Of a stretch of DNA of 64,000 nt, positions 1 to 64,000 are shown one piece after another. Origin of the DNA: Pseudomonas sp. F(2018) (GTDB lineage: Bacteria > Pseudomonadota > Gammaproteobacteria > Pseudomonadales > Pseudomonadaceae); NCBI RefSeq assembly GCF_005508865.1, contig NZ_SCOM01000002.1, forward strand, positions 310,001 to 374,000, read 5' to 3'. Numbering within the stretch: the stretch's first letter is position 1; each line of letters opens with the position of its first letter. The notes under the pieces are model-generated. The model did no database searches, was not told the origin of the DNA, and saw nothing but the letters and a program-made list of their open reading frames with translations. Both the position numbers and the translations under genes were made by a program.

Positions 1-385
1 TGCGCGGGCCGAACAGGCCGGTGAAGTGCAGGAACATGCGCCAGCCGAAGCCCAGGCCATCGCCGCGCTTGCGTGGGATCAGGTGCAGGTGGGCATGGGG
101 AATGTGCTGGTTGCTGGCCTTGCCGTCGTTGACGATCAGGTGCGAGCCCTCGACGCCGAAGCCGGCGCGGCGCTGGGCGGCGAGCAGCTTGTCGAAGGTC
201 AGGTAGAGATGCTGGCGGGTGGCGGCCGGTAGCTGGTCGAGCGTCTCCACGTGCTGGCGCGGAATCAGCAGCACATGGCCCTGGCCCAGCGGGTGGATGT
301 CCATGAAGGCGAAGCAGTGTTCGTCCTCGTAGACCTTTACGGAGCGTTCGGTGCCGGCGGCGATCCTGCAGAACAGACAGTCCAT
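1..385 (-). CDS. HIT (histidine triad) family protein, partial
   Basis: The gene runs off the left edge, so only the N-terminal ~128 residues are present. Translation starts MDCLFC and reaches HIPHAHLHL, the His-x-His-x-His triad of nucleotide hydrolases/transferases of the HIT superfamily. CLFC is the usual N-terminal cysteine pair of Hint-type members. The start at 385 is preferred over an ATG at 391 because GAGGAA lies 6 bases before it. It follows the desaturase by only 10 bp and may be the last gene of that operon. HIT proteins are widespread, so a role in the fatty-amine pathway is not implied. Confidence 0.85.
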   Translation of the reverse strand, partial: MDCLFCRIAAGTERSVKVYEDEHCFAFMDIHPLGQGHVLLIPRQHVETLDQLPAATRQHLYLTFDKLLAAQRRAGFGVEGSHLIVNDGKASNQHIPHAHLHLIPRKRGDGLGFGWRMFLHFTGLFGPR

Positions 386-395
386 GGCCATTTCC

Positions 396-1364
396 TCAGC
401 TGGCGTCGGCGGCCGGCGCAGCCCCGTGGCGGGACTCCCGCGGCTGACGGGCGAAGAGGCGGGCGAGCAGCCAGCGGTCGCGCAGGAACGGCTTGTTGTC
501 GAGCAGCGCGTGGACCTTGTGCAGGTTGAAGAACGGCACGCCCGGATAGACGTGGTGCTCGACGTGGTAGTTGATGTTGGCCCAGATCAGGCTGAGCACG
601 CGGCTGGGTATGGTGATGGTGTTGTGTGCCAGGTCCAGGCGCTGCTCGTCCTCGCTGCCGAGGGTGGCCATCGGGAAGTGCTCGTAGCCGCGCGAGATCG
701 GGTTGATCAGCAGCGCCAGCAGCAGCACCGGCAGGATGAAGATCAGCACGAACTGGTAGAGCATGCCCATGCTGGAGAACCAGACGCCGAGCGCCACCAT
801 CGTCACCAGGTTGAACACTAGCTCGCGCAGCACCAGGTTGCGCACCTTGCTGCCGTAGCGCACCAGGGAGAAGTAGGTGAAGCGTGGCACGAACACGGCG
901 ATGCGCAGGAACATCCACTTCACGCCGCTGGCGTAGTTCCACTCGTCCGGGTCCTTGTCCGCATCGCCCAGGTAGCGGTGGTGATACTTGTGGCACTCGG
1001 TGAAGGACGAGTAGGGGAAGACGATGAACCAGGCGAAGAAGCGCCCGACCCAGAGGTTGCAGATTCCGGAGCGGAAGGCGTTCTGGTGGCCGCAGTCGTG
1101 CTGCAGGATGGTGAAGGCGTGCATCTGGTTGCCGAGTACCAGCACGGCGAGCAGCTGCACCAGCCAGTGCTCGCTGAGCAGGATGGCGGCGGCGCCGGCG
1201 ACCCACACCGCCACATGCAGCGCCGACCAGAGCAGGAACCTGACCGGGTCGGGCTGCTGCAGGGCCAGCAGTTGCGCCTGGCGCTCGCGGTCGACCTTCA
1301 GCTCCGCGCGCTTGGCCAGGCGGATCTCGTCTTGTGCCGCCAGAATCGCTTCTCTATCCACCAC
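396..1364 (-). CDS. membrane fatty acid desaturase (di-iron, FA_desaturase family)
   Basis: A 322-residue integral membrane protein with the three histidine boxes of the FA_desaturase family: HDCGH (89-93), HKYHH (125-129) and HVEHH (267-271), separated by hydrophobic segments at about 43-65, 103-118 and 200-220. The boxes bind two irons that activate oxygen to insert a double bond (or hydroxyl/triple bond) in an acyl chain. The frame stays open far upstream into the next gene; I place the start at a GTG (1364; GTG 1361 also possible) 6 bases after AGGAAG. It lies 26 bp downstream of the ferredoxin reductase that could supply electrons. Substrate and regiochemistry cannot be read from the sequence. 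Confidence 0.88.
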   Translation of the reverse strand: MVDREAILAAQDEIRLAKRAELKVDRERQAQLLALQQPDPVRFLLWSALHVAVWVAGAAAILLSEHWLVQLLAVLVLGNQMHAFTILQHDCGHQNAFRSGICNLWVGRFFAWFIVFPYSSFTECHKYHHRYLGDADKDPDEWNYASGVKWMFLRIAVFVPRFTYFSLVRYGSKVRNLVLRELVFNLVTMVALGVWFSSMGMLYQFVLIFILPVLLLALLINPISRGYEHFPMATLGSEDEQRLDLAHNTITIPSRVLSLIWANINYHVEHHVYPGVPFFNLHKVHALLDNKPFLRDRWLLARLFARQPRESRHGAAPAADAS

Positions 1365-1390
1365 GTCCACCTTCCTCGGATTGTTCTGGG

Positions 1391-2452
1391 TTACTCGACC
1401 TGCAGTCGCACGTCGTCTGTCGCCGGATAGCCGATGCACATGAGCGCGTGGCCCATCTTCAGTTCGGCCGAGGACAGGCCATGGTCCTCGCGCATCTCCA
1501 CTTCGCCGGCCAGCTTGGTGCAGATGCAGGCGGTGCAGAAGCCGCTGCGGCAGGAGAAGGGCGGCTGTACGCCGTTGGCCAGGGCGGCTTCGAGAATGGT
1601 CTGACCCGGGGGCACGGCGAAGTTGAATTCCTGGCCCTGCATCAGCAGCTGAACCTGCTTCGGCGCGTTGGACTGCGCCGGCGGCTGGGGGCTGGCCTTG
1701 GCCGGGGTGAAGCTCTCCATGTGCACCGCTTCGGGGGGCACGCCCATGGCCTGCAGAGCCTCGGTCACTTCGTCCATCATGCCGTTGGGGCCGCAGGCGT
1801 AGTACTCGATGGCGTAGCCCGGCGGGTTCGGCAGCGCCTGGAGGATCTCGCTGACCCGCTGGCGGGTCAGACGGCCGCTGTGCGGGTGGGGCGACTCCGG
1901 CTGGGACAGCACGTGCAGCAGGTTCAGGCGCTCGCCGAACAGGCGCTGCAGCTGCTCCAGCTTGTCGCGGAAGATCACCGAGTCGGTGTTGCGGTTGCCA
2001 TAGATCAGCGATACCCGCGAGTCCGCCTCGAAATGCAGCGCCGACTTGAGGATGGAGAAGATCGGCGTGATGCCGCTGCCGGCGGCGAACAGCACCAGGT
2101 GGCGGCGCTTGCCCGGCTGCGGGGCGAAGGTGAAGCGCCCGTGGGCGCCCAGGGTATGCACCGCGTCGCCGGCGGCCAGCTGCTGCACCAGGCGGTTGGA
2201 CACCTTGCCGCCGGCGATGCGCTTGACCGTGATCGACAGGGTCTTGTCCAGGCCCGGCGTGCTGCTGATCGAGTAGGCCCGGCAGCCCTTGGCGCCGTCG
2301 CCATCCACGTCGACTTCCAGGGTCAGGTACTGGCCGGCGGTGTAGCGGATCTTCCTCAGCAGCGGCTGCTTGAGGTGGATGGTCACCGCATCCTCGGTTT
2401 CCCGCTCGATGTAGGCCACTTTCAGGGTCAGTGCTTTGCTCATGGCGTTCAC
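1391..2452 (-). CDS. ferredoxin-NADP(+) reductase with C-terminal 2Fe-2S ferredoxin domain
   Basis: About 353 residues. The N-terminal FAD domain has RAYSISS (flavin binding) and the NAD(P) domain has AAGSGITPI and YYACGPNGMM. The C-terminal plant-type ferredoxin domain has CRSGFCTAC plus a distal Cys in LMCIGYP, giving four cluster ligands. This is the PaaE/VanB-like layout that passes electrons from NAD(P)H to an oxygenase or desaturase. The start is a GTG overlapping the upstream stop by 4 bp (GTGA); an ATG at 2443 is the alternative. Its position between two desaturase genes suggests it is their dedicated reductase, which is an inference from context. Confidence 0.9.
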   Translation of the reverse strand: MNAMSKALTLKVAYIERETEDAVTIHLKQPLLRKIRYTAGQYLTLEVDVDGDGAKGCRAYSISSTPGLDKTLSITVKRIAGGKVSNRLVQQLAAGDAVHTLGAHGRFTFAPQPGKRRHLVLFAAGSGITPIFSILKSALHFEADSRVSLIYGNRNTDSVIFRDKLEQLQRLFGERLNLLHVLSQPESPHPHSGRLTRQRVSEILQALPNPPGYAIEYYACGPNGMMDEVTEALQAMGVPPEAVHMESFTPAKASPQPPAQSNAPKQVQLLMQGQEFNFAVPPGQTILEAALANGVQPPFSCRSGFCTACICTKLAGEVEMREDHGLSSAELKMGHALMCIGYPATDDVRLQVE

Positions 2453-3756
2453 GTCCGCTGCGCTTGCTGGGGGAAGTGCAGAGGGCGGGGCGCGGCCTGG
2501 TGGCCGGCGGCGCTCTGCTGGTAGGCCTGCTCATGCTCGGCGATGGGCGCGGCGGCGCAGCGGCGCTTGAGCAGGGCGACCTTCTCGGCCTGGGACAGCG
2601 GCTCCCACCAGTCCAGCTTGTCGGCCAGCGCGTTGAAGCGGCGCAGCATCAGCATGAGGAACAGGTCGAGCACGCTGAGGTCGCGGAACACCAGGGACTG
2701 CGAGGCCTTCAGTTCCGGCTTGATGCGTTCGAACAGCGCCGGGCTCTCCGACCAGTGCACGTTCTCCCAGTGGTGGTGGCAGGCGTGATAGCCCTCGTTG
2801 AGGGTGTTCACCGGCTTCTCCAGCAGGGTCACGGTGTTGTACATGAAGTCCTTGGGGTCCTGCTGGCCGCCGTAGAAGGCGTGCTGGCTCCAGTGGATAA
2901 CGCCCATCAGGAAGTTGCTCGCGCACCAGGGCACCAGCATGTACAGCACCGCGATCGGCAGGCTGTACAGCGCCAGCAGGGCGAACAGGGCCAGGTGCAG
3001 CACATTGCCGACGATCATGCTGCGCATCTGCGCCGGTTTGCGCTTGCTGCGGAAGTACAGGTACGGCGACACCAGCAGCTGCTGGTACATCACCTCGCGC
3101 ACCATGTAGACGAGGAAGTGCCAGGCGTTGGCATGGTCGTAGCGGGCGGTGGCGTAGACATCCAGCGGGCCGGCGTTTTCCCGGTGGTGCTGCTGCAGGT
3201 GCGCCGCCGCATGCGGGGTCAGGCCCATGGGGATGGCGAAGAACATGTAGAGGAAGGAGTTGCCGGTCCACTTCTCCAACACGCTGGCGCGCTTGAACAG
3301 GCCGCCGACCTTGTGGCCTTCCTGGTGCATGGAGCTGAACGAGCGCACGAAGGCGCGGATGTTCGGGCCGTAGACGCAGGCGTAGAAGCCCAGCACCAGC
3401 GGCCAGGAGATCTCCACGATGACCAGCTGGGCGATGAAGATCGGTATGGCGGTCAGGCCCAGGGTGATGGCCGCGGCCAGGATCGGCTCGTCGCGCGGGT
3501 CCTTCAGCACCCGATTCGCCAGGCGCTGGACCTGGCCGTGATAGGCGGCGGTGATGGCGCCACCGAGGGCGCAGTAGCCGGGGATCGCCTGCAGGATGCG
3601 CCGGCCCAGCTGCAGCGTCAGCGCCAGGGCGAGGATCACGCCAATGGCCGCGGTGTTGAACACCAGCAGCACGGCGAACAGGGGAATGGCGAAGAAGTGG
3701 AACAGCGGATGGATGTTGCCCGGCCGCACCGGATAGAGCGTGTCTGTCGTCGCCAT
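2449..3756 (-). CDS. membrane fatty acid desaturase, long form
   Basis: 435 residues. Histidine clusters HQEGH (144-148), HLQQHH (186-191) and HACHHH (324-329) fit the FA_desaturase di-iron pattern, with hydrophobic helices before, between and after them. It is longer than the 322-residue desaturase in the same operon and has a ~40-residue polar tail. The ATG at 3756 follows AGGAAG by 9 bases. The gene sits 82 bp after the acyl-CoA dehydrogenase and overlaps the ferredoxin reductase start. Two divergent desaturases in one operon suggest sequential modification of one acyl chain. Whether it makes an alkene, alkyne or hydroxyl group is open. Confidence 0.87.
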   Translation of the reverse strand: MATTDTLYPVRPGNIHPLFHFFAIPLFAVLLVFNTAAIGVILALALTLQLGRRILQAIPGYCALGGAITAAYHGQVQRLANRVLKDPRDEPILAAAITLGLTAIPIFIAQLVIVEISWPLVLGFYACVYGPNIRAFVRSFSSMHQEGHKVGGLFKRASVLEKWTGNSFLYMFFAIPMGLTPHAAAHLQQHHRENAGPLDVYATARYDHANAWHFLVYMVREVMYQQLLVSPYLYFRSKRKPAQMRSMIVGNVLHLALFALLALYSLPIAVLYMLVPWCASNFLMGVIHWSQHAFYGGQQDPKDFMYNTVTLLEKPVNTLNEGYHACHHHWENVHWSESPALFERIKPELKASQSLVFRDLSVLDLFLMLMLRRFNALADKLDWWEPLSQAEKVALLKRRCAAAPIAEHEQAYQQSAAGHQAAPRPLHFPQQAQRT

Positions 3757-3838
3757 GATTTCAGGCTTCCTGCTGAGTCATGTGGATCATCGCGCCGCGC
3801 CCGCACCGACCTCGGCCGGCGCGGGGCGACGCAGTGCC

Positions 3839-4990
3839 TTAGCCTTGCGCCGCCGGTGCGGCGGCCGAGTCCCGCAGGTATGCCGCGAGCAGCGGCGTGG
3901 CGGCGGCGCGGGAGATCGGGTGGAAGCAGATCGCCCGGGAGGCGGCCAACAGGTAGGCGACTTCGTCGGAGGCGATGAAGGCCATGCCACCCAGCAGCTC
4001 CACGGCCAGGTTGGTGGAACGCTCGATGGTGCCCTGGACCAGGAAGCGGGTGCACAGCGCCTTGCTGTAGCTGGCCTCGTCGGCGGCGCGCTGTTCTTCC
4101 AGGTCACGGGCCGCACCGACCAGGGCCTGGTGCGCGCCTTCCAGTTCGATGGCCAGCTGGGCCAGCGGGGCATCCTCGGTGTGGCGTTTCTTCAGCAGCA
4201 GCTCGACCAGCGCCGAAGCCACGCCCAGGTAGGTGCCGCCGACCATCAGCTGGAACCAGCAGAGGCCGGACAGCGAGGTTTCCTGGGCGGAGGCGGCCAC
4301 TGCTTCGTCGTCCACGGCCTCGGCCAGCAGCATGCGCTCGGCGGGCACGAACACGTCGTCGAAGACCAGCGCGTTGCTGTCGGCGGCCTGCAGCACCGGG
4401 GTATTCCAGAAGCGCTCGCGGGATACCCCGTTGCCGTCGTTGAACACCACGGCGAAGCCCTGGGTGATGCTGCCGTCATCGTTCTCGCGGGCCACGCCGA
4501 CGACTATCACGTCCATGTTGTGGCTCATGGTGCAGGGCTTCTTGGTGCCGCGCAGCAGGTAGCCGCCCTCGACCGGGGTGACCTTGACGCTGGTGTTGAA
4601 GATCTCCGCGCCGACCTTGCCTTCGGCGAATGCCGAGGCGATCAGCAGCTGGTCCTGGCAGATGCCGTAGAGCAGCTCGTCCGCCGCCGGAATCAGACCG
4701 CCGAGCTGCACGATGGTGGCGATGGTGTGGTGGTGCATGGTCATCATCACCGCCAGCGACGGGCTCAGGGCGCCGACCGCGCGCAGTATCTCCACCGTCT
4801 CGCGCGGCGAGGCGCCGAGGCCGCCGTAGGTCTCGGGGATGATCAGGCCGGCGGCCTTGTAAGAGCGGAACAGCTCGCACAGCTCGCTGGAATCTGCCTT
4901 CTCCAGCGCCATGCGGCCGCGGGCTTCCAGGGCGGCGATCAGGCCCGGCAGGCGGGCTTCGGTGACGCTTCGTGCGTGTTTCATCGACAT
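3839..4990 (-). CDS. acyl-CoA dehydrogenase-like flavoprotein (TamT-like)
   Basis: 383 residues with the acyl-CoA dehydrogenase fold: a helical N-terminus with PETYGGLGAS (53-62), a middle beta domain, and a C-terminal helical domain with ELLGGMAF. In standard family members a YEGT-type loop with the catalytic Glu follows; here the aligned segment reads CFHPISRA, so that Glu is not in its usual place. Tambjamine TamT is a related enzyme that oxidises an ACP-bound chain at C3-C4. Position between the aminotransferase/reductase and a desaturase supports an ACP-bound substrate. The start at 4990 is tentative; MKHARS at 4984 is equally possible. Confidence 0.82.
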   Translation of the reverse strand: MSMKHARSVTEARLPGLIAALEARGRMALEKADSSELCELFRSYKAAGLIIPETYGGLGASPRETVEILRAVGALSPSLAVMMTMHHHTIATIVQLGGLIPAADELLYGICQDQLLIASAFAEGKVGAEIFNTSVKVTPVEGGYLLRGTKKPCTMSHNMDVIVVGVARENDDGSITQGFAVVFNDGNGVSRERFWNTPVLQAADSNALVFDDVFVPAERMLLAEAVDDEAVAASAQETSLSGLCWFQLMVGGTYLGVASALVELLLKKRHTEDAPLAQLAIELEGAHQALVGAARDLEEQRAADEASYSKALCTRFLVQGTIERSTNLAVELLGGMAFIASDEVAYLLAASRAICFHPISRAAATPLLAAYLRDSAAAPAAQG

Positions 4991-5017
4991 GGGATAGTTC
5001 TCGAGTTGTTCTTGTGG

Positions 5018-7642
5018 TTATCCGGCCATCTCGACCAGTTGCTCGACGGCGGGGGCGAAACCGAAGTTCAGGGCCAGCTCGAAGATGGCCTCGGCCTCTT
5101 CCAGCGGCGGACGCTTGCCGATGCTGTAGTCGCGCGTCTTGCCGGCCATGGTCAGCACCATGGTTTCGGCCAGGCAGCTGAAGGTCACGCCGGTGGGCAG
5201 GTCGGTGAGGTTCTGGTTGCCGAAGCGGTAGCCGCGCTCGGGCAGGTGGATCAGGCCACCCTCTATGACCGTCACGTCCGGACGCTGCGGCAGCGAGGAA
5301 TGACCAATATCCGGCGGCTGCGCGCAGTCGCAGATGATCGCGTTGTGGTGCAGCGCGGCCGGGTCGATGAAGGCGGAGCCGTTGGAGGTGGCCGAGAGCA
5401 CGGCCTCCAGCTTGGGCAGCCAGTGGGCCAGGTCGGAGGCGACCACCACCGGCGGTTGCACGTTGCTGTGCTGGCGAACCAGGGCATCGACGGCGTCGAA
5501 CAGCTCGCGCAGCTGGGCGTCGTCACCCAGGTCGCGCTCCAGCAGGCTGGCCACCGTCTGCTGCGACAGCAGCGCGGCGAGGGGCTTGCCGATACCGCTC
5601 GGGTGCCCGCTGTGGATGCCGCGCAGGGCCGTGGCATACAGCTCGCCGCCGACCAGCCGCAGCTCGTGCATGGCGCCCTGGTTGGCCGCGTTGCCGAGCA
5701 GCACCAGGTGTTCGGTGAACTTGCCCAGGCGCAGGCTGGCCAGGCGGCCCACAGAGCCGTAGGCACCGATCACCCCGGTCAGCCGCTTGGCCAGCGGCGC
5801 GCCGCGGTTGGCGCAGGTGCTGAGCAGGGCGTCGACGCCGACCATGGCGGTGAGGCTGTTGCCGGTGGTGGTGTGGAAGCGGTCGTTGACCACGTCCAGG
5901 CCGGCGTTGGAGATCACCGAGGTGTAGGCGCCGAGGCCGACGAAGTCGACGCCCAGCGGGCGCACCGCGTCCAGGTAGTTGTCGATCAGCTTGCGCCGCT
6001 TGCCCAGGCTCAGGCGCATCAGGTCGCGCGGGTGCAGCAGGCTGCCGACCAGCCAGCCTTCCACGTAGTCGCCCTGGTCGTTGTAGATCTGCCGGGCATG
6101 GAAGGACACGCCGGCATCCAGGTCGGGCTTGGCCCAGTCGGAGAACTCGGCCAGCCAGTCCTGCATGAAGGCCTTCTCCTCGCCGACCACACCAAGGGCG
6201 TCGACTATGTTGTCGCCGTTGACGCTCTCCTGGGTGGTGGGGTGCAGCAGGAAGGCGAAGCGTCCCAGGCAGCGGCCGCCACGGTCATGGTTGCGCGGCT
6301 TGCCGGCGCTGGGCGCCGACCACTTGGCCAGCGGCCCGCGCTGGGCAGGGAAGCCCTGGGCCTCGAGGATCAGGCGGTGCTGCTGGTCGTGGGCGATCAG
6401 CTCGGCGGCGGCGGTCAGGCCGTCCACCAGCACGTCGATATCTTCCTGGGCGATGCTCAGCGGCGGCTGGATGCGCAGCACGTTGCCCTCGTTGAGGGTC
6501 GGCAGGCAGTACACGCCATGGCGGGTCTTCAGGTAGCCGCAGACGATGGGCACCAGGGCGCCGAAGGCGCTGGCCAGGGACAGGGTGTAGAGGCGCTCGC
6601 CGGACCAGCGGCGGAACTTGAGGCCGAGCATCAGGCCGCGGCCGTCGAGGCTCTCGAACACCTGCGGGTAGCTTTGCACCAGGTTTTCCAGACGGGTGCG
6701 CAGATAGCCGCCGCGCTCGGCCGCCTGGCGCACCACGGCGCGGTCGTTGGCGGTGAGGTGCTCGACCACCGCCAGGCCGATGGCCGCGGTGAAGCCGTTC
6801 ACGCCGAAGGTGGAGCTGTGGTGGCGGTCGAAGTCGCGGCTCCAGCACTGCTCGCCGTAGATGCAAGCGCCGATCGGCACCAGACCGCCGCCCAGCGCCT
6901 TGGCCAGCAGCAGCATGTCGGGGGTGAGGCCGTTGGCTTCGGCGGCGAACAGCTGGCCGGTGCGGCCCAGGCCGGTCTGGATCTCGTCCAGCACGAACAG
7001 GGCGCCGTGCTTGCGGCACAGGTTCTGCGCCGCCAGCAGGTAGCCCGCCGGCGGGGTGATCATGCCGGCCTCGCCCTGGACCGCCTCGACGAAGAAGGCG
7101 GCGACGCGCTGCTCCTTCAATATCGCTTCGAGGGCTTCCAGGTCGCCATAGGGCACGTGGCTGAAACCGTTGCCGCGGATATGGAAGGGCTCGCGGTAGA
7201 CCGGCTTGCCGGTCACACCCACGGCGCCCTGGGTCTTGCCGTGGAAGCCGGTGTGGGTGCCGACGATCAGCTCGCGGTTGGTGGCGGCGCGCGCCAGCTT
7301 GATGGCGGCCTCCACCGTCTCCGCGCCACTGGTGGCGAAGCTGACCCTGGCCATCTCGCCGGGCGCGATCTCGATCAGGCGCGCGGCCAGTTGCTCGGCC
7401 AGCGGGTTGCCCAGAGGCTGGATGAAGGAGGGCAGGCCGGAGTCGAGGAAGGCGATGGCCGCCTCGCGGATATGTGGCGCGCCATAGCCGAACGGCACGG
7501 CGCCGAACTGGCCGACGAAGTCGATCAGCGTATGGCCGCTGGCGGTGGTGATGCGGGTACCTTGGGCGCTGGTCACCGTCTCGTCGAGACCGGCGAAGTC
7601 GAGCAGTTCCTGGCGGGTGCGGTTGATCAGGGAAGGGCTCAT
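5018..7642 (-). CDS. bifunctional class III aminotransferase / acyl-ACP reductase fusion (TamH-like)
   Basis: 874 residues in two halves. Residues ~1-430 are a class III PLP aminotransferase: SFATSGAETVEAAIK (101-115), LDEIQTGLGRTG (218-229) and the Schiff-base Lys248 in LLLAKALGGG. Residues ~455-874 resemble cyanobacterial acyl-ACP reductase (AAR): FHTTTGNS (589-596), the nucleotide-binding GVIGAYGSVGR (623-633), and FSCLAETM (821-828), where Cys823 aligns with the catalytic Cys of AAR (FACFAEAM, from memory). The expected chemistry is acyl-ACP to aldehyde with NADPH, then aldehyde to primary amine. TamH of tambjamine synthesis also combines reductase and aminotransferase activity. It lies 6 bp after the ACP gene. 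Confidence 0.85.
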   Translation of the reverse strand: MSPSLINRTRQELLDFAGLDETVTSAQGTRITTASGHTLIDFVGQFGAVPFGYGAPHIREAAIAFLDSGLPSFIQPLGNPLAEQLAARLIEIAPGEMARVSFATSGAETVEAAIKLARAATNRELIVGTHTGFHGKTQGAVGVTGKPVYREPFHIRGNGFSHVPYGDLEALEAILKEQRVAAFFVEAVQGEAGMITPPAGYLLAAQNLCRKHGALFVLDEIQTGLGRTGQLFAAEANGLTPDMLLLAKALGGGLVPIGACIYGEQCWSRDFDRHHSSTFGVNGFTAAIGLAVVEHLTANDRAVVRQAAERGGYLRTRLENLVQSYPQVFESLDGRGLMLGLKFRRWSGERLYTLSLASAFGALVPIVCGYLKTRHGVYCLPTLNEGNVLRIQPPLSIAQEDIDVLVDGLTAAAELIAHDQQHRLILEAQGFPAQRGPLAKWSAPSAGKPRNHDRGGRCLGRFAFLLHPTTQESVNGDNIVDALGVVGEEKAFMQDWLAEFSDWAKPDLDAGVSFHARQIYNDQGDYVEGWLVGSLLHPRDLMRLSLGKRRKLIDNYLDAVRPLGVDFVGLGAYTSVISNAGLDVVNDRFHTTTGNSLTAMVGVDALLSTCANRGAPLAKRLTGVIGAYGSVGRLASLRLGKFTEHLVLLGNAANQGAMHELRLVGGELYATALRGIHSGHPSGIGKPLAALLSQQTVASLLERDLGDDAQLRELFDAVDALVRQHSNVQPPVVVASDLAHWLPKLEAVLSATSNGSAFIDPAALHHNAIICDCAQPPDIGHSSLPQRPDVTVIEGGLIHLPERGYRFGNQNLTDLPTGVTFSCLAETMVLTMAGKTRDYSIGKRPPLEEAEAIFELALNFGFAPAVEQLVEMAG

Positions 7643-7648
7643 GCTGGC

Positions 7649-7900
7649 TTACCTCGCATCCCCGGTGATGACGGAATGCAGGTGCGCGCTGATCTTGCGC
7701 ACGCTGTCATGCTGGTAGGCGAACTCGGGATCCAGCGAGATGCCGAAGAGGTCCTCGAACTCGGCAGAGAGTCCGACGATGAGGACCGAGTCGACGCCCA
7801 TCTCGTGGAACGAGCGCTCCAGGTCGAGGGAGCTCGAGTCGAGTTCCAGTAGCCCAGCCACGGTCGCCGTGACGGAGGCGGTTATCTCGTCAATATGCAC
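7649..7900 (-). CDS. acyl carrier protein
   Basis: 83 residues, the normal ACP length. GVDSVLIVGL contains the phosphopantetheine-acceptor Ser (residue 38) at the start of helix II, and the protein is acidic. The GTG start follows GGAGG by 5 bases. It is the first gene of the minus-strand operon and immediately precedes the aminotransferase/reductase. No ketosynthase, malonyl transferase or condensation domain accompanies it, so it most likely receives a preformed fatty acid from the fatty acyl-AMP ligase at 9129-10979 and presents it to the tailoring enzymes. Confidence 0.92.
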   Translation of the reverse strand: MHIDEITASVTATVAGLLELDSSSLDLERSFHEMGVDSVLIVGLSAEFEDLFGISLDPEFAYQHDSVRKISAHLHSVITGDAR

Positions 7901-8114
7901 ATGTCCTCCACAAGTTCCCTGTCCATATAAAAAGGTCTATATCGCCACGCAGTGGAATAAGACTTGGGCGTTGTAAGCGCAGCGGCATGAATGCCCGAAG
8001 GCGTGAATAATTGTTCTTATGGTGCTGCGCGAAATTACTCTCGAGGACAAGTGTTTTCCTTGTGGGATATCACTTGGGAGTTGCGATGTTGGGTGTCCGA
8101 TGTTTCGCGCTCAA

Positions 8115-8130
8115 TACTCCAAGTGGAGTA
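8115..8130. promoter_or_regulatory. candidate operator, 16-bp palindrome, copy 1
   Basis: TACTCCAAGTGGAGTA is a perfect palindrome with 7-bp arms around AG. A related sequence matching at 13 of 16 positions occurs at 11101-11116 upstream of the acyl-AMP ligase. Length and symmetry fit a dimeric LuxR/GerE-type regulator, and one is encoded between the two sites. It is about 215 bp upstream of the ACP start. Binding is inferred. Confidence 0.55.
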
Positions 8131-8202
8131 ATGGCACCGGTTATTTGTGACTTTTGCGCTGGCATATAAACGTCATGAATTATCTGGGGCGAACGGCAAT
8201 AT

Positions 8203-8229
8203 GGGACGGCAGTTCAATACTGCCGTCCC
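8203..8229. terminator. hairpin after the LuxR gene, probable terminator
   Basis: A perfect 11-bp stem (GGGACGGCAGT / ACTGCCGTCCC) with a 5-nt loop lies 28 bp past the LuxR stop codon. The run following it on the minus strand is only moderately T-rich (ATATTGCC), so termination may be partial. Confidence 0.5.
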
Positions 8230-8256
8230 AGTTGTTATTTAGGGGGGAGTTGTCTG

Positions 8257-9132
8257 TTATTCGTCGGAGAATAACGCGGCGATCTGGGCCCGACTCGATG
8301 CATGCAGTTTGCTGAGGATGTTCTGCATGTGGGTCTTCACCGTCTTGTCGCTGATGCCGAGGATCTGGCCGATTTCCCAGTTGGTCTTGCCGCGCACCAC
8401 CCAGCGGGCGATCTCGGTTTCCCGGCTCGACAGCAGCGAGGACGCCTGGGGGCTGCCGCGATCGTTCTGCTGCTCGCGCAGCTGTTTGCTGCCGCGTACG
8501 CGGTTCAGCGCGATGTGCAGGTAGGGCGCCAGCACGGTCATGCGCAGTTTGTTCTCGTGGCTGATGTTGGCGGCCGCGTTGACGAAGTAGTAGCCGGTGA
8601 AGGTGTTGCGCTGCAGTCCCGGGAGCACCATCCAGGCCACGTTGTCGATGCCGTGACGGCGGAAGATATCGGCCCAGATGCACTCGGTCGGGGTCTTCAG
8701 GTCGCAGGTGGTAGTGAACTTCGGGCGCCCGTAATGCTCGGCCAGGTCGATGTCCAGCGGCGGCACCAGGCCTTCGTTGCCGACGATCTCGCCCAGGCAC
8801 TCCTCCGACATGGCATCGGTATGGATCAGGTTGTAGACGAAGGCGCGGTGCGCCCTGATCCGGCCGCTGGCGAAGATGAAGTGTTCGCACGGCAGGTACA
8901 TCGCCAGGGCCTGCTGAGTGCGCAGCTTGAGGTCGTCTATGGTGCGTACCGAGGCGATGGCCGTCAGCATCCGCACCAGGGTCAGGCGCTCCTGATTGGC
9001 CTCCGGCAACAGCGGCAGCACCGGCGGCGAGTTGCGCTCACTGTCATACACGGCCGCCAGCGGTGCCCTCAGGGTATGCACCAGGCCGGAGGTCGGAGCT
9101 CGGAGCAGGGCACTGCCCGCCAGGAAACTCAT
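8257..9132 (-). CDS. LuxR-family transcriptional regulator
   Basis: 291 residues. The C-terminal ~60 residues form a GerE/LuxR helix-turn-helix: LSSRETEIARWVVRGKTNWE followed by IGQILGISDKTVKTHMQNIL. The N-terminal ~210 residues have no phosphoacceptor receiver motif and are not a clear acyl-homoserine-lactone domain; they resemble the ligand-binding half of solo LuxR proteins only loosely. The gene overlaps the acyl-AMP ligase stop by 4 bp (ATGA), so regulator and ligase are co-translated. It is the likely local controller of both arms of the fatty-amine cluster. Confidence 0.88.
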   Translation of the reverse strand: MSFLAGSALLRAPTSGLVHTLRAPLAAVYDSERNSPPVLPLLPEANQERLTLVRMLTAIASVRTIDDLKLRTQQALAMYLPCEHFIFASGRIRAHRAFVYNLIHTDAMSEECLGEIVGNEGLVPPLDIDLAEHYGRPKFTTTCDLKTPTECIWADIFRRHGIDNVAWMVLPGLQRNTFTGYYFVNAAANISHENKLRMTVLAPYLHIALNRVRGSKQLREQQNDRGSPQASSLLSSRETEIARWVVRGKTNWEIGQILGISDKTVKTHMQNILSKLHASSRAQIAALFSDE

Positions 9133-10979
9133 GCTTCCAGGGTCTGGCTGTTGAGAGTGGAATCGAGCAGGACACGACCGCCAAGCTCGGCGACCACGAC
9201 TTTCCTGCTCACCTCGATGCTGTCCGCCGGCAATTCCTCATGCAGCGCGCGGATCAATGGTTCGAACAGGCGCCGACACTCCTGGCGCCTGACCTTGCCG
9301 CTGGACGTGCGCGGCAGCGTGCCGCCGAACACCAGCAGGACTATGGGTTGTGCCACCCGGTGCTGTTGCCAGAGATCGGCCTTGATGTCGGCCAGCACGC
9401 GCGCCACGTCCAATTGCCGGACGGAGCGCCGCTCCACTTCCTGGGCCACCACCAGTTGCTCGCTGTCCTCCAGCTCGACGCTGAACACCGCCGAGCCGTC
9501 CGGGCGGAAGCTCTCGTCGGCGCGGAACACCGTGCTCTCGATATCGCCGGGATGGTGGTTGACGCCATTGAGGATGATCAGGTCCTTGAGGCGGCCGGTG
9601 ACATACAGCTCGCCGTCGAGCAGGAAACCGAGATCACCGCTGCGGAAGTAGTTGCTGTGTCCGGCCTGTTCCGGGCGCGCCGGGAGGAATGCCTCGGCGG
9701 TGCTCTCCGGGCGTCGCCAGTAGCCCTGGGCGACGCTGTCGCCGACCACGCAGATCTCGCCGACCCGGCCCTCGGGCAGGCGTTCGCCGGTCTGCGGATC
9801 GCCGATGAAGGGCTCGTGGCCGGGAATGCCGCGCCCGCTGCTGACCAGGGTGCGTACCCGCACCTCCGGCGACTCCATGACGAAGGCGTGGGCCACCGGC
9901 TCGGCGCGGTTGTCTTCGAGCAGCGGGGCATGGAAGTGGCGGATCACCGGCTCGCGCACGGCGCGGTCGCAGGTGACCAGCAGAGTGCCTTCGGCCAGGC
10001 CGTAGCAGGGGAAGGCCGCACCGCTTTTGAAGCCGCAGCGGGAGAACTTGGCGTGGAAGGACTCGAGCGTCTGCGCCCGCACATGCTCGGCGCCGTTGAA
10101 GGCGATCTCCCAGCAGCTGAGGTCGAGGTCGGCCAGTTCCTCGTCCTTGACCTTCTTCAGGCACAGTTCATAAGCGAAGTTGGGGCCGCCGCTGATGGTG
10201 CCGCGGTACTTGCTGATGGCCTGCAACCAGCGCAGCGGGCGTTGCAGGAAGTGGATCGGTGCCATCAGGGTGCAGGGGTAGCCGACATAGACCGACTGCA
10301 GGATGCCGCCGATCAGGCCCATGTCGTGGTAAGGCGGCAGCCAGCTGACGTTGTGGCTGCCCTGATGGGTGGAGAAGTTCTCGTGGATGCTCTGCGAGTT
10401 GTGGATCAGGTTGCCGTGGGTGACCACCACGCCCTTGGGCGTGCCGGTGGAGCCCGAGGTGTATTGCAGGAAGGCGGCGTCGGCGCGGGTGACCGCGACC
10501 GGGCTCCAGTCGCTGGCGCTGGTGTCGAGCTGGGTGATGTCCAGCACCTGTGTCGCCGGTGCCGTCTCGGCCAGCCGGGTGCGAATCGCCTCGGTGTCTT
10601 CCCGGGTGGTCAGGGCCGCCGCCGGGTTGCAGTCGCCGAGGATGCCGTCCAGGCGATCCAGGGTCTTGGTGGCGCCTGGCGGGTAGGCCGGCACCGCGAT
10701 CAGGCCGGCATACAGGCAGGCGAGGAAGCCGGTCACATAGTCGAGGCCTGGTTTGAGCAGGATCAGCACCCGGTCGCCCGGCACGCAATGGCGTTGCAGG
10801 GCGGCGGCCGCGGCGCGGGCGGCGCGGTCCAGTTCGGCGAAGGTGATGGTGATCTCGTTATCGCGGCCGTCCAGCAGAAAACGGTAGGCGAGTTGATCGG
10901 GAATCGTCTTGGCGTGGTGTTGCAGACTCTCCGCGAAGTTTGCGTAAGAGAGGTGCTGGTTATGCTCTTTTTCGATCAT
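9129..10979 (-). CDS. fatty acyl-AMP ligase (fatty acid:ACP loading enzyme)
   Basis: 616 residues of the ANL superfamily. Motifs include the P-loop YTSGSTGTPKG (~173-183), SWLPPYHDMGLIGG, which is typical of fatty acyl-AMP ligases, YGLAEGTLLV, and RSGDLGFLLDGELYVTGRLKD. It should adenylate a free fatty acid and transfer it to the phosphopantetheine arm of the ACP at 7649-7900, as TamA-like and lipopeptide starter ligases do. There is no fused carrier domain. The ATG follows GGGGAAAG by about 9 bases. It is first in a two-gene operon with the LuxR regulator. Confidence 0.9.
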   Translation of the reverse strand: MIEKEHNQHLSYANFAESLQHHAKTIPDQLAYRFLLDGRDNEITITFAELDRAARAAAAALQRHCVPGDRVLILLKPGLDYVTGFLACLYAGLIAVPAYPPGATKTLDRLDGILGDCNPAAALTTREDTEAIRTRLAETAPATQVLDITQLDTSASDWSPVAVTRADAAFLQYTSGSTGTPKGVVVTHGNLIHNSQSIHENFSTHQGSHNVSWLPPYHDMGLIGGILQSVYVGYPCTLMAPIHFLQRPLRWLQAISKYRGTISGGPNFAYELCLKKVKDEELADLDLSCWEIAFNGAEHVRAQTLESFHAKFSRCGFKSGAAFPCYGLAEGTLLVTCDRAVREPVIRHFHAPLLEDNRAEPVAHAFVMESPEVRVRTLVSSGRGIPGHEPFIGDPQTGERLPEGRVGEICVVGDSVAQGYWRRPESTAEAFLPARPEQAGHSNYFRSGDLGFLLDGELYVTGRLKDLIILNGVNHHPGDIESTVFRADESFRPDGSAVFSVELEDSEQLVVAQEVERRSVRQLDVARVLADIKADLWQQHRVAQPIVLLVFGGTLPRTSSGKVRRQECRRLFEPLIRALHEELPADSIEVSRKVVVAELGGRVLLDSTLNSQTLEA

Positions 10980-11372
10980 GTGCTCAACTTTCCCCGATCA
11001 CTTATATCGATCTTCTATGACCATTATTCCGAACAACCGGAGCCGTCTGCGTAGAAGGCTTTGCCGCATTCATCCTCTTGAAGCATCTATCCGAAGGGAA
11101 TACTCCAAACGGCGTATATCTGCCATCTCTCTCCCTACCGCATATTCGACAGACGGTCCGATATGTCGACGAGTTCAACTCCCGAAGGACTTCAGCTCTT
11201 TTGGTGTCCTTATATGTGAACCGGCAGGTTCTATATTTCGCGATATTACAAAGCCAGCGCTATTGGATTGGATGCTGTTATTTCGAACACTTGCACATGA
11301 ATAGTGCAGGCCGATGACAGCCACTCTCCAAGAATGCGTTGCGTTGAATGAACAACCCGTCAGGAGAGTGCG
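10980..11372. other. divergent intergenic region between acyl-AMP ligase and amidase
   Basis: 393 bp between two divergent operons, AT-richer than the surrounding genes and without a credible ORF. It must contain promoters for both directions. The only sequence element I can support is the imperfect 16-bp palindrome at 11101-11116. Confidence 0.6.
11101..11116. promoter_or_regulatory. candidate operator, 16-bp palindrome, copy 2
   Basis: TACTCCAAACGGCGTA matches copy 1 (8115-8130) at 13 of 16 positions, including the whole left half TACTCCAA and the right-end GTA. It lies 122 bp upstream of the acyl-AMP ligase start and about 257 bp upstream of the amidase start, so it could coordinate both. 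Confidence 0.5.
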
Positions 11373-12842
11373 ATGCCCTTTAGCGAATACGCAGAATTCG
11401 ATGCCCTCGGGCTTGCCGAGTTGGTCAGGAAGCGCGAGGTGCAGCCCTCCGAACTGGTAGAGGAGTCGATCCGCCGCATCGAGGCCCTCAACCCCGCGAC
11501 CAACGCGGTGGTCTACAAGGCCTACGACACGGCCAGGGCACTGGCGGCGCAACAGGACCGGGCCACGCCTGCCGGCCCGCTGCATGGCGTGCCGTTCCTG
11601 CTCAAGGACATCCTCGGCGATTGCCAGGGCATGCCGTCGGCACTGTCGTCGTGCATGTTGCGCGAGCGGGTGATGGAGCAGGACTGCGAGCTGGTCAGCC
11701 GCTGGCGCAAGGCCGGGCTGAATTTCATCGGCAAATCCAACACCCCGGAGTTCGGCATCCTGCCGACCACCGAATGCGCCTTCTACGGGCCGGCGCGCAA
11801 TCCCTGGAACCTGGACTACTCGACCGGCGGCTCCAGCGGCGGCGCGGCGGCGGCGGTGGCCTGCGGCATGGTGCCGGCGGCCCACGGCAATGATGGTGGC
11901 GGCTCGATCCGCATTCCCGCCTCGTGCTGCGGCCTGGTGGGGCTCAAGCCGACCCGCGCACGCAACTCGCTGGCCCCGGATTTCGGCGAATTGCTCAGCG
12001 GCCTGCTCGACGAGCATGTGCTGACCCGCACGGTGCGCGACAGCGCCGCCTTGCTCGATGCCACCCACGGCGTGGTGCCGGGCGATCCCTATCGCGCTCC
12101 GCCGGTGAGCGGCACCTTCCTCGGCGAGCTGGCGCGCGAGCCCGGCAAACTGCGCATCGCCTTCTCCCGCGTCGACCCGGCCGGTCGGCCGCTGCATCCC
12201 GATTGCATCGAGGCGGTGGAGAAGACTGCCAGGCTGCTGGAATCGCTCGGCCATGTGGTCGAGGAGGCGCAGCCGCAGATCGAGCCGGAAAGCTTCGTCG
12301 GTGCCTTCACCACCCTGTGGTTCTCCGGCATCGCCTTCGCCGTGGAACTGATGAGCCTGCAACTGGGGCGCCCTCCGCAGGAGGGCGAGCTGGAAGGCCT
12401 GACCCGTGCAGTGCAGCAGCGTGGCCGTGCCGTCAGCGCGGTGGAATACCAGCTGTCCGAGCTGGTGCTGCAGCAGGTCGGCCGGGAGATGGCGCGTTTC
12501 CATCAGACCTACGACTGCTGGCTGACGCCGACCCTGGCGACCCCGCCGATCCGCAATGGTGTGGTCGATGTGCAGGAACAGGACCTGGACAAGGCCTACG
12601 CACCGCTGCTGGACTACAGCCCGTTCACCGCCATCCACAACGCCTCCGGGCAGCCGGCCATTTCCCTGCCGGTGCACTGGAATGCCGCGGGCCTGCCGAT
12701 CGGCCTGATGCTCAGCGCCGAGTTCGGCGGCGAGGCGCTGCTGCTGCGCCTGGCCGGCCAGCTGGAACAGGCGCAACCGTGGAAGCAGCGGCGCCCGGAG
12801 CTGTTCCTGCAGCTGCAGGCCGCCGCCCCGGCGCTGGCCTGA
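11373..12842 (+). CDS. amidase signature family hydrolase
   Basis: 489 residues with the Ser-cisSer-Lys triad of the amidase signature family: Lys78 in FLLKDI, Ser154 in [12 protein letters not shown] and Ser178 in [10 protein letters not shown]. Length and layout match bacterial relatives of fatty acid amide hydrolase and other C-N hydrolases; no signal peptide is visible, so it is cytoplasmic. The ATG follows AGGAGAG. It is transcribed away from the acyl-AMP ligase and is 14 bp from a desaturase. Cleavage (or reverse formation) of an amide derived from the cluster's amine is plausible, but that is an inference from context. Confidence 0.88.
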
Positions 12843-12856
12843 GCGAGGAGGGCGCG

Positions 12857-13993
12857 ATGACGGTCCACGAGCCCCTGCGGCAAACCGCGGAAACTGCCGT
12901 GCCCTGGCCCACCGACGCGCTGAGCCGCGAGGAGCTGGCGCGCTTCGGCAAGGAGCTGATCCGCCAGACGCTGCCCTTCACCGTCGAGGATCGGCGCCGC
13001 AGCTGGTGGCATTTCTGGACCAGCTTCGCGGCGCTCGCGCTGTTCGGCGTCGGCGCCGCCGCACCGCTGTGGTGGCCGCTGCGCCTGGTGTTCAGCGTGC
13101 TGCTCGGGCTGGCGCTGGTGCGCATGTTCGTGCTGTTCCATGACTACATGCATGGCGCGATATTGCGCGGCTCGCGCTTCGCCGATCTGTTCTTCAAGGG
13201 CTACGGCCTGATGCTGCTGGCGCCGCCGACGCTGTGGAAGCAGTCCCACGACTACCACCACGGCCACAGCTGCCAGTACGTCGGTGCCGAGCAGGGGCGC
13301 CTGCCGCTGCTGTCCACCCATACCGACCTGGGCACCTTCCCGCTGATCTCCACCGAGGAGTACGCCCGCGCCAGCACCTGGAAGCGCCTGCGCTATCGCA
13401 TCGCGCGCCACCCGCTGATGATCCTGCTCGGTTCGCAGACCATCTTCGTGTTCAGCATCTGCCTGGTCTCGCTGATCACCCAGCCGCGCCACCGCTGGTG
13501 GTCGCTGCTGGCCCTGTCGCTGAACCTGGCCACGGTGCTGCTGCTGTCGCACTTCGCCCCCGACCTGCTGCTGTACCTGCTGCTGATCCCCATCCTGGTG
13601 GGCTCGGCGCTGGGCGTGTACATGTTCTACTGCCAGCACAACTTCCCCGGCGCGCGTTACCCCCAGGGCGAGGACTGGGACTACGTGGAGACGGCGATCC
13701 ATTCCTCCAGCTACATGCGCACCGGACCGGTCATGGCCTGGTTCACCGCCAATATCGGCTACCACCATGTGCACCATGCCAATTCGACCATCCCTTTCTA
13801 TCGCCTGCCCGAGGCGATGGCGGCGATCCCGGCGCTGCGCGAGCCGACCGTCACCTCGCTGCATCCGCGTGATATCTGGCGCTGCCTCAGCCTCAAGCTG
13901 TGGGACCCGGCGGCCAAACGCATGATCAGCTTCCGCGAGTTCCACCAGCAGGCCGCCGCCCGGGCCGCCGAGGGAATTTCGCAGGGGGCTTAA
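12857..13993 (+). CDS. membrane fatty acid desaturase (third of the cluster)
   Basis: 378 residues with histidine boxes HDYMH (95-99), HDYHHGH (131-137) and HHVHH (303-307) and hydrophobic segments at ~55-92, 186-208 and 215-258. It belongs to the FA_desaturase family but differs in spacing from the two minus-strand desaturases. It forms a two-gene operon with the amidase (14-bp gap, GAGGAGG before the ATG). It may act on the same acyl chain, or on membrane lipid feeding the acyl-AMP ligase. Confidence 0.87.
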   Translation: MTVHEPLRQTAETAVPWPTDALSREELARFGKELIRQTLPFTVEDRRRSWWHFWTSFAALALFGVGAAAPLWWPLRLVFSVLLGLALVRMFVLFHDYMHGAILRGSRFADLFFKGYGLMLLAPPTLWKQSHDYHHGHSCQYVGAEQGRLPLLSTHTDLGTFPLISTEEYARASTWKRLRYRIARHPLMILLGSQTIFVFSICLVSLITQPRHRWWSLLALSLNLATVLLLSHFAPDLLLYLLLIPILVGSALGVYMFYCQHNFPGARYPQGEDWDYVETAIHSSSYMRTGPVMAWFTANIGYHHVHHANSTIPFYRLPEAMAAIPALREPTVTSLHPRDIWRCLSLKLWDPAAKRMISFREFHQQAAARAAEGISQGA

Positions 13994-14057
13994 CCCGGAC
14001 CGGCATGGCGCTGCGTCTACCCAGGCGAATGGACTTTTCGCCCGAGGAGAACCCGCC

Positions 14058-15800
14058 ATGTCCAGCATCACCGTTCTGATTCGCCAACCCCTGCTCGCCG
14101 GCTTCGGCGCCACCCTGGCGCTGGGCCTGGTGGCCTGCAGCGCCTCCAACGATGAACCCGCCACCAGCGTCGTGGTGCCCAAGGCGGCCGAGTCCCGTGC
14201 CAAGCAGGAAATGCTGCACGAGGAGGTCGATGCCAACGCCTCTTATGCTCCGCAGCCCGCAGCCGTGGCCGGTGCCCTGGAGGCGCGCAAGGCCATGCCG
14301 CAGAGCGTGCCGATGATCGCCCCGGCGGCGCCGCTGGCCGACAGCGCCGCCTTCGGCTACCAGGACGTCTACCGCGAGCAGTACCAGAAGATCGAGAGCA
14401 GCCCGGTGCAGGCCGTGGCCCAGCAACCGGTATCGACCTTCAGCATCGACGTCGACACCGGCGCCTACGCCAATGTGCGGCGCTTCCTCAACGACGGCAG
14501 CCTGCCGCCCAAGGACGCGGTGCGCCTGGAGGAGCTGGTCAACTACTTCCCCTACGCCTATCCCAAGCCCGAGGGTGACGTGCCGTTCAGCGTCGCCACC
14601 GAGCTGGCGACCACCCCATGGAACCCCGAGACCCGCCTGCTGCGCGTGGCGATCAAGGCTGCCGACCTGAGCGCCGCCGAGCTGCCGCCGGCCAACCTGG
14701 TGTTCCTGGTCGACGTGTCCGGCTCCATGGACCGCCGCGAGGGCCTGCCGATGGTGCAGAGCACGCTCAAGTTGCTGGTCGATCAGCTGCGCCCGCAGGA
14801 TCGCGTGGCCCTGGTCACCTATGCCGGCAATGCCAGCGTGGTACTGGAATCCACCGCCGGCAGCGAGAAGGCCAAGATTCGCACCGCCATCGACCAGCTC
14901 ACCGCCGGTGGCTCCACCGCCGGCGAGTCGGGCATCCAGCTGGCCTACCAGGAAGCGCAGAAGGGCATGCTCGAGGACGGCATCAACCGCATCCTGCTGG
15001 CCACCGACGGCGACTTCAACGTCGGCATCAGCGACTTCGAGACGCTCAAGCAACTGGCCGCCGACAAGCGCAAGACCGGTGTGTCGCTGACCACCCTCGG
15101 CTTCGGTACCGACAACTACAACGAGCAGCTGATGGAGCAGCTGGCCGATGCCGGCGACGGCAACTACGCCTACATCGACAACCTGCGCGAGGCGCGCAAG
15201 GTGCTGGTCGACCAGCTCAGCTCGACCCTGGCGGTGGTGGCCAAGGACGTGAAGATCCAGGTCGAGTTCAACCCGGCCGAGGTCAGCGAGTACCGCCTGC
15301 TGGGCTACGAGAACCGCGCGCTGAAGCGTGAGGACTTCAGCAACGACAAGGTCGACGCCGGCGAGATCGGTGCCGGGCATACCGTCACCGCCCTGTACGA
15401 AGTGGTGCCGGTGGGCGCCAAGGGCTGGCTGGAGCCGCTGCGCTATGCCCAGACCAAGGAGCAGCAAGGCAAGGCCGGCGAGATCGCCTGGCTGCGCCTG
15501 CGCTACAAGGCCCCGCAAGGTGGTGCCAGCAAGCTGGTCGAGCGCCCGATCGGCAAGGGCGAGGCGACGCCGATCGCCGAGGCCAGCGACGACCTGCGCT
15601 TCGCCGCCGCGGTGGCCGCCTTCGCCCAGCAGCTCAAGGATGCCAAGTACACCGGCAACTTCGGCCTGGCCGACAGCGCCAAGCTGGCGCGTGGGGCCAA
15701 GGGCGAGGATCCGTTCGGCCTGCGTGGCGAGTTCGTGCAGCTGGTGGAACTGGCGCAGAGCCTGCAAACTCCGCAAAACGTTCAAGTCAGGGCCGACTAA
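14058..15800 (+). CDS. VWA-domain lipoprotein (YfbK-like)
   Basis: 580 residues. A hydrophobic signal ends in the lipobox LVAC with Cys27 as the probable lipid-modified residue. A von Willebrand factor A domain starts near residue 212 with the metal-site motif DVSGSM (~219-224) and continues with LATDGDFNVG. The C-terminal ~190 residues match the region that follows VWA in YfbK-type proteins (DUF3520). The likely location is anchored to a membrane, facing the periplasm. The stop is directly followed by the TTG of the ECF sigma factor, so the three genes 14058-17284 appear to form one operon. Its ligand is unknown. Confidence 0.85.
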   Translation: MSSITVLIRQPLLAGFGATLALGLVACSASNDEPATSVVVPKAAESRAKQEMLHEEVDANASYAPQPAAVAGALEARKAMPQSVPMIAPAAPLADSAAFGYQDVYREQYQKIESSPVQAVAQQPVSTFSIDVDTGAYANVRRFLNDGSLPPKDAVRLEELVNYFPYAYPKPEGDVPFSVATELATTPWNPETRLLRVAIKAADLSAAELPPANLVFLVDVSGSMDRREGLPMVQSTLKLLVDQLRPQDRVALVTYAGNASVVLESTAGSEKAKIRTAIDQLTAGGSTAGESGIQLAYQEAQKGMLEDGINRILLATDGDFNVGISDFETLKQLAADKRKTGVSLTTLGFGTDNYNEQLMEQLADAGDGNYAYIDNLREARKVLVDQLSSTLAVVAKDVKIQVEFNPAEVSEYRLLGYENRALKREDFSNDKVDAGEIGAGHTVTALYEVVPVGAKGWLEPLRYAQTKEQQGKAGEIAWLRLRYKAPQGGASKLVERPIGKGEATPIAEASDDLRFAAAVAAFAQQLKDAKYTGNFGLADSAKLARGAKGEDPFGLRGEFVQLVELAQSLQTPQNVQVRAD

Positions 15801-16385
15801 TTGAACCAACCACTGAAGGACGATGACGCCGCGCTCTTGCGGCGTTATCGCAATGGCGAGGCGGCGGCGTTCACGCAACTCTATGAGCGCCACCGCCTCG
15901 GCCTGTTCCGCTTCCTGCTCGGCCTGTGCGGCGACCATGCGCTGGCCGAGGAGGTGTTCCAGGACACCTGGATGAGCCTGATCCGCAGCGCCAGCGAGCA
16001 GCGCGAGGCGGTGCTGTTCAAGACCTGGCTGTACCAGATCGCGCGCAATCGCCTGATCGACCACTGGCGCAAGAGCGGGCGCCACCAGGGAAAGCTCGAT
16101 GAGTACGACGAGGCGCAGCACGCCAGCGCCGACCCCGGCCCCGGCCCCGAGCAGCAGCTGCTGCTCAGTCGCGATCAGGAACGCCTGCAGGCGGCGCTGG
16201 CCGATCTGCCCGAGGAGCAGCGCGAGGTGTTCCTGCTGCGCGCCCACGGCGATCTTGAACTTCACCAGATTGCCGAACTCACCCGTACTCCGGCGGAAAC
16301 CGTGAAGAGCCGCCTGCGTTATGCGCTGAACAAGTTACGTCGGCTGCTGGCCGATCCGGCTTCGGCCGAGGAGGTATCCGCATGA
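15801..16385 (+). CDS. sbrI: ECF-type RNA polymerase sigma factor (SbrI-like)
   Basis: 194 residues. Region 2 includes LFKTWLYQIARNRLIDHWRK and region 4 includes LPEEQREVFLLRAHGDLEL and TPAETVKSRLRYALNKLRR. The only in-frame start next to the VWA stop is a TTG; CAGGG lies about 9 bases before it. It overlaps the downstream membrane gene by 4 bp (ATGA), the classic sigma/anti-sigma layout. In P. aeruginosa the swarming/biofilm sigma SbrI and its anti-sigma SbrR neighbour the atu cluster, as this pair does here; the name rests on that synteny from memory. Confidence 0.8.
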   Translation: MNQPLKDDDAALLRRYRNGEAAAFTQLYERHRLGLFRFLLGLCGDHALAEEVFQDTWMSLIRSASEQREAVLFKTWLYQIARNRLIDHWRKSGRHQGKLDEYDEAQHASADPGPGPEQQLLLSRDQERLQAALADLPEEQREVFLLRAHGDLELHQIAELTRTPAETVKSRLRYALNKLRRLLADPASAEEVSA

Positions 16386-17284
16386 GCCAACACGATCAAG
16401 ATCTGCAGCAGGAGCAACAACTGCTGGAGCATTTCCGCGAGCACAGCCGCGGCGAGCCCTCCGCGGCCGTGGACGCCCTGATCCTCGCTGCCGCCCACAA
16501 CGCGCTGGTCGATGCCCAGCCGCGCCTCAGCTGGTCGCAGCCCCTGCACGCCTGGCTGTTCGGCGCCGGCAGCCGCACCCGCTGGTCCATGGCCGTGGCC
16601 GGCCTGGCGGTATTCGGCATCGGCCTCAACCTGGCGCTGCATACCCGCGAGCAGCTGCCGCAGGCCTACGACGCGCCCGCACCGGCCTCCGCCCCGGCAT
16701 TGCAGGAAATGGCGCCGGCACCGATAGCGGAGGCGCGCAAGCAGAGCGCCGAGCGCGAGTACAAGAAGGCCGAACAGCCAGAACAGTCCGTGGCCGGCGC
16801 CCTGGATTCGGGCGCCGCCTTCTCGGTCTCGCCACCGGCCGCCGCCGCGCCGCGGCAGATGGCCCCGGCCAAGCCATTGGCGGCGCCGTCGGTCGAAGCC
16901 ATGGCCAACTCTGCCGCCGCCCCAGCCGAAGCGGATGCGGCGCGTGAGGCTCGGGCCCGTGCCAAGGCTGCTGCCCAGGCAAAGGCCAAGTCAATTGCAG
17001 CGGCGCAAGCGGCTAAGCAGCGTGCGGAGGTGCAGGGCGGCGCAGTGTTGAGCGATTCGCTAAGCGAGGATCAACTGGCCGAAACCCTGGGCCATTCCGA
17101 TGTGGACGAGGCGCCGCCGCTGGAGCTGCAACTGCACAATGTGCTGAACATGCGTAAGGCCGGGCAGCACGTCGACGCCGATCGGCTGCTGGCCATGCTC
17201 AAGCAGCAGCATCCGCAGCGGGACCTGGACGCCGAGCTGAAGCGCCTGCAGGCCGAGCTGGAAAAGCCGGACAGTTCGCGCTAG
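16382..17284 (+). CDS. sbrR: membrane-anchored putative anti-sigma factor (SbrR-like)
   Basis: 300 residues. A cytoplasmic N-terminus of ~65 residues precedes one transmembrane helix (~66-86, around MAVAGLAVFGIGLNLAL). Then comes a long Ala/Pro/Lys-rich periplasmic stretch (~95-215) and a more ordered C-terminal ~80 residues. No zinc-binding His-x3-Cys-x2-Cys anti-sigma motif is visible, so the assignment rests on the 4-bp overlap with the sigma gene, topology and synteny with P. aeruginosa sbrR. Confidence 0.68.
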   Translation: MSQHDQDLQQEQQLLEHFREHSRGEPSAAVDALILAAAHNALVDAQPRLSWSQPLHAWLFGAGSRTRWSMAVAGLAVFGIGLNLALHTREQLPQAYDAPAPASAPALQEMAPAPIAEARKQSAEREYKKAEQPEQSVAGALDSGAAFSVSPPAAAAPRQMAPAKPLAAPSVEAMANSAAAPAEADAAREARARAKAAAQAKAKSIAAAQAAKQRAEVQGGAVLSDSLSEDQLAETLGHSDVDEAPPLELQLHNVLNMRKAGQHVDADRLLAMLKQQHPQRDLDAELKRLQAELEKPDSSR

Positions 17285-17338
17285 CGGCGAACGCGTCCGG
17301 CTACACTGCGGCTCCTTTCACGCGCAAGGAGCCGCGCC

Positions 17339-19810
17339 GTGCATTCCGCCGACCCGAACCCGGACGAGCCGCTTTCCCACCTGCTGCTCAAGCTGGTCTG
17401 GGAGCTGTTCAAGCTGGTCGCGCCCATCGTGGCGCTGACCCTGATCCATCCGCTGCTGGCATTGGGAGCGGTGCTGCTGGCCGCGCTGTTCGCCTGGGCC
17501 GGGGTGCGCCTGGTCTGGCTGCGTCTGGCGCGCTTGTGCAACGGGCTGGTGACGGCGGGGGCTATCGGCTTCGGCTTTTCCATCATTCACTGGGCACCGA
17601 CCTGGTGGGGCATTCCTGCGGGCATCCTGCTGCTATTCACCGGCCTGGGCCTGGCGGCGGCGCTGGAGAGGCGCCTCGGCCTGGCCAGGGTCAAGCCGCA
17701 GCCAACCGAGGCGGCGACGGTAAGCGGAATCAGCGCCTGGGGCGGTGCTGACCTGCTGACCCCGGAGGGCGAAGTGGTGCGCACCTTCGCCTGGGGCGAG
17801 ATCGCCATGGGCGGGCCGACCTACGGCAACTACCTGTTCCCCGATGGCGTGCTGCTGGCGGGCATCGGTGCCTCGGCGCGCTTCTCCAGCAGCGGCCGCT
17901 ACTTCGCCGCGCCGCTGCCCAGCCGCGACACCTGGGGCCTGCTGATCCTCGATCGCCAGGAGCGACGGGTCTATCGCAGCGCCGAGGTTGGCGAATTCTG
18001 GGAACTCGACGAGTTCAGCGACGAGGCCATCAGTGGTCGGCACAGCCCGCTGGTGGGCAACCAGAGCTACCGCATGGCGCTGGCCGATCTGTTGCGCCAG
18101 AGCGAGGCGGTCGACCTGATCGCGGTGGCTGATCTGTGGCTGGAACCGGCCTGGGTGCCCGTGCTGGCAGACCGGGAGTTTCCGGCGCCGGTGGGGACAC
18201 ATTGCCTGCGCGGTATCGCCCATCTGCCCGAGAGCCTGCGCGGCCTGGACGACCCGCTACAGCCGCTGCGCTATCCGAGCCTGCGCCTGGAAATCGATGG
18301 CAGACCCAGCGACCTGCTGCTCGCCGCCGAAGCGGCGCCGGTGTGGCGTGCCGATGGCCAGGCGCTGGTGTGCCATGCCGCCGCGCTGCAGGCGACCTCG
18401 CATTGGTCGCGGCCGCTCTGGCTGTGGCAGGCCGGCAAGGGCTGGCGGCAGCTGCCCGAGCCCTGGGTCGACGCGGACGACGAGCCCGGCCTGGCCTGGG
18501 ACGGGCCGCTTGAGCTGAGCGAGCAGGAGCTGACGCTGGGCGGGCGGATGACTACGCCACAGCTCGATCATCTGCGCTTCGGCTACGCGCTGCATGACTA
18601 TCACAGCGATGTGGAAGCCTGCATCGGCCATGATGCCGAGGGCCGCATCCTGGCCGGCGAGCAGTGCGGTACCGGCCTGCTCCGCGTGCTGCCGCTGGCG
18701 GGCCAGGGGCTGCGTGGCGAGGGCGCCGTGCTCGGCGAGCCCTTGCTCGGTGGCGAGCCTCCACGCTTCGAATGGCTGCGCGACGGCGTAGACGGGCGTC
18801 TGGGCGCCTACGCCTGCCATATCGGCGACTGGGTGCTGAAGGGCGAATGGCTGCTCGATCACCGGGTCTCCGATTGCGGTAGCTACCTGGCCCTGGTGGC
18901 CTTCGCCGAGGCGCCTGCCGTGCCACATCGCGTCTGCGTGGTGGATATGCAGCGGCGCCGCCTGCTGGAGTTCGCCGGGCAACCGCTGGTGGCACGCCTG
19001 CTGGATTTTCGCGCTGGCGTGCTCAGCCTTGCCCTGGTGCGTGGCCGTCTGGCTCGCGACGAGGACGACACGCCGCTGCGCCGCTTCGACCGTGCCGCGC
19101 CGGCCGCGCTGCGGGCGGCGCGTTTTATCCAGCGGGAGGAGGACTCGCGCCTCTATTACCAGCGCCTGGAGCTGCACGTAGGCGAGGAGGCGCTAGAGGC
19201 CCTGTCGAACTGGCGTGTGGTCGAGTGCCCGCAGGTGGCCAATGCCGACGGCGATTTCGTGTTGCCGGCGCCAGGAGGCGGCGATGCGGCCTGGCTGTTC
19301 GGCGCCCAGAGCGAGTATCGCGACCATTACCTGCGCGAGCGCCATCCGCGCGGTGGCGGTTGCCTGCTCACCGCTTCCGGGCTGGCGGTGGCCGATCTGG
19401 GCCCGTCGCTGATCTGGTCCGCCGATGGCCGTTACCTGGCGCTGACCCGGTATATCCCGCGCATGCAGGTGGCGGAGCGGGTCGACACCGACCAGTGGCA
19501 GCTGCTGTTGCTCGACACCCAGGAGCGCACCCTGCGCAGCACCGGCAGCCACATGGGCTGCATGCCGCAGTTCCTGCGCTTCGCGGACGGGGTGATCGAA
19601 TGGCGGGTGCTGCCCAACGACTGGGAGCACGAGGATTCCGCCGCGGAATGGCAGGTGCGCCGTCTGCCGCTGAGCGAGCTGCTGCCCCTGTGCGGGACGC
19701 CGTTGCAGGCACGCGGCGCGCTCTGGCTACCGCCCGAGGAGCTGGTTCGCGCCGGCCAGTGGCAAGGGCTGGATGCCGCTGCGCTGCAGGCCTGGCGCAA
19801 CATCGAGTAA
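17339..19810 (+). CDS. large membrane-anchored protein of unknown function
   Basis: 823 residues, GTG start with AAGGAG 7 bases before it. Three or four hydrophobic helices occupy ~15-105, including LVAPIVALTLIHPLLALGAV. The remaining ~700 residues are soluble, rich in Trp and Gly, and carry repeated short motifs such as WSADGRYLALT and SSSGRYFAAPL that recall blades of a beta-propeller. I do not recognise a catalytic motif. A gene of similar size follows the sigma/anti-sigma pair, so it may belong to the same response, but the 54-bp gap leaves separate transcription possible. Confidence 0.75.
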   Translation: MHSADPNPDEPLSHLLLKLVWELFKLVAPIVALTLIHPLLALGAVLLAALFAWAGVRLVWLRLARLCNGLVTAGAIGFGFSIIHWAPTWWGIPAGILLLFTGLGLAAALERRLGLARVKPQPTEAATVSGISAWGGADLLTPEGEVVRTFAWGEIAMGGPTYGNYLFPDGVLLAGIGASARFSSSGRYFAAPLPSRDTWGLLILDRQERRVYRSAEVGEFWELDEFSDEAISGRHSPLVGNQSYRMALADLLRQSEAVDLIAVADLWLEPAWVPVLADREFPAPVGTHCLRGIAHLPESLRGLDDPLQPLRYPSLRLEIDGRPSDLLLAAEAAPVWRADGQALVCHAAALQATSHWSRPLWLWQAGKGWRQLPEPWVDADDEPGLAWDGPLELSEQELTLGGRMTTPQLDHLRFGYALHDYHSDVEACIGHDAEGRILAGEQCGTGLLRVLPLAGQGLRGEGAVLGEPLLGGEPPRFEWLRDGVDGRLGAYACHIGDWVLKGEWLLDHRVSDCGSYLALVAFAEAPAVPHRVCVVDMQRRRLLEFAGQPLVARLLDFRAGVLSLALVRGRLARDEDDTPLRRFDRAAPAALRAARFIQREEDSRLYYQRLELHVGEEALEALSNWRVVECPQVANADGDFVLPAPGGGDAAWLFGAQSEYRDHYLRERHPRGGGCLLTASGLAVADLGPSLIWSADGRYLALTRYIPRMQVAERVDTDQWQLLLLDTQERTLRSTGSHMGCMPQFLRFADGVIEWRVLPNDWEHEDSAAEWQVRRLPLSELLPLCGTPLQARGALWLPPEELVRAGQWQGLDAAALQAWRNIE

Positions 19811-19878
19811 ATCCTTCGGCTTGCCAGAAACGGGGGGAGGGGCGAGCATTGGGGCAACAGTTTGCGAAATCTGCTGCC

Positions 19879-20433
19879 ATGAATTTCATTCGAGTGCTGG
19901 CGCTGCCCCTGGTCCTCGGCCTGGTGGCCTGCGACGAGCCACCCAAGCCACCGGTGCCCGTACCGGAGCCACCCAAGACCGAGACCGCTCCTGCCAAGGC
20001 GCAACCCGCTGAGCCTGCCGATCCTGCGCCTGTAGTCACGAACAAACTGGTGCCGGAGAAACTGCCCGTAGCCGTGCCCAAGCCGCAGCCGGAACCTGCC
20101 GAGGCGGTGGTGCGCGCGGCTCCGCCAGACAAAGCCCCTGCCGCCGCTCGGGTTATTCCCAAGGCCGCCGAAAAGGCGGCTAACAAGCAGCCCAAGTTGG
20201 AGCCTCTGCCGGAAAAACTCGACCTGCGCCTGCCGAAGGAGCTGGTCGAGACGCTTGAACCGGCCCCCCAGGAGCAACAAGCGGAGCAGGGGTTGCTGCC
20301 GCCCCTGTTTGTCGAGAAACAGGACCAGCCGGGCCCCTACCAGATCAATGGCCGGCTGATCACCAACGACCGCGAGCACGACTACCTGGACTCGGTGGAG
20401 GGCGCGGAGCTGCAGATCGAGTTCCGCAAATAG
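19879..20433 (+). CDS. proline-rich lipoprotein of unknown function
   Basis: 184 residues. A short signal ends in LGLVAC (Cys18), a lipobox. Residues ~20-120 are a low-complexity Pro/Ala/Lys/Glu spacer, likely extended, followed by a compact conserved-looking tail of ~45 residues with INGRLITNDREHDYLDSVEG. The same frame is open far upstream inside the preceding gene; the ATG at 19879 is chosen because the signal peptide begins there. No strong ribosome site is visible. Function unknown. Confidence 0.72.
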   Translation: MNFIRVLALPLVLGLVACDEPPKPPVPVPEPPKTETAPAKAQPAEPADPAPVVTNKLVPEKLPVAVPKPQPEPAEAVVRAAPPDKAPAAARVIPKAAEKAANKQPKLEPLPEKLDLRLPKELVETLEPAPQEQQAEQGLLPPLFVEKQDQPGPYQINGRLITNDREHDYLDSVEGAELQIEFRK

Positions 20434-20440
20434 CCCGCAG

Positions 20441-20460
20441 CGCCGCCTCAGGGGGCGGCG
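20441..20460. terminator. short GC hairpin between convergent genes
   Basis: CGCCGCC and GGCGGCG pair over a 6-nt loop between the lipoprotein gene and the end of atuG. There is no clear T-run on either side, so terminator function is tentative. Confidence 0.35.
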
Positions 20461-20472
20461 TGGGGTGCTTTG

Positions 20473-21291
20473 TCAGTCGACGAACAGATCGGTCATCAGT
20501 CTGCCGGACGGATCGTAGCGGTACTGCTCGAAGTCGCTCTGGCCCTGTTCGCGGAGGATTTCCTCGTCGATCAGCAGGCGGCCGCTGATCGTCCGTTCGC
20601 TGCTGGAGAGGATGGCGCAGGCGGCGTCGGCCATGATCGCCGGCAGGCGCGCGGCCTTCATCACCGCCGGTCCACCCGCCTCGAACTCGATGGCGGCAGT
20701 GGCGATCACCGTCTTCGGCCACAGCGAGTTGACGCTGATGCCGTACTTCCGGAATTCCTCGTGCATGCCCAGGGTCAGCATGCTCATGCCGTACTTGGTG
20801 GTGGTGTAGGGGCCGTAGCTGGCGAACCACTTGGGGTCGAGGTTGAGCGGCGGCGACAGGCTGAGGATGTGGCCCTTGCTCTGCTTCAGGTAGGGCAGCA
20901 CGGCCTGGCTGCAGACCATCACCGCGCGGCTGTTGATCTGGTACATCAGGTCGAAGCGCTTGGGCTCCAGATGCTCGACACCCTTGAGGCGGATGGCGCC
21001 GGCGTTGTTGATCAGCGCGTCGATGCCGCCGAAGTGCGCGGCGGCCTGGGCCATGGCGGCCTTCACCGCTTCCTCGTCGCGCACGTCCAGTTGCAGGGCC
21101 AGGGCCTTGCCGCCGGCGGCCTCGACTTCCGCGGCCACGCTGTGGATGGTGCCCGGCAGCTTGGCGTGGGCCTCGGCGCTCTTGGCCGCGATCACGATAT
21201 TGGCGCCCTGGGCGGCGGCCTTGAGGGCGATCTCGCGGCCAATGCCACGGCTGGCACCGGTGATAAACAGGGTCTTTCCTTGCAGCGACAT
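20473..21291 (-). CDS. atuG: short-chain dehydrogenase AtuG
   Basis: 272 residues. TGASRGIG (cofactor loop, ~11-18), NNAG and the catalytic Tyr-x3-Lys in YTTTKYG define an SDR of the HSDL2-like type. The start at 21291 (MSLQGK) is set by AAGGAGAGG seven bases upstream. Last gene of the atu run, separated from atuF by a 175-bp gap containing a repeat element. In P. aeruginosa atuG belongs to the citronellol/geraniol cluster and its exact step is not firmly assigned. Confidence 0.85.
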   Translation of the reverse strand: MSLQGKTLFITGASRGIGREIALKAAAQGANIVIAAKSAEAHAKLPGTIHSVAAEVEAAGGKALALQLDVRDEEAVKAAMAQAAAHFGGIDALINNAGAIRLKGVEHLEPKRFDLMYQINSRAVMVCSQAVLPYLKQSKGHILSLSPPLNLDPKWFASYGPYTTTKYGMSMLTLGMHEEFRKYGISVNSLWPKTVIATAAIEFEAGGPAVMKAARLPAIMADAACAILSSSERTISGRLLIDEEILREQGQSDFEQYRYDPSGRLMTDLFVD

Positions 21292-21329
21292 GTTTGTACC
21301 TCTCCTTGATCGAGATGGGGCCTGGTATT

Positions 21330-21463
21330 CCCTCACCCCAGCCCTCTCCCAAGGGGAGAGGGGGCTGTCTGGTGAGGTTGGCTGTGTGCGGTGTTCAGGT
21401 CTTGCACGGATAACTCCCTCTCCCTCGGGGAGAGGGTTGAGGGCGGCCCGCGTAGGGTGAGGG
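21330..21463. repeat. REP-like inverted repeat pair
   Basis: Two hairpins with the same arms, CCCTCTCCC / GGGAGAGGG (21342-21362 and 21416-21436), are enclosed by CCCTCACCC at 21330 and GGGTGAGGG at 21455, so the unit is a pair of inverted copies. This looks like the dispersed extragenic palindromes common in Pseudomonas. It separates atuF from atuG and could stabilise or attenuate the transcript. Confidence 0.7.
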
Positions 21464-21466
21464 CGC

Positions 21467-23455
21467 TCAGACTTCTTCGGCGGTGACTTCCACCAGTAGC
21501 TGGCGGCTCTTCACCTGGTCGCCCTGGCTGACCTGGACGCGGCGGATCACGCCGTCCATGCCGGCCTTGAGCGGGTGCTCCATCTTCATCGCCTCCAGCA
21601 CCAGCAGCAGCTGGCCCTTGCCGACCCGCTGCCCCTCGCTGACCAGCACGTCGACAATCGCCCCATCCATCGGAGCCTTCACCGTGCCGGAGGCCGCGCC
21701 CTCGGCACCGCTGGCCGGCTCGTGGGTGACGTCGACGAGTTCCAGATTGCCGTTATGGCCATACAGCCAGACGCGCTCGCCATCCTGGTGATAGGCCAGG
21801 CGGCGGCGCACGCCGTCCAGCTCCAGGGTGGCCCAGCGACCGTCGCTAGCCAGCAGGCGCAGCTCGATGGTTTGCTCGCCGACCTGCGCGCGCAGCTGAG
21901 GTTGCTCGCCGGTCTGCAGCACCTGCAGTTCCACCGCGTGCTTGTGCTCGCCCTGCTTGAGCAAAAAGCGCCAGGGCGCGCCGCCGCTATTGCGCCAGCC
22001 GGAGAGGCCCGGCTGGTGCGCGCGGGCGGTCGCCGATGCCTGGTAGAGCAGGGCGGCGGCGCTGGCCAATTCGCTGGCGGCGGGTGTCTGCGGGCTCAGG
22101 CTCGGGTCACTGGCGAAGTGTTCGCCGATGAATGCGGTGGTGGCGTTGCCGGCGGCGAATTCCGGGTGCGCCAGCAGGTTGGCGAGGAATCGCTGGTTGC
22201 CGTTGACGCCGAGCAGCACACAGTCCTCGACGGCGCGCACCAGCTTGCGCCGGGCCTCTTCGCGGGTGGCCCCGTAGGCGATGACCTTGGCCAGCATCGG
22301 GTCGTAGAACGGGGTGATGGCCTGGCCTTCGACCAGGCCGTGGTCGATGCGGATGCCATCGCGCAGCGCCGGCTTCCAGCGCAGCACCTGGCCGGTCTGC
22401 GGCAGGAAGTTGTGCGCCGCATCCTCGGCGTACAGGCGCACTTCCATGGCGTGGCCGCTGAGGCGGATCTCATCCTGCTTGAGCGGCAGCGGCTGGCCTT
22501 CGGCGACGCGGATCTGCCAGGCCACCAGGTCCTGGCCGGTGATCAGCTCGGTGACCGGGTGCTCGACCTGCAGGCGGGTGTTCATTTCCAGGAAGTAGAA
22601 GGCGCCGCTGGCATCCAGCAGGAACTCCACGGTACCGGCGCCGACGTAGTTGACCCGCGCCGCGGCCTTCACCGCCGCCTCGCCCATGGCCTGGCGCAGC
22701 TCGGGCGTCATCACCGGGCAGGGCGCTTCCTCGACCACTTTTTGGTGGCGGCGCTGCACCGAGCAGTCGCGTTCACCCAGATACACGATTTTGCCGTGCT
22801 GGTCGCCGAATACCTGGATTTCCACGTGGCGCGGCTGGATCACCGCACGCTCGAGAATCAGCTCGCCGGAGCCGAAGGCGTTTTGCGCCTCGGAGCGCGC
22901 GGTACGGATCTGCGCGGTCAGCTCGGACGATTCATGCACCAGACGCATGCCGCGACCACCGCCACCGGCGCTGGCCTTGATCATCAGCGGGTAGCCGATG
23001 CGCTCGGCCTCACGGGCCAGGGTCTGGTCGTCCTGCTCGGCGCCTTCGTAGCCGGGGATACAAGGCACGCCGGCCTCGAGCATGGCGATCTTCGACAGAC
23101 GCTTGCTGCCCATCAGGTGGATGGCTTCCACGGTCGGGCCGATAAAGACGATTCCCGCCTGTTCACAAGCGCGGGCAAAGTCGGCGTTCTCGGAGAGGAA
23201 GCCATAGCCGGGGTGGATCGCGTCGGCGCCGGTCTTCTGCGCCGCAGCGATGATGTTGTCGATCACCAGGTACGACTGGTTGACCTGGGCCGGGCCGATG
23301 CACACGGCTTCGTCGGCCAGCTGCACATGGCGGGCGCCGGCGTCGGCCTCGGAAAATACCGCCACGGTGCGGTAGCCGAGGTCCTGGGCGGTGCGCATCA
23401 CCCGGCAGGCGATCTCGCCGCGGTTGGCGATCAGAATCTTGTTGAAGGCGGGCAT
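21467..23455 (-). CDS. atuF: geranyl-CoA carboxylase alpha (biotin) subunit AtuF
   Basis: 662 residues: an N-terminal biotin carboxylase (ANRGEIACRVMRTA; Gly-rich ATP loop [26 protein letters not shown]) and a C-terminal biotin carrier with EAMKMEH, whose Lys is biotinylated. It carboxylates biotin with ATP and bicarbonate; the partner beta subunit is encoded at 25463-27079. The start at 23455 (MPAFNK) follows AGGAG by about 7 bases. Sequence alone does not separate geranyl-CoA from methylcrotonyl-CoA carboxylases; the full atu context decides. Confidence 0.92.
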   Translation of the reverse strand: MPAFNKILIANRGEIACRVMRTAQDLGYRTVAVFSEADAGARHVQLADEAVCIGPAQVNQSYLVIDNIIAAAQKTGADAIHPGYGFLSENADFARACEQAGIVFIGPTVEAIHLMGSKRLSKIAMLEAGVPCIPGYEGAEQDDQTLAREAERIGYPLMIKASAGGGGRGMRLVHESSELTAQIRTARSEAQNAFGSGELILERAVIQPRHVEIQVFGDQHGKIVYLGERDCSVQRRHQKVVEEAPCPVMTPELRQAMGEAAVKAAARVNYVGAGTVEFLLDASGAFYFLEMNTRLQVEHPVTELITGQDLVAWQIRVAEGQPLPLKQDEIRLSGHAMEVRLYAEDAAHNFLPQTGQVLRWKPALRDGIRIDHGLVEGQAITPFYDPMLAKVIAYGATREEARRKLVRAVEDCVLLGVNGNQRFLANLLAHPEFAAGNATTAFIGEHFASDPSLSPQTPAASELASAAALLYQASATARAHQPGLSGWRNSGGAPWRFLLKQGEHKHAVELQVLQTGEQPQLRAQVGEQTIELRLLASDGRWATLELDGVRRRLAYHQDGERVWLYGHNGNLELVDVTHEPASGAEGAASGTVKAPMDGAIVDVLVSEGQRVGKGQLLLVLEAMKMEHPLKAGMDGVIRRVQVSQGDQVKSRQLLVEVTAEEV

Positions 23456-23474
23456 CGTCGTGCTCCTGCTGTTG

Positions 23475-24272
23475 TTATTGAGCCCAGGAGGGCTTGCGCT
23501 TCTGCACAAAGGCCAGGGTGCCTTCTACGCCTTCGCTGCCCAGCACCGCTTCGGCGAACTGGCCGGCGGCGTGGTCGAGCAGGCTGTCGAGGTTTTCTGT
23601 TTCGGTGGCCAGCAGCAGGGCCTTGGTTGCCGCATTGGCGCCGGGCGCGCACTGGCGCACCTGCTGCAGGCATTCGGCGAGGCGGTCGACCACGGCCTGG
23701 TCGTCGGCTTCGCTGAAGTGCACCAGGCCCAGGCGCAGCGCCTCGGCACCGTCGAAACGGGCGGCGGTGAGGGCCAGGCGGCGGGCCTGGGTCAGGCCGA
23801 TGCGCTTGACCACGAATGGCGCGATCTGCGCCGGCAGAATGCCCAGGCTGGTTTCTGGCAGGCCGAACTTGGCGCCCTGGTGGGCGATGGCGATATCGGA
23901 GACGCAGGCCAGGCCGAAGCCGCCGCCGAGCACCGCGCCTTCCAGCACGGCGACCAGTACCTGCGGCGCGGCCTGGGCCTCTTCCAGCAGGCTGCCGAAC
24001 GCGCGGTTCAGCTCGCGGTAGGCGTCGCCCCCCTTGGCCCGCGCACCGGCCATGTCCTTGATGTCGCCGCCAGCGCAGAAGTGGCCGTCGGCACCGCGCA
24101 GCACCAGGGCGCGCACGACCTGGTCGCCACGCACCGCGCGCAGCACGGCGCGCAGTTCCTCGACCATCGCCAGGCTCATGGCGTTGCGGCTGTCCGGGCG
24201 GTTGAGGGTGACGTAGAGCACGCCCTCGACCTGCTCCAGCAGCAGGGTTTGGCAGTTCGGCAGTTCGGCCAT
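23475..24272 (-). CDS. atuE: isohexenylglutaconyl-CoA hydratase AtuE
   Basis: 265 residues of the enoyl-CoA hydratase/isomerase family: the oxyanion-hole region ADGHFCAGGDIKD and the segment GAVLGGGFGLACVSDIAIA. Between the carboxylase alpha subunit and the acyl-CoA dehydrogenase gene, it should hydrate the carboxylated product isohexenylglutaconyl-CoA, as known for AtuE. The gap to atuF is 19 bp and to atuD 10 bp. Confidence 0.9.
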   Translation of the reverse strand: MAELPNCQTLLLEQVEGVLYVTLNRPDSRNAMSLAMVEELRAVLRAVRGDQVVRALVLRGADGHFCAGGDIKDMAGARAKGGDAYRELNRAFGSLLEEAQAAPQVLVAVLEGAVLGGGFGLACVSDIAIAHQGAKFGLPETSLGILPAQIAPFVVKRIGLTQARRLALTAARFDGAEALRLGLVHFSEADDQAVVDRLAECLQQVRQCAPGANAATKALLLATETENLDSLLDHAAGQFAEAVLGSEGVEGTLAFVQKRKPSWAQ

Positions 24273-24282
24273 GGTCGCGTCC

Positions 24283-25443
24283 TCAGCCCTTCTTTTTACC
24301 GGGCAGAATGCCCATCAGCTTGCAGATGATGCCGAGCATGATTTCGTCGGCGCCGCCGCCGATGGAGACCAGGCGCACATCGCGATAGGCACGGGAAACC
24401 GGGTTGTCCCACATAAAGCCCATGCCGCCCCAGTACTGCAGGCAGCTGTCGGTGACTTCGCGGCCCAGGCGGCCGGCCTTGAGCTTGGCCATGGAGGCGA
24501 GCTTGGTGACGTCCTTGCCTTTCACGTACAGCTCGGTGGCGTGGTAGACGAGGGCGCGCAGGGCCTCGATCTCGCTCTGCAGTTCGGCCATGCGGAAGTG
24601 GATGACCTGATTGTCGATCAGTGGCATGCCGAAGGTGTGGCGCTGCTTGCAGTACTCGATGGTGGAATCGACGCAGTACTCCAGTCCCTTGATCATGTTG
24701 GCCGCGCCGAACATGCGCTCTTCCTGGAACTGCAGCATCTGCATCATGAAGCCCGCGCCTTCCGCGCCGATGCGGTTGCGTTGCGGCACGCGCACGTTGT
24801 CGAAGAACACCTGGGCGGTCTCCGAGCTGCGCATGCCGAGCTTGTCCAGGTGCGGGCTCAAGGTGATGCCCGGAGTGGTCATCGGCACCACGATCAGCGA
24901 CTTGTTGACATGGGGCTTGTCGTCGCTGGTGTTGGCCAGCAGACAGATAAAGTCGGCGGACGGCGAGTTCGTAATCCACATCTTGCTGCCGTTGATCACG
25001 TAGTCGTCGCCGTCCTTGCGCGCGCTGGTCTTCAGGCCGGCCACGTCGGAGCCGGCGCCGACTTCGGAGACGCCGATGCAGCCGACCATGTCGCCGGCGA
25101 TGGCGGGGCGGAGGAATTCTTCGCGCAGCTCATCGGAGCCGAAGCGGGCCAGGGCCGGGGTGCACATGTCGGTCTGCACGCCGATGGCCATGGGGATGCC
25201 GCCGCAGTGGATGGTGCCGAACTCTTCGGCGGCGACCACCGAGTAGCTGTAGTCCAGGCCCATGCCGCCGAATTTCTCCGGCTTGGAAATGCCGAGGAGA
25301 CCGAGGTCGCCGGCCTTCTTGAAGATCTCGTGCATGGGGAACTTGCCGGCCTTCTCCCACTCGTCGACGTGCGGGTTGATCTCGTGCTCGACGAAGTTGC
25401 GCACGGTGCGGCGAAGTTCTTCGTGTTCCTGGGTAAAGATCAT
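24283..25443 (-). CDS. atuD: citronellyl-CoA dehydrogenase AtuD
   Basis: 386 residues, a standard acyl-CoA dehydrogenase: IGVSEVGAGSDV and KMWITNSPSADF in the middle domain, and QYWGGMGFMWDNPVSRAYRD near the C-terminus. It introduces the double bond converting citronellyl-CoA to geranyl-CoA. Unlike the dehydrogenase at 3839-4990, its motifs are canonical. Cotranscribed within the tightly spaced atu operon. Confidence 0.92.
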   Translation of the reverse strand: MIFTQEHEELRRTVRNFVEHEINPHVDEWEKAGKFPMHEIFKKAGDLGLLGISKPEKFGGMGLDYSYSVVAAEEFGTIHCGGIPMAIGVQTDMCTPALARFGSDELREEFLRPAIAGDMVGCIGVSEVGAGSDVAGLKTSARKDGDDYVINGSKMWITNSPSADFICLLANTSDDKPHVNKSLIVVPMTTPGITLSPHLDKLGMRSSETAQVFFDNVRVPQRNRIGAEGAGFMMQMLQFQEERMFGAANMIKGLEYCVDSTIEYCKQRHTFGMPLIDNQVIHFRMAELQSEIEALRALVYHATELYVKGKDVTKLASMAKLKAGRLGREVTDSCLQYWGGMGFMWDNPVSRAYRDVRLVSIGGGADEIMLGIICKLMGILPGKKKG

Positions 25444-25462
25444 TGTTGTTATCTCCCTAGAG

Positions 25463-27079
25463 TTACAGGCGGGCGACGCCGAAAGTGTTGGTCTTGAGCG
25501 GGCGGAGGCTGGCCTCCGCGCAGATGTCGAGCAGCAGGCCGAGCAGGGCGCGGGTGTCGCGCGGGTCGATCAGGCCGTCGTCCCACAGGCTGGCGGTGCC
25601 GTACAGCGCGGTGGACTGGCTGTCGAGCTTCTGCGCGGTGGCCATTTCCAGCATATCGAGCATCTTCGGATCGGCTGGGTTGCCTGCCTTGAGGTGTTTT
25701 TCCTCGGTGACGATGCGCAGCACCTTGCCGGCCTGTGCACCGCCCATCACGGCGGTCTTGCTGTTGGGCCAGGCGAAGATAAAGCGCGGGTCGAGGCCAC
25801 GACCGCACATGGCGTAGTTGCCGGCGCCGTAGGAGCCGCCGACCACTATGGTCAGCTTCGGCACGGTGGCGTTGGCCACCGCCTGGATCATCTTCGAGCC
25901 GTGCTTGATCACGCCGAGCTGCTCGGACTCGGTGCCGACCATGAAGCCGGTGGTGTTGTGGAAGAACAGGATCGGCGTGTTGCTCTGCTCGCACAGCTGG
26001 ATGAACTGGGCGGCTTTCGCCGCGCCACGCGGGGTGATCGGGCCGTTGTTGCCGATCAGGCCGCAGGGCTGGCCCTCGATCTGCAGATGGCCGCAGACGG
26101 TCTGGCTGTCGAACTCGTTCTTGAAGTCGAGGAACTCGGAGCCGTCGGCGATACGGGCGATGATCTCGCGCACGTCGTAGGGCTTCTTGGCGTCCGCCGG
26201 GACCACGCCGAGCAGCTCTTGGGCCGGGTACAGCGGCTCCTTGTAGGCGCGCTGCGGGCGCACCGGCAGTTGCGCGTTCCACGGCAGTATGCCGACGATC
26301 TCGCGGGCCAGGCGCACGCCATCGGCGTCGCTCTCGGCCAGGTACTCGGCAGTGCCGGCGACCTGGGCGTGCATCTCGGCGCCGCCCAGCTCCTCGTCGG
26401 TAGCGATCTCGCCGGTGGCGGCCTTGAGCAGGGGCGGGCCGGCGAGAAACATCTTGGCCTTGCCGCGCACCACCACCACGTAATCCGAAAGGCCCGGCTG
26501 GTAGGCGCCACCGGCGGTGCTGGAGCCGTGCACCACGGTGATCTGGGGGATGCCGGCCGCGGACAGGCGTGCCTGGTTGGCGAAGGCGCGTGCGCCCTCG
26601 ACGAAGATGTCGGCGGCGTAGGTCAGGTTGGCGCCGCCGCTCTCGGCCAGGGTGACGATGGGCAGCTTGTTCTCGCTGGCCACCTGCTGCAGACGCAGGG
26701 ACTTGCGCAGGCCGGTGGGGGAGATGGTGCCGCCCTTGATCGCGCTGTTGTTGGCGATCACCAGGCAGCGCACGCCGGCCACGTAGCCGATGCCGGCGAT
26801 AATGCCGCCCCCTGCTTGAGTTCCATCCTTGTCGTCGTGCAGCTTGTAGCCGGCCAGGGAGCAGAGTTCGAGGAACGGGCTGCCGGGATCGAGCAGCAGG
26901 TTGAGGCGCTCGCGCGGCAGCAGCTGGCCACGCTTCTCGAACTTGGCCTTGGCTTCGGCAGCCTTGTCCAGCACCTTCTGCTCCACCTCGCGGAAGCTGG
27001 CGATGGCGGCCAACATGGCCTCGCGGTTCTGCGCGAAGCTGTCGCCGTGGACATCGAGTTCGGATTGGATCACCGGCAT
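25463..27079 (-). CDS. atuC: geranyl-CoA carboxylase beta (carboxyltransferase) subunit AtuC
   Basis: 538 residues of the acyl-CoA carboxyltransferase family: LLDPGSPFLELCSLAGY, HGSSTAGGAYQPGLSDY (acyl-CoA site) and GGSYGAGNYAMCGRG (biotin-side oxyanion region). It transfers carboxyl from biotin-AtuF to the gamma-methyl of geranyl-CoA. 538 residues is the usual length of the beta subunit. It starts 4 bp after atuB ends. Confidence 0.93.
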   Translation of the reverse strand: MPVIQSELDVHGDSFAQNREAMLAAIASFREVEQKVLDKAAEAKAKFEKRGQLLPRERLNLLLDPGSPFLELCSLAGYKLHDDKDGTQAGGGIIAGIGYVAGVRCLVIANNSAIKGGTISPTGLRKSLRLQQVASENKLPIVTLAESGGANLTYAADIFVEGARAFANQARLSAAGIPQITVVHGSSTAGGAYQPGLSDYVVVVRGKAKMFLAGPPLLKAATGEIATDEELGGAEMHAQVAGTAEYLAESDADGVRLAREIVGILPWNAQLPVRPQRAYKEPLYPAQELLGVVPADAKKPYDVREIIARIADGSEFLDFKNEFDSQTVCGHLQIEGQPCGLIGNNGPITPRGAAKAAQFIQLCEQSNTPILFFHNTTGFMVGTESEQLGVIKHGSKMIQAVANATVPKLTIVVGGSYGAGNYAMCGRGLDPRFIFAWPNSKTAVMGGAQAGKVLRIVTEEKHLKAGNPADPKMLDMLEMATAQKLDSQSTALYGTASLWDDGLIDPRDTRALLGLLLDICAEASLRPLKTNTFGVARL

Positions 27080-27083
27080 CGCA

Positions 27084-27956
27084 TCACTCTCCCTGGTCTT
27101 TCAGTACATCGGGCACATAGGCGCGATGGAAGCCGTTGTAGGACTCGCTGTTTTTCGCCTTGCCCAGCGTCCAGGCACGGGTGCCCTGGCTCGCCGCGCC
27201 GTCGATGCGGATGGTGTTGCCGCTGATGAAGTTGGCGCCGGGGGAGAGCAGGAAGACGATGGCCGCGGCCACCTCCGACTCGGTGCCGATGCGCTGCAGC
27301 GGCACGTGGTCCTTGAGTGAGCGGATCATGTTCTTCATCGACTCGGGATAGGTATCCATGCCGCTGGAGGCGATCCAGCCCGGCGCCACGGCGTTGACCC
27401 GCACGCCGGCGTGGCCCCACTCGTAGGCGGCGGTCTTGGTGAAGTTCTCCATACCGGCCCGCGCCGCCCCCGAATGGCCCATGCCGGGCATGCCGCCCCA
27501 CATGTCGGCGAGCATGTTGACGATGCTGCCACCGGTCTTGCTCATGCTCTGGCTGAACACTTCACGGGCGATCAGGAAGCCGCCGACCAGATTGGTGCGC
27601 ACCACCGTCTCGAAACCTTTCTGGTTGATCGACACGAGCGGCGCGGGGAACTGGCCGCCGGCGTTGTTGACCAGGTGGTGGATCGGCCCGCGCTCGGCGA
27701 TCACCGCCTTGACCATGGCCTTGACCGCTTCTTCCTCGCGGATATCGCACACGGCAAAGCTGGCGCTGCCGCCGTCCTCGGCGATCTCGCCGGCGGTCTT
27801 TTCCAGCTTCTCCAGCTTGCGCCCGACCAGCACCACATGGGCGCCCAGGTGCGCCAGTTCATGGGCCACGCAGCGACCGATGCCACTGCCGCCGCCGGTG
27901 ACCAGGATGGTCTGGCCGGCGAACAGGCCGGGTTTGAAGACTGAGTCGTATGCCAT
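27084..27956 (-). CDS. atuB: SDR-family oxidoreductase AtuB
   Basis: 290 residues with TGGGSGIG (~21-28), NNAGG and a Rossmann fold. The usual Tyr-x3-Lys is replaced by HSGAARAGMENFTK, which resembles peroxisomal trans-2-enoyl-CoA reductase and 2,4-dienoyl-CoA reductase rather than alcohol dehydrogenases. This suggests it works on CoA thioesters. It lies 14 bp after atuA in the atu operon; AtuB is required for growth on citronellol in P. aeruginosa as I recall, with an unsettled reaction. Confidence 0.88.
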   Translation of the reverse strand: MAYDSVFKPGLFAGQTILVTGGGSGIGRCVAHELAHLGAHVVLVGRKLEKLEKTAGEIAEDGGSASFAVCDIREEEAVKAMVKAVIAERGPIHHLVNNAGGQFPAPLVSINQKGFETVVRTNLVGGFLIAREVFSQSMSKTGGSIVNMLADMWGGMPGMGHSGAARAGMENFTKTAAYEWGHAGVRVNAVAPGWIASSGMDTYPESMKNMIRSLKDHVPLQRIGTESEVAAAIVFLLSPGANFISGNTIRIDGAASQGTRAWTLGKAKNSESYNGFHRAYVPDVLKDQGE

Positions 27957-27970
27957 TGTTATTGTCCTTG

Positions 27971-29758
27971 TTACAGGCTGTCAGCCAGTGCGCGCGGCAC
28001 CGGAATCGGGAATTCCAGCAACTGCTGGGCAAAGGCCTTGCCCTGCGGGTCGATGCGCAGGCTGGCCACGCCGCCGCCGCCCAGGGCGTTCTCCAGCAGG
28101 AAGTTGAGGCTGTGGCTGCCAGGCAGGTACCAGCGCTCGACGCGGCCGATCTGCGGGTCGAGCACATGGCTCATCCAGTCCACCACCGCCTCCTTGCCCA
28201 GCGCCTCGGCGATCCACGGCAGGTACTCGGGCTGGCGCGCCATCACGCCGATATTGCTGTGGTTGCCCTTGTCGCCGGAGCGGGCCACGGCCAGCTTGAT
28301 CAGCGGCACGCTGGCGTCGGCCTCGCCGCTGGGCGCGGGTACGTCCGCCTCGACGGCAATGCTGGCCGGGTCGAAGGCGTCGAGCTGGGGCAGGGTGACC
28401 GCGCTGCGCTCGCCGTTGATTTCCACGGCCAGGGCGCAGGCGCTCTTGTCCACCAGGAAGCTGAACAGGCGAATCACCGGGTACACGGTGGGGCGCCCGC
28501 CGACGATGCCGGTCAGGCCCGGCGCCATGCCGGTGGCCGCCTGGGCGATCTCGCGCGAGAACAGGATCAGCGCCTCCTTCTTCGCATGACGCACGCCGAG
28601 CTTGATCACCACTTCGCGGGTGTCCTGCCTTTGGCCGCGAGGTCCATAGGTGGCCTCGGCGCCGAGCAGCTCGATGTTGACTTCGCGATAGGGCCCCCAG
28701 CCGCGCTCGGCGAAGATTTCCTCGGTCTTTTTGATGATCGCCTGGCTGACCCGCTCGGCCTTGGCTACGGCGTCGATGCCGGCGATCAGGCAGCTGGCGG
28801 TGCAGCGGAAGCCGTCCGGGTGGGTGGCGCTGACCTTGTACTGGTCGGTCGGTGCCAGGCCGCGGGCGCCTTGCAGTTCGACGCGGTTGGCGCCGACCTG
28901 CTTGAGTTCGACCCGGGTGAAGTCGCAGATCACGTCCGGCAGCAGGTAGGCGCGTGGATCGCCGATCTCGTAGAGCATCTGCTCGCCGACCGAGAGCACG
29001 CTGATCAGGCCGCCGGTGCCTTCGGGCTTGGTCACCACGAAGCTGGCATCGTCACGGACTTCGATGACCGGGAAGCCGATATGTTCGTAGTCCGGCACGT
29101 CGCGCCAGTCGGTGAAGTTGCCGCCGGTGCACTGGGCGCCGCATTCGATGATATGGCCGGCCAGCGCCGCTTGCGCGAGCTTGTCGTAGTCGTTCCAGGC
29201 CCAGCCGAATTCATGCACCAGAGCGGCGCTGACCACGGCGCTGTCGACCACACGGCCGGTGATGACGATATCGGCGCCGGCCTGCAGCGCGGCGACTATC
29301 CCTGGCGCGCCCAGGTAGGCGTTGACCGACACGCACATGGGCGGCAGCGCGGCCCCGCTGAACATCTCCACGGTACCGGCCTTGGCCAGCTCGCCGAGCT
29401 TGGGCTGCAGGTTGTCGCCATGCAGCACGGTGATCTTCAGCTGCACGCCGGCCTTGTCGCAGGCGGCGGCCAGGGCGGCGGCGCAGGCGGCCGGGTTGAC
29501 CCCGCCGGCATTGCTGATCACGCGGATTTTCTTCTGTGCGATCTCGCCGAGCAGCGGGGTGAGCACTTCGACGAAGTCGGTGGCGTAGCCTTCGTCCGGC
29601 TTCTTCATGCGTGCGCCGGCCATGATCGACATGGTGATCTCGGCCAGGTAGTCGAATACCAGGTAATCCAGCTCGGTACCGTGCACCAGTTGGGCGGCGG
29701 CGGTGGAGGTGTCACCCCAGAACGCGGAGGCGCAGCCGATGCGGATGGTCTTGCTCAT
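27971..29758 (-). CDS. atuA: AtuA, acyclic terpene utilization protein (DUF1446)
   Basis: 595 residues. The N-terminal DUF1446/AtuA domain begins [20 protein letters not shown] and contains GGVNPAAC and [10 protein letters not shown]; the C-terminal ~110 residues include [18 protein letters not shown], typical of the small AtuA-like domain. It is the first gene of the operon and the marker gene of the pathway; its biochemical role is still unclear. The start codon is 42 bp from the first repressor site. Confidence 0.93.
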
Positions 29759-29799
29759 GACGAAGCTCTCGCGGCAGCGAAGAAGATGAAACGAACACT

Positions 29800-29859
29800 A
29801 CCAAGCAAGCGCTTGGTTGAAAAGTCTTTTGGCAACTTTTATCCGAGCGCTTGCTTGGT
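29800..29859. promoter_or_regulatory. paired inverted AtuR operator sites in the atuA-atuR gap
   Basis: ACCAAGCAAGCGCT occurs at 29800-29813 and in reverse orientation at 29846-29859, with identical 14-bp cores; the first is part of the palindrome ACCAAGC-AAGC-GCTTGGT. They lie between the divergent atuA and atuR starts, as reported for the inverted repeats bound by AtuR in P. aeruginosa. Binding would repress both promoters until a terpene catabolite is present. Confidence 0.8.
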
Positions 29860-29930
29860 CACCTGCCAGGCCCTAAATTCGCCAGCTTGCGTACAATGCG
29901 CGACGCAGTGAGTTTCCACGTGGGGATGCA

Positions 29931-30560
29931 ATGAGCCTGGACGAACAGAAAGCCCGAAAAGTGATGCAGGAGCTGGTGGCCCGCGCCGAGCTGACCGACC
30001 CGGAAAGCGCCCGCGGCAAGCTGCTGCAGACCGCCGCCCACCTGTTTCGCAGCAAGGGCTACGAGCGCACCACGGTGCGCGATCTGGCGGGGGCCGTGGG
30101 CATCCAGTCCGGCAGCATCTTCCACCACTTCAAGAGCAAGGACGAAATCCTCCGCGCGGTGATGGAGGAAACCATCGTCTACAACACCGCGCTGATGCGT
30201 GCCGCCCTGGCCGAAGCGTCGGATACGCGGGAGCGGGTGCTGGGCCTGATCCGCTGCGAGTTGCAGTCGATCATGGGCGGTACCGGCGAGGCCATGGGCG
30301 TGCTGGTCTACGAATGGCGCTCGCTGTCCGAGGAGAGCCAGGCGTATATCCTCAGCCTGCGCGATACCTACGAGCAGATCTGGCTCGACGTGCTCAGCGA
30401 TGCCCGCGATGCCGGCTACTTCAATGCCGATCCGTTCGTGCTGCGCCGTTTCCTCACCGGTGCGCTGAGCTGGACCACCACCTGGTTCCGCCCGGACGGC
30501 AAGATCACCTTGGACCAGTTGGCCGAAGAAGCGCTGGCCCTGGTCTTCAAGAAAACCTGA
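29931..30560 (+). CDS. atuR: TetR-family repressor AtuR
   Basis: 209 residues. The N-terminal TetR helix-turn-helix is seen in LFRSKGYERTTVRDLAGAVG and SGSIFHHFKSKDEIL (~40-77); the rest is the helical ligand-binding domain. It diverges from atuA across a 172-bp gap with two inverted operator copies, so it controls the atu operon and itself. The ligand in P. aeruginosa is a CoA thioester of the pathway, as I recall. Confidence 0.9.
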   Translation: MSLDEQKARKVMQELVARAELTDPESARGKLLQTAAHLFRSKGYERTTVRDLAGAVGIQSGSIFHHFKSKDEILRAVMEETIVYNTALMRAALAEASDTRERVLGLIRCELQSIMGGTGEAMGVLVYEWRSLSEESQAYILSLRDTYEQIWLDVLSDARDAGYFNADPFVLRRFLTGALSWTTTWFRPDGKITLDQLAEEALALVFKKT

Positions 30561-30655
30561 CTAATAGGCTAAGCTGCTAGCAGCACTGGCTCACGGCCAG
30601 TCGCGGCTACAGGGACGAGCCGGACACCTGGCTTTCACCCTCCGAGGTAACCGCG

Positions 30656-31459
30656 TTGCCCGTGCTTCTCCGCTTGCTGCTGATCACTGTGGTTTTCTGC
30701 GCATTCCCGGCAGGCGCCGAGCAGCGCGTGCGTGTCGGTGCCTACCACTTCCCGCCCTATATCGTGAAACCGGAGAGCGCCGCGCCCGAGGGCCTGGTGC
30801 CCGAGCTGTTGGCCGCGCTGAACGGCGCGCAGAGCGACTACCGCTTCGACCTGGTGCCGACCTCGGTGACCCGTCGCTACCGTGACTTCACCCACGCGCG
30901 CTACGACCTGATCCTGTTCGAGTCGCCGGACTGGGGCTGGCAGGACATTCCCCTGGACAAGCTCGATCTGCAGATCGCCGATGCCGAGGTCTACGTGGCG
31001 CGCAATCAGCACGGCCGCGACCAGCGCTTCTTCGAAAGCCTGGGCGACAAGCGCATGGCCCTGTACAACGGCTATCACTACGGTTTCGCCGGCTACAACG
31101 CCGACCAGGACTACCTGACCCGCCAGTTCAATGCGGTGCTCACCTATTCCCACGACAGCAACCTGCTGATGCTGCTGCATGACCGGGTGGATATCAGCGT
31201 GGTGACTCGTTCCTACCTGCGCATCTACCAGCGCGAGCATCCGCAGGAAAGGCAGCAGCTGCTGGTGTCCGAACGTACCGATCAGGTCTACCACCACCAT
31301 GCCTTGTTGCGCCCCCAGGGGCCTATCGATGCGGCGCGCCTGGAGAGCCTGCTCGGCCAGCTGCAGCGCAGCGGCAAGCTCGGCGAGCTGCTGCAGCGCT
31401 ATCACGTGACGGCGGCGACAGAGGCCGGCAGCGAGCGCGCCGACCCGATGCCACGCTGA
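30656..31459 (+). CDS. periplasmic solute-binding-like protein (SBP family 3)
   Basis: 267 residues with a signal peptide ending about FPAGA (~21). RVGAYHFPPYIV and GLVPELLAAL match the start of family 3 binding proteins. The start is a TTG at 30656 after GAGG. No permease or ATPase gene is adjacent, so it may be an orphan sensor or binding protein. It is paralogous to the next gene (both contain NGYHYGFAG and FNAVLTYSH). Confidence 0.78.
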   Translation: MPVLLRLLLITVVFCAFPAGAEQRVRVGAYHFPPYIVKPESAAPEGLVPELLAALNGAQSDYRFDLVPTSVTRRYRDFTHARYDLILFESPDWGWQDIPLDKLDLQIADAEVYVARNQHGRDQRFFESLGDKRMALYNGYHYGFAGYNADQDYLTRQFNAVLTYSHDSNLLMLLHDRVDISVVTRSYLRIYQREHPQERQQLLVSERTDQVYHHHALLRPQGPIDAARLESLLGQLQRSGKLGELLQRYHVTAATEAGSERADPMPR

Positions 31460-31544
31460 GCCCGCGGGCAGCGGATCTTTCTCCATTTACGCGGTGGAGG
31501 CCCTGGGCTAGTCTTCGCTCAGCTCGGTTGTCTATGAGGTCAAT

Positions 31545-32363
31545 ATGTATCGGCGTCGACAGGGATTGCCTGGCGCTTTGCTGGTGTTGGCAGCGCTGTT
31601 CAGCACAGGCGTCGGTGCGGCGGACGAGGTATTGATCGCCGCAGTACATTTTCCACCCTATGTGATCAAGCCCGAGTCGAATCCGCACAACGGTCTGCTT
31701 GGCGAGCTGGTCGACGCCCTCAATAAAGCGCAGAGCGAACATCGCTTTGCCCTGCGCGCCACCTCGCTCAATCGCCGCTTCGACGACTTCCGTCAGGCGC
31801 GCATCCATGTCGCCATCTTCGAGAACCCGGACTGGAACTGGCAGGGCATTTCCGGCATCCGTATCGACATGGGGCTGGAAGACGCCGAGGTACTGGTGGC
31901 GCGCGCCGAGCCGGGGCGCGACCAGCGCTACTTCGACAAACTGATGGGCAAGCGCATGGCGCTGTTCAACGGCTATCACTATGGTTTCGCCGGCTTCAAC
32001 AACGATCCCAAGTGGCTGGAGCAGAACTTCAACGCGGTGCTCACCTACTCCCACGAGAGCAACCTCAAGCTGGTGCTGCGCGGGCGTGCCGACGTGGCGC
32101 CGATCACCCGCTCCTGGCTCGGGGCACGCATGCGCGAACAGCCGCAGCTGCAGCAGCAGTTGCTGATCTCCGACTGGGAAGATCAGCGCTACCGCCACTA
32201 CGCGATCCTCAGCCCGCAGGCGCCGATCAGCGCCGAGGACTTCCGCACGACCATGCAGCTGCTGCGCGACAACGGCCAGCTGCAGCGCATCTTCGCGCCC
32301 TACGGGATAGACGTCAGGCCGAACGTAGCGGGTAACTCAACAACAGCACATGCGACAGATTGA
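31545..32363 (+). CDS. periplasmic solute-binding-like protein, paralogue of the preceding gene
   Basis: 272 residues, signal peptide ending near GVGAA (~25). IAAVHFPPYVIKPES, NPDWNWQGI, NGYHYGFAGFN and FNAVLTYSHESNL closely match the upstream protein, so the two arose by tandem duplication. The final ~50 bp overlap the end of the convergent protease gene. No transporter partner is visible nearby; the ligand is unknown. Confidence 0.8.
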   Translation: MYRRRQGLPGALLVLAALFSTGVGAADEVLIAAVHFPPYVIKPESNPHNGLLGELVDALNKAQSEHRFALRATSLNRRFDDFRQARIHVAIFENPDWNWQGISGIRIDMGLEDAEVLVARAEPGRDQRYFDKLMGKRMALFNGYHYGFAGFNNDPKWLEQNFNAVLTYSHESNLKLVLRGRADVAPITRSWLGARMREQPQLQQQLLISDWEDQRYRHYAILSPQAPISAEDFRTTMQLLRDNGQLQRIFAPYGIDVRPNVAGNSTTAHATD

Positions 32364-33072
32364 CCGCGGCATGCAGCGCCACGGCCGGCCATAACCGGCC
32401 GCTGCAGTGGAAGACCAGGCCATAACCCAGGCCGGCCAGCACTGCGACCAAGGCGAACAGCGGACTGAACGGCAGGTGCGCGGCGCCGAACAGCAGGGCG
32501 GTGGCGATCAGCCCAGCGACAGTGCCCAGGCGTGCCACCAGCGCCGGTTGCAGCCAGGCGCGAAACAGCAGCTCCTCCGCCAGCACCGCCACTCCTAGGT
32601 TCACCGCTAGCCACAGCCAGAGCTGTTGCGGCCATTTCGGCTGCCAGCCGACCAGCCCTAGCGCCAGTGCAGCCAGCGGTACGGCTAGCAGCGTGATCAG
32701 CCCGGCCAGCGCCGCCAGTCGGCGGTGGATAGTTGGTCGGGACGGCTGGCCCAGCCACCAGGCCAGCAAGGTCAAACCCAGCAGCAGCTTGTCCCAGGAC
32801 AGGCGCAGGGCATAGGGCGGGGCATCGTCGCTGAGCTGGCGCGGTGACCACAGCAGTGTCGGCTGGAAGCCGGGCAGCAGGTGGGCGGCCAGGGCGATGC
32901 CGCCGAGCAATCCGCCACTCCACCACAGCCAGCGTGGCAGCCGTCGTTCGCCAAACAGCACCCAGGCGATAAAGGCGGCGCTCAGCGCCAGGCCCGACGG
33001 CTCGATGAAGCCCAGGGCCAGGCCCATGCCGAGCGCGAGCATGGGCAGGAGCAAACACAGGTGCAGCGGCAT
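32314..33072 (-). CDS. CPBP-family intramembrane metalloprotease
   Basis: 252 residues with about six to eight hydrophobic helices. Motifs EELLFRAWL (glutamates plus Arg), FGAAHLPFS and the late histidine in AVALHAAVN are those of CPBP (Abi) proteases, which include prenyl-protein and bacteriocin-immunity proteases. The start at 33072 (MPLHLCLL) follows AAGGA. The substrate is unknown. Confidence 0.85.
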   Translation of the reverse strand: MPLHLCLLLPMLALGMGLALGFIEPSGLALSAAFIAWVLFGERRLPRWLWWSGGLLGGIALAAHLLPGFQPTLLWSPRQLSDDAPPYALRLSWDKLLLGLTLLAWWLGQPSRPTIHRRLAALAGLITLLAVPLAALALGLVGWQPKWPQQLWLWLAVNLGVAVLAEELLFRAWLQPALVARLGTVAGLIATALLFGAAHLPFSPLFALVAVLAGLGYGLVFHCSGRLWPAVALHAAVNLSHVLLLSYPLRSA

Positions 33073-33094
33073 GCAACGTCCTTGTCGGCAGGAA

Positions 33095-33262
33095 TCAGCG
33101 GTCCTGGGCGTCCTTGGCATCCATTTCCGCGTTGCGTTCGTGAATGCGCTTGAGCTGTTCCTCGGTCAGCGGCAGCTTGCGCGCGCTGTCGCGCAACAGC
33201 AGCAGACTACCCAGAATGGAGCCGAGGGCCAGGATGATGATCAGCCAGGCGTACCAGGGCAT
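33095..33262 (-). CDS. small membrane protein, DUF2897-like
   Basis: 55 residues: MPWYAWLIIILALGSILGSL is one transmembrane helix, followed by a charged tail ending KDAQDR. The ATG follows AAGGAGAAGCTC. Size and layout fit DUF2897. It is 22 bp upstream of the CPBP protease gene and probably cotranscribed. Function unknown. Confidence 0.75.
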   Translation of the reverse strand: MPWYAWLIIILALGSILGSLLLLRDSARKLPLTEEQLKRIHERNAEMDAKDAQDR

Positions 33263-33508
33263 GAGCTTCTCCTTGTGGTTGAAGGCTCCACCATAGCCCC
33301 GGCTGTCACACGGCGGCAACCTGGCGCTGCTTGAATGCAGGGCACGTGCGGCTGCGTTGCGGCCCGGAAAGGTGCATGGCAGAGCCGTCGCTGCGTCTCG
33401 CCAGTTCAGCGCGATCGGCTATGGCGATAGACGAATTCGAACTTTGGCGCGCGAGAGCGACGGGCCTAAGCTCGCCTGGCCTGACTCATTCATGAAGAGG
33501 TAACCACC

Positions 33509-33703
33509 ATGGAAATCATCGTGACCGAGGCCGCCAACCGCGGCTGGATCGTCAAGCTGGGTACGTGCGATGTGCCTTTTCGCTCCCGCGCGGATGCCGG
33601 CCTGTTCGTCGAACGTCTGCAGGAGCGCCTGCACGCGCCGCATGATCTGCCGCTCGCGCAGAGTCATACGCCTGTCACACAAGAGGCGCAGCATCATTCC
33701 TAA
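33509..33703 (+). CDS. small hypothetical protein
   Basis: 64 residues, beginning MEIIVTEAANRGWIVKLG. AGAGGT lies about 7 bases before the ATG and a terminator follows, so it is probably an expressed single gene. No transmembrane segment or cysteine motif is present and I do not recognise the family. Confidence 0.65.
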   Translation: MEIIVTEAANRGWIVKLGTCDVPFRSRADAGLFVERLQERLHAPHDLPLAQSHTPVTQEAQHHS

Positions 33704-33733
33704 TTCAGGTGCTGCTTTCCGACTACTTTCCCC

Positions 33734-33758
33734 GCCGCGATCTCGCGGCTTCTTTTTG
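33734..33758 (+). terminator. rho-independent terminator of the 64-residue gene
   Basis: GCCGCGA-TC-TCGCGGC forms a 7-bp stem, followed by TTCTTTTTG, about 30 bp after the stop codon. Confidence 0.75.
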
Positions 33759-33830
33759 CCTGCGATTTGGCTTATGGAGTTTCTAGAGTAGTTGCTCTAG
33801 ATTCGCCGCAACACACGCAGGAGAAAAACC

Positions 33831-34694
33831 ATGGTCGATGCCGTGCAGTTCGCCGATGGTAAGTTCCATTGCCCGGTCACCCTCTATTGCGCCGATCCCG
33901 CGGCCGCGCACACCCTGGTGGTGCTGCCGGCGCTGGGCGTTACCGCGCGCAAGTACGAGGGCCTGGCCCAGCGCCTGGTGGCGACCGGGTACAACGTGCT
34001 GGTGGCCGACTGGCCGGGGCAGGGCGAAAGCCAGCCGCGGCCCAATCGGCGTTTCGACTACGGCTACCGGCAGCTGGTGGAAGAGTTTCTGCCCAAGCTG
34101 ATCGTCCTAGCCCGGCGCCATTTCCCCCAGGCCGCGCCGGTGCTGCTCGGGCATAGCCTGGGTGGCCACATCGCCACGCTCTACGCCGCGGCCCATCCGG
34201 ACAGCCCGGTGCCGGTGGTGGGCGTGGCCTGCGGCAACATCCACTATCGCCACTGGAGCGGCCTGGGCAAGCTGCTCACGCCCAGCGTGGCGCTGCTGTT
34301 CGGCCTGATCGTCAATGTGCTCGGCTATCTGCCGGGGCGGCGCCTGGGCTTCGGCGGTCACGAGGCGCGCTCGCTGATGCAGGACTGGGGCTGGGTGGCC
34401 TTCAGTGGCCACTATCGCCACCTGGGCCTGCCGCTGGCGCCGGCGCCGCGCAGCCGGGTGGCATCGCTGTATATCCAGATGGAGGGCGACCAGTTCGCCC
34501 CGCCGGCCTCCACCCTGGGCCTGGCCGAGCTGATCCAGGCACAGCCGCATATCGAGCAGCTGGCGTCGCCGCGCCCGCCGCAAGAGAACCCGCACAGCGC
34601 CTGGCTGAAGGCGCCGCAGAGTGTGGTCGACTGTGTCGACGGCTGGCTGCGGCGCTTGCAGGGCTTCAGTGCGGAATCAGCAGAAGCAGGGTAA
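33831..34694 (+). CDS. alpha/beta-hydrolase family protein
   Basis: 287 residues. LPALGVTARKYEGLAQRL forms the oxyanion side, VADWPGQGES follows, and GHSLGGH (~105-111) carries the nucleophile Ser of a serine hydrolase. MEGDQFAPP near 222 may hold the acid. No signal peptide, so cytoplasmic. It resembles predicted hydrolases annotated as alpha/beta fold of unknown substrate. Its 3' end overlaps the convergent MAPEG gene by 29 bp. Confidence 0.82.
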   Translation: MVDAVQFADGKFHCPVTLYCADPAAAHTLVVLPALGVTARKYEGLAQRLVATGYNVLVADWPGQGESQPRPNRRFDYGYRQLVEEFLPKLIVLARRHFPQAAPVLLGHSLGGHIATLYAAAHPDSPVPVVGVACGNIHYRHWSGLGKLLTPSVALLFGLIVNVLGYLPGRRLGFGGHEARSLMQDWGWVAFSGHYRHLGLPLAPAPRSRVASLYIQMEGDQFAPPASTLGLAELIQAQPHIEQLASPRPPQENPHSAWLKAPQSVVDCVDGWLRRLQGFSAESAEAG

Positions 34695-35040
34695 CGGCCA
34701 GTAGCACCAGCATGGTCAGCGCGTGGCTGGCCTGGCGTAACAGCAGGATGCGGGTGAACAGACCGGTGCAGTACAGCAGGCGCAGCATGATGAAGGCGAA
34801 GCCGAGGGCGGCGGTCAGCGGCCCGCCGATCTGCCCGGTCGCCTCGCCCAGGTAGAGCAGAACGATGAACAGCACCGACTGCTCCAGGCTGTTGCCGTGG
34901 GCGCGCACGGCCTTGATCAGGTCGGGCTTGCCGCCGTCGCCGAAGGCCACCTGATGGCGCATGCGCAGGCGCGAGATATTGAGCGACAGGCCGATCAGCA
35001 GCAGTGCCAGGATGGCGGCGATATAGACGCTGTAGAGCAT
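34666..35040 (-). CDS. MAPEG-family membrane protein
   Basis: 124 residues with four hydrophobic helices. RAHGNSLEQSVLFIVLLYL matches the conserved glutathione-contacting loop and helix of MAPEG proteins (microsomal GST/eicosanoid enzymes). Bacterial members are often of unknown substrate. It is convergent with the hydrolase gene. Confidence 0.85.
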   Translation of the reverse strand: MLYSVYIAAILALLLIGLSLNISRLRMRHQVAFGDGGKPDLIKAVRAHGNSLEQSVLFIVLLYLGEATGQIGGPLTAALGFAFIMLRLLYCTGLFTRILLLRQASHALTMLVLLAVTLLLLIPH

Positions 35041-35115
35041 GGTGGTTCCCCTTGTTGTCGTTGTACCGCCAGCCTAGGCCCTGCCGCACCGCTGGAGAAG
35101 GGGTAGAAACGACAA

Positions 35116-35135
35116 AGCCCGGCATCGGCCGGGCT
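35116..35135 (-). terminator. terminator downstream of nrtD
   Basis: AGCCCGGC-ATCG-GCCGGGCT forms an 8-bp stem 17 bp past the nrtD stop; the minus-strand run after it is TTTG, so it is a modest terminator. Confidence 0.55.
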
Positions 35136-35151
35136 CGTCGGGTTGCGCGGC

Positions 35152-35943
35152 TCAGGCCGCGGGACGTTGCTGGCGCTGGTAGAGGAATTCCAGCACCGCG
35201 GTGCGGTACTCGTGATAGCGAGCGTCGTTGGCCAGGGCCAGGCGGTCGCGCGGGCGCTGCAGCTCGACCTGGACGATATCGCCGATGGTCGCCGCCGGGC
35301 CGTTGGTCATCATCACGATGCGATCCGACAGCAGCACCGCCTCGTCCACGTCGTGGGTCACCATCACCACGGTGCTGTGGGTCTGGCCGACGATGCGCAG
35401 CAGCTCGTCCTGCAGGTGCGCGCGGGTCAGGGCGTCCAGCGCGCCGAAGGGCTCGTCCATCAGCAGCACCTTGGGCTCCATGGCCAGGGCGCGGGCGATG
35501 CCGACGCGCTGCTTCATGCCGCCGGAGATCTCGTTGGGGTGCTTGTGGCTGGCATGGTCGAGGCCGACCATGTGCAGCGCCGCGCTGGTGCGTTCCTTGA
35601 GCTGGGCCTTGCTCTCCTTGGCGCCGAACACCCGCTCCACGGCCAGGTGGACGTTGCCGAAGCAGGTCATCCAGGGCAGCAGGCTGTGGTTCTGGAACAC
35701 CACGGCGCGCTCCGGGCCGGGGCCGTCTATCTCGCGGCCGTTGCAGATCAGCCCACCCTCGCTGGCCTCCAGCAGGCCGGCGATCAGGTTGAGCACGGTG
35801 GACTTGCCGCAGCCGGAGTGGCCGATCAGCGAGACGAATTCGCCCTTGGCGATGCTCAGGTTGACGTCGGCCAGGGCCTGGAAGCGGCCCTTCTTGGTAT
35901 CGAAGTGTTTGCTGACGCCGGTCAGCTCGACGAACTTGTCCAT
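35152..35943 (-). CDS. nrtD: nitrate ABC transporter ATP-binding protein
   Basis: 263 residues: Walker A GHSGCGKST (~41-49), signature ISGGMKQRVGIARAL, Walker B VLLMDEPFGALD and switch His in THDVDEA. FQNHSLLPWMT is typical of nitrate/taurine-type importer ATPases. It is third in the operon after the binding protein and permease, with a 10-bp gap to the permease. Powers nitrate uptake. Confidence 0.9.
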   Translation of the reverse strand: MDKFVELTGVSKHFDTKKGRFQALADVNLSIAKGEFVSLIGHSGCGKSTVLNLIAGLLEASEGGLICNGREIDGPGPERAVVFQNHSLLPWMTCFGNVHLAVERVFGAKESKAQLKERTSAALHMVGLDHASHKHPNEISGGMKQRVGIARALAMEPKVLLMDEPFGALDALTRAHLQDELLRIVGQTHSTVVMVTHDVDEAVLLSDRIVMMTNGPAATIGDIVQVELQRPRDRLALANDARYHEYRTAVLEFLYQRQQRPAA

Positions 35944-35953
35944 GGCGGTCTCC

Positions 35954-36799
35954 TTAGCTCGCGTAGTCGAAGCGCTTGGCCAGCAGGAGCAGGGCCTGCT
36001 CCAGGGCCAGGCCGACCAGGCCGACGATGATGATGGCGATGAGGATGTGTTCGACGTTGAGGTTGTTCCACTCGTCCCACACCCAGAAGCCCAGGCCGGT
36101 GCCGCCGGTGAGCATCTCCGCGGCGACGATCACCAGCCAGGCCACGCCGATGGCCAGGCGGATGCCGGTCATCAGGTGCGGCAGCACCGCGGGGAAGAGG
36201 ATGCGGGTGAGCACCTTGAACTCCGACAGCTTGAGCACGCGGGCCACGTTCAGGTAGTCCTGCGGCACGCTGGCCACGCCGGCGGCGGTGTTGAGGATGA
36301 TCGGCCAGATCGAGCTGATGAAGATCACCCAGATCGACGCCGGGCCGGCAGCCTCGAACACCAGCAGGCCGATCGGCAGCCAGGCCAGCGGTGATACCGG
36401 GCGCAGCAGGCTGATGATCGGCGAGAGCATGCTGGCGAGGAAGGCGAAGCGGCCGATGGCGAAGCCCAGCGGAATGCCGATCAGCGCCGCCAGGCCGAAG
36501 CCCAGGCCGACCCGGCCGAGCGAGTGCAGGATGTTCCAGCCGATGCCCATGTCGTTGGGGCCGTTGTCGTAGAACGGGTCGGCGAACAGCTCCAGCGCCG
36601 AATACCAGGTCGACAGCGGGCCCGGCAGGCCTTCGCTGCGGGCGGCGATCAGCGCCCACACGCCGATGAACAGGGCGATGCCGAGCAGGGGCGGAATCAC
36701 CGCCTTAAACAGGCTGGCGAGCGCCTCCGCGCCAGGCAGGGCCTGGCGCGGCGCCACGCTGGGCGAGGCTTGTAGCGGTGTTTTCAGTGGCGCGTTCAT
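35954..36799 (-). CDS. nrtB: nitrate ABC transporter permease
   Basis: 281 residues with about six transmembrane helices and the BPD_transp_1 coupling region (NVARVLKLSEFKVLTRILFP). The start at 36799 (MNAPLKTP) is 14 bp after the nrtA stop; the frame remains open upstream but is antisense to no purpose there. Forms the inner-membrane channel for nitrate with the NrtA and NrtD proteins. Confidence 0.9.
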   Translation of the reverse strand: MNAPLKTPLQASPSVAPRQALPGAEALASLFKAVIPPLLGIALFIGVWALIAARSEGLPGPLSTWYSALELFADPFYDNGPNDMGIGWNILHSLGRVGLGFGLAALIGIPLGFAIGRFAFLASMLSPIISLLRPVSPLAWLPIGLLVFEAAGPASIWVIFISSIWPIILNTAAGVASVPQDYLNVARVLKLSEFKVLTRILFPAVLPHLMTGIRLAIGVAWLVIVAAEMLTGGTGLGFWVWDEWNNLNVEHILIAIIIVGLVGLALEQALLLLAKRFDYAS

Positions 36800-36813
36800 G
36801 GCGACCTCCACAC

Positions 36814-38097
36814 TCAGGCTTTGATGGCGAACGAGGCGGCGTAGGCGGCCGGATTGCTGCCATCCCACACCTTGCCGTCGATCAGAGTGCTGCTGCGCAG
36901 CGGGCTGCTTGGCACGGCGATGCCCAGGGCTCCGGCGGCCTCGGCGTAGATCTTGGTCTGGTTCACGGCAGCGGCCAGGCCGGCGTAGTCCGGTTCTTCC
37001 TTGATCAGGCCCCAGCGCTTGAACTGGGTGAGGAACCACATGGCGTCGGAGTGGTAGGGGAAGTTGACGCTGCCGTTCTTGCAGAAGGCCATGGCGTGCG
37101 AGTCTTCCCAGCTGTTGCCGAGGCCGTCTTCGTAGTGGCCGAGGAAGCGCTGCTCGATCACTTCGGTCGGCGCGTTGACGTAGGCCTTGCCGGAAATCAG
37201 CTTGGCCGTGGACTTCTTGTTCTCCGCACTGGCCTCGATGAAGCGGCTGGCGTCGAGAATGGCCATGACCAGTGCGCGGGCGGTGTTGGGATTCTGCTCG
37301 ACGAACTCGCGGGAGCAGCCGAGGACCTTCTCCGGATGGTCGGCCCAGATCTTCTGGGTGGTGGTGGCGGTGAAGCCGATCTTGTCGAAGATCGCCCGCG
37401 CGCCCCAGGGCTCGCCGACGCAGAAGCCGTCCATGTTGCCGACGCGCATGTTGGCCACCATTTGGGGCGGCGGCACGGTGATGGTCTTGACGTCGGTGAA
37501 GGGGTTGATGCCGTGGCTGGCCAGCCAGTAGTACAGCCACATGGCATGGGTGCCGGTGGGGAAGGTCTGGGCGAAGGTCAGCGGGCTGCCGCCCTTCTTG
37601 ATATGTGCGGCCAGCTGCTCGCCGGTGGTGACGCCGGCTTCCTTGAGCTGCTTGGAAAGGGTGATGGCCTGGCCGTTCTGGTTCAGGCCCATGAGCACCG
37701 CCATGTCCTTCTGCGGGCCGGCCAGGCCGAGCTGGGAGCTGTACATCATGCCGTACAGCACGTGGGAGGCATCCAGCTCGCCAGTGTTGAGCTTGTCGCG
37801 CACGCCGGCCCAGGAGGCTTCCTTGCTCGGGGTGATGGTCAGGCCGTATTTGGCAGCGAAGCCCTGGGTGGCGGCGACCACCACCGAGGCGCAGTCGGTC
37901 AGCGGGATGAAGCCGATCTTCAGCGCGGCTTTTTCCGGTGCATCGGAGCCGGCGGCGTAGGCGGCGCTGCGCAGGAAGCCGGGGGCGGACAGGCCGAGGG
38001 CGGCGATACCGCCGACGGTGCCGGCAACGGCGATGGACTGCTTGAGGAAGTTGCGACGGCTGCTATCGACGGGCTTCTTCGAATCACGATCACTCAT
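36814..38097 (-). CDS. nrtA: nitrate-binding periplasmic protein with Tat signal
   Basis: 427 residues. The N-terminus SSRRNFLKQSIAVAG is a twin-arginine signal, cleaved near AYA (~48). The mature protein matches NrtA/NasF: KIGFIPLTDCASVVVAA, FPTGTHAMWLYYWLA and DGFCVGEPWGARA. The ATG at 38097 follows AAGGAATTACCCC. First gene of the transporter operon; its leader contains an attenuator. It is closely similar to NasS (42902-44116), which lacks the signal. Confidence 0.93.
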   Translation of the reverse strand: MSDRDSKKPVDSSRRNFLKQSIAVAGTVGGIAALGLSAPGFLRSAAYAAGSDAPEKAALKIGFIPLTDCASVVVAATQGFAAKYGLTITPSKEASWAGVRDKLNTGELDASHVLYGMMYSSQLGLAGPQKDMAVLMGLNQNGQAITLSKQLKEAGVTTGEQLAAHIKKGGSPLTFAQTFPTGTHAMWLYYWLASHGINPFTDVKTITVPPPQMVANMRVGNMDGFCVGEPWGARAIFDKIGFTATTTQKIWADHPEKVLGCSREFVEQNPNTARALVMAILDASRFIEASAENKKSTAKLISGKAYVNAPTEVIEQRFLGHYEDGLGNSWEDSHAMAFCKNGSVNFPYHSDAMWFLTQFKRWGLIKEEPDYAGLAAAVNQTKIYAEAAGALGIAVPSSPLRSSTLIDGKVWDGSNPAAYAASFAIKA

Positions 38098-38235
38098 GGG
38101 GTAATTCCTTGCATGGGCAAATAAAAACGGCGTACGCCAGAGCTCCCGATGGGGGAGGGAGCCCTGACGGACGCCGTTGTCCGTGATCCGCGGCTCACCG
38201 CCGTTGGTGTGCTGCGCTGGAATCTGCGGGGACAT
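38098..38235 (-). promoter_or_regulatory. nrtA leader with NasT-type attenuator
   Basis: Read on the minus strand, a stem joins AACGGCGT (38171-38178) to ACGCCGTT (38126-38133) with internal pairing AGGGCTCCC / GGGAGCTCT, followed by TTTTTAT: an intrinsic terminator about 25 bp before the start codon. Ahead of it is CCAACGGCGG (38198-38207), also found in the nasS leader, which probably marks the antiterminator hairpin recognised by the ANTAR protein NasT. Together this predicts read-through only with nitrate. Confidence 0.75.
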
Positions 38236-38253
38236 TTGCAAGGGCCTTGCCAG
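38236..38253 (-). promoter_or_regulatory. sigma-54 promoter of the nrt operon
   Basis: CTGGCAAGGCCCTTGCAA on the minus strand matches the -24/-12 consensus (YTGGCACG-N4-TTGCW) with one difference and correct spacing. Transcription would start near 38226, leaving a leader of about 130 nt that carries the attenuator. It implies NtrC-type nitrogen control. From 38254 to 38458 I see no other clear element. Confidence 0.75.
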
Positions 38254-38458
38254 GTTTTCGCCAGGCGCAGGCAAAGTGTCGTCGCACTCAGCGATCTACT
38301 GCTACAGGATGATAGAAGAAGGCTTGCGAATCAGCGGCTTAGCCGAGATCGGTGGGCCGTTCGACAGGCTGGGTTGGGGCGGTCCGCAGGCGTCCATTCT
38401 GCACCGTGCGAGAGCAGTCGCACGGGCGTGAGCGCTTTTGGTTCGAGCGGAGGGCGTT

Positions 38459-38770
38459 TCAGACGCGCTGGCGCTGAGCTTCCTCGACATATTCCTTGAG
38501 CCAGCGCAGCACTTCCACCGCCTCCCAGCGGCCGGGATCGAACAACGCATAGGCCTGGCCCTGGTAGCCCACCACATCGACCTGACGGTGATAGCCGGCG
38601 CGCTGCAGCAGGGCCTCGATCTCGGCGAAGCAGGTGTTGAAGTGCACGCGCTTGAACGGGGTCTTGCTGCCGGTGACCAGGCCTTCCAGGCGCAGCTCGT
38701 CCACCGTGGCGCGGATGCTCTCCAGCGGCATCTGGTTCACTTTGTTCTTCAGCTGCAGTACGTCCAGCAT
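38459..38770 (-). CDS. conserved small protein of unknown function, possible SOS gene
   Basis: 103 residues, soluble, starting MLDVLQLKNKVNQMPLES, with AAGGAG 8 bases before the ATG. No domain recognised; the C-terminal helix EVLRWLKEYVEEAQ looks coiled. Two LexA-like boxes lie just upstream (38817-38852), so DNA-damage control is suggested. It is transcribed toward the nitrate operon but separate from it. Confidence 0.7.
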   Translation of the reverse strand: MLDVLQLKNKVNQMPLESIRATVDELRLEGLVTGSKTPFKRVHFNTCFAEIEALLQRAGYHRQVDVVGYQGQAYALFDPGRWEAVEVLRWLKEYVEEAQRQRV

Positions 38771-38816
38771 GGTCGATCTCCTTGGGTTCCGTGGCCGCGA
38801 AAGAGTAAACGAAAAG

Positions 38817-38852
38817 TACTGTACAAATAAACACTACTGGATAATAGTACAG
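38817..38852. promoter_or_regulatory. two adjacent LexA-like boxes
   Basis: TACTGTACAAATAAACACTA (38817-38836) differs from the TACTGT-N8-ACAGTA consensus at one base of the right half; CTGGATAATAGTACAG (38837-38852) differs from CTGT-N8-ACAG at one base. They lie 47 bp upstream of the 103-residue gene and 53 bp upstream of the divergent lipoprotein gene, so either could be the target. Confidence 0.5.
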
Positions 38853-38904
38853 CTCAAGTGTCGTATGGATCACCGAAACCGGAGCCGTGACAGGAGCTGC
38901 CTAT

Positions 38905-39291
38905 ATGCACCACAAGCTGATGACAATTCTGCTGTTGGCCTTGCTGGCGGGCTGCGCCCAGCCGCAGTTGGAGCAACCCAGGGCCAATGGTGCGTATCTG
39001 GTAATCGAGGGCGGCGAGGCCTGGGCCGTGCTGGTGCGCGACGGCAAACGGGTGGAAGAGGCGGGCAGGGTGCTTGATGTGGTCCGTCTGCCGGGGCAGA
39101 ACTCGCTGATCGCCGCCAGCTACGTGATCGACACGCCCAACTGCGGGCGCCTGCAATGGCTGACCGAGCGCGACGGCGAGGGCGAAGTGACCCGTCTGGC
39201 ACAGAGCAGCGACCAGTCCCTGGAGCGGCCGGGATGCATGATCGCCAGCGGCCTTGGCCGCGCCTGGACCGCGCTGGATTACTCCGGTTGA
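38905..39291 (+). CDS. small lipoprotein of unknown function
   Basis: 128 residues. Signal MHHKLMTILLLALLAGC gives a lipobox LAGC at Cys17. The start at 38905 follows AGGAG by 9 bases, preferred over an upstream in-frame ATG. Four further cysteines (NCGRL, RPGCM among them) could form disulfides. No family recognised. A strong terminator follows. Confidence 0.7.
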   Translation: MHHKLMTILLLALLAGCAQPQLEQPRANGAYLVIEGGEAWAVLVRDGKRVEEAGRVLDVVRLPGQNSLIAASYVIDTPNCGRLQWLTERDGEGEVTRLAQSSDQSLERPGCMIASGLGRAWTALDYSG

Positions 39292-39309
39292 TGGAAAGCG
39301 GCTGATATG

Positions 39310-39345
39310 AAAAGGCCCCGACGGAAATCTCCGGCGGGGCCTTTT
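39310..39345. terminator. bidirectional terminator
   Basis: AAAAGGCCCCG and CGGGGCCTTTT pair, with an inner CGG/CCG extension, between the convergent lipoprotein and alaC genes. T-runs exist in both directions. Confidence 0.85.
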
Positions 39346-39359
39346 GCATGGCGCTCGGC

Positions 39360-40598
39360 TCAGTCGATCTGGGCCTTGCGCGGTTTGGCCGCTGGCGGCT
39401 GCAGCAGACCATCGGCACGGAACATCGCCTTGATCCCGCGGATGGCCTGACGGGTGCGGTCCTGGTTCTCGATCAGGGCGAAGCGCACATGGTCGTCACC
39501 GTAGTCACCAAAGCCCAGGCCCGGCGAGACGCAGACCTTGGCCTCCAGCAGCAGCTTCTTGGCGAACTCCAGCGAACCCAGGTGGGCGTATGGCTCGGGA
39601 ATCTTGGCCCAGATGTACATGGAGGCCTTGGGCTTATCCACCATCCAGCCGGCCTCGTGCAGGCCCTTGACCAGCATGTTGCGGCGCTGGCGGTACTGCT
39701 CGGCGATGTCGCGCACGCACTGCTGGTCGCCTTCCAGGGCGGCGATGGCGGCCACCTGCAATGGAGTGAAGGTGCCGTAGTCGTGGTAGCTCTTGATCCG
39801 CGCCAGGGCGCTGACCAGCTCTTTATTACCGACCATGAAGCCGATGCGCCAACCGGCCATGTTGTAGCTCTTGGACAGGGTGAAGAACTCCACCGCGATG
39901 TCCTTGGCGCCCGGAACCTGCATGATCGACGGGGCTTTCCAGCCGTCGTAGACGATATCGGCGTAGGCCAGGTCGTGGATCACAAGCACGTCGTACTGCT
40001 TGGCCAGCGCCACCACCCGTTCGAAGAAGTCCAGCTCCACGCACTGGGCGGTGGGGTTGGAGGGGAAGCCGAGGATCATCATCTTCGGCTTGGGAATGGC
40101 CTCGCGAATGGCCCGCTCCAGTTCGGCGAAGAAGTCCACGCCGGGCACCAATGGCACCGAGCGCACCTGGGCGCCGGCGATCACCGCGCCATAGATATGG
40201 ATCGGGTAGCTGGGGTTGGGCACCAGCACGGTGTCGCCATGGTCCAGGGTGGCCAGCATCAGGTGCGCCAGGCCTTCCTTGGAGCCGATGGTGACGATGG
40301 CTTCGCTTTCCGGATCGATCTCCACCTCATAGCGATCCTTGTACCAGCGCGAGATGGCGCGGCGCAGGCGTGGAATGCCGCGGGAAGTGGAGTAGCCGTG
40401 GGTGTCTTCGCGCTGGGCGACCTGCACCAGCTTCTCGACAATGTGCGGCGGGGTGGCGCCGTCCGGATTGCCCATGCTGAAGTCGATGATGTCCTCGCCA
40501 CGGCGGCGTGCGGCCATCTTCAGTTCGGCGGTGATGTTGAAAACGTAGGGGGGGAGACGATCGATGCGCGCAAAGCGGCGCTTGGCATTGTCAGCCAT
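39360..40598 (-). CDS. alaC: alanine transaminase AlaC-type aminotransferase
   Basis: 412 residues, class I/II PLP aminotransferase. FTLSKSYNMAGWRIGF holds the Schiff-base Lys; SNPTAQCVELDFFERV and LSFPTNPT-like loops fit AlaC/YfdZ enzymes, which make alanine from pyruvate and glutamate. The start at 40598 (MADNAKRR) follows GAGGAAAG; an in-frame upstream ATG lacks a ribosome site. Monocistronic, facing a terminator. Discrimination from other gamma-class aminotransferases is by overall similarity only. Confidence 0.85.
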   Translation of the reverse strand: MADNAKRRFARIDRLPPYVFNITAELKMAARRRGEDIIDFSMGNPDGATPPHIVEKLVQVAQREDTHGYSTSRGIPRLRRAISRWYKDRYEVEIDPESEAIVTIGSKEGLAHLMLATLDHGDTVLVPNPSYPIHIYGAVIAGAQVRSVPLVPGVDFFAELERAIREAIPKPKMMILGFPSNPTAQCVELDFFERVVALAKQYDVLVIHDLAYADIVYDGWKAPSIMQVPGAKDIAVEFFTLSKSYNMAGWRIGFMVGNKELVSALARIKSYHDYGTFTPLQVAAIAALEGDQQCVRDIAEQYRQRRNMLVKGLHEAGWMVDKPKASMYIWAKIPEPYAHLGSLEFAKKLLLEAKVCVSPGLGFGDYGDDHVRFALIENQDRTRQAIRGIKAMFRADGLLQPPAAKPRKAQID

Positions 40599-40792
40599 GC
40601 TTTCCTCGAAGTACGTAAGCGCCCGGAACCGTCCGAGCGACGCAGGCCACATGCGTGTGGCCTGGGGTGAAGATAAGGGGCCTGGCCCACCGCTGTCCAG
40701 AGCAGTTCGCCGGCAAATGAGCGGTGCAGTCGATGGCTTCCGGCGCCACGCCCCGGCCGATGGCGCAGCGCTTGCGCGCTGCGGCGAGCGGC

Positions 40793-42139
40793 TCAGAGCT
40801 GTCGTTTCAGGCGCAACAGCAGTTCCGCCAGGGCGTGGACGTGCCGATCCTCGGTGCGCCAGGAACTGAGGCTCAGGCGAAAGGCCGGACGCCCCTGCCA
40901 GACGGTGGGGCCGAACCAGACCTCGCCAGAGTTTTGCGCCGCCTCGCGGATGGCGGCCGTCTGCTCATCCGAGTCGCCGCGTACCAGCACCTGGTTGAGC
41001 ACCACGCGGTTGAGCACTTGGTAGCCACCAGCGCGCAGGGTTTCGGCCAGCTCGCCGGCCTGGCGGATATGGCGGTCGATCATCTCGCGCAGACCATCGC
41101 GGCCCAGGCTGGTTAGGGCCGCCCAGATCGCCACGCCACGGGCGCGGCGAGAGAATTCCAGGGTCAGGTTCTTCTGCGCGTCCTTGCTTGCCGTGGCGTA
41201 GGCGGCGTCGCTGTTCATCGCCGCGGCCAGCGCATCGGCGTCGCGGCAGATGGCCATGGCGCTGTCATAAGGGGTGTTCAGCCACTTGTGGCCATCGGTG
41301 GTCCAGCTATCGGCCTGTTCCACGCCCTCGGCCAGATGGGCTGAAGAGGAGGCACGTGCCCACAGGCCAAAGGCGCCGTCGACATGCACCCAGGCGCCGG
41401 CCTCTCGGGTCTTGGGGATCAGCTCGGCGAAGCGGTCGAACTCGCCGGTGTTGACCTCGCCGGCCTGGAGGATCAGCAGGGTGCGCTCGTCCAGCGCCGG
41501 CAGGCGCGCCGGGTCGATGCGCCCGTGCTCGTCCACCGGCGCGTAGTGCAGGCGGTTCATGCCGAAGCCGAGCACGCGCAGGGCCTTCTTCACCGTGATG
41601 TGCGCGGTCTCGGAGAGCACCACGCGGATCTCCGGGGCGCCCATCAGGCCGTCGGCGTCGAAGTCCCAGCCCTGGCGCGCCAGCAGCTTGCGGCGCGCGG
41701 CGGAGAGGCAGGCGAGGGTGCAGGCGGTGGCGCTGGTGCCGAAGCCCACGGCGCTCTCGCTCGGCAGGCCCAGCGCCTGGCACACCCAGCGGCCGGCAAC
41801 CTTTTCCAGGCGATCGGCGATGGGCGAGTTGTCGAAAGACGAGGCGCACTGGTCCCAGGCCAGCACCATGCGCTCGGCGGCCGCGGCGGTCGGCAGGGTG
41901 GCGCCGATGACGAAGCCGAAGTAACGCGGGCCGTTGCTGGTCACCGTGGCCGGTGAGCCCAGTTCGTCGAGCTGCTGTAGCACGCGTTGGGCGTCCTGGC
42001 CGGACTCGGGCAGGGGCTGGTCGAAGGCGCTCAGGGCGGCGATGGCCTGGTCATCGGGATACACCCGGCGCTGGGCGCTGCCGTCGAAATAGGCGAGGGC
42101 GCGGCGGTCGGCCTCGGCCAGCAGCTGGCGTTCGTTCAT
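40793..42139 (-). CDS. PLP-dependent group II decarboxylase-like protein
   Basis: 448 residues. GTSATACTLACLSAARR, HVDGAFGLWA and TTDGHKWLNTPYD (Lys forms the Schiff base) place it in the aromatic-L-amino-acid/glutamate decarboxylase group. Bacterial relatives include aspartate, glutamate and aromatic decarboxylases and some with aminotransferase-like names; the substrate is not clear. Single gene; the 194-bp gap to alaC shows no clear signals. Confidence 0.83.
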   Translation of the reverse strand: MNERQLLAEADRRALAYFDGSAQRRVYPDDQAIAALSAFDQPLPESGQDAQRVLQQLDELGSPATVTSNGPRYFGFVIGATLPTAAAAERMVLAWDQCASSFDNSPIADRLEKVAGRWVCQALGLPSESAVGFGTSATACTLACLSAARRKLLARQGWDFDADGLMGAPEIRVVLSETAHITVKKALRVLGFGMNRLHYAPVDEHGRIDPARLPALDERTLLILQAGEVNTGEFDRFAELIPKTREAGAWVHVDGAFGLWARASSSAHLAEGVEQADSWTTDGHKWLNTPYDSAMAICRDADALAAAMNSDAAYATASKDAQKNLTLEFSRRARGVAIWAALTSLGRDGLREMIDRHIRQAGELAETLRAGGYQVLNRVVLNQVLVRGDSDEQTAAIREAAQNSGEVWFGPTVWQGRPAFRLSLSSWRTEDRHVHALAELLLRLKRQL

Positions 42140-42302
42140 GGTGCGTACTCGGCGGGGGAAGATGCGTTCTACCCTAGCCGAGTGGCACAGCGGGCCGGCA
42201 GATACAGGCGCCGGCCGAGTTGAGCGTTACAGTGCAGCGGTAATGCTTGAGTGAACCGATACAGTTGCCTTTGCGGGCAGTACAGTTGCGGCGCCGGCTA
42301 GT

Positions 42303-42881
42303 TCAATTGCCCAGCATGTCGTGCATCGCGATGATCTGCTCGGCCACCTGGATCAGCTTCTGCTGGCGGCTCATGGCCTGGCGGCGCATCAGGGTGTAGG
42401 CGTCTTCCTCGTTGCAGCTCTTCATCTTCATCAGCAGGCCCTTGGCCAATTCGATGCGCTTGCGCTCGGCCAGCTGCTCGTCGCGGGCCTGCAGCTGTGC
42501 GCGCAGGGCCTGGTCGCTCTCGAAGCGGGCCATGGCCACGTCGAGGATCGGCTGCAGGCGGTCGGCCTGGATGCCTTCGACTATGTAGGCGCTGACGCCG
42601 GACTGGATGGCCTGGCGCATCACCTGCGGGTCGTGCTCGTCGGTGAACATGACGATCGGCCGCGGCTGGTCGCGGGTCACCAGCACCACCTGTTCCATCA
42701 CGTCGCGGCCCGGAGATTCGGTGTCGATCAGCACGACATCGGGGCGTACCGCCTCGACCCGCTCGGGCAGGTCGATGGTCAGCCCGGATTCGTCGATCAC
42801 CTCGAAACCGGCCTCGATCAGGGCGCTCTTCAGGCGGCCGACCTTCTTCGGGGTATCGTTGATCAGGAGTATGCGTAGCAT
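42303..42881 (-). CDS. nasT: nitrate/nitrite response antiterminator NasT (ANTAR)
   Basis: 192 residues: an N-terminal receiver-like domain (RILLINDTPKKVGRL; DVVLIDTES) and a C-terminal ANTAR RNA-binding domain (RIELAKGLLMKMKSCNEEDA, then YTLMRRQAM). The start at 42881 was chosen from the ATG of MLRILLIN. It is 20 bp downstream of nasS. Known NasT proteins release transcription past leader terminators when not held by NasS; matching leaders are seen at nrtA and nasS. Confidence 0.92.
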   Translation of the reverse strand: MLRILLINDTPKKVGRLKSALIEAGFEVIDESGLTIDLPERVEAVRPDVVLIDTESPGRDVMEQVVLVTRDQPRPIVMFTDEHDPQVMRQAIQSGVSAYIVEGIQADRLQPILDVAMARFESDQALRAQLQARDEQLAERKRIELAKGLLMKMKSCNEEDAYTLMRRQAMSRQQKLIQVAEQIIAMHDMLGN

Positions 42882-42901
42882 CGTGCTTATGTCTCGGTCC
42901 G

Positions 42902-44116
42902 TTACAGGGCGATGGCGGCGGCGCTGTCGGCGCGCGCATGGATGGCGAACGAGCGGGCGTAGCCGGCCGGGTCGCTGCCATCCCAGATGCTGCCGTCGAG
43001 CAGGGTGGAGCGGCGCATGGGGTGCTCCGGCACAGCGATGCCCAGGGCCTCGGCGGCGCTGCGGTAAATATCCAGCTGGTGAATCCGCTGGGCCAGGCAG
43101 AAGTAGTCCGGATCTTCCTTGAGCAAGCCCCAGCGGCGGAACTGGGTGAGGAACCAGATGCCGTCGGACAGCCAAGGCATGTTCACCGCGCCGTCGGCGA
43201 AGAAGCGCAGCGGATGGGCGTCCAGCCAGGCGTGGCCTAGGCCGTCTTCGTATTGGCCGAGGAAGCGCGGCTGGATGGCCGACAACGGCGCGTCGACGTA
43301 CTCGCTGCTGCTGATCAGCTGGGCGGTACTGCGCTTGTTCTCCTCGCTCTCGTCGATGAAGCGGCTGGCCTCCAGCACGGCCATGGTCAGGGCGCGCGCG
43401 GTGTTGGGGTACTGCTCGACGAATTCGCGGGTGACGCCGAGCACCTTCTCCGGGTGGTCGGCCCAGATGTTCTGGCTGGTGGCCAGGGTGAAGCCCTGGT
43501 CTTCCTCCACCGCCAACGCGCCCCAGGGGCCGCCGGCGCAGAAGCCGTCGATACGCGCGGCGCGAAGGTGGGCGACCATCTGCGAGGGCGGCACCACCAC
43601 GGTGTTGACGTCGTCCAGCGGGTGGATGCCCTGGGCGGCCAGCCAGTAGTACAGCCACATGGCGTGGGTGCCGGTGGGGAAGGTCTGGGCGAATGTCAGC
43701 TTTGCACCACCTTGGCGCACGCGTGCGGCCAGTGCCTCGCCGCTGGTCACGCCGGCCTGCTTGAGCGGCTGCGAGAGGTTGAGCGCCTGGCCGTTCTGGC
43801 ACAGGCCCATGAGGATGGCCATCTCGGTGGCGCTGCCGCCGAGGCCCAGATGGATGCCGTAGACCTGGCCATACAGGGCCTGGGCGGCGTCCAGCTCGCC
43901 GCTCAGCAGGCGATCGCGCAGGCCGGCCCAGGAGGCCTGGCGCTGCAGGTTGAGGGTCAGGCCGTAGGGCTGGGCGAAGCCTTGCGTCGCGGCGACTATC
44001 AGCGATGCCGAGTCGGTCAGGGCCATGAAGCCCAGGTTCAGGGCGCTCTTCTCCGGGGCGTCGCTGCCGACGACCCAGGCCAGGGCATCGCTACGGGTGT
44101 TGCTGGTATCGGTCAT
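42902..44116 (-). CDS. nasS: nitrate sensor NasS (signal-less NrtA paralogue)
   Basis: 404 residues. Close similarity to NrtA throughout (FPTGTHAMWLYYWLAAQG, DGFCAGGPWGAL), but no signal peptide, as expected for cytoplasmic NasS, which binds nitrate and sequesters NasT without it. The start at 44116 (MTDTSNTRSD) is preferred to an upstream ATG. First gene of the nasS-nasT operon; its own leader carries an attenuator. Confidence 0.9.
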   Translation of the reverse strand: MTDTSNTRSDALAWVVGSDAPEKSALNLGFMALTDSASLIVAATQGFAQPYGLTLNLQRQASWAGLRDRLLSGELDAAQALYGQVYGIHLGLGGSATEMAILMGLCQNGQALNLSQPLKQAGVTSGEALAARVRQGGAKLTFAQTFPTGTHAMWLYYWLAAQGIHPLDDVNTVVVPPSQMVAHLRAARIDGFCAGGPWGALAVEEDQGFTLATSQNIWADHPEKVLGVTREFVEQYPNTARALTMAVLEASRFIDESEENKRSTAQLISSSEYVDAPLSAIQPRFLGQYEDGLGHAWLDAHPLRFFADGAVNMPWLSDGIWFLTQFRRWGLLKEDPDYFCLAQRIHQLDIYRSAAEALGIAVPEHPMRRSTLLDGSIWDGSDPAGYARSFAIHARADSAAAIAL

Positions 44117-44226
44117 ATCTTTGTTCCGCCGTTGAACAAAAAGGCGCCGCACCTGGCCATCACGGGGGTGGCCGGGAGCGACGCCATTGTCTGTGAGTCA
44201 CTCCGCCGTTGGAGGGACTCTGCTGC
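44117..44226 (-). promoter_or_regulatory. nasS leader with attenuator, parallel to the nrtA leader
   Basis: On the minus strand GGCGTCGCTCCCGGCC pairs with GGCCAGGTGCGGCGCC (13 of 16), then TTTTTGTTC follows: a terminator ~20 bp before nasS. Shared blocks with the nrtA leader are CCAACGGCGG (44203-44212) and TCACAGACAATGGCGTC (44180-44196; nrtA has TCACGGACAACGGCGTC). This suggests the sensor operon is itself under NasT control. Confidence 0.7.
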
Positions 44227-44235
44227 ATATGGCTT

Positions 44236-44252
44236 AGCAAGCCATATGCCAG
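44236..44252 (-). promoter_or_regulatory. sigma-54 promoter of nasST
   Basis: CTGGCATATGGCTTGCT on the minus strand has the -24 GG and -12 GC at correct spacing with TGGCA-N6-TTGCT. Transcription would start near 44226. The site lies inside a perfect palindrome (arms of 11 bases, 44225-44235 and 44239-44249), which may be coincidental or an operator. Confidence 0.65.
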
Positions 44253-44280
44253 CACGACGGGCGCAGCGGAAAGGACGCTT

Positions 44281-44490
44281 TCAGCGTTCCATCATCTGCT
44301 TGATCTGGTTCTGCGGAATGTGTTGCTCGCGACCTTCGCTGTCTTCGAATTCGTACATGCCGGTGTCGTCGTCCAGCTCGGGTTTGCCATCGCTGGTGAG
44401 GATCTGGCCGTCGGTGGTGACCAGCAGGTATTCGCTGGCGCAGCCGGTGAGCGCGGCAAGACAGAAGAGCGCGAGAAGCCAATGTTTCAT
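44281..44490 (-). CDS. YgdI/YgdR-family lipoprotein, copy 1
   Basis: 69 residues. Signal ends ALTGC (lipobox, Cys17) and the mature part YLLVTTDGQILTSDGKPEL is the DUF903 fold. A clear ribosome site AGGAG precedes the ATG. It is a tandem paralogue of the next gene, with a 102-bp gap. Function in the envelope is unknown. Confidence 0.88.
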   Translation of the reverse strand: MKHWLLALFCLAALTGCASEYLLVTTDGQILTSDGKPELDDDTGMYEFEDSEGREQHIPQNQIKQMMER

Positions 44491-44592
44491 GAGGTACTCC
44501 TGAGTGAGGGCAGTACCGTCACGCTATTCCCGTTGCGCTGCCTCTGGCAAGTGCGCGAAAGGTCGCGGCCCGCCGAAGCGGGCCGCGCCTGG

Positions 44593-44802
44593 TCAGCGTT
44601 CGATGATCTGCTTCACCGAGCTCTGCGGGATCTGCTGCTCGTTGCCTTCGGCGTCCTCGTAGGTGATCAGGCCGGTTTCATCGTCGATCTCCGGCTTGTC
44701 CTCGGAACTGAGCATCTGGCCGTCGGTGGTGGCGATGATGTAGTCGGTGGCGCAGCCGGTGAGGCCGAACACGCAGAGCAGGGCAAGAATCCAGGGTTTC
44801 AT
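44593..44802 (-). CDS. YgdI/YgdR-family lipoprotein, copy 2
   Basis: 69 residues. Signal ends GLTGC (Cys17); YIIATTDGQMLSSEDKPEI matches copy 1 at most positions, so a tandem duplication. AAGGAG precedes the ATG. Envelope lipoprotein with DUF903 fold, function unknown. Confidence 0.88.
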   Translation of the reverse strand: MKPWILALLCVFGLTGCATDYIIATTDGQMLSSEDKPEIDDETGLITYEDAEGNEQQIPQSSVKQIIER

Positions 44803-44881
44803 GGTGAACTCCTTCTGAAAGGGTGCCCGCGAGGGGCTTCAGAAGTTCCGACCACGGCACTCCCGGTTTCGCTCCATAAAA

Positions 44882-44906
44882 AAAGCCCCGCACTGGGCGG
44901 GGCTTT
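44882..44906 (-). terminator. acnB terminator
   Basis: AAAGCCCCGC-ACTGG-GCGGGGCTTT followed on the minus strand by TTTTTTATGG, 16 bp after the acnB stop. Confidence 0.88.
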
Positions 44907-44922
44907 CTCATTGCGCTGACGC

Positions 44923-47532
44923 TTAGATCTGTACGGCCGGGATCTTGGCGTTGGCAGCCGCTTCGCGGAACTCGGCGATCTGATCGAAGCTCAGGTAGCG
45001 GTAAACGTCGGCAGCCATGCTGTCGATGTTCTTCGCGTACTCCATGTACTCCTCGACGGTCGGCAGCTTGCCGGTGATCGAAGCGACCGCTGCCAGTTCG
45101 GCAGAGGCCAGGTACACGTTGGTGGCGTCGCCCAGGCGGTTCGGGAAGTTACGGGTCGAGGTGGAAACCACGGTCGAACCGGTCTGTACGCGAGCCTGGT
45201 TACCCATGCACAGCGAGCAGCCCGGCATTTCCATGCGCGCACCGGCCTTGCCGTAGATGCCGTAGTAGCCTTCCTCGGTCAGCTGGTGGGCGTCCATCTT
45301 GGTCGGCGGAGCCAGCCACAGACGGGTCGGAATGCCGCCCTTGACCTTGTCCAGCAGCTTACCGGCAGCGCGGAAGTGACCGATGTTGGTCATGCACGAG
45401 CCGATGAACACTTCGTCGATCTTCTCACCGGCGACGGTGGACAGCAGACGGGCATCGTCCGGGTCGTTCGGCGCGCAGAGCACCGGCTCTTTGACGTCGG
45501 CCAGGTCGATCTCGATGATCTCGGCGTACTCGGCGTCCTTGTCGGCTTCCAGCAGTTGCGGGTTGGCCAGCCAGGCTTCCATGGCCTGGGCGCGACGCTC
45601 CAGGGTACGGGCATCGCCGTAGCCTTCGCCGATCATCCAGCGCAGCATGGTGATGTTGGAGCGCAGGTACTCGGCGATGGCCTTTTCCGGCAGCTTGATG
45701 GTGCAACCGGCGGCGGAGCGCTCGGCCGAGGCGTCGGACAGCTCGAAGGCCTGTTCAACGGTCAGCTCGTCCAGACCTTCGATCTCGAGGATGCGGCCGG
45801 AGAAGGCGTTGATCTTGCCCTTCTTCTCGACGGTCAGCAGGCCCTGCTTGATGGCGTAGTAGGGGATGGCATGGACCAGGTCACGCAGGGTGATGCCCGG
45901 TTGCAGCTTGCCCTTGAAGCGCACCAGTACGGATTCCGGCATGTCCAGCGGCATGACGCCGGTGGCGGCAGCGAAGGCCACCAGGCCGGAACCGGCCGGG
46001 AAGGAGATGCCCATCGGGAAGCGGGTGTGCGAGTCACCACCGGTACCCACGGTATCCGGCAGCAGCATGCGGTTCAGCCAGCTGTGGATAATGCCGTCGC
46101 CCGGACGCAGGGACACGCCGCCGCGGGTCATGATGAAGTCCGGCAGGGTGTGGTGGGTGTTGACGTCGATCGGCTTCGGATAGGCCGCGGTGTGGCAGAA
46201 GGACTGCATCACCAGGTCGGCGGAGAAGCCCAGGCAAGCCAGGTCTTTCAGCTCGTCGCGGGTCATCGGGCCGGTGGTGTCCTGGGAGCCGACGGTGGTC
46301 ATCTTCGGCTCGCAGTAGGTGCCCGGGCGTACGCCTTGGCCTTCCTGCAGGCCGCAGGCGCGACCGACCATCTTCTGGGCCAGGGTGAAGCCCTTGCCGC
46401 TGTCAGCCGGAGCGACCGGCTTCTTGAACAGGGTGGACGGAGCCAGGCCCAGCTCGGCGCGGGCCTTCTCGGTCAGGCCGCGGCCGACGATCAGCGGGAT
46501 ACGGCCGCCGGCGCGGACTTCGTCCAGCAGCACGTCGGTCTTCAGCTGGAAGCTGGTGACCAGCTCGTCGCTGCCGTTACGGCGCACTTCGCCCTTGTAC
46601 GGGTACACGTCGATGACGTCGCCCATGGCCAGGTTGGTGCAGTCGAATTCGATCGGCAGGGCGCCGGCGTCTTCCATGGTGTTGTAGAAGATCGGGGCGA
46701 TCTTGGTGCCGAAGCAGAAACCACCTGCGCGCTTGTTCGGCACGTTGGGGATGTCGTCGCCGAAGAACCACAGCACCGAGTTGGTGGCGGACTTACGGGA
46801 GGAACCGGTACCGACCACGTCACCGACGTAGGCAACCGGGAAGCCTTTGGCTTTCAGGGCTTCCATCTGCTTGATCGGGCCGACAGTGCCGGGAGCGTCC
46901 GGGTTGATGCCGTCGCGGGCCATCTTCAGCATGGCCAGGGCGTGCAGCGGGATGTCCGGGCGGGACCAGGCGTCCGGAGCCGGCGACAGGTCGTCGGTGT
47001 TGGTTTCGCCGGTGACCTTGAACACGGTCAGGGTGACTTTTTCCGGAACGGCAGGGCGGTTGACGAACCACTCGCCGTCGGCCCAGGACTGCATGACAGC
47101 CTTGGCGTTGGCGTTGCCTTTCTTGGCGCGCTCGGCGACGTCGTGGAAGGCGTCGAACATCAGCAGGGTGTGCTTGAGTTGCTCGGCGGCGACTTCGGCC
47201 AGCTCGGCGTTGTCCAGCAGCTCGACCATGGTGGCGATGTTGTAGCCGCCCTGCATGGTGCCCAGCAGCTCAACGGCGCGTTGCTTGCTGATCAGCGGGG
47301 AGCTGGCTTCGCCCTTGGCCACGGCGGAAAGGAAACCGGCCTTGACGTAGGCGGCTTCGTCCACTCCTGGCGGAACACGGTTGGTGATCAGATCGACGAG
47401 GAAGGCTTCTTCGCCAGCCGGGGGATTCTTCAGCAGCTCGACCAGGCCTGCGGTTTGCTCGGCGTTCAGCGGCTGGGGAACGATCCCTTGGGCGGCACGC
47501 TCTTCTACGTGTTTGCGATAGGCTTCAAGCAC
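44923..47532 (-). CDS. acnB: aconitate hydratase B
   Basis: 869 residues, the expected length of AcnB. It is organised HEAT-like domain (1-~160), swivel domain, then catalytic domains with the [4Fe-4S] ligands in the FIGSCMTN region and [12 protein letters not shown]. It interconverts citrate and isocitrate. I place the start at the GTG 47532 (LEAYRKHVE) because AGGG lies 9 bases before it; the ATG at 47547 has none. Adjacent to nasST as in P. aeruginosa. The gene is monocistronic with a strong terminator. Confidence 0.95.
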
Positions 47533-47982
47533 AGTTATTACCCTCATCAGTGGTCGCGGCGGCCCGCAACGCTCATCCTAAAACCGTCGCACGCCGCGCC
47601 GCTGCACTTTGTGAGTGCACTGGCCGGTGTGTCGACAGCCTCATACTAGAAGCTGCTTTCAAAGTTTTACGCCGCAGGAGCGGGAGTGATGAGGGCTGGC
47701 GCAGGGTTCACTGAACCCGGCGCCAACGACGTTCCTGGCGGATCAACTGTGCTCGTGACGCTTTGAAAACAGCTTCTGACGGACATCGGCGCCTAAAAAG
47801 GCGGTCCGATTCTACTGGAACGGGACGCCAAAGTTAAGCGCAAACCCCGATCCAATCGGCCTCTTAGGCTACTGCCCGTCGTTTGTCTGGTAAGTCGACA
47901 AAGGTCTGGGCGGTCATGATGACCCTGCCAGGGTGAGCCGCTATCATGAGCGGCCTGTTTCGCCGCGCCGCACCTGCCTCAT
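47533..47982. other. 450-bp intergenic region between acnB and the DUF1289 gene
   Basis: No credible protein frame. It holds the acnB promoter side (near 47533-47640), a large inverted repeat (47648-47777) and the promoter of the divergent DUF1289 gene. I could not pick clear -35/-10 boxes. Confidence 0.55.
47648..47777. repeat. 130-bp imperfect inverted repeat with inner hairpin
   Basis: AGAAGCTGCTTTCAAAG (47648-47664) and CTTTGAAAACAGCTTCT (47761-47777) pair at 16 of 17 positions. Inside are partial pairings of CCGCAGGAGCG with CGTTCCTGGCGG and a separate stem TGGCGC/GCGCCA with GGGTTC-ACT-GAACCC (47697-47725). It could be a structured RNA, a MITE remnant or an extended regulatory hairpin; no target duplication is evident. 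Confidence 0.55.
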
Positions 47983-48459
47983 ATGTCCAATCAACGCATC
48001 AAGACGCCCTGCGTCGGCCTCTGTTCCACCGTCTATGGCGACCTGGTGTGCCGCGGCTGCAAGCGCTTCCACCACGAAGTGGTGAACTGGAACGCCTACA
48101 ACGACGACGAGAAGCGGGCCGTATGGCGGCGCCTAGAGGTGCTGCTGGTGCAGGTAATGCAGGGCAAGGTGGAGGTATTCGACGCCGGACGCCTGCGCGC
48201 GCAGCTGGAGCAGCACCAAGTGCGCTTCGTGCCCGAGCAGTCCGAGTATTGCTGGGCCTACCAGCTGATCGCCCGCGCTTCGCGCCTCATCAGCCGTCTG
48301 GACGCCTATGGCCTGGCCCTGCTGCCGGAGTTCCGCGACTGGGAGCTGCCGGCGCTGCGCGAGGCCATCGATCGCGAGTTCTTCCTGCTCTCCGAGGCGC
48401 ACTACGAGCGCTACATTGCACCGCGCTTCTTGCGCGAGGGCGTGGAAAGCCGCGTCTGA
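47983..48459 (+). CDS. DUF1289 domain protein
   Basis: 158 residues. The N-terminal ~55 residues have PCVGLCS and CRGCKRFHHEVVNW, the cysteine pattern of DUF1289; the rest is helical and unfamiliar. It corresponds in position to the gene beside acnB in P. aeruginosa. No strong ribosome site before the ATG. A bidirectional terminator follows. Confidence 0.8.
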   Translation: MSNQRIKTPCVGLCSTVYGDLVCRGCKRFHHEVVNWNAYNDDEKRAVWRRLEVLLVQVMQGKVEVFDAGRLRAQLEQHQVRFVPEQSEYCWAYQLIARASRLISRLDAYGLALLPEFRDWELPALREAIDREFFLLSEAHYERYIAPRFLREGVESRV

Positions 48460-48475
48460 GGCATTTCGAACCATG

Positions 48476-48501
48476 AAAAAGCCGCCCTCGGGCGGCTTTT
48501 T
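48476..48501. terminator. bidirectional terminator
   Basis: AAAAAGCCGCCC-TC-GGGCGGCTTTTT is a perfect 12-bp hairpin between the convergent DUF1289 and universal stress genes. Confidence 0.9.
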
Positions 48502-48515
48502 CGTTTGCGCGGTGA

Positions 48516-49379
48516 TTAGCGCTGGGCGACCAGCTCTTCCAGGTGGGCGATGATGTCGTCCGGCTTGAGCACCAACACGTCGCTCTCCAGGGCGTCCAGC
48601 ACCACTTCCGCGGTGTTGCCGATCAACGCGCCGGAGAGGCCGGTACGGGCCACGGTGCCGATCACTGTGACCACCGCGCCGAGCTTGTGCGCGGTGTAGG
48701 GGATCAGCACGTCGGCCGGGCCTTCTTCCACGTGCAGGCGCTCGTTGCTGACGTCGTACTCGGCCTGGAAGGCCTTGCACTGCTCGCGATAGCGCGCCTC
48801 GATGGTTTCCTTGAGCTGGAAGGTCGGGTCGGCCGCCGAGAGCATCGGCGAGGGGTGGGCGCTGATCACATGCAGGCTGCCATTGGCCAGGTGGGCGATG
48901 TCGTAGCCGTTGCTGACGATGCCGGAGTGCAGAGTGCGATGCTCGGAGTCGCCGTTACCCACGTCGACCGCGGCGAGAATGACGCCGCCGGTCCAGGGTG
49001 TGCCGGTCTTGACCATCAGCACCGGGCTCGGGCAGTAGCGCAGCAGCTTCCAGTCCTCGGGGGTGAGCAGGGCCTTCTTCAGCGGGTTGTCCGGCACGTG
49101 CTGCTTGATCACCAGGCCACAGCCCTCGGCCTGCTGCACGGCGACGATGGTCTGGTAGAGGCCGTCATTCCACGCCTGCTGGATGGTGGCGCTGTAGCCT
49201 TCCTGCTGCAGGCTGGCCTGGTGCTCGGTGAGGTAGGCGCTGTGCTCGCCCTTCTTGTCGCAGACCAGCAGGTGCAGGTGCGACTGGGTGACTCCGGCGA
49301 TCAGCTTGGCGCGCTTGAGCGCCAGGCCATCGGATTGCTGCGGGTCCATCACCACCAGAATGCTGCGTATGGCTTGCAT
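48516..49379 (-). CDS. universal stress protein, tandem Usp domains
   Basis: 287 residues, two Usp domains of ~140 residues each. The second ends AVVTVIGTVARTGLSGALIGN, the ATP-binding-type motif (G-x2-G-x9-G-S/T variant); the first lacks it. The architecture matches UspE-type proteins. ATG after GGGAGACGCTC. Single gene facing the terminator. Confidence 0.87.
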   Translation of the reverse strand: MQAIRSILVVMDPQQSDGLALKRAKLIAGVTQSHLHLLVCDKKGEHSAYLTEHQASLQQEGYSATIQQAWNDGLYQTIVAVQQAEGCGLVIKQHVPDNPLKKALLTPEDWKLLRYCPSPVLMVKTGTPWTGGVILAAVDVGNGDSEHRTLHSGIVSNGYDIAHLANGSLHVISAHPSPMLSAADPTFQLKETIEARYREQCKAFQAEYDVSNERLHVEEGPADVLIPYTAHKLGAVVTVIGTVARTGLSGALIGNTAEVVLDALESDVLVLKPDDIIAHLEELVAQR

Positions 49380-49553
49380 GAGCGTCTCCCTGTGCTTGAA
49401 GTGCTTTGATGCAGCCCACTATAGAGGCGGCCGCTGGCGGCGGTCTTGACCTGCATCACGGCCTGGCTGGCCCCGCGCGCCTTCATCCGTATAATGGCCC
49501 GCCCTTGCTGCCGGTGCCAACTGGCCGTTGCCGTTACCTCTGGATCGTTCGCC

Positions 49554-50159
49554 GTGAATCTGCCTGAAATCCATCAGTTCCTCGCCTGTCCCACCCCCGC
49601 TGCCTGGGTGCAGGCGGCCCTGGCCGATCAGGAAACGCTGCTGATCGATCACAAGAACAACGAGTACAAGGCGGCCTCCACGGCCATGGCACTGATGGCC
49701 AAGTACGGCCAGGAGCTGGACCTCATCAATTTCATGTCGCGCCTGGCCCGCGAGGAGCTGGTACATCACGAGCAGGTGCTGCGCATCATGAAGAAGCGGC
49801 GCATCGAACTGCGCCCGGTGTCGGCGTCGCGCTATGCCTCTGGCCTGCGCAAGCTGGTGCGCAACCATGAGCCGCAGAAGCTGGTCGACACCCTCGTCGT
49901 GGGCGCCTTTATCGAGGCGCGCAGCTGCGAGCGCTTCGAGGCACTGGTGCCGCACCTGGACGAGGAACTGGGCAAGTTCTACGGCGGCCTGCTGAAGTCC
50001 GAGGCGCGGCACTTTCAGGGCTACCTCAAGCTGGCCTACCAGTACGGCGATGAGGTCGACGTGGCGCGAGTGATCGAGCGGGTGCGCGAGGCCGAGCGCG
50101 AGCTGATCGAGTCGCCGGACCAGGAGTTCCGCTTCCACAGCGGCGTGCCGCAGGCATGA
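49554..50159 (+). CDS. miaE: tRNA-(ms2io6A)-hydroxylase MiaE
   Basis: 201 residues. Non-heme di-iron ligands appear as EELVHHEQV, EARSCERFEAL and SEARHFQGY in a four-helix bundle, matching MiaE, which hydroxylates the isopentenyl group of tRNA A37. The frame is open upstream to 49446, but homologues begin near VNLPEIHQFL, so I choose the GTG at 49554. Followed by a strong terminator. Confidence 0.88.
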   Translation: MNLPEIHQFLACPTPAAWVQAALADQETLLIDHKNNEYKAASTAMALMAKYGQELDLINFMSRLAREELVHHEQVLRIMKKRRIELRPVSASRYASGLRKLVRNHEPQKLVDTLVVGAFIEARSCERFEALVPHLDEELGKFYGGLLKSEARHFQGYLKLAYQYGDEVDVARVIERVREAERELIESPDQEFRFHSGVPQA

Positions 50160-50178
50160 TCGTCATCTTGCGGGCATA

Positions 50179-50207
50179 AAAAAGCCGGACTCGAGGTCCG
50201 GCTTTTT
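50179..50207. terminator. bidirectional terminator
   Basis: AAAAAGCCGGAC-TCGAG-GTCCGGCTTTTT hairpin between convergent miaE and bfd. Confidence 0.9.
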
Positions 50208-50221
50208 CGTATTCGAAAGGA

Positions 50222-50440
50222 TCAGGCGGCGACGAAGCTGGCCTGGCAGGCGAGGGCGGCCTGGCTGCTCTGTACTTCGTTCAGCGTGTCGCGCACCACT
50301 TCCTTGGCCAGGCAGGCGCACTTGCCGCACTGGGTGCCCACGCCGAGGCTCTCGCGCACGTCGCGATAGCTGCAGCAGCCTTCGTAGATGGCTTCGCGGA
50401 TTTGACCGTCGGTAACACCCTGGCAGAGGCAAACGTACAT
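50222..50440 (-). CDS. bfd: bacterioferritin-associated ferredoxin
   Basis: 72 residues. CLCQGVTDGQIREAI and GTQCGKC provide the four cysteines (CxC...CxxC) of the Bfd [2Fe-2S] cluster. It delivers electrons to bacterioferritin for iron release. Upstream Fur box fits its known iron regulation. The usual adjacent bfr gene is not here. Confidence 0.93.
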   Translation of the reverse strand: MYVCLCQGVTDGQIREAIYEGCCSYRDVRESLGVGTQCGKCACLAKEVVRDTLNEVQSSQAALACQASFVAA

Positions 50441-50488
50441 GGACAGGCTCGAAGTGGGTTGGTGTTGCTGTTAGCGACGGATACTAAT

Positions 50489-50507
50489 GTTAATGAGAAT
50501 GCTTGTC
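50489..50507. promoter_or_regulatory. Fur box upstream of bfd
   Basis: GTTAATGAGAATGCTTGTC matches the 19-bp consensus GATAATGAGAATCATTATC-type at 14 of 19 positions, centred ~58 bp before the bfd start. Confidence 0.72.
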
Positions 50508-50562
50508 AAAACTTGATGTCAGCTTTTCCCGCCTGCCGGGTTTTCGCGTTGCCCAATAAAAA

Positions 50563-50580
50563 ACCCGGCCGGGGCCGGGT
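50563..50580 (-). terminator. rnt terminator
   Basis: ACCCGGCC-GG-GGCCGGGT with a T-run on the minus strand (TTTTTTATTG), about 20 bp after the rnt stop. Confidence 0.85.
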
Positions 50581-50600
50581 CTTCATCTGCTGCGCGGGGC

Positions 50601-51275
50601 CTACTGATCGAAGTCGTCCCAGCCGCCCATTTCCTTCCAGCGATTGACGATGCCGCAGAACAGCTCGGCGGTCTTCTCGGTGTCGTAGCGCGCGGAGTGC
50701 GCCTCCTTGCCGTCGAAGTCGATGCCGGCGGCCTGGCAGGCCTTGGCCAGCACGGTCTGGCCATAGGCGAGGCCGGCCAAGGTGGCGGTGTCGAAGCTGG
50801 AGAAGGGGTGGAACGGGTTGCGCTTTAGGTCGCAGCGAGCCACGGCGGCGTTGAGGAAGCCGAGATCGAAGCTGCTGTTGTGGCCGACCAGGATGGCGCG
50901 CTTGCAGCCATTGGCCTTGATCGACTTGCGCAGGCCCTTGAAGATTTCGCTCAGCGCATGCTCCTCGCTCACCGCCTGACGCAGCGGGTGGTCGAGCTTG
51001 ATGCCGGTGAACTCCAGCGCCGCCGCCTCGATATTGGCGCCCTCGAAGGGCTCGATGCGGAAGAAGTGGGTGTGATCAGGGTAGAGGAAGCCGTCCTCGT
51101 CCATGGCGATGGTGGTCGCCGCGATCTCCAGCAGGGCGTCGGTGGCGCTGTTGAAGCCGCCGGTCTCCACGTCCACCACCACCGGCAGATAGCCACGGAA
51201 GCGCGCGGCCATCGGGTGGCGCGGGCCGGGGGGCAGGCTGCCGTCGAGTTCGTCGTCGAAATTGTCTTCGCTCAC
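50601..51275 (-). CDS. rnt: ribonuclease T
   Basis: 224 residues, the same length as P. aeruginosa Rnt. DEDDh exonuclease motifs: VVVDVETGG (Asp, Glu), [10 protein letters not shown] (Asp) and [13 protein letters not shown] (His, Asp). It trims 3' ends of tRNA and other stable RNAs. The start is a GTG at 51275 after GGAGG, overlapping the pyrC stop by 4 bp (GTGA), so translation is coupled. Confidence 0.93.
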
Positions 51276-52318
51276 GCTTGATCCTCCAGCAGGCGCCATT
51301 GCAGTTTCTCGCCGGCGCGCAGCGGGATCACCAGGTTCTCGCCCAGCGGCAGTTCGCTCGGGCCGGTCCACTCCTCGCGCACCAGGGTGATGCGGTCGGT
51401 GTTGCGCGGCAGGCCGTAGAAGTCCGGGCCGAACTGGCTGGCGAAGCCCTCCAGCTTGTCCAGCGCATTGCGCTGCTCGAAGGCCTCGGCATACAGCTCG
51501 ATGGCCGCGTGCGCGGTGTAGCAGCCGGCGCAGCCGCAGGCGGCTTCCTTGGCGTGCTTGGCGTGCGGCGCCGAGTCGGTGCCGAGGAAGAACTTCGGAT
51601 TGCCGCTGGTGGCCGCATCCAGCAGGGCTTCCTGATGGGTGTTGCGCTTGAGGATCGGCAGGCAATAGAAGTGCGGGCGAATGCCGCCGACCAGCATGTG
51701 GTTGCGGTTGTACAGCAGGTGATGAGCGGTGATGGTGGCGCCGACATTGGCCGGTGCGGCCTTGACGAACGCAGCGGCATCGCCGGTGGTGATGTGCTCG
51801 AACACTACTTTAAGCGTCGGGAAGCGCTCGACCACACGGGTCAGGTGCTCGTCGATAAAACGCTTCTCGCGATCGAACACGTCGACTTCGGCGCGGGTCA
51901 CTTCGCCGTGCACCAGCAGCGGCAGGCCGACTTCGGCCATGGCTTCCAGGACGTGGAAGATGTTGTCGATGCTGGTCACGCCGGAGTCGGAGTTGGTGGT
52001 GGCGCCGGCCGGGTACAGCTTGGCGGCATGCACGAAGCCGCTGGCCTTGGCGGCGCGCACGTCTTCCGCGCTGGTCTTGTCGGTGAGATAGAGCACCATC
52101 AGCGGCTCGAAGCGGCTGCCGGCCGGACGAGCCGCCAGAATGCGCTGGCGATAGGCACTGGCCTCGTCGGCGTTGCGCACCGGCGGCACCAGGTTGGGCA
52201 TGATGATGGCGCGGGCGAAGGTCCGCGCGACATCGCGGACGGTGTGCTGCAGGACGGCACCATCGCGCAGATGGATGTGCCAGTCGTCTGGGCGCAGCAG
52301 GGTAATGCGGTCGGACAT
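51272..52318 (-). CDS. pyrC: dihydroorotase
   Basis: 348 residues. DWHIHLRDG carries metal-binding histidines, [13 protein letters not shown] the carbamylated Lys, and [14 protein letters not shown] the catalytic Asp. It is the E. coli PyrC-type enzyme closing carbamoyl-aspartate to dihydroorotate in pyrimidine synthesis. Cotranscribed with rnt. Confidence 0.95.
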
Positions 52319-52442
52319 GGGGATTCCCGGCAGGTAAAACGTGGGCGAATGCTACCAGTTTTGCCGGCCAGACGGCCTATCAAGTTTCCGCTGTCGTGGC
52401 CGATACGGGCTTTGAAAGCCGTATCTCCCCACGGAGCCGATC

Positions 52443-53408
52443 TTGCGCCAGCCCAGCTTCCTCCTGCTCAGCCTGTTTGCCAGCCTGCCTTGGTGCATGC
52501 CGGCTGCGGCCATCACTTTCCAGACGCGCATGGAGAAAGTGGAGTGGACGGTCGAGGGCGACCAGTTCGAATGCCGCCTGAGCCAGCCCATCGCCGACTT
52601 CGGCAGCGGCGAGTTCGTCCGCCGTGCCGGCGAGCAGGCCACATTCCGCCTCAGGGCCCGCGAGCGCTGGCTGGGTGCCGGCTCGGCGACCCTGCTGGCC
52701 GCCGCGGCACCCTGGCAGCCGGGGCGCGGTGACATCAATCTCGGTGCGTTGAGCATCGGCAGCGGCGAAGTACCGTTCAACAGCAACCAGGAGCAGGCCG
52801 GGCGCCTGCTCACCGGCTTGATGGAGGGACGCAGCCCGCTGGTGCGCCATCGCACCCTGCAGGGTGGCGACAGCCTGGAAGTGCGCCTGTTGCCGATCAA
52901 GTTCAACCAGGCCTACAACGACTATCTGAAGTGCACCGTCGGCCTGCTGCCGGTCAACTTCGACCAGATCCGCCAGACCCAGCTGGGCTTCCCCGGCGGT
53001 GGCACCACGCTGGAGCCGCTGGCCCAGGCCAAGATCGATATCATCCTCGACTTCATCAAGGCCGATCCGACCGTCAACCGCATCCAGCTCGACGGCCATT
53101 CCGACAACTCCGGCAACCGCCTGACCAACCGCGACACCTCACGCCGTCGCGCCGTGGCGGTGGAGGAGTACCTCAAGTCGCGCGGCATACCGGCCGAGCA
53201 GATCATCGTGCGCTTCCACGGCGAACGCTATCCGCTGGTGAAGAACAGCGGCGAGGCCAATCGGGCGAAGAACCGCCGGGTGACCATGACCCTGTCCCGC
53301 GAGCCGGTAGCGGAAACCCCAGCCGAGCCCGCGCCGAGCGCCCCGCCGGCTACCAGCGAGCCGGCGCCCGCCGCAGAGGCTCCGGCGGCGCCCGCGGCGA
53401 AATCCTGA
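52443..53408 (+). CDS. motY: sodium/proton-type flagellar protein MotY (OmpA family)
   Basis: 321 residues. Signal peptide to about AAA (24), an N-terminal MotY domain, and a C-terminal OmpA-like peptidoglycan-binding domain (LDGHSDNSGNRLTNRDTSRR, HGERYPLVKN). A Pro/Ala-rich tail ends the protein. TTG start after GGAG. MotY forms the T ring around the stator in P. aeruginosa; the same argG neighbour supports the call. Confidence 0.87.
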   Translation: MRQPSFLLLSLFASLPWCMPAAAITFQTRMEKVEWTVEGDQFECRLSQPIADFGSGEFVRRAGEQATFRLRARERWLGAGSATLLAAAAPWQPGRGDINLGALSIGSGEVPFNSNQEQAGRLLTGLMEGRSPLVRHRTLQGGDSLEVRLLPIKFNQAYNDYLKCTVGLLPVNFDQIRQTQLGFPGGGTTLEPLAQAKIDIILDFIKADPTVNRIQLDGHSDNSGNRLTNRDTSRRRAVAVEEYLKSRGIPAEQIIVRFHGERYPLVKNSGEANRAKNRRVTMTLSREPVAETPAEPAPSAPPATSEPAPAAEAPAAPAAKS

Positions 53409-53526
53409 CGTCGCGCCAACAAATAAAACTGTCGCTTTGTCGCTAGTGTCTGTCGCGCCCCTGTAAATCGGCCGGAACGGCCGGTAGAATCGCGGGTTTT
53501 CCGTACAACCCGTGGAGTTGATTGGC

Positions 53527-54744
53527 ATGGCGGACGTTAAGAAGGTAGTTCTGGCCTATTCCGGTGGCCTGGACACCTCGGTGATCCTCAAGTGGCTGCA
53601 AGACACCTATAACTGCGAAGTGGTGACCTTCACCGCCGACCTCGGCCAGGGCGAAGAGGTCGAGCCGGCCCGCGCCAAGGCCCAGGCCATGGGCGTCAAG
53701 GAAATCTACATCGACGACCTGCGCGAAGAATTCGTCCGCGACTTCGTCTACCCGATGTTCCGCGCCAACACCATCTACGAAGGCGAGTACCTGCTGGGTA
53801 CCTCCATCGCCCGTCCGCTGATCGCCAAGCGCCTGATCGAGATCGCCAACGAGACCGGCGCCGACGCCATCTCCCACGGCGCTACCGGCAAGGGCAATGA
53901 CCAGGTGCGCTTCGAGCTGGGCGCCTACGCGCTGAAGCCGGGTGTGAAAGTGATCGCCCCCTGGCGCGAGTGGGACCTGCTGTCCCGCGAGAAGCTGATG
54001 GACTACGCCGAGAAGCACGCCATCCCGATCGAGCGTCACGGCAAGAAGAAGTCGCCATACTCCATGGATGCCAACCTGCTGCACATCTCCTATGAAGGCG
54101 GCGTGCTGGAAGACACCTGGACCGAGCACGAAGAAGACATGTGGAAGTGGACCAAGTCGCCGGAAGCGGCGCCGGACACCCCCACCTACATCGAGCTGAC
54201 CTACCGCAAGGGCGACATCGTCGCCATCGACGGCAAGGACATGACCCCGGCCGCCGTGCTGGCCGAGCTGAACCGCATCGGCGGCGAGAACGGCATCGGT
54301 CGCCTCGACATCGTCGAGAACCGCTATGTCGGCATGAAGTCCCGCGGCTGTTACGAGACCCCCGGCGGCACCATCATGCTGCGCGCCCACCGCGCCATCG
54401 AGTCGATCACCCTGGACCGCGAAGTGGCCCACCTGAAAGACGAGCTGATGCCCAAGTACGCCAGCCTGATCTACACCGGCTATTGGTGGAGCCCGGAGCG
54501 TCTGATGCTGCAGCAGATGATCGACGCCTCGCAGACCAACGTGAATGGTGTGGTACGCCTGAAGCTGTACAAGGGCAACGTCATCGTGGTTGGCCGCAAG
54601 TCCGACGACTCGCTGTTCGACGCCAACATCGCGACCTTCGAGGAAGACGGCGGCGCCTACAACCAGGCCGATGCGGCGGGCTTCATCAAGCTCAACGCCC
54701 TGCGTATGCGCATCGCCGCTGGCAAGGGCCGCAAGCTGTTCTGA
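53527..54744 (+). CDS. argG: argininosuccinate synthase
   Basis: 405 residues, near-identical in feel to the P. aeruginosa enzyme. AYSGGLDTS (ATP loop, ~10-18), [15 protein letters not shown] and SPYSMDANL are signature segments. It joins citrulline and aspartate in arginine synthesis. The start MADVKK at 53527 is chosen over ATG 53512 by homology. Confidence 0.97.
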
Positions 54745-54767
54745 TAAGCTGAAACCCTGCGCCAAAC

Positions 54768-54792
54768 GAACCCCGGCCATGAGCCGGGGTTC
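54768..54792 (+). terminator. argG terminator
   Basis: GAACCCCGGC-CATGA-GCCGGGGTTC, followed by TGTTTTTAT. Confidence 0.88.
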
Positions 54793-54835
54793 TGTTTTTA
54801 TAAGCCCGCACCAGGGCAACGATGAGGAAAACCTG

Positions 54836-55228
54836 ATGAGACTGCTGCACACCATGCTGCGCGTCGGCGACATGGATCGCTCCATCGCCTTCTACACCGA
54901 AGTGCTGGGCATGACCCTGCTGCGCCGCAAGGACTACCCGGACGGCCAGTTCACCCTGGCCTTCGTAGGCTACGGTAACGAAGCCGAGAACAGTGTGATC
55001 GAGCTGACCTACAACTGGGGCGTCGACAGCTACGAGCTGGGCACAGGCTACGGCCACATCGCCCTGGAAGTGGAAGACGTCTACAAGGCCTGCGAGGACA
55101 TCCGCGCCCGTGGCGGCAAGATCACTCGCGAGCCGGGGCCGATGAAGCACGGCACCAGCATCCTGGCCTTCGTCGAGGATCCGGACGGCTACAAAATCGA
55201 GCTGCTGTCGCCCAAGCGCAACGATTGA
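54836..55228 (+). CDS. gloA: lactoylglutathione lyase (glyoxalase I)
   Basis: 130 residues. Metal ligands appear in [10 protein letters not shown] (His5), VIELTYNWG (Glu56), [11 protein letters not shown] (His) and GYKIELLSP (Glu). The short, nickel-type GloA form detoxifies methylglyoxal. GAGGA lies 7 bases before the ATG. Follows argG as in P. aeruginosa. Confidence 0.94.
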
Positions 55229-55240
55229 CAGCTGCTATGC

Positions 55241-55262
55241 TTTGTAAGTAAAAGCTTACAAA
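55241..55262. other. short AT-rich inverted repeat before the cyclase gene
   Basis: TTTGTAAG-TAAAAG-CTTACAAA is an 8-bp perfect repeat 13 bp after gloA and 36 bp before the next start; TTGACA lies just upstream (55225-55230). It may be an operator or weak terminator. Confidence 0.35.
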
Positions 55263-55297
55263 AGCAATGGCCATTTGCCTGGCCATCGAGGTGTTCC

Positions 55298-56371
55298 ATG
55301 ACGGCTGATCCCCAGGCGCTGCGCCTGATACGGGTTGTGCAGGAGCTGTCGATGGCGAGGGATGTGGATCGGGTGGCGGAGATCGTCCGTCACGCGGCTC
55401 GCGAGCTGACCGGTGCCGACGGCGCCACCTTCGTTCTGCGCGATGGACAGCAGTGTTTCTATCGCGACGAGGATGCCATTTCGCCCCTGTGGAAGGGGCA
55501 GCGCTTCCCCATGAGCCTGTGCATCAGCGGTTGGGCCATGCTCAACCGCCAGGCCACGGTGATTCCAGATATCTACCTGGACCCGCGCATCCCGCATGAG
55601 GCCTACCGGCCGACCTTCGTCAAAAGCCTGGTCATGGTGCCGATCCGCACCCTGGACCCGATCGGCGCCATCGGCAACTACTGGGCCAGCCCGCATACCG
55701 CCACTGCCGAGCAGGTCGAGTTGCTGCAGGCGCTGGCCGATTCCACTTCGATCGCCCTGGAGAACGTGCAGGTCTACTCCGAGCTGGAGCGCAGGGTGGA
55801 GGAGCGCACCGGGCAACTGGTGGAGGTCAATCATCGCCTGCAGGCCGAGGTGCGCGAGCGCGAGCGGATGGCGGCGGAGGTGCGCCAGCTGTCGCTGACC
55901 GACGAGCTGACCGGGCTGCGCAACCGTCGCGGCTTCCTGCTGCTCGCCGAGCGCGAGCTGGAGTCGGCGCGTCGCCGCGGAGGGCGCTGCCTGTTGCTGT
56001 ATGCCGATCTGGATTATCTGAAACAGGCCAACGACCGCTTCGGCCATGCCGCCGGCGACGCCATGCTGATCGATGCCGCGCAGCTGCTGCGTTCGCTGTT
56101 CCGCAGCACCGATGTGGTCGCCCGTCTGGGCGGGGACGAGTTCGTGGTACTGGCCAGCGACTACACCAGCAGCGAGGAGGTGCTGCTGCGCCTGCACCAC
56201 GCGCTGGAGGCGTTCCGCCGCAGTACCGGGCGGCCTCTGTCGCTGAGCGTGGGGCTCGCCGAGTCGTCCCTGCGCGGTAATAGTGACCTGGACGCCTTGC
56301 TGCAACAGGCGGACACGGCCATGTATGCCAACAAGTGCGCGCGCCGCCGGCCGCTGGCGGTCAATCAGTAA
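55298..56371 (+). CDS. GAF-GGDEF diguanylate cyclase
   Basis: 357 residues. An N-terminal GAF-like domain (~10-165; contains CISGWAMLNRQATVIPDIY), a short coiled coil (~165-200), then a GGDEF domain with TDELTGLRNRRGF and the intact RLGGDEFVVLA active site. No inhibitory RxxD motif is obvious four residues upstream (STDVVARLGG). Likely makes cyclic di-GMP in response to a small ligand. Terminated downstream. Confidence 0.87.
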   Translation: MTADPQALRLIRVVQELSMARDVDRVAEIVRHAARELTGADGATFVLRDGQQCFYRDEDAISPLWKGQRFPMSLCISGWAMLNRQATVIPDIYLDPRIPHEAYRPTFVKSLVMVPIRTLDPIGAIGNYWASPHTATAEQVELLQALADSTSIALENVQVYSELERRVEERTGQLVEVNHRLQAEVRERERMAAEVRQLSLTDELTGLRNRRGFLLLAERELESARRRGGRCLLLYADLDYLKQANDRFGHAAGDAMLIDAAQLLRSLFRSTDVVARLGGDEFVVLASDYTSSEEVLLRLHHALEAFRRSTGRPLSLSVGLAESSLRGNSDLDALLQQADTAMYANKCARRRPLAVNQ

Positions 56372-56373
56372 CG

Positions 56374-56400
56374 AAAAAGCCCCGCAGTGCGGGGCTTTTT
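56374..56400. terminator. bidirectional terminator
   Basis: AAAAAGCCCCGC-AGT-GCGGGGCTTTTT between the cyclase and the small convergent gene. Confidence 0.9.
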
Positions 56401-56411
56401 TCGATCCGACT

Positions 56412-56588
56412 TCAAAAGTCGTAATCGTAGTCGTTCAACTGTCGCTGCAGGCGTCGCTCATCGAGCAGGTTGTCGATGATGCGGCGCTTGGTCAGATTGG
56501 TCTTGGCGACCTCCACCGTACGCTCGCCGCTGTCTTCCACCTCTTCGGCGACGAAGTCATCTTCGAGTTCTTCTTTGCCAGTGCTCAT
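56412..56588 (-). CDS. PA3496-family small protein
   Basis: 58 residues, MSTGKEELEDDFVAEEVED at the start and LNDYDYDF at the end, highly charged, with KRRIIDNLLDERRLQRQL in the middle. It is too short for many ORF callers, but it lies between nth and a terminator exactly where P. aeruginosa has PA3496 (annotated as a putative envelope integrity protein). Function unproven. Confidence 0.78.
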   Translation of the reverse strand: MSTGKEELEDDFVAEEVEDSGERTVEVAKTNLTKRRIIDNLLDERRLQRQLNDYDYDF

Positions 56589-56694
56589 GTATCACTCCAG
56601 CTTTCGGAATGCTGATGGCGCACCTTATAGCGATAAAGCCAGAGCCGGTAAAAAAGATTTTTTCAATCGGTACTATGCCCGATTCAATGGCTTT

Positions 56695-57333
56695 TCAATC
56701 GTCGGAAGTCTTCGCCTTGTACTCGCACAGGTCCTCGATGCGGCAGGCGCCGCAACGCGGCTTGCGTGCCTGGCAGACGTAGCGGCCGTGCAGGATCAGC
56801 CAGTGGTGCGCATCCAGCAGAAACTCCTTGGGCACGAACTTGACCAGCTTCTTCTCCACTTCCAGCACGTTCTTGCCCGGGGCGATGCCGGTGCGGTTAC
56901 TGACGCGGAAGATATGCGTGTCCACCGCCATGGCCGGCTGGCGGAAGGCGGTGTTGAGCACCACGTTGGCGGTCTTGCGGCCGACTCCGGGCAGCGCCTC
57001 CAGATCCTCGCGGTTGTCCGGCACCTGACTGCCATGTTTCTCGACCAGGATGCGGCAGGTCTCGATGACGTTCTTCGCCTTGCTGTTGAACAGGCCGATG
57101 GTCTTGATGTACTCGGAGAGGCCCTCGACACCCAGCGCATAGATGGCTTCCGGGGTGTTGGCGACCGGGTAGAGCTTGGCCGTGGCCTTGTTCACCCCGA
57201 CATCGGTGGCCTGGGCGGAGAGGATCACCGCGATCAGCAGCTCGAACGGCGTGGTATAGGCCAGTTCGGTCTTGGGTTCGGGGTTGTCTTCGTGCAGGCG
57301 GCGGAAGATCTCAAAGCGCTTGGCAGCGTTCAT
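56695..57333 (-). CDS. nth: endonuclease III
   Basis: 212 residues. Helix-hairpin-helix LPGVGRKTANVVL with catalytic Lys, the catalytic Asp in AVDTHIFRV and the C-terminal [4Fe-4S] motif C-x6-C-x2-C-x5-C (CQARKPRCGACRIEDLC). It removes oxidised pyrimidines from DNA. ATG overlaps the rnfE stop by 4 bp, so it is the last gene of the rnf operon. Confidence 0.95.
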   Translation of the reverse strand: MNAAKRFEIFRRLHEDNPEPKTELAYTTPFELLIAVILSAQATDVGVNKATAKLYPVANTPEAIYALGVEGLSEYIKTIGLFNSKAKNVIETCRILVEKHGSQVPDNREDLEALPGVGRKTANVVLNTAFRQPAMAVDTHIFRVSNRTGIAPGKNVLEVEKKLVKFVPKEFLLDAHHWLILHGRYVCQARKPRCGACRIEDLCEYKAKTSDD

Positions 57334-57884
57334 CGGGCGTCGTCTTGGTCGAAATGGCGAAAGAGGGCAACTAGCAAGCCGAGCAGGATAAAGCCGCCGA
57401 CGGCCTGCGTCAGCAGCGGCAGGCCGGCCTGCCAGTGCCAGCCGGAGAAGCCGCGGCCCAGCAGCCAGTCGGCGTGGGCCAGCAGGCTGCCATGGCCGAG
57501 AGCTTCGCGCAGGGTGCTGAGCAGCACGGCGAACAGGGCAAACCACAGTCCCAGCCGGAGGTCGCGCTTTGCTTCCATCTGCTCATCCAGGGCCAGTGCC
57601 AGGCAGGGCAGCAGCAACAGCGGCAGGTAGAGCGCCAGGGCGGCGGCCAGTTCGCTGCTGAGGGTTTGCAGAAGCAGGTCGAGGCTACCGGCCAGCACGG
57701 CGCCTGCCAGCAGCGTGGCGAGCAGCCGGCCATGAGCAGGCAGATGCTTGCGCAGCGGCGCCTGCAGCAGGCCGCACAGCGCTATCAGCAGCAGGCCGCC
57801 CAGGCCTATGCCGATGCCCTTGATCAGCAGGTCGGTGCCGCCCACCAGCGGAGCGAAGGCGAGCAGCTGCAGGTTGCGCTTCAT
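57330..57884 (-). CDS. rnfE: RnfE electron transport complex subunit
   Basis: 184 residues with about six hydrophobic helices. It is shorter and more diverged than the ~230-residue RnfE/RsxE of E. coli; position after rnfG and a GGTDLLIKGIGIGLGG segment support the call. Integral membrane part of the Rnf electron-transfer complex. Confidence 0.75.
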   Translation of the reverse strand: MKRNLQLLAFAPLVGGTDLLIKGIGIGLGGLLLIALCGLLQAPLRKHLPAHGRLLATLLAGAVLAGSLDLLLQTLSSELAAALALYLPLLLLPCLALALDEQMEAKRDLRLGLWFALFAVLLSTLREALGHGSLLAHADWLLGRGFSGWHWQAGLPLLTQAVGGFILLGLLVALFRHFDQDDAR

Positions 57885-58480
57885 GGTTGCGCCTCCAGTA
57901 GCCGTTGCCGCTCGGCATCGAAGAAGCGCAGGGCGCGTTGCAGGGCGTCGGTCACCGCGCGTGAGGTGATGGTGGCGCCGGCGATCTGGTCGACCTGGCC
58001 CTGGTCGGCACGCAGCGTCCAGGTCGCTATGTCGTCGTGTACTGTTTTGCCGGCAAAGCCGTGTAGCCAGGCAGCGCGGTTGGGAGTCAGCAGATCGGCC
58101 AGGCCGGGCGTCTCCTGCTGTTGCAGGACCTTGCTGGCGAGCAGCTGGCCATCCGGGGTGATCGCCACCAGCAGGCGGATCGGTCCCTCGTAGCCTTTGC
58201 CGGTCACCGGCAGCAGCACGGCGCTGGGCTGGCCATTCAGGCTGGCCAGATAGCCCTGCTCGGCGCGTGCGTTGCCCAGCAGGCCGCCGGCCGGCAGCGC
58301 GATGGGCTGTTGCAGTGGGCGGTTGTCGTAGCTACCTGCCGGCAGCAGGTCGAGCAGGGCGCGCTCGGCGGCGGCCTGGCGCTGTTGCTCGATGCGTGGT
58401 GCGGCGAAATGCTGGAGCGTGGCGAGCAGGGCGGCGCCACACAGGGCAATCGCTAGCAGGATTGCGGCGCTGCGCTTCAT
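57881..58480 (-). CDS. rnfG: RnfG electron transport complex subunit
   Basis: 199 residues: an N-terminal membrane anchor, then a periplasmic FMN-binding domain with GATITSRAV, the Thr of which covalently binds FMN in RnfG. Overlaps rnfD and rnfE by 4 bp each. Length fits the family. Confidence 0.9.
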   Translation of the reverse strand: MKRSAAILLAIALCGAALLATLQHFAAPRIEQQRQAAAERALLDLLPAGSYDNRPLQQPIALPAGGLLGNARAEQGYLASLNGQPSAVLLPVTGKGYEGPIRLLVAITPDGQLLASKVLQQQETPGLADLLTPNRAAWLHGFAGKTVHDDIATWTLRADQGQVDQIAGATITSRAVTDALQRALRFFDAERQRLLEAQP

Positions 58481-59481
58481 CGTGCAGCCCCCAGGCGATC
58501 CAGGCGGGTGACGCACAGGTTCATCAGCAGCACGGCGAAGGCCAGGCCGTCCGGATAGCCACCCCAGGTGCGAATGGCGTAGGTCAGCAGGCCGACGCCG
58601 ATGCCGAAGTACAGGCGCCCGCGCGCACTGTCCGGGCCGCTGACAGGCTCGGTGACGATGAAGAAGGCGCCGAGCATGGCGGCGCCACTGAACAGGTGCA
58701 GCAGCGGCGAGCCGTTGGAGTCCGAGCCCGAACCGTTCCAGCACAGCAGGCTGGCGACGAACAGGGCGCCGAGCATGCCGGCCGGCGCTTGCCAGCGGAT
58801 CACCTTCTGCTGCAGCAGGAACAGGCCGCCGGCGAGGAAGGCCAGATTGACCCATTCCACGCCGCGCCCGCCGACGCCGCCGAAGGCCGGGTGGCTGGCG
58901 AACAGCTCGTCGACAGTCAGGCGGTCGTTGTGGCGCAGGCTGTCCAGCACCGTGGCCTGGCTCCAGCCATCCGGCAGGCCGGGACCAAAGCCGAAGATCT
59001 GCTGCAGCGCGCCGAGCAGGCCGTGCTCTGTGCCAGGCGCCGGCCAGTGCACCATCTGCGCCGGGAAGGCGATGAGAGCGAAGGCGTAACCGAGCATGGC
59101 CGGGTTGAACGGGTTGTTGCCGAAGCCGCCGAACAGCGCCTTGCCGAACAGGCTGGCGAAGGCGGCGCTGGCCACGGTCAGCCACCAAGGGGCGTAGTTG
59201 GGCAGGGCCAGGGCCAGCAGCAGGGCGCTGACCAGGCCGCTGCCTTCGGCCAGCAGTGGCTGTTCGAACAGGCTGCGCGCTTTATCGGCGAGCGCCTGGC
59301 CGCGCAAATGGCGGCTCAGCAGGTCGCAGGCGCAGCAGGTGAGGGCGGCCAGCAGCAGCTGGATCAGTAGGCCCCAACCGTTGAACCAGAGCAGGGCCAG
59401 GGCGCCGGGCAGGCAAGCGAGCAGCACCCGCTGCATGCTCGGGCGCGGGTCGAAGGCGATTTCAGGGCTGCTGGTAGTCAT
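58477..59481 (-). CDS. rnfD: RnfD electron transport complex subunit
   Basis: 334 residues, about nine membrane segments. [10 protein letters not shown] aligns with the FMN-attachment motif SATPLD of Rnf[14 protein letters not shown] and [11 protein letters not shown] are typical. The start [10 protein letters not shown] at 59481 overlaps rnfB by 20 bp; an ATG at 59499 is the alternative. The gene follows rnfB directly, without rnfC between. Confidence 0.9.
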
Positions 59482-60610
59482 GCAGCTGTTGCTCGGCATT
59501 CGCCAGGCGCTGGCGGGCTTGCTGCAAGGTGTCGGCTGATGCCGCCGCAGGGTTGGCCGTCAGGCATCGCTCCAGGCGCTGCAACTCCGCGCGGGCGTAG
59601 GCGTGCTCGGTCTTCAGTTCGCGCAATTTGAGGTCTACCGGCTGCTTGTCGGTGCGCACCAGATCGGGCAGCGGCTTGCCACTTGCCTCCTCGGCGGCGT
59701 GCAGAGCTTGGGCGGCGGCCTCCAGATTGGCGCGCAGCGTTTGCAGCGTGGTGTCGTCCGCGCCCTGGCGCGTGGCCTTGTCCAGCTCGGCGCGGCGCAG
59801 GGCGAACTGGATCTTGGCCTGCTTGAGTGCGGTGATGCCGGCAGCGGGAGCTGCCGGTGCTGGCGGCGTGGTTTGCTCCAGGGCCTGCTGGGCACGTTCG
59901 GCGGCCTGGCGCAGTTCGTCCACCTGGCGCTGCAGCTCGGGGCTGCCGTGCTGGGCCAGTTGCTTCTCGGCCTTGGCCAGCACCACTTTGGCCATGGCCG
60001 CCTCGATCTTCAGGCGCTTGTACTGATCGTCGTTGCTGGCGACCGGCTGCGCTGGAGTGGTGGGCTGGGTCGCCGGTGTGCGTGCGGCGCGCTCGGCCTG
60101 GCGCTTGGCGTCGTTGCGCGCCAGGCGGGCCAGATGCTCCTCATGGCGGCTACGGAACTGGTCGGCGCGCTGGCGCTGGGTTTCAGCCTCGGCGCCGGCC
60201 AGCGGCAGGATGTCGATGCAGTCGACCGGGCAGGGCGCCACGCACAGCTCGCAGCCGGTGCACTCGGCGGTGATCACCGTGTGCATCAGCTTGGCCGCGC
60301 CGACGATGGCGTCCACGGGGCAGGCCTGGATGCACTTGGTGCAGCCGATGCACTCGGCCTCGCGGATCAGGGCGATCTGCGCCGGTACGGCGGGCAGCTC
60401 CAGCGGCAGCTCCGGCACCTTGAGCAGTTGGGCCAGGGCATGGATGGTGGCGGTGCCGCCCGGTGGGCACTTGTTGATCGCCTCGCCATTGGCGATGCCC
60501 TCGGCGTAGGGCTTGCAGCCCGGGTGGCCGCACTTGCCGCACTGGGTCTGCGGCAGCAGGGCGTCGATGGCCTGGATGCGCCGGGCGTCGCTACGCAAGG
60601 CGTTGCTCAT
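59462..60610 (-). CDS. rnfB: RnfB-type ferredoxin with C-terminal extension
   Basis: 382 residues. [20 protein letters not shown] is the N-terminal 4Fe-4S motif, followed by two [4Fe-4S] ferredoxin motifs ([32 protein letters not shown]). There is no N-terminal transmembrane helix, unlike E. coli RsxB. Residues ~165-382 are an Ala/Gln/Glu-rich coiled-coil tail that resembles the C-terminal tail of RnfC. ATG overlaps the rnfA stop by 4 bp. Confidence 0.88.
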
Positions 60611-61155
60611 ACCGCCCCCATGCCGTTGAAGCCGAGGAAGGCCAGGCTCATCAGGCCGGCGGCGATCAGCAGGATCGGCGTGCCGCGCAAGGCGACTGGC
60701 ACATCGCACTGTTCGATGCGCTCGAGCAGGTCGCTCATCAGTTGTAAGACCAGCCAGAAGCCCAGGCCGCCGCCGATGCCTAAGGCCAGCGCGGCGGCGA
60801 AACCGTCCAGCGAACGAGCAAGGAACATGGCGCCCAGGCCGTTGCCGAGCAGCAGCGGCCACAGGCCGGATTGGTCGAGGGCAGGGCGCAGGCGCTGCAA
60901 CAGGGCCAGGCTGAGCCAGCTCAGCGCTGCCAGCAGCGGTATGCCGATCAGCAGGTAGAGATAAACCAGGTCGACAGCCAACAGAGCCTGTTGCAGCAGC
61001 CAGGCAGTGGGCGCGGTGAGCAGGATCAACACTGCGCCGGCCGGCCCCAACGCCTGCACGCGGGCATGGCGCAGGGCATCGGCGGCGAGCGGCAGCCCGA
61101 GGATCAGGTTACTGACCAGCGCGGCGCCGATCAGGGCGAAGAGGAAGTCGCTCAT
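60607..61155 (-). CDS. rnfA: RnfA electron transport complex subunit
   Basis: 182 residues, six hydrophobic helices; [20 protein letters not shown] and FLGFNGMG match the RnfA/NqrE fold. It lacks the strict conservation of E. coli RsxA, so it is a diverged member. First gene of the operon, 58 bp from metG. Confidence 0.83.
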
Positions 61156-61213
61156 GCACTCAGGCTCCAGGCGCGCGGCGGGTGCTGCGCGCCTGTTACA
61201 AGGCTAGCCCAGC

Positions 61214-63250
61214 TTACTTGACGCGCTGGCCGGGCTTGGCGCCGCTGTCCGGGCTGAGCAGGTAGATTTCCTCGCCGCCCGGGCCGGCGGCCAGGACCAT
61301 GCCTTCGCTGATGCCGAACTTCATCTTGCGCGGGGCCAGGTTGGCCACGTACAGGGTCAGGCGGCCTTCCAGCTTGCTCGGGTCCGGGTAGGCGGACTTG
61401 ATGCCAGAGAACACGTTGCGCTTCTCGTCGCCGATATCCAGCGACAGGCGCAGCAGCTTGTCGGCACCCTCGACGAACTCGCACTTCTCGATCAGGGCGA
61501 TACGCAGATCTACCGCTGCAAAAGCGTCGAAGTTGATCTCGGCGGCCAGCGGGTCCTTGTGCAGTTCGCCATTGCCAGCAGGTTTGCTGGCTTCGGCGGC
61601 GAGGTCTTCCTTGGAGGCTTCGGTCATGGCTTCGATCTTCGCGGGTTCGATACGGGTCAGCAGCGGGTTGAACGGTTTCAGCTGGTGGTTGGCCAGCGGG
61701 GTGGCCAGATCATTCCAGGTCAGCGGGGCGACGTTGAGGAAGGCCTCGGCGTCGGCGGCCAGCTTCGGCAGCACCGGCTTGAGCAGGATCACCAGTTGGC
61801 GGAACAGGTTGACGCCCAGGGCGCAGATGTCCTGCACCTCGGCCTGCTTGCCCTCGACCTTGTTCAGCGCCCACGGCGCCTTGTCGGCGATCCAGGCGTT
61901 GGCGCGGTCGGCCAGGGCCATGATCTCGCGCATGGCGCGGGAGAAGTCGCGCGCCTCGTAGGCGTCGGCGATGCTTGGCGCGGCGGCCTGGAAGGCGGCC
62001 CACAGCTCCGGCTCGGGGTTGGCGTCGACCAGCACGCCGTTGTTACCCTTGTGGATGAAGCCGGCGCAGCGGCTGGCGATGTTGACCACCTTGCCGACCA
62101 GGTCGGAGTTGACCTTCTGCACGAAGTCCTCAAGGTTCAGGTCGAGGTCGTCCACGCCGCGGCTGAGCTTGGAGGCGTAGTAATAGCGCAGGTATTCCGG
62201 GTTCAGGTGGTCCAGGTAGGTGCGCGCCTTGACGAAGGTGCCGCGCGACTTGGACATCTTCTGACCGTTGACGGTGAGGTAGCCATGCACGTTGACCGCG
62301 GTGGGCTTGCGGTAGCCGGCGCCTTCGAGCATGGCCGGCCAGAACAGGGCGTGGAAGTTGACGATGTCCTTGCCGATGAAGTGGTACAGCTCGGCCGTCG
62401 AGTCCTTGTTCCAGAAGGCGTCGAAGTCCAGCTCCGGGCGCTTGGCACAGAGGTTCTTGAAGCTGGCCATGTAGCCGATCGGTGCGTCCAGCCAGACGTA
62501 GAAGTACTTGCCCGGCTCGTCCGGAATCTCGAAGCCGAAGTACGGCGCATCGCGGGAGATGTCCCACTCCTGCAGGCCGCCATCCAGCCATTCGGCGATC
62601 TTGTTGGCCACGGCGTCCTGCAGGGTGCCGGAGCGGGTCCAGGTCTTCAGCATGGCCTCGAAGTCGGGCAGCTTGAAGAAGAAGTGCTTGGAGTCCTTGA
62701 GCACCGGCACGGCGCCGGAGATGGCCGAGCGCGGGTTCTTCAACTCGGTCGGCTCGTAGGTGGCGCCGCATTTCTCGCAGTTGTCGCCGTACTGGTCCTC
62801 GGCCGCGCATTTCGGGCAGGTGCCCTTGATGAAGCGGTCGGCGAGGAACATGCCCTTCTCGGGGTCGAAGTACTGGGTCACCGAGCGAGTGGCGATATGG
62901 CCGGCGTCGCGCAGCTTGAGGTAGATGGCGGCGGACAGCTCGCGGTTTTCTTCGCCGTGGGTCGAGTGGTAGTTGTCGAAGTCCACGCCGAAGTCGGCGA
63001 AGTCGGCCATGTGCTCGGCCTGGACGTTGGCGATCAGCTGTTCCGGCGTGATGCCTTCCTTTTCGGCGCGCAGCATGATGGCCGAGCCGTGGGCGTCGTC
63101 GGCGCAGACGTAGATGGCCTGGTTGCCGCGCAGCTTCTGGAAGCGCACCCACATGTCGGTCTGGATGTACTCGAGCATGTGGCCGAGGTGGATCGAGCCG
63201 TTGGCGTAGGGCAGGGCGCTGGTAACGAGAATCTTGCGGGCTTCGGACAT
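61214..63250 (-). CDS. metG: methionyl-tRNA synthetase
   Basis: 678 residues. HIGH-type site [17 protein letters not shown] active loop, zinc knuckles [17 protein letters not shown], and a C-terminal tRNA-binding (EMAP/Trbp111) domain ([20 protein letters not shown]). Charges tRNA-Met. Divergent from apbC across 133 bp. Confidence 0.96.
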
Positions 63251-63383
63251 GGTGATCGGGCCGTGACGGTATTACGAAGGAAGTCGGCCACTATATAGGC
63301 GCAGCGGTTTTTTTTCATCCGTACGGGGCGCGGCCCTGGGGTAATATGCCCGCCTGTTTTGCTCTGCCTTTCGGAGTTGCCCC

Positions 63384-64000
63384 ATGAGCGCCGTCACCCG
63401 CGAAGCGGTCGAAGCCCGCCTGCGTCAGTTCACCGACCCCCATCTGAATCAGGACCCGGTCAGCGCCGGCTGCCTGCGCGAAGTCGATATCCAGGGCGGC
63501 AAGGTCGCCGTACGCCTGGAGCTGGGCTACGCCTCCGGGCTGTTCAAGAACGGCTGGGCGCAGATGCTGCAGATGGCCCTGGAGGGCCTGGATGGCGTGG
63601 AGTCGGCGCGGGTGCAGGTCGATGTGGCCATTGCCGCGCACAAGGCCCAGGAGCAGGTGCCGGCGCTGGCTGGGGTGAAGAACATCATCGCCGTCGCCTC
63701 CGGCAAGGGCGGCGTGGGCAAGTCCACCACCGCCGCCAACCTGGCGCTGGCCCTGGCCCGCGAAGGCGCCCGTGTCGGCATCCTCGACGCCGATATCTAC
63801 GGCCCCAGCCAGGGCATCATGTTCGGCATCCCGGAAGGTACCCGGCCGCGGGTGCGCGACCAGAAGTTCTTCGTGCCGCTGGAAGCCCATGGCGTGCAGG
63901 TGATGTCCATGGCCTTCCTCACCGATGACAGCACTCCGGTGGTGTGGCGCGGCCCGATGGTCTCCGGCGCGCTGCTGCAGCTGGTGACCCAGACCGCCTG
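63384..64000 (+). CDS. apbC: iron-sulfur carrier protein ApbC/Mrp, partial
   Basis: The first ~205 residues are present; the gene runs off the right edge. An N-terminal MIP18-like domain (~1-90) is followed by a P-loop ATPase with deviant Walker A SGKGGVGKSTTAANLALA and ILDADIYGPSQG. Carrier/assembly factor for [Fe-S] clusters. GGAG lies 8 bases before the ATG. Confidence 0.93.
   Translation, partial: MSAVTREAVEARLRQFTDPHLNQDPVSAGCLREVDIQGGKVAVRLELGYASGLFKNGWAQMLQMALEGLDGVESARVQVDVAIAAHKAQEQVPALAGVKNIIAVASGKGGVGKSTTAANLALALAREGARVGILDADIYGPSQGIMFGIPEGTRPRVRDQKFFVPLEAHGVQVMSMAFLTDDSTPVVWRGPMVSGALLQLVTQTA

Follow-up and report, generated by a model that had tools for sequence, protein, structure and literature searches.

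The window analysed here, a 64,000-nucleotide stretch of Pseudomonas sp. F(2018) DNA, holds a ten-gene cluster arranged around two short inverted repeats, sites A and B (Table 1). The genes encode an acyl carrier protein (ACP), a fatty acyl-AMP ligase and a set of desaturases and other enzymes, together with a LuxR-type regulator whose reading frame overlaps that of the ligase by four bases. For the class III aminotransferase fusion the best NCBIfam family is PigE, at a score below that family's cut-off, and a TamH-like arrangement is proposed. The genes together resemble the fatty-amine branch of tambjamine synthesis; no bipyrrole gene was recognised among the ten cluster genes scanned by domain.

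The initial annotation had placed TACTCCAAGTGGAGTA at 8115-8130 and TACTCCAAACGGCGTA at 11101-11116, identical at 13 of 16 positions, with one site before the ACP operon, the other between the ligase and amidase genes, and luxR between both sites; positions, identity and gene order were all confirmed. Its description of the element as a 16-bp palindrome was a slight overstatement. An inverted repeat does occur in both gaps, as a perfect 7-2-7 palindrome at site A and an imperfect one at site B (5/7 pairs, counted by eye), but the inner four bases vary among the 12 related clusters described below, and the constrained part is a 6-4-6 arrangement, TACTCC-N4-GG(A/C)GTA, with an additional TT on the ACP and ligase side. 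When the window was searched with site A at up to three mismatches, three rows were returned (the two sites, one of them on both strands) against 0.08 expected, and none of 100 shuffled windows reached three rows.

Table 1. Genes, candidate operators and promoter-like hexamers of the cluster, in window coordinates
Feature	Position	Strand	Remark
Fatty acid desaturase	396..1289	-	
Ferredoxin reductase-like protein	1391..2452	-	FAD, NAD and 2Fe-2S domains
Fatty acid desaturase	2449..3756	-	
Acyl-CoA dehydrogenase-like protein	3839..4990	-	
Class III aminotransferase fusion	5018..7642	-	C-terminal part without Pfam match
Acyl carrier protein (ACP)	7649..7900	-	first gene of ACP operon
-10-like hexamer CAACAT	8086..8091	-	17-bp spacer; [CG]A[ACG]CAT in 12/12 clusters
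-35-like hexamer TTGAGC	8109..8114	-	abuts candidate operator A; TTGAG in 12/12 clusters
Candidate operator A, TACTCC-N4-GGAGTA	8115..8130	.	upstream of ACP operon; in 12/12 clusters
LuxR-type regulator	8257..9132	-	C-terminal GerE; proposed binder
Fatty acyl-AMP ligase	9129..10979	-	first gene of ligase-luxR transcript
-10-like hexamer GAGGAT	11072..11077	-	towards ligase; 17-bp spacer; [GC]AGGAT in 12/12 clusters
-35-like hexamer TTCCCT	11095..11100	-	abuts candidate operator B, towards ligase
Candidate operator B, TACTCC-N4-GGCGTA	11101..11116	.	between divergent ligase and amidase genes; in 12/12 clusters
-10-like hexamer CATATT	11141..11146	+	towards amidase; 18 bp past hexamer abutting candidate operator B
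Amidase	11373..12842	+	first gene of divergent transcript
Fatty acid desaturase (third)	12839..13993	+	second gene of divergent transcript

Rarity and conservation of the two sites

The element is not common in its own genome: across all 4.74 Mb, the form TACTCCAANNNGNGTA occurs at the two cluster sites only, as does the core form TACTCCNNNNGGMGTA when no mismatch is allowed. With one mismatch, the core form is found at 10 further distinct places outside the cluster, and the four of these that were inspected all lie under open frames of at least 100 codons. The pattern read backwards gave 44 rows in the loose search against 15 for the true pattern, about threefold more, and the looser genome matches therefore look like background.

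Searching with the LuxR protein recovered at least 28 loci in named genomes (80 stretches tested). Among the matches listed, eight Pseudomonas loci align over residues 38-284 or more and one Alkalilimnicola locus over residues 71-290, and 19 others align through the C-terminal part only. The subsequent site scan covered L003-L012, 10 of the 28 loci, and both sites were present in 8/8 of the Pseudomonas loci scanned. These eight, together with G382, G108, G361 and the window, make up 12 distinct Pseudomonas clusters; G001, G123, G351, G378 and G379 were considered to represent the genomes of L010, L006, L008, L005 and L004, respectively, and were counted once. Both sites occur in 12/12 clusters, each pattern once per stretch, and the ten genes appear in the same order throughout, with the last desaturase of L051 clipped by the end of the stretch. 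The carriers include soil strains of P. chlororaphis and P. mandelii. Some of the carriers are close relatives, with LuxR proteins that in some cases are 94-96% identical to that of the window, and the carrier counts are therefore non-independent.

An unbiased dyad scan considered every 4-mer pair with a gap of 0-16 on both strands of the 24 intergenic regions. Eight pairs occurred in 24/24 regions, all of them pieces of the element with flanking A/T, and no pair occurred in 20-23 regions, compared to a maximum of six regions per pair in ten base-shuffled region sets, a null that ignores relatedness. Within a single kind of gap, all 12 clusters share 59 (A) or 67 (B) pairs, so that what marks out the element is its presence in both A and B, which are different gaps. 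Ungapped alignment gave a mean information of 2.0 bits for the core, which served as the anchor, versus 0.43 bits for the flanks of A (nine rows) and 0.73 bits for those of B (six rows). In the Alkalilimnicola homologue (L011), one site with a single mismatch lies in the expected gap, a match that 13/100 whole-locus shuffles also produce; site B was looked for in this locus and not found. Nor are the amidase and the third desaturase matched in that locus, where two desaturase paralogues replace them.

Of 398 genomes in the genus, 15 contain the form AATACTCCNNNNGGMGTA. Nine of these carry it at exactly two places each, 2.8-4.0 kb apart, and the pair is absent from the other 389 genomes. The LuxR protein, for which at most six candidates per genome were scored, was present at E 1e-20 in nine genomes, the same nine that carry the site pair (Fisher's exact test, 1.6e-18, a value that does not represent the probability of independent events, the genomes being related). 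The remaining six genomes have a single match each, always of the GGCGTA form, and lack luxR; five of the six exact matches fall under open frames of at least 100 codons, the exception being that of L046. A reversed-pattern control over the same 398 genomes gave five matches in three genomes, and the six single matches were treated as chance on that basis. In the eight carriers besides the own genome, the 12-base core is found at 17 places, of which 16 are in the cluster and the 17th falls within an 841-codon open frame of G108.

Beyond the genus, a scan of 369 class genomes with the LuxR profile hit two, the own genome and a second one (L055), whose 16.5-kb stretch gave no match to the remaining nine cluster proteins. 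Leaving the own genome aside, the aminotransferase fusion had eight matches, with identities of up to 44% and in no case full-length. Plasmids and phages yielded no match at E 1e-15.

Promoter geometry

The gap between luxR and the ACP gene varies widely in length, from 354 bases in L009 to 908 in L008, 1355 in G361 and 2484 in L007. The distance from site A to the ACP start, recounted from coordinates, is nevertheless 183, 184, 182 and 183 bases in these same clusters; the constancy of this distance (182-184 bp) despite 0.55-2.1 kb of extra DNA argues that site A belongs to the ACP promoter, and not to the luxR end. Site A lies nearer the ACP gene (~120 bases) in L010 and its relatives. The extra DNA of L007 carries a colicin/pyocin immunity gene, and is for this reason unlikely to be part of the pathway.

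In class II LuxR promoters the operator abuts the -35 element. The corresponding layout, in which the operator adjoins a -35-like hexamer at a fixed distance from a -10-like hexamer, was found in 12/12 clusters towards both the ACP gene and the ligase gene. On the ACP side, site A is directly followed by TTGAG(C/A/G), 17 bases, and (C/G)A(A/C/G)CAT; on the ligase side, site B is followed by TTCCCT, TTCCTT, TTTCCT or TTAACT, 17 bases, and (G/C)AGGAT. The amidase side has CATATT, CATAGT or AATAAT at 17-18 bases past the hexamer adjoining site B, again in 12/12 clusters. This amidase-side hexamer is less regular, and the half-site that faces it has C instead of A (GGCGTA). Provided that the -10-like hexamers are genuine, the centre of the operator would fall near -43.5, which is about the class II activator position for LuxR-type activation, and transcription of the ACP operon is predicted to start near 8079. 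Overall, the geometry supports three candidate promoters, two of them strongly (12/12 each) and the amidase promoter with looser spacing. A scan of both gaps detected no ordinary sigma-70 promoter, a weak result given that shuffled gaps yield just 0.5-0.7.

The LuxR-type protein and the proposed switch

The C-terminal part of the cluster LuxR is a GerE helix-turn-helix (PF00196, E 3.5e-20), a domain present in 10/10 aligned proteins, and the putative recognition helix, SDKTVKTHxQNI, shows little or no variation across 13 aligned sequences including that of the window. Pfam recognised no sensor domain, with Autoind_bind unmatched at E 0.1 in 10/10 aligned proteins, and no receiver domain was found by Pfam in the cluster LuxR. 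The best NCBIfam relative is EpsA (TIGR03020), a model matched by 10/10 aligned LuxR proteins and by the cluster LuxR at 103.6 bits, short of the 170-bit cut-off; the NarL family was matched at 32.7 of the required 250 bits and over the C-terminal part only. A PHROGs scan returned weak matches to helix-turn-helix parts only. A search of the genome for a luxI synthase gave no match, nor did it give any in the control genomes, leaving the search without a positive control.

The predicted structural model of LuxR was built with 10 sequences and has a mean pLDDT of 75 and a pTM of 0.62, with residues 1-43 under 50. Among the best 50 of 64 structural matches at E 0.001, the top-ranking are full-length CviR, SdiA and QscR (TM-score on query 0.38-0.46), a ranking that is helped by the shared GerE domain. 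Because the rmsd of these superpositions is 10 or more, the model does not share a domain arrangement with any of the three. The same best 50 of 64 include matches to the sensor domain only, namely CviR (E 5e-7), CepR2, LasR and the GAF domain of Lcd1 (E 1e-4). The N-terminal half is predicted to adopt a fold like those of acyl-homoserine-lactone receptors and GAF domains, and since the Lcd1 GAF domain also matches the model, the protein may instead sense a different ligand through a GAF-like domain.

It is highly probable that the luxR gene of the cluster encodes a dedicated activator of the LuxR type and that the two sites are its operators. The earlier prediction that one regulator controls all three transcripts gains support from the rarity of the element, its conservation in 12/12 clusters and its nine-for-nine co-occurrence with luxR among 398 genomes, with LuxR as the presumed binder and the amidase promoter as the looser element. 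A LuxR dimer, probably after taking up a small hydrophobic ligand, would sit on TACTCC-N4-GG(A/C)GTA near -43.5 and recruit RNA polymerase to promoters that are poor by themselves. From operator A it would fire the ACP operon, and from operator B, between two divergent promoters, the ligase-luxR transcript and also, on weaker support, the amidase-desaturase transcript; the pathway that modifies fatty acids would thus be switched as a single unit. As the ligase-luxR promoter carries site B, luxR would additionally activate its own transcription in a positive feedback.

Other assignments of the binder or of its effect were weighed against the same data. The sites have a NarL-like 7-2-7 outline, and the genome contains 89 matches to the NarL model, of which three span nearly the full model, so a different GerE-type regulator, for example a NarL/NarP-type response regulator, might bind here while the cluster LuxR acts elsewhere. 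However, the best match in the genome to the NarL family of NCBIfam scores 125.7 bits against a cut-off of 250, more than two sites would be anticipated for a general regulator, and the pair tracks luxR into the same nine genomes and out of the other 389; we regard binding by such a protein as very improbable. It is also improbable, in our estimate, that LuxR binds the sites as a repressor released by its ligand. Some LuxR-type proteins do repress, and a position beside the -35 does not alone exclude repression, but the -10 and -35 hexamers of the window match the sigma-70 consensus at no more than 4/6 positions (by eye), which fits promoters in need of help; the -35 TTGAGA of 3/12 clusters is better, at 5/6.

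That the similarity of the sites reflects chance or a dispersed repeat has a negligible probability. Six genomes without luxR do have a single exact 18-base match, roughly as many as the reversed control produced, but shuffled dyads never exceeded six of the 24 gaps, and chance similarity was rejected on the window shuffles, the genus co-occurrence, the genome search and the dyad scan together; a dispersed repeat was rejected on the absence of a third exact copy from the own genome and on the near-restriction of the core to the cluster in the eight other carriers. Control of the ACP and ligase promoters alone, with the amidase transcript independent, carries more weight and is doubtful rather than remote. 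The amidase-side hexamer and its spacing vary, the half-site on that side is the variant GGCGTA, and no conserved promoter lies beyond site A on the side opposite the ACP gene, so the protein may be capable of one-sided action. Set against this, an A/T-rich hexamer lies at 17-18 bp on the amidase side in 12/12 clusters, and the GGCGTA half-site is kept in all 12. Activation of all three transcripts by the cluster LuxR is the reading that we prefer. We add, tentatively and as a conjecture more likely wrong than right, that a LuxR lineage combining an acyl-homoserine-lactone-receptor-like sensor fold with a NarL-like short operator may sense an intermediate or product of its own fatty-amine-like pathway, which would make the cluster a self-contained feed-forward switch with one operator serving two divergent promoters and the second serving the remaining operon.

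Relation to known systems

The proposed regulator-operator pair is new and well defined, and of a familiar kind. We found no description of the cluster in Pseudomonas in the open-licence literature searched, nor a report related to the half-site letters; the analysis supplies a precise predicted operator and promoter map for the cluster, and names a regulator that could be removed or overexpressed to learn the cluster product. It also provides a test case in which the sensor half of a LuxR protein resembles one branch of the family and the operator another. The acyl-homoserine-lactone receptors CviR, QscR and SdiA are closest to the predicted model of the cluster LuxR, and, as in class II lux-box promoters, the operator abuts a -35-like hexamer. 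The lux box is 20 bp long, whereas the operator here is TACTCC-N4-GGAGTA, and Autoind_bind is unmatched.

The layout of NarL-type sites, two inverted heptamers 2 bp apart, fits site A of the window, but the inner base of each heptamer varies among the 12 clusters. The Escherichia coli NarL/NarP operators likewise consist of inverted TAC..CC / GG..GTA half-sites bound by a GerE-domain protein, and an engineered 7-2-7 NarL site, TACCCCTAAAGGGGTA, differs from the core here by one base per half (PMC4549865). The present system departs from NarL/NarP in that the inner heptamer base is free (6-4-6), in its two exact genome sites, and in a regulator in which no receiver domain was found. SyrF of Pseudomonas syringae, also LuxR-like, likewise regulates a biosynthetic cluster and has a 20-bp syr-syp box conserved around the -35 of its target promoters; product class and box length differ (PMC4783005). 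PgnC, the pathway-specific activator of the P. protegens polyyne cluster, similarly belongs to a Pseudomonas fatty-acid-derived cluster and acts on an intergenic region with an inverted repeat, which the source refers to AraC-family binding sites, and it is of another regulator family (PMC12016544). Finally, in tambjamine synthesis TamA charges its ACP with a fatty acid, which TamH reduces and aminates (PMC9594044); the cluster shares fatty acid activation on an ACP and a proposed aminotransferase-reductase fusion with this pair, and differs from TamA in having the ligase and the ACP as separate genes.

Potential structured elements around luxR and the predicted ACP leader

Two potential RNA structures lie near luxR and the acyl carrier protein (ACP) gene. 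The repeat directly beyond luxR folds much better than shuffled sequences on the minus strand (z -5.7), yet it is the plus strand that carries the T-rich tail. The hairpin in the predicted ACP leader scores z -2.5 against shuffles and, by eye among the cluster rows compared, has similar sequence in the related Pseudomonas loci L003-L005 only. It is conceivable that this hairpin is an Rsm-type site; however, such sites present GGA in the loop, and GGA here occupies the upper stem.

Features and their coordinates
Feature	Position	Remark
Cluster	396-13993	fatty-amine-pathway-like
Hairpin	8048-8076	within predicted ACP leader
Inverted repeat, 12-bp, perfect	8202-8230	directly beyond luxR
Stretch from luxR to site A (putative operator before ACP)	L007:10757-13041	~2.1 kb longer than in L009
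Colicin/pyocin immunity gene	L007:12502-12768	inside added DNA

Variation among related loci

Between luxR and site A, Pseudomonas locus L007 is ~2.1 kb longer than L009, and the added DNA also encodes a DUF6124/DUF3077 protein; L008 and a further cluster of the genus, G361, carry smaller additions in the same gap. In the Alkalilimnicola locus (L011:4839-7369), two desaturase 2 paralogues occupy the position that amidase and desaturase 3 have in Pseudomonas, and a scan of this locus did not find site B, the putative ligase/amidase operator. L046, a genome without luxR, holds a single exact operator match (L046:1685-1700), over which no open frame of 100 codons runs; L049 has a stretch related to this region (90% over 149 bases).

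Likeness to a known pathway

No report of the cluster in Pseudomonas came up in the open-licence library searched. With its ligase, ACP, aminotransferase-reductase fusion, dehydrogenase, three desaturases, ferredoxin reductase and amidase, the cluster resembles a fatty-amine pathway.
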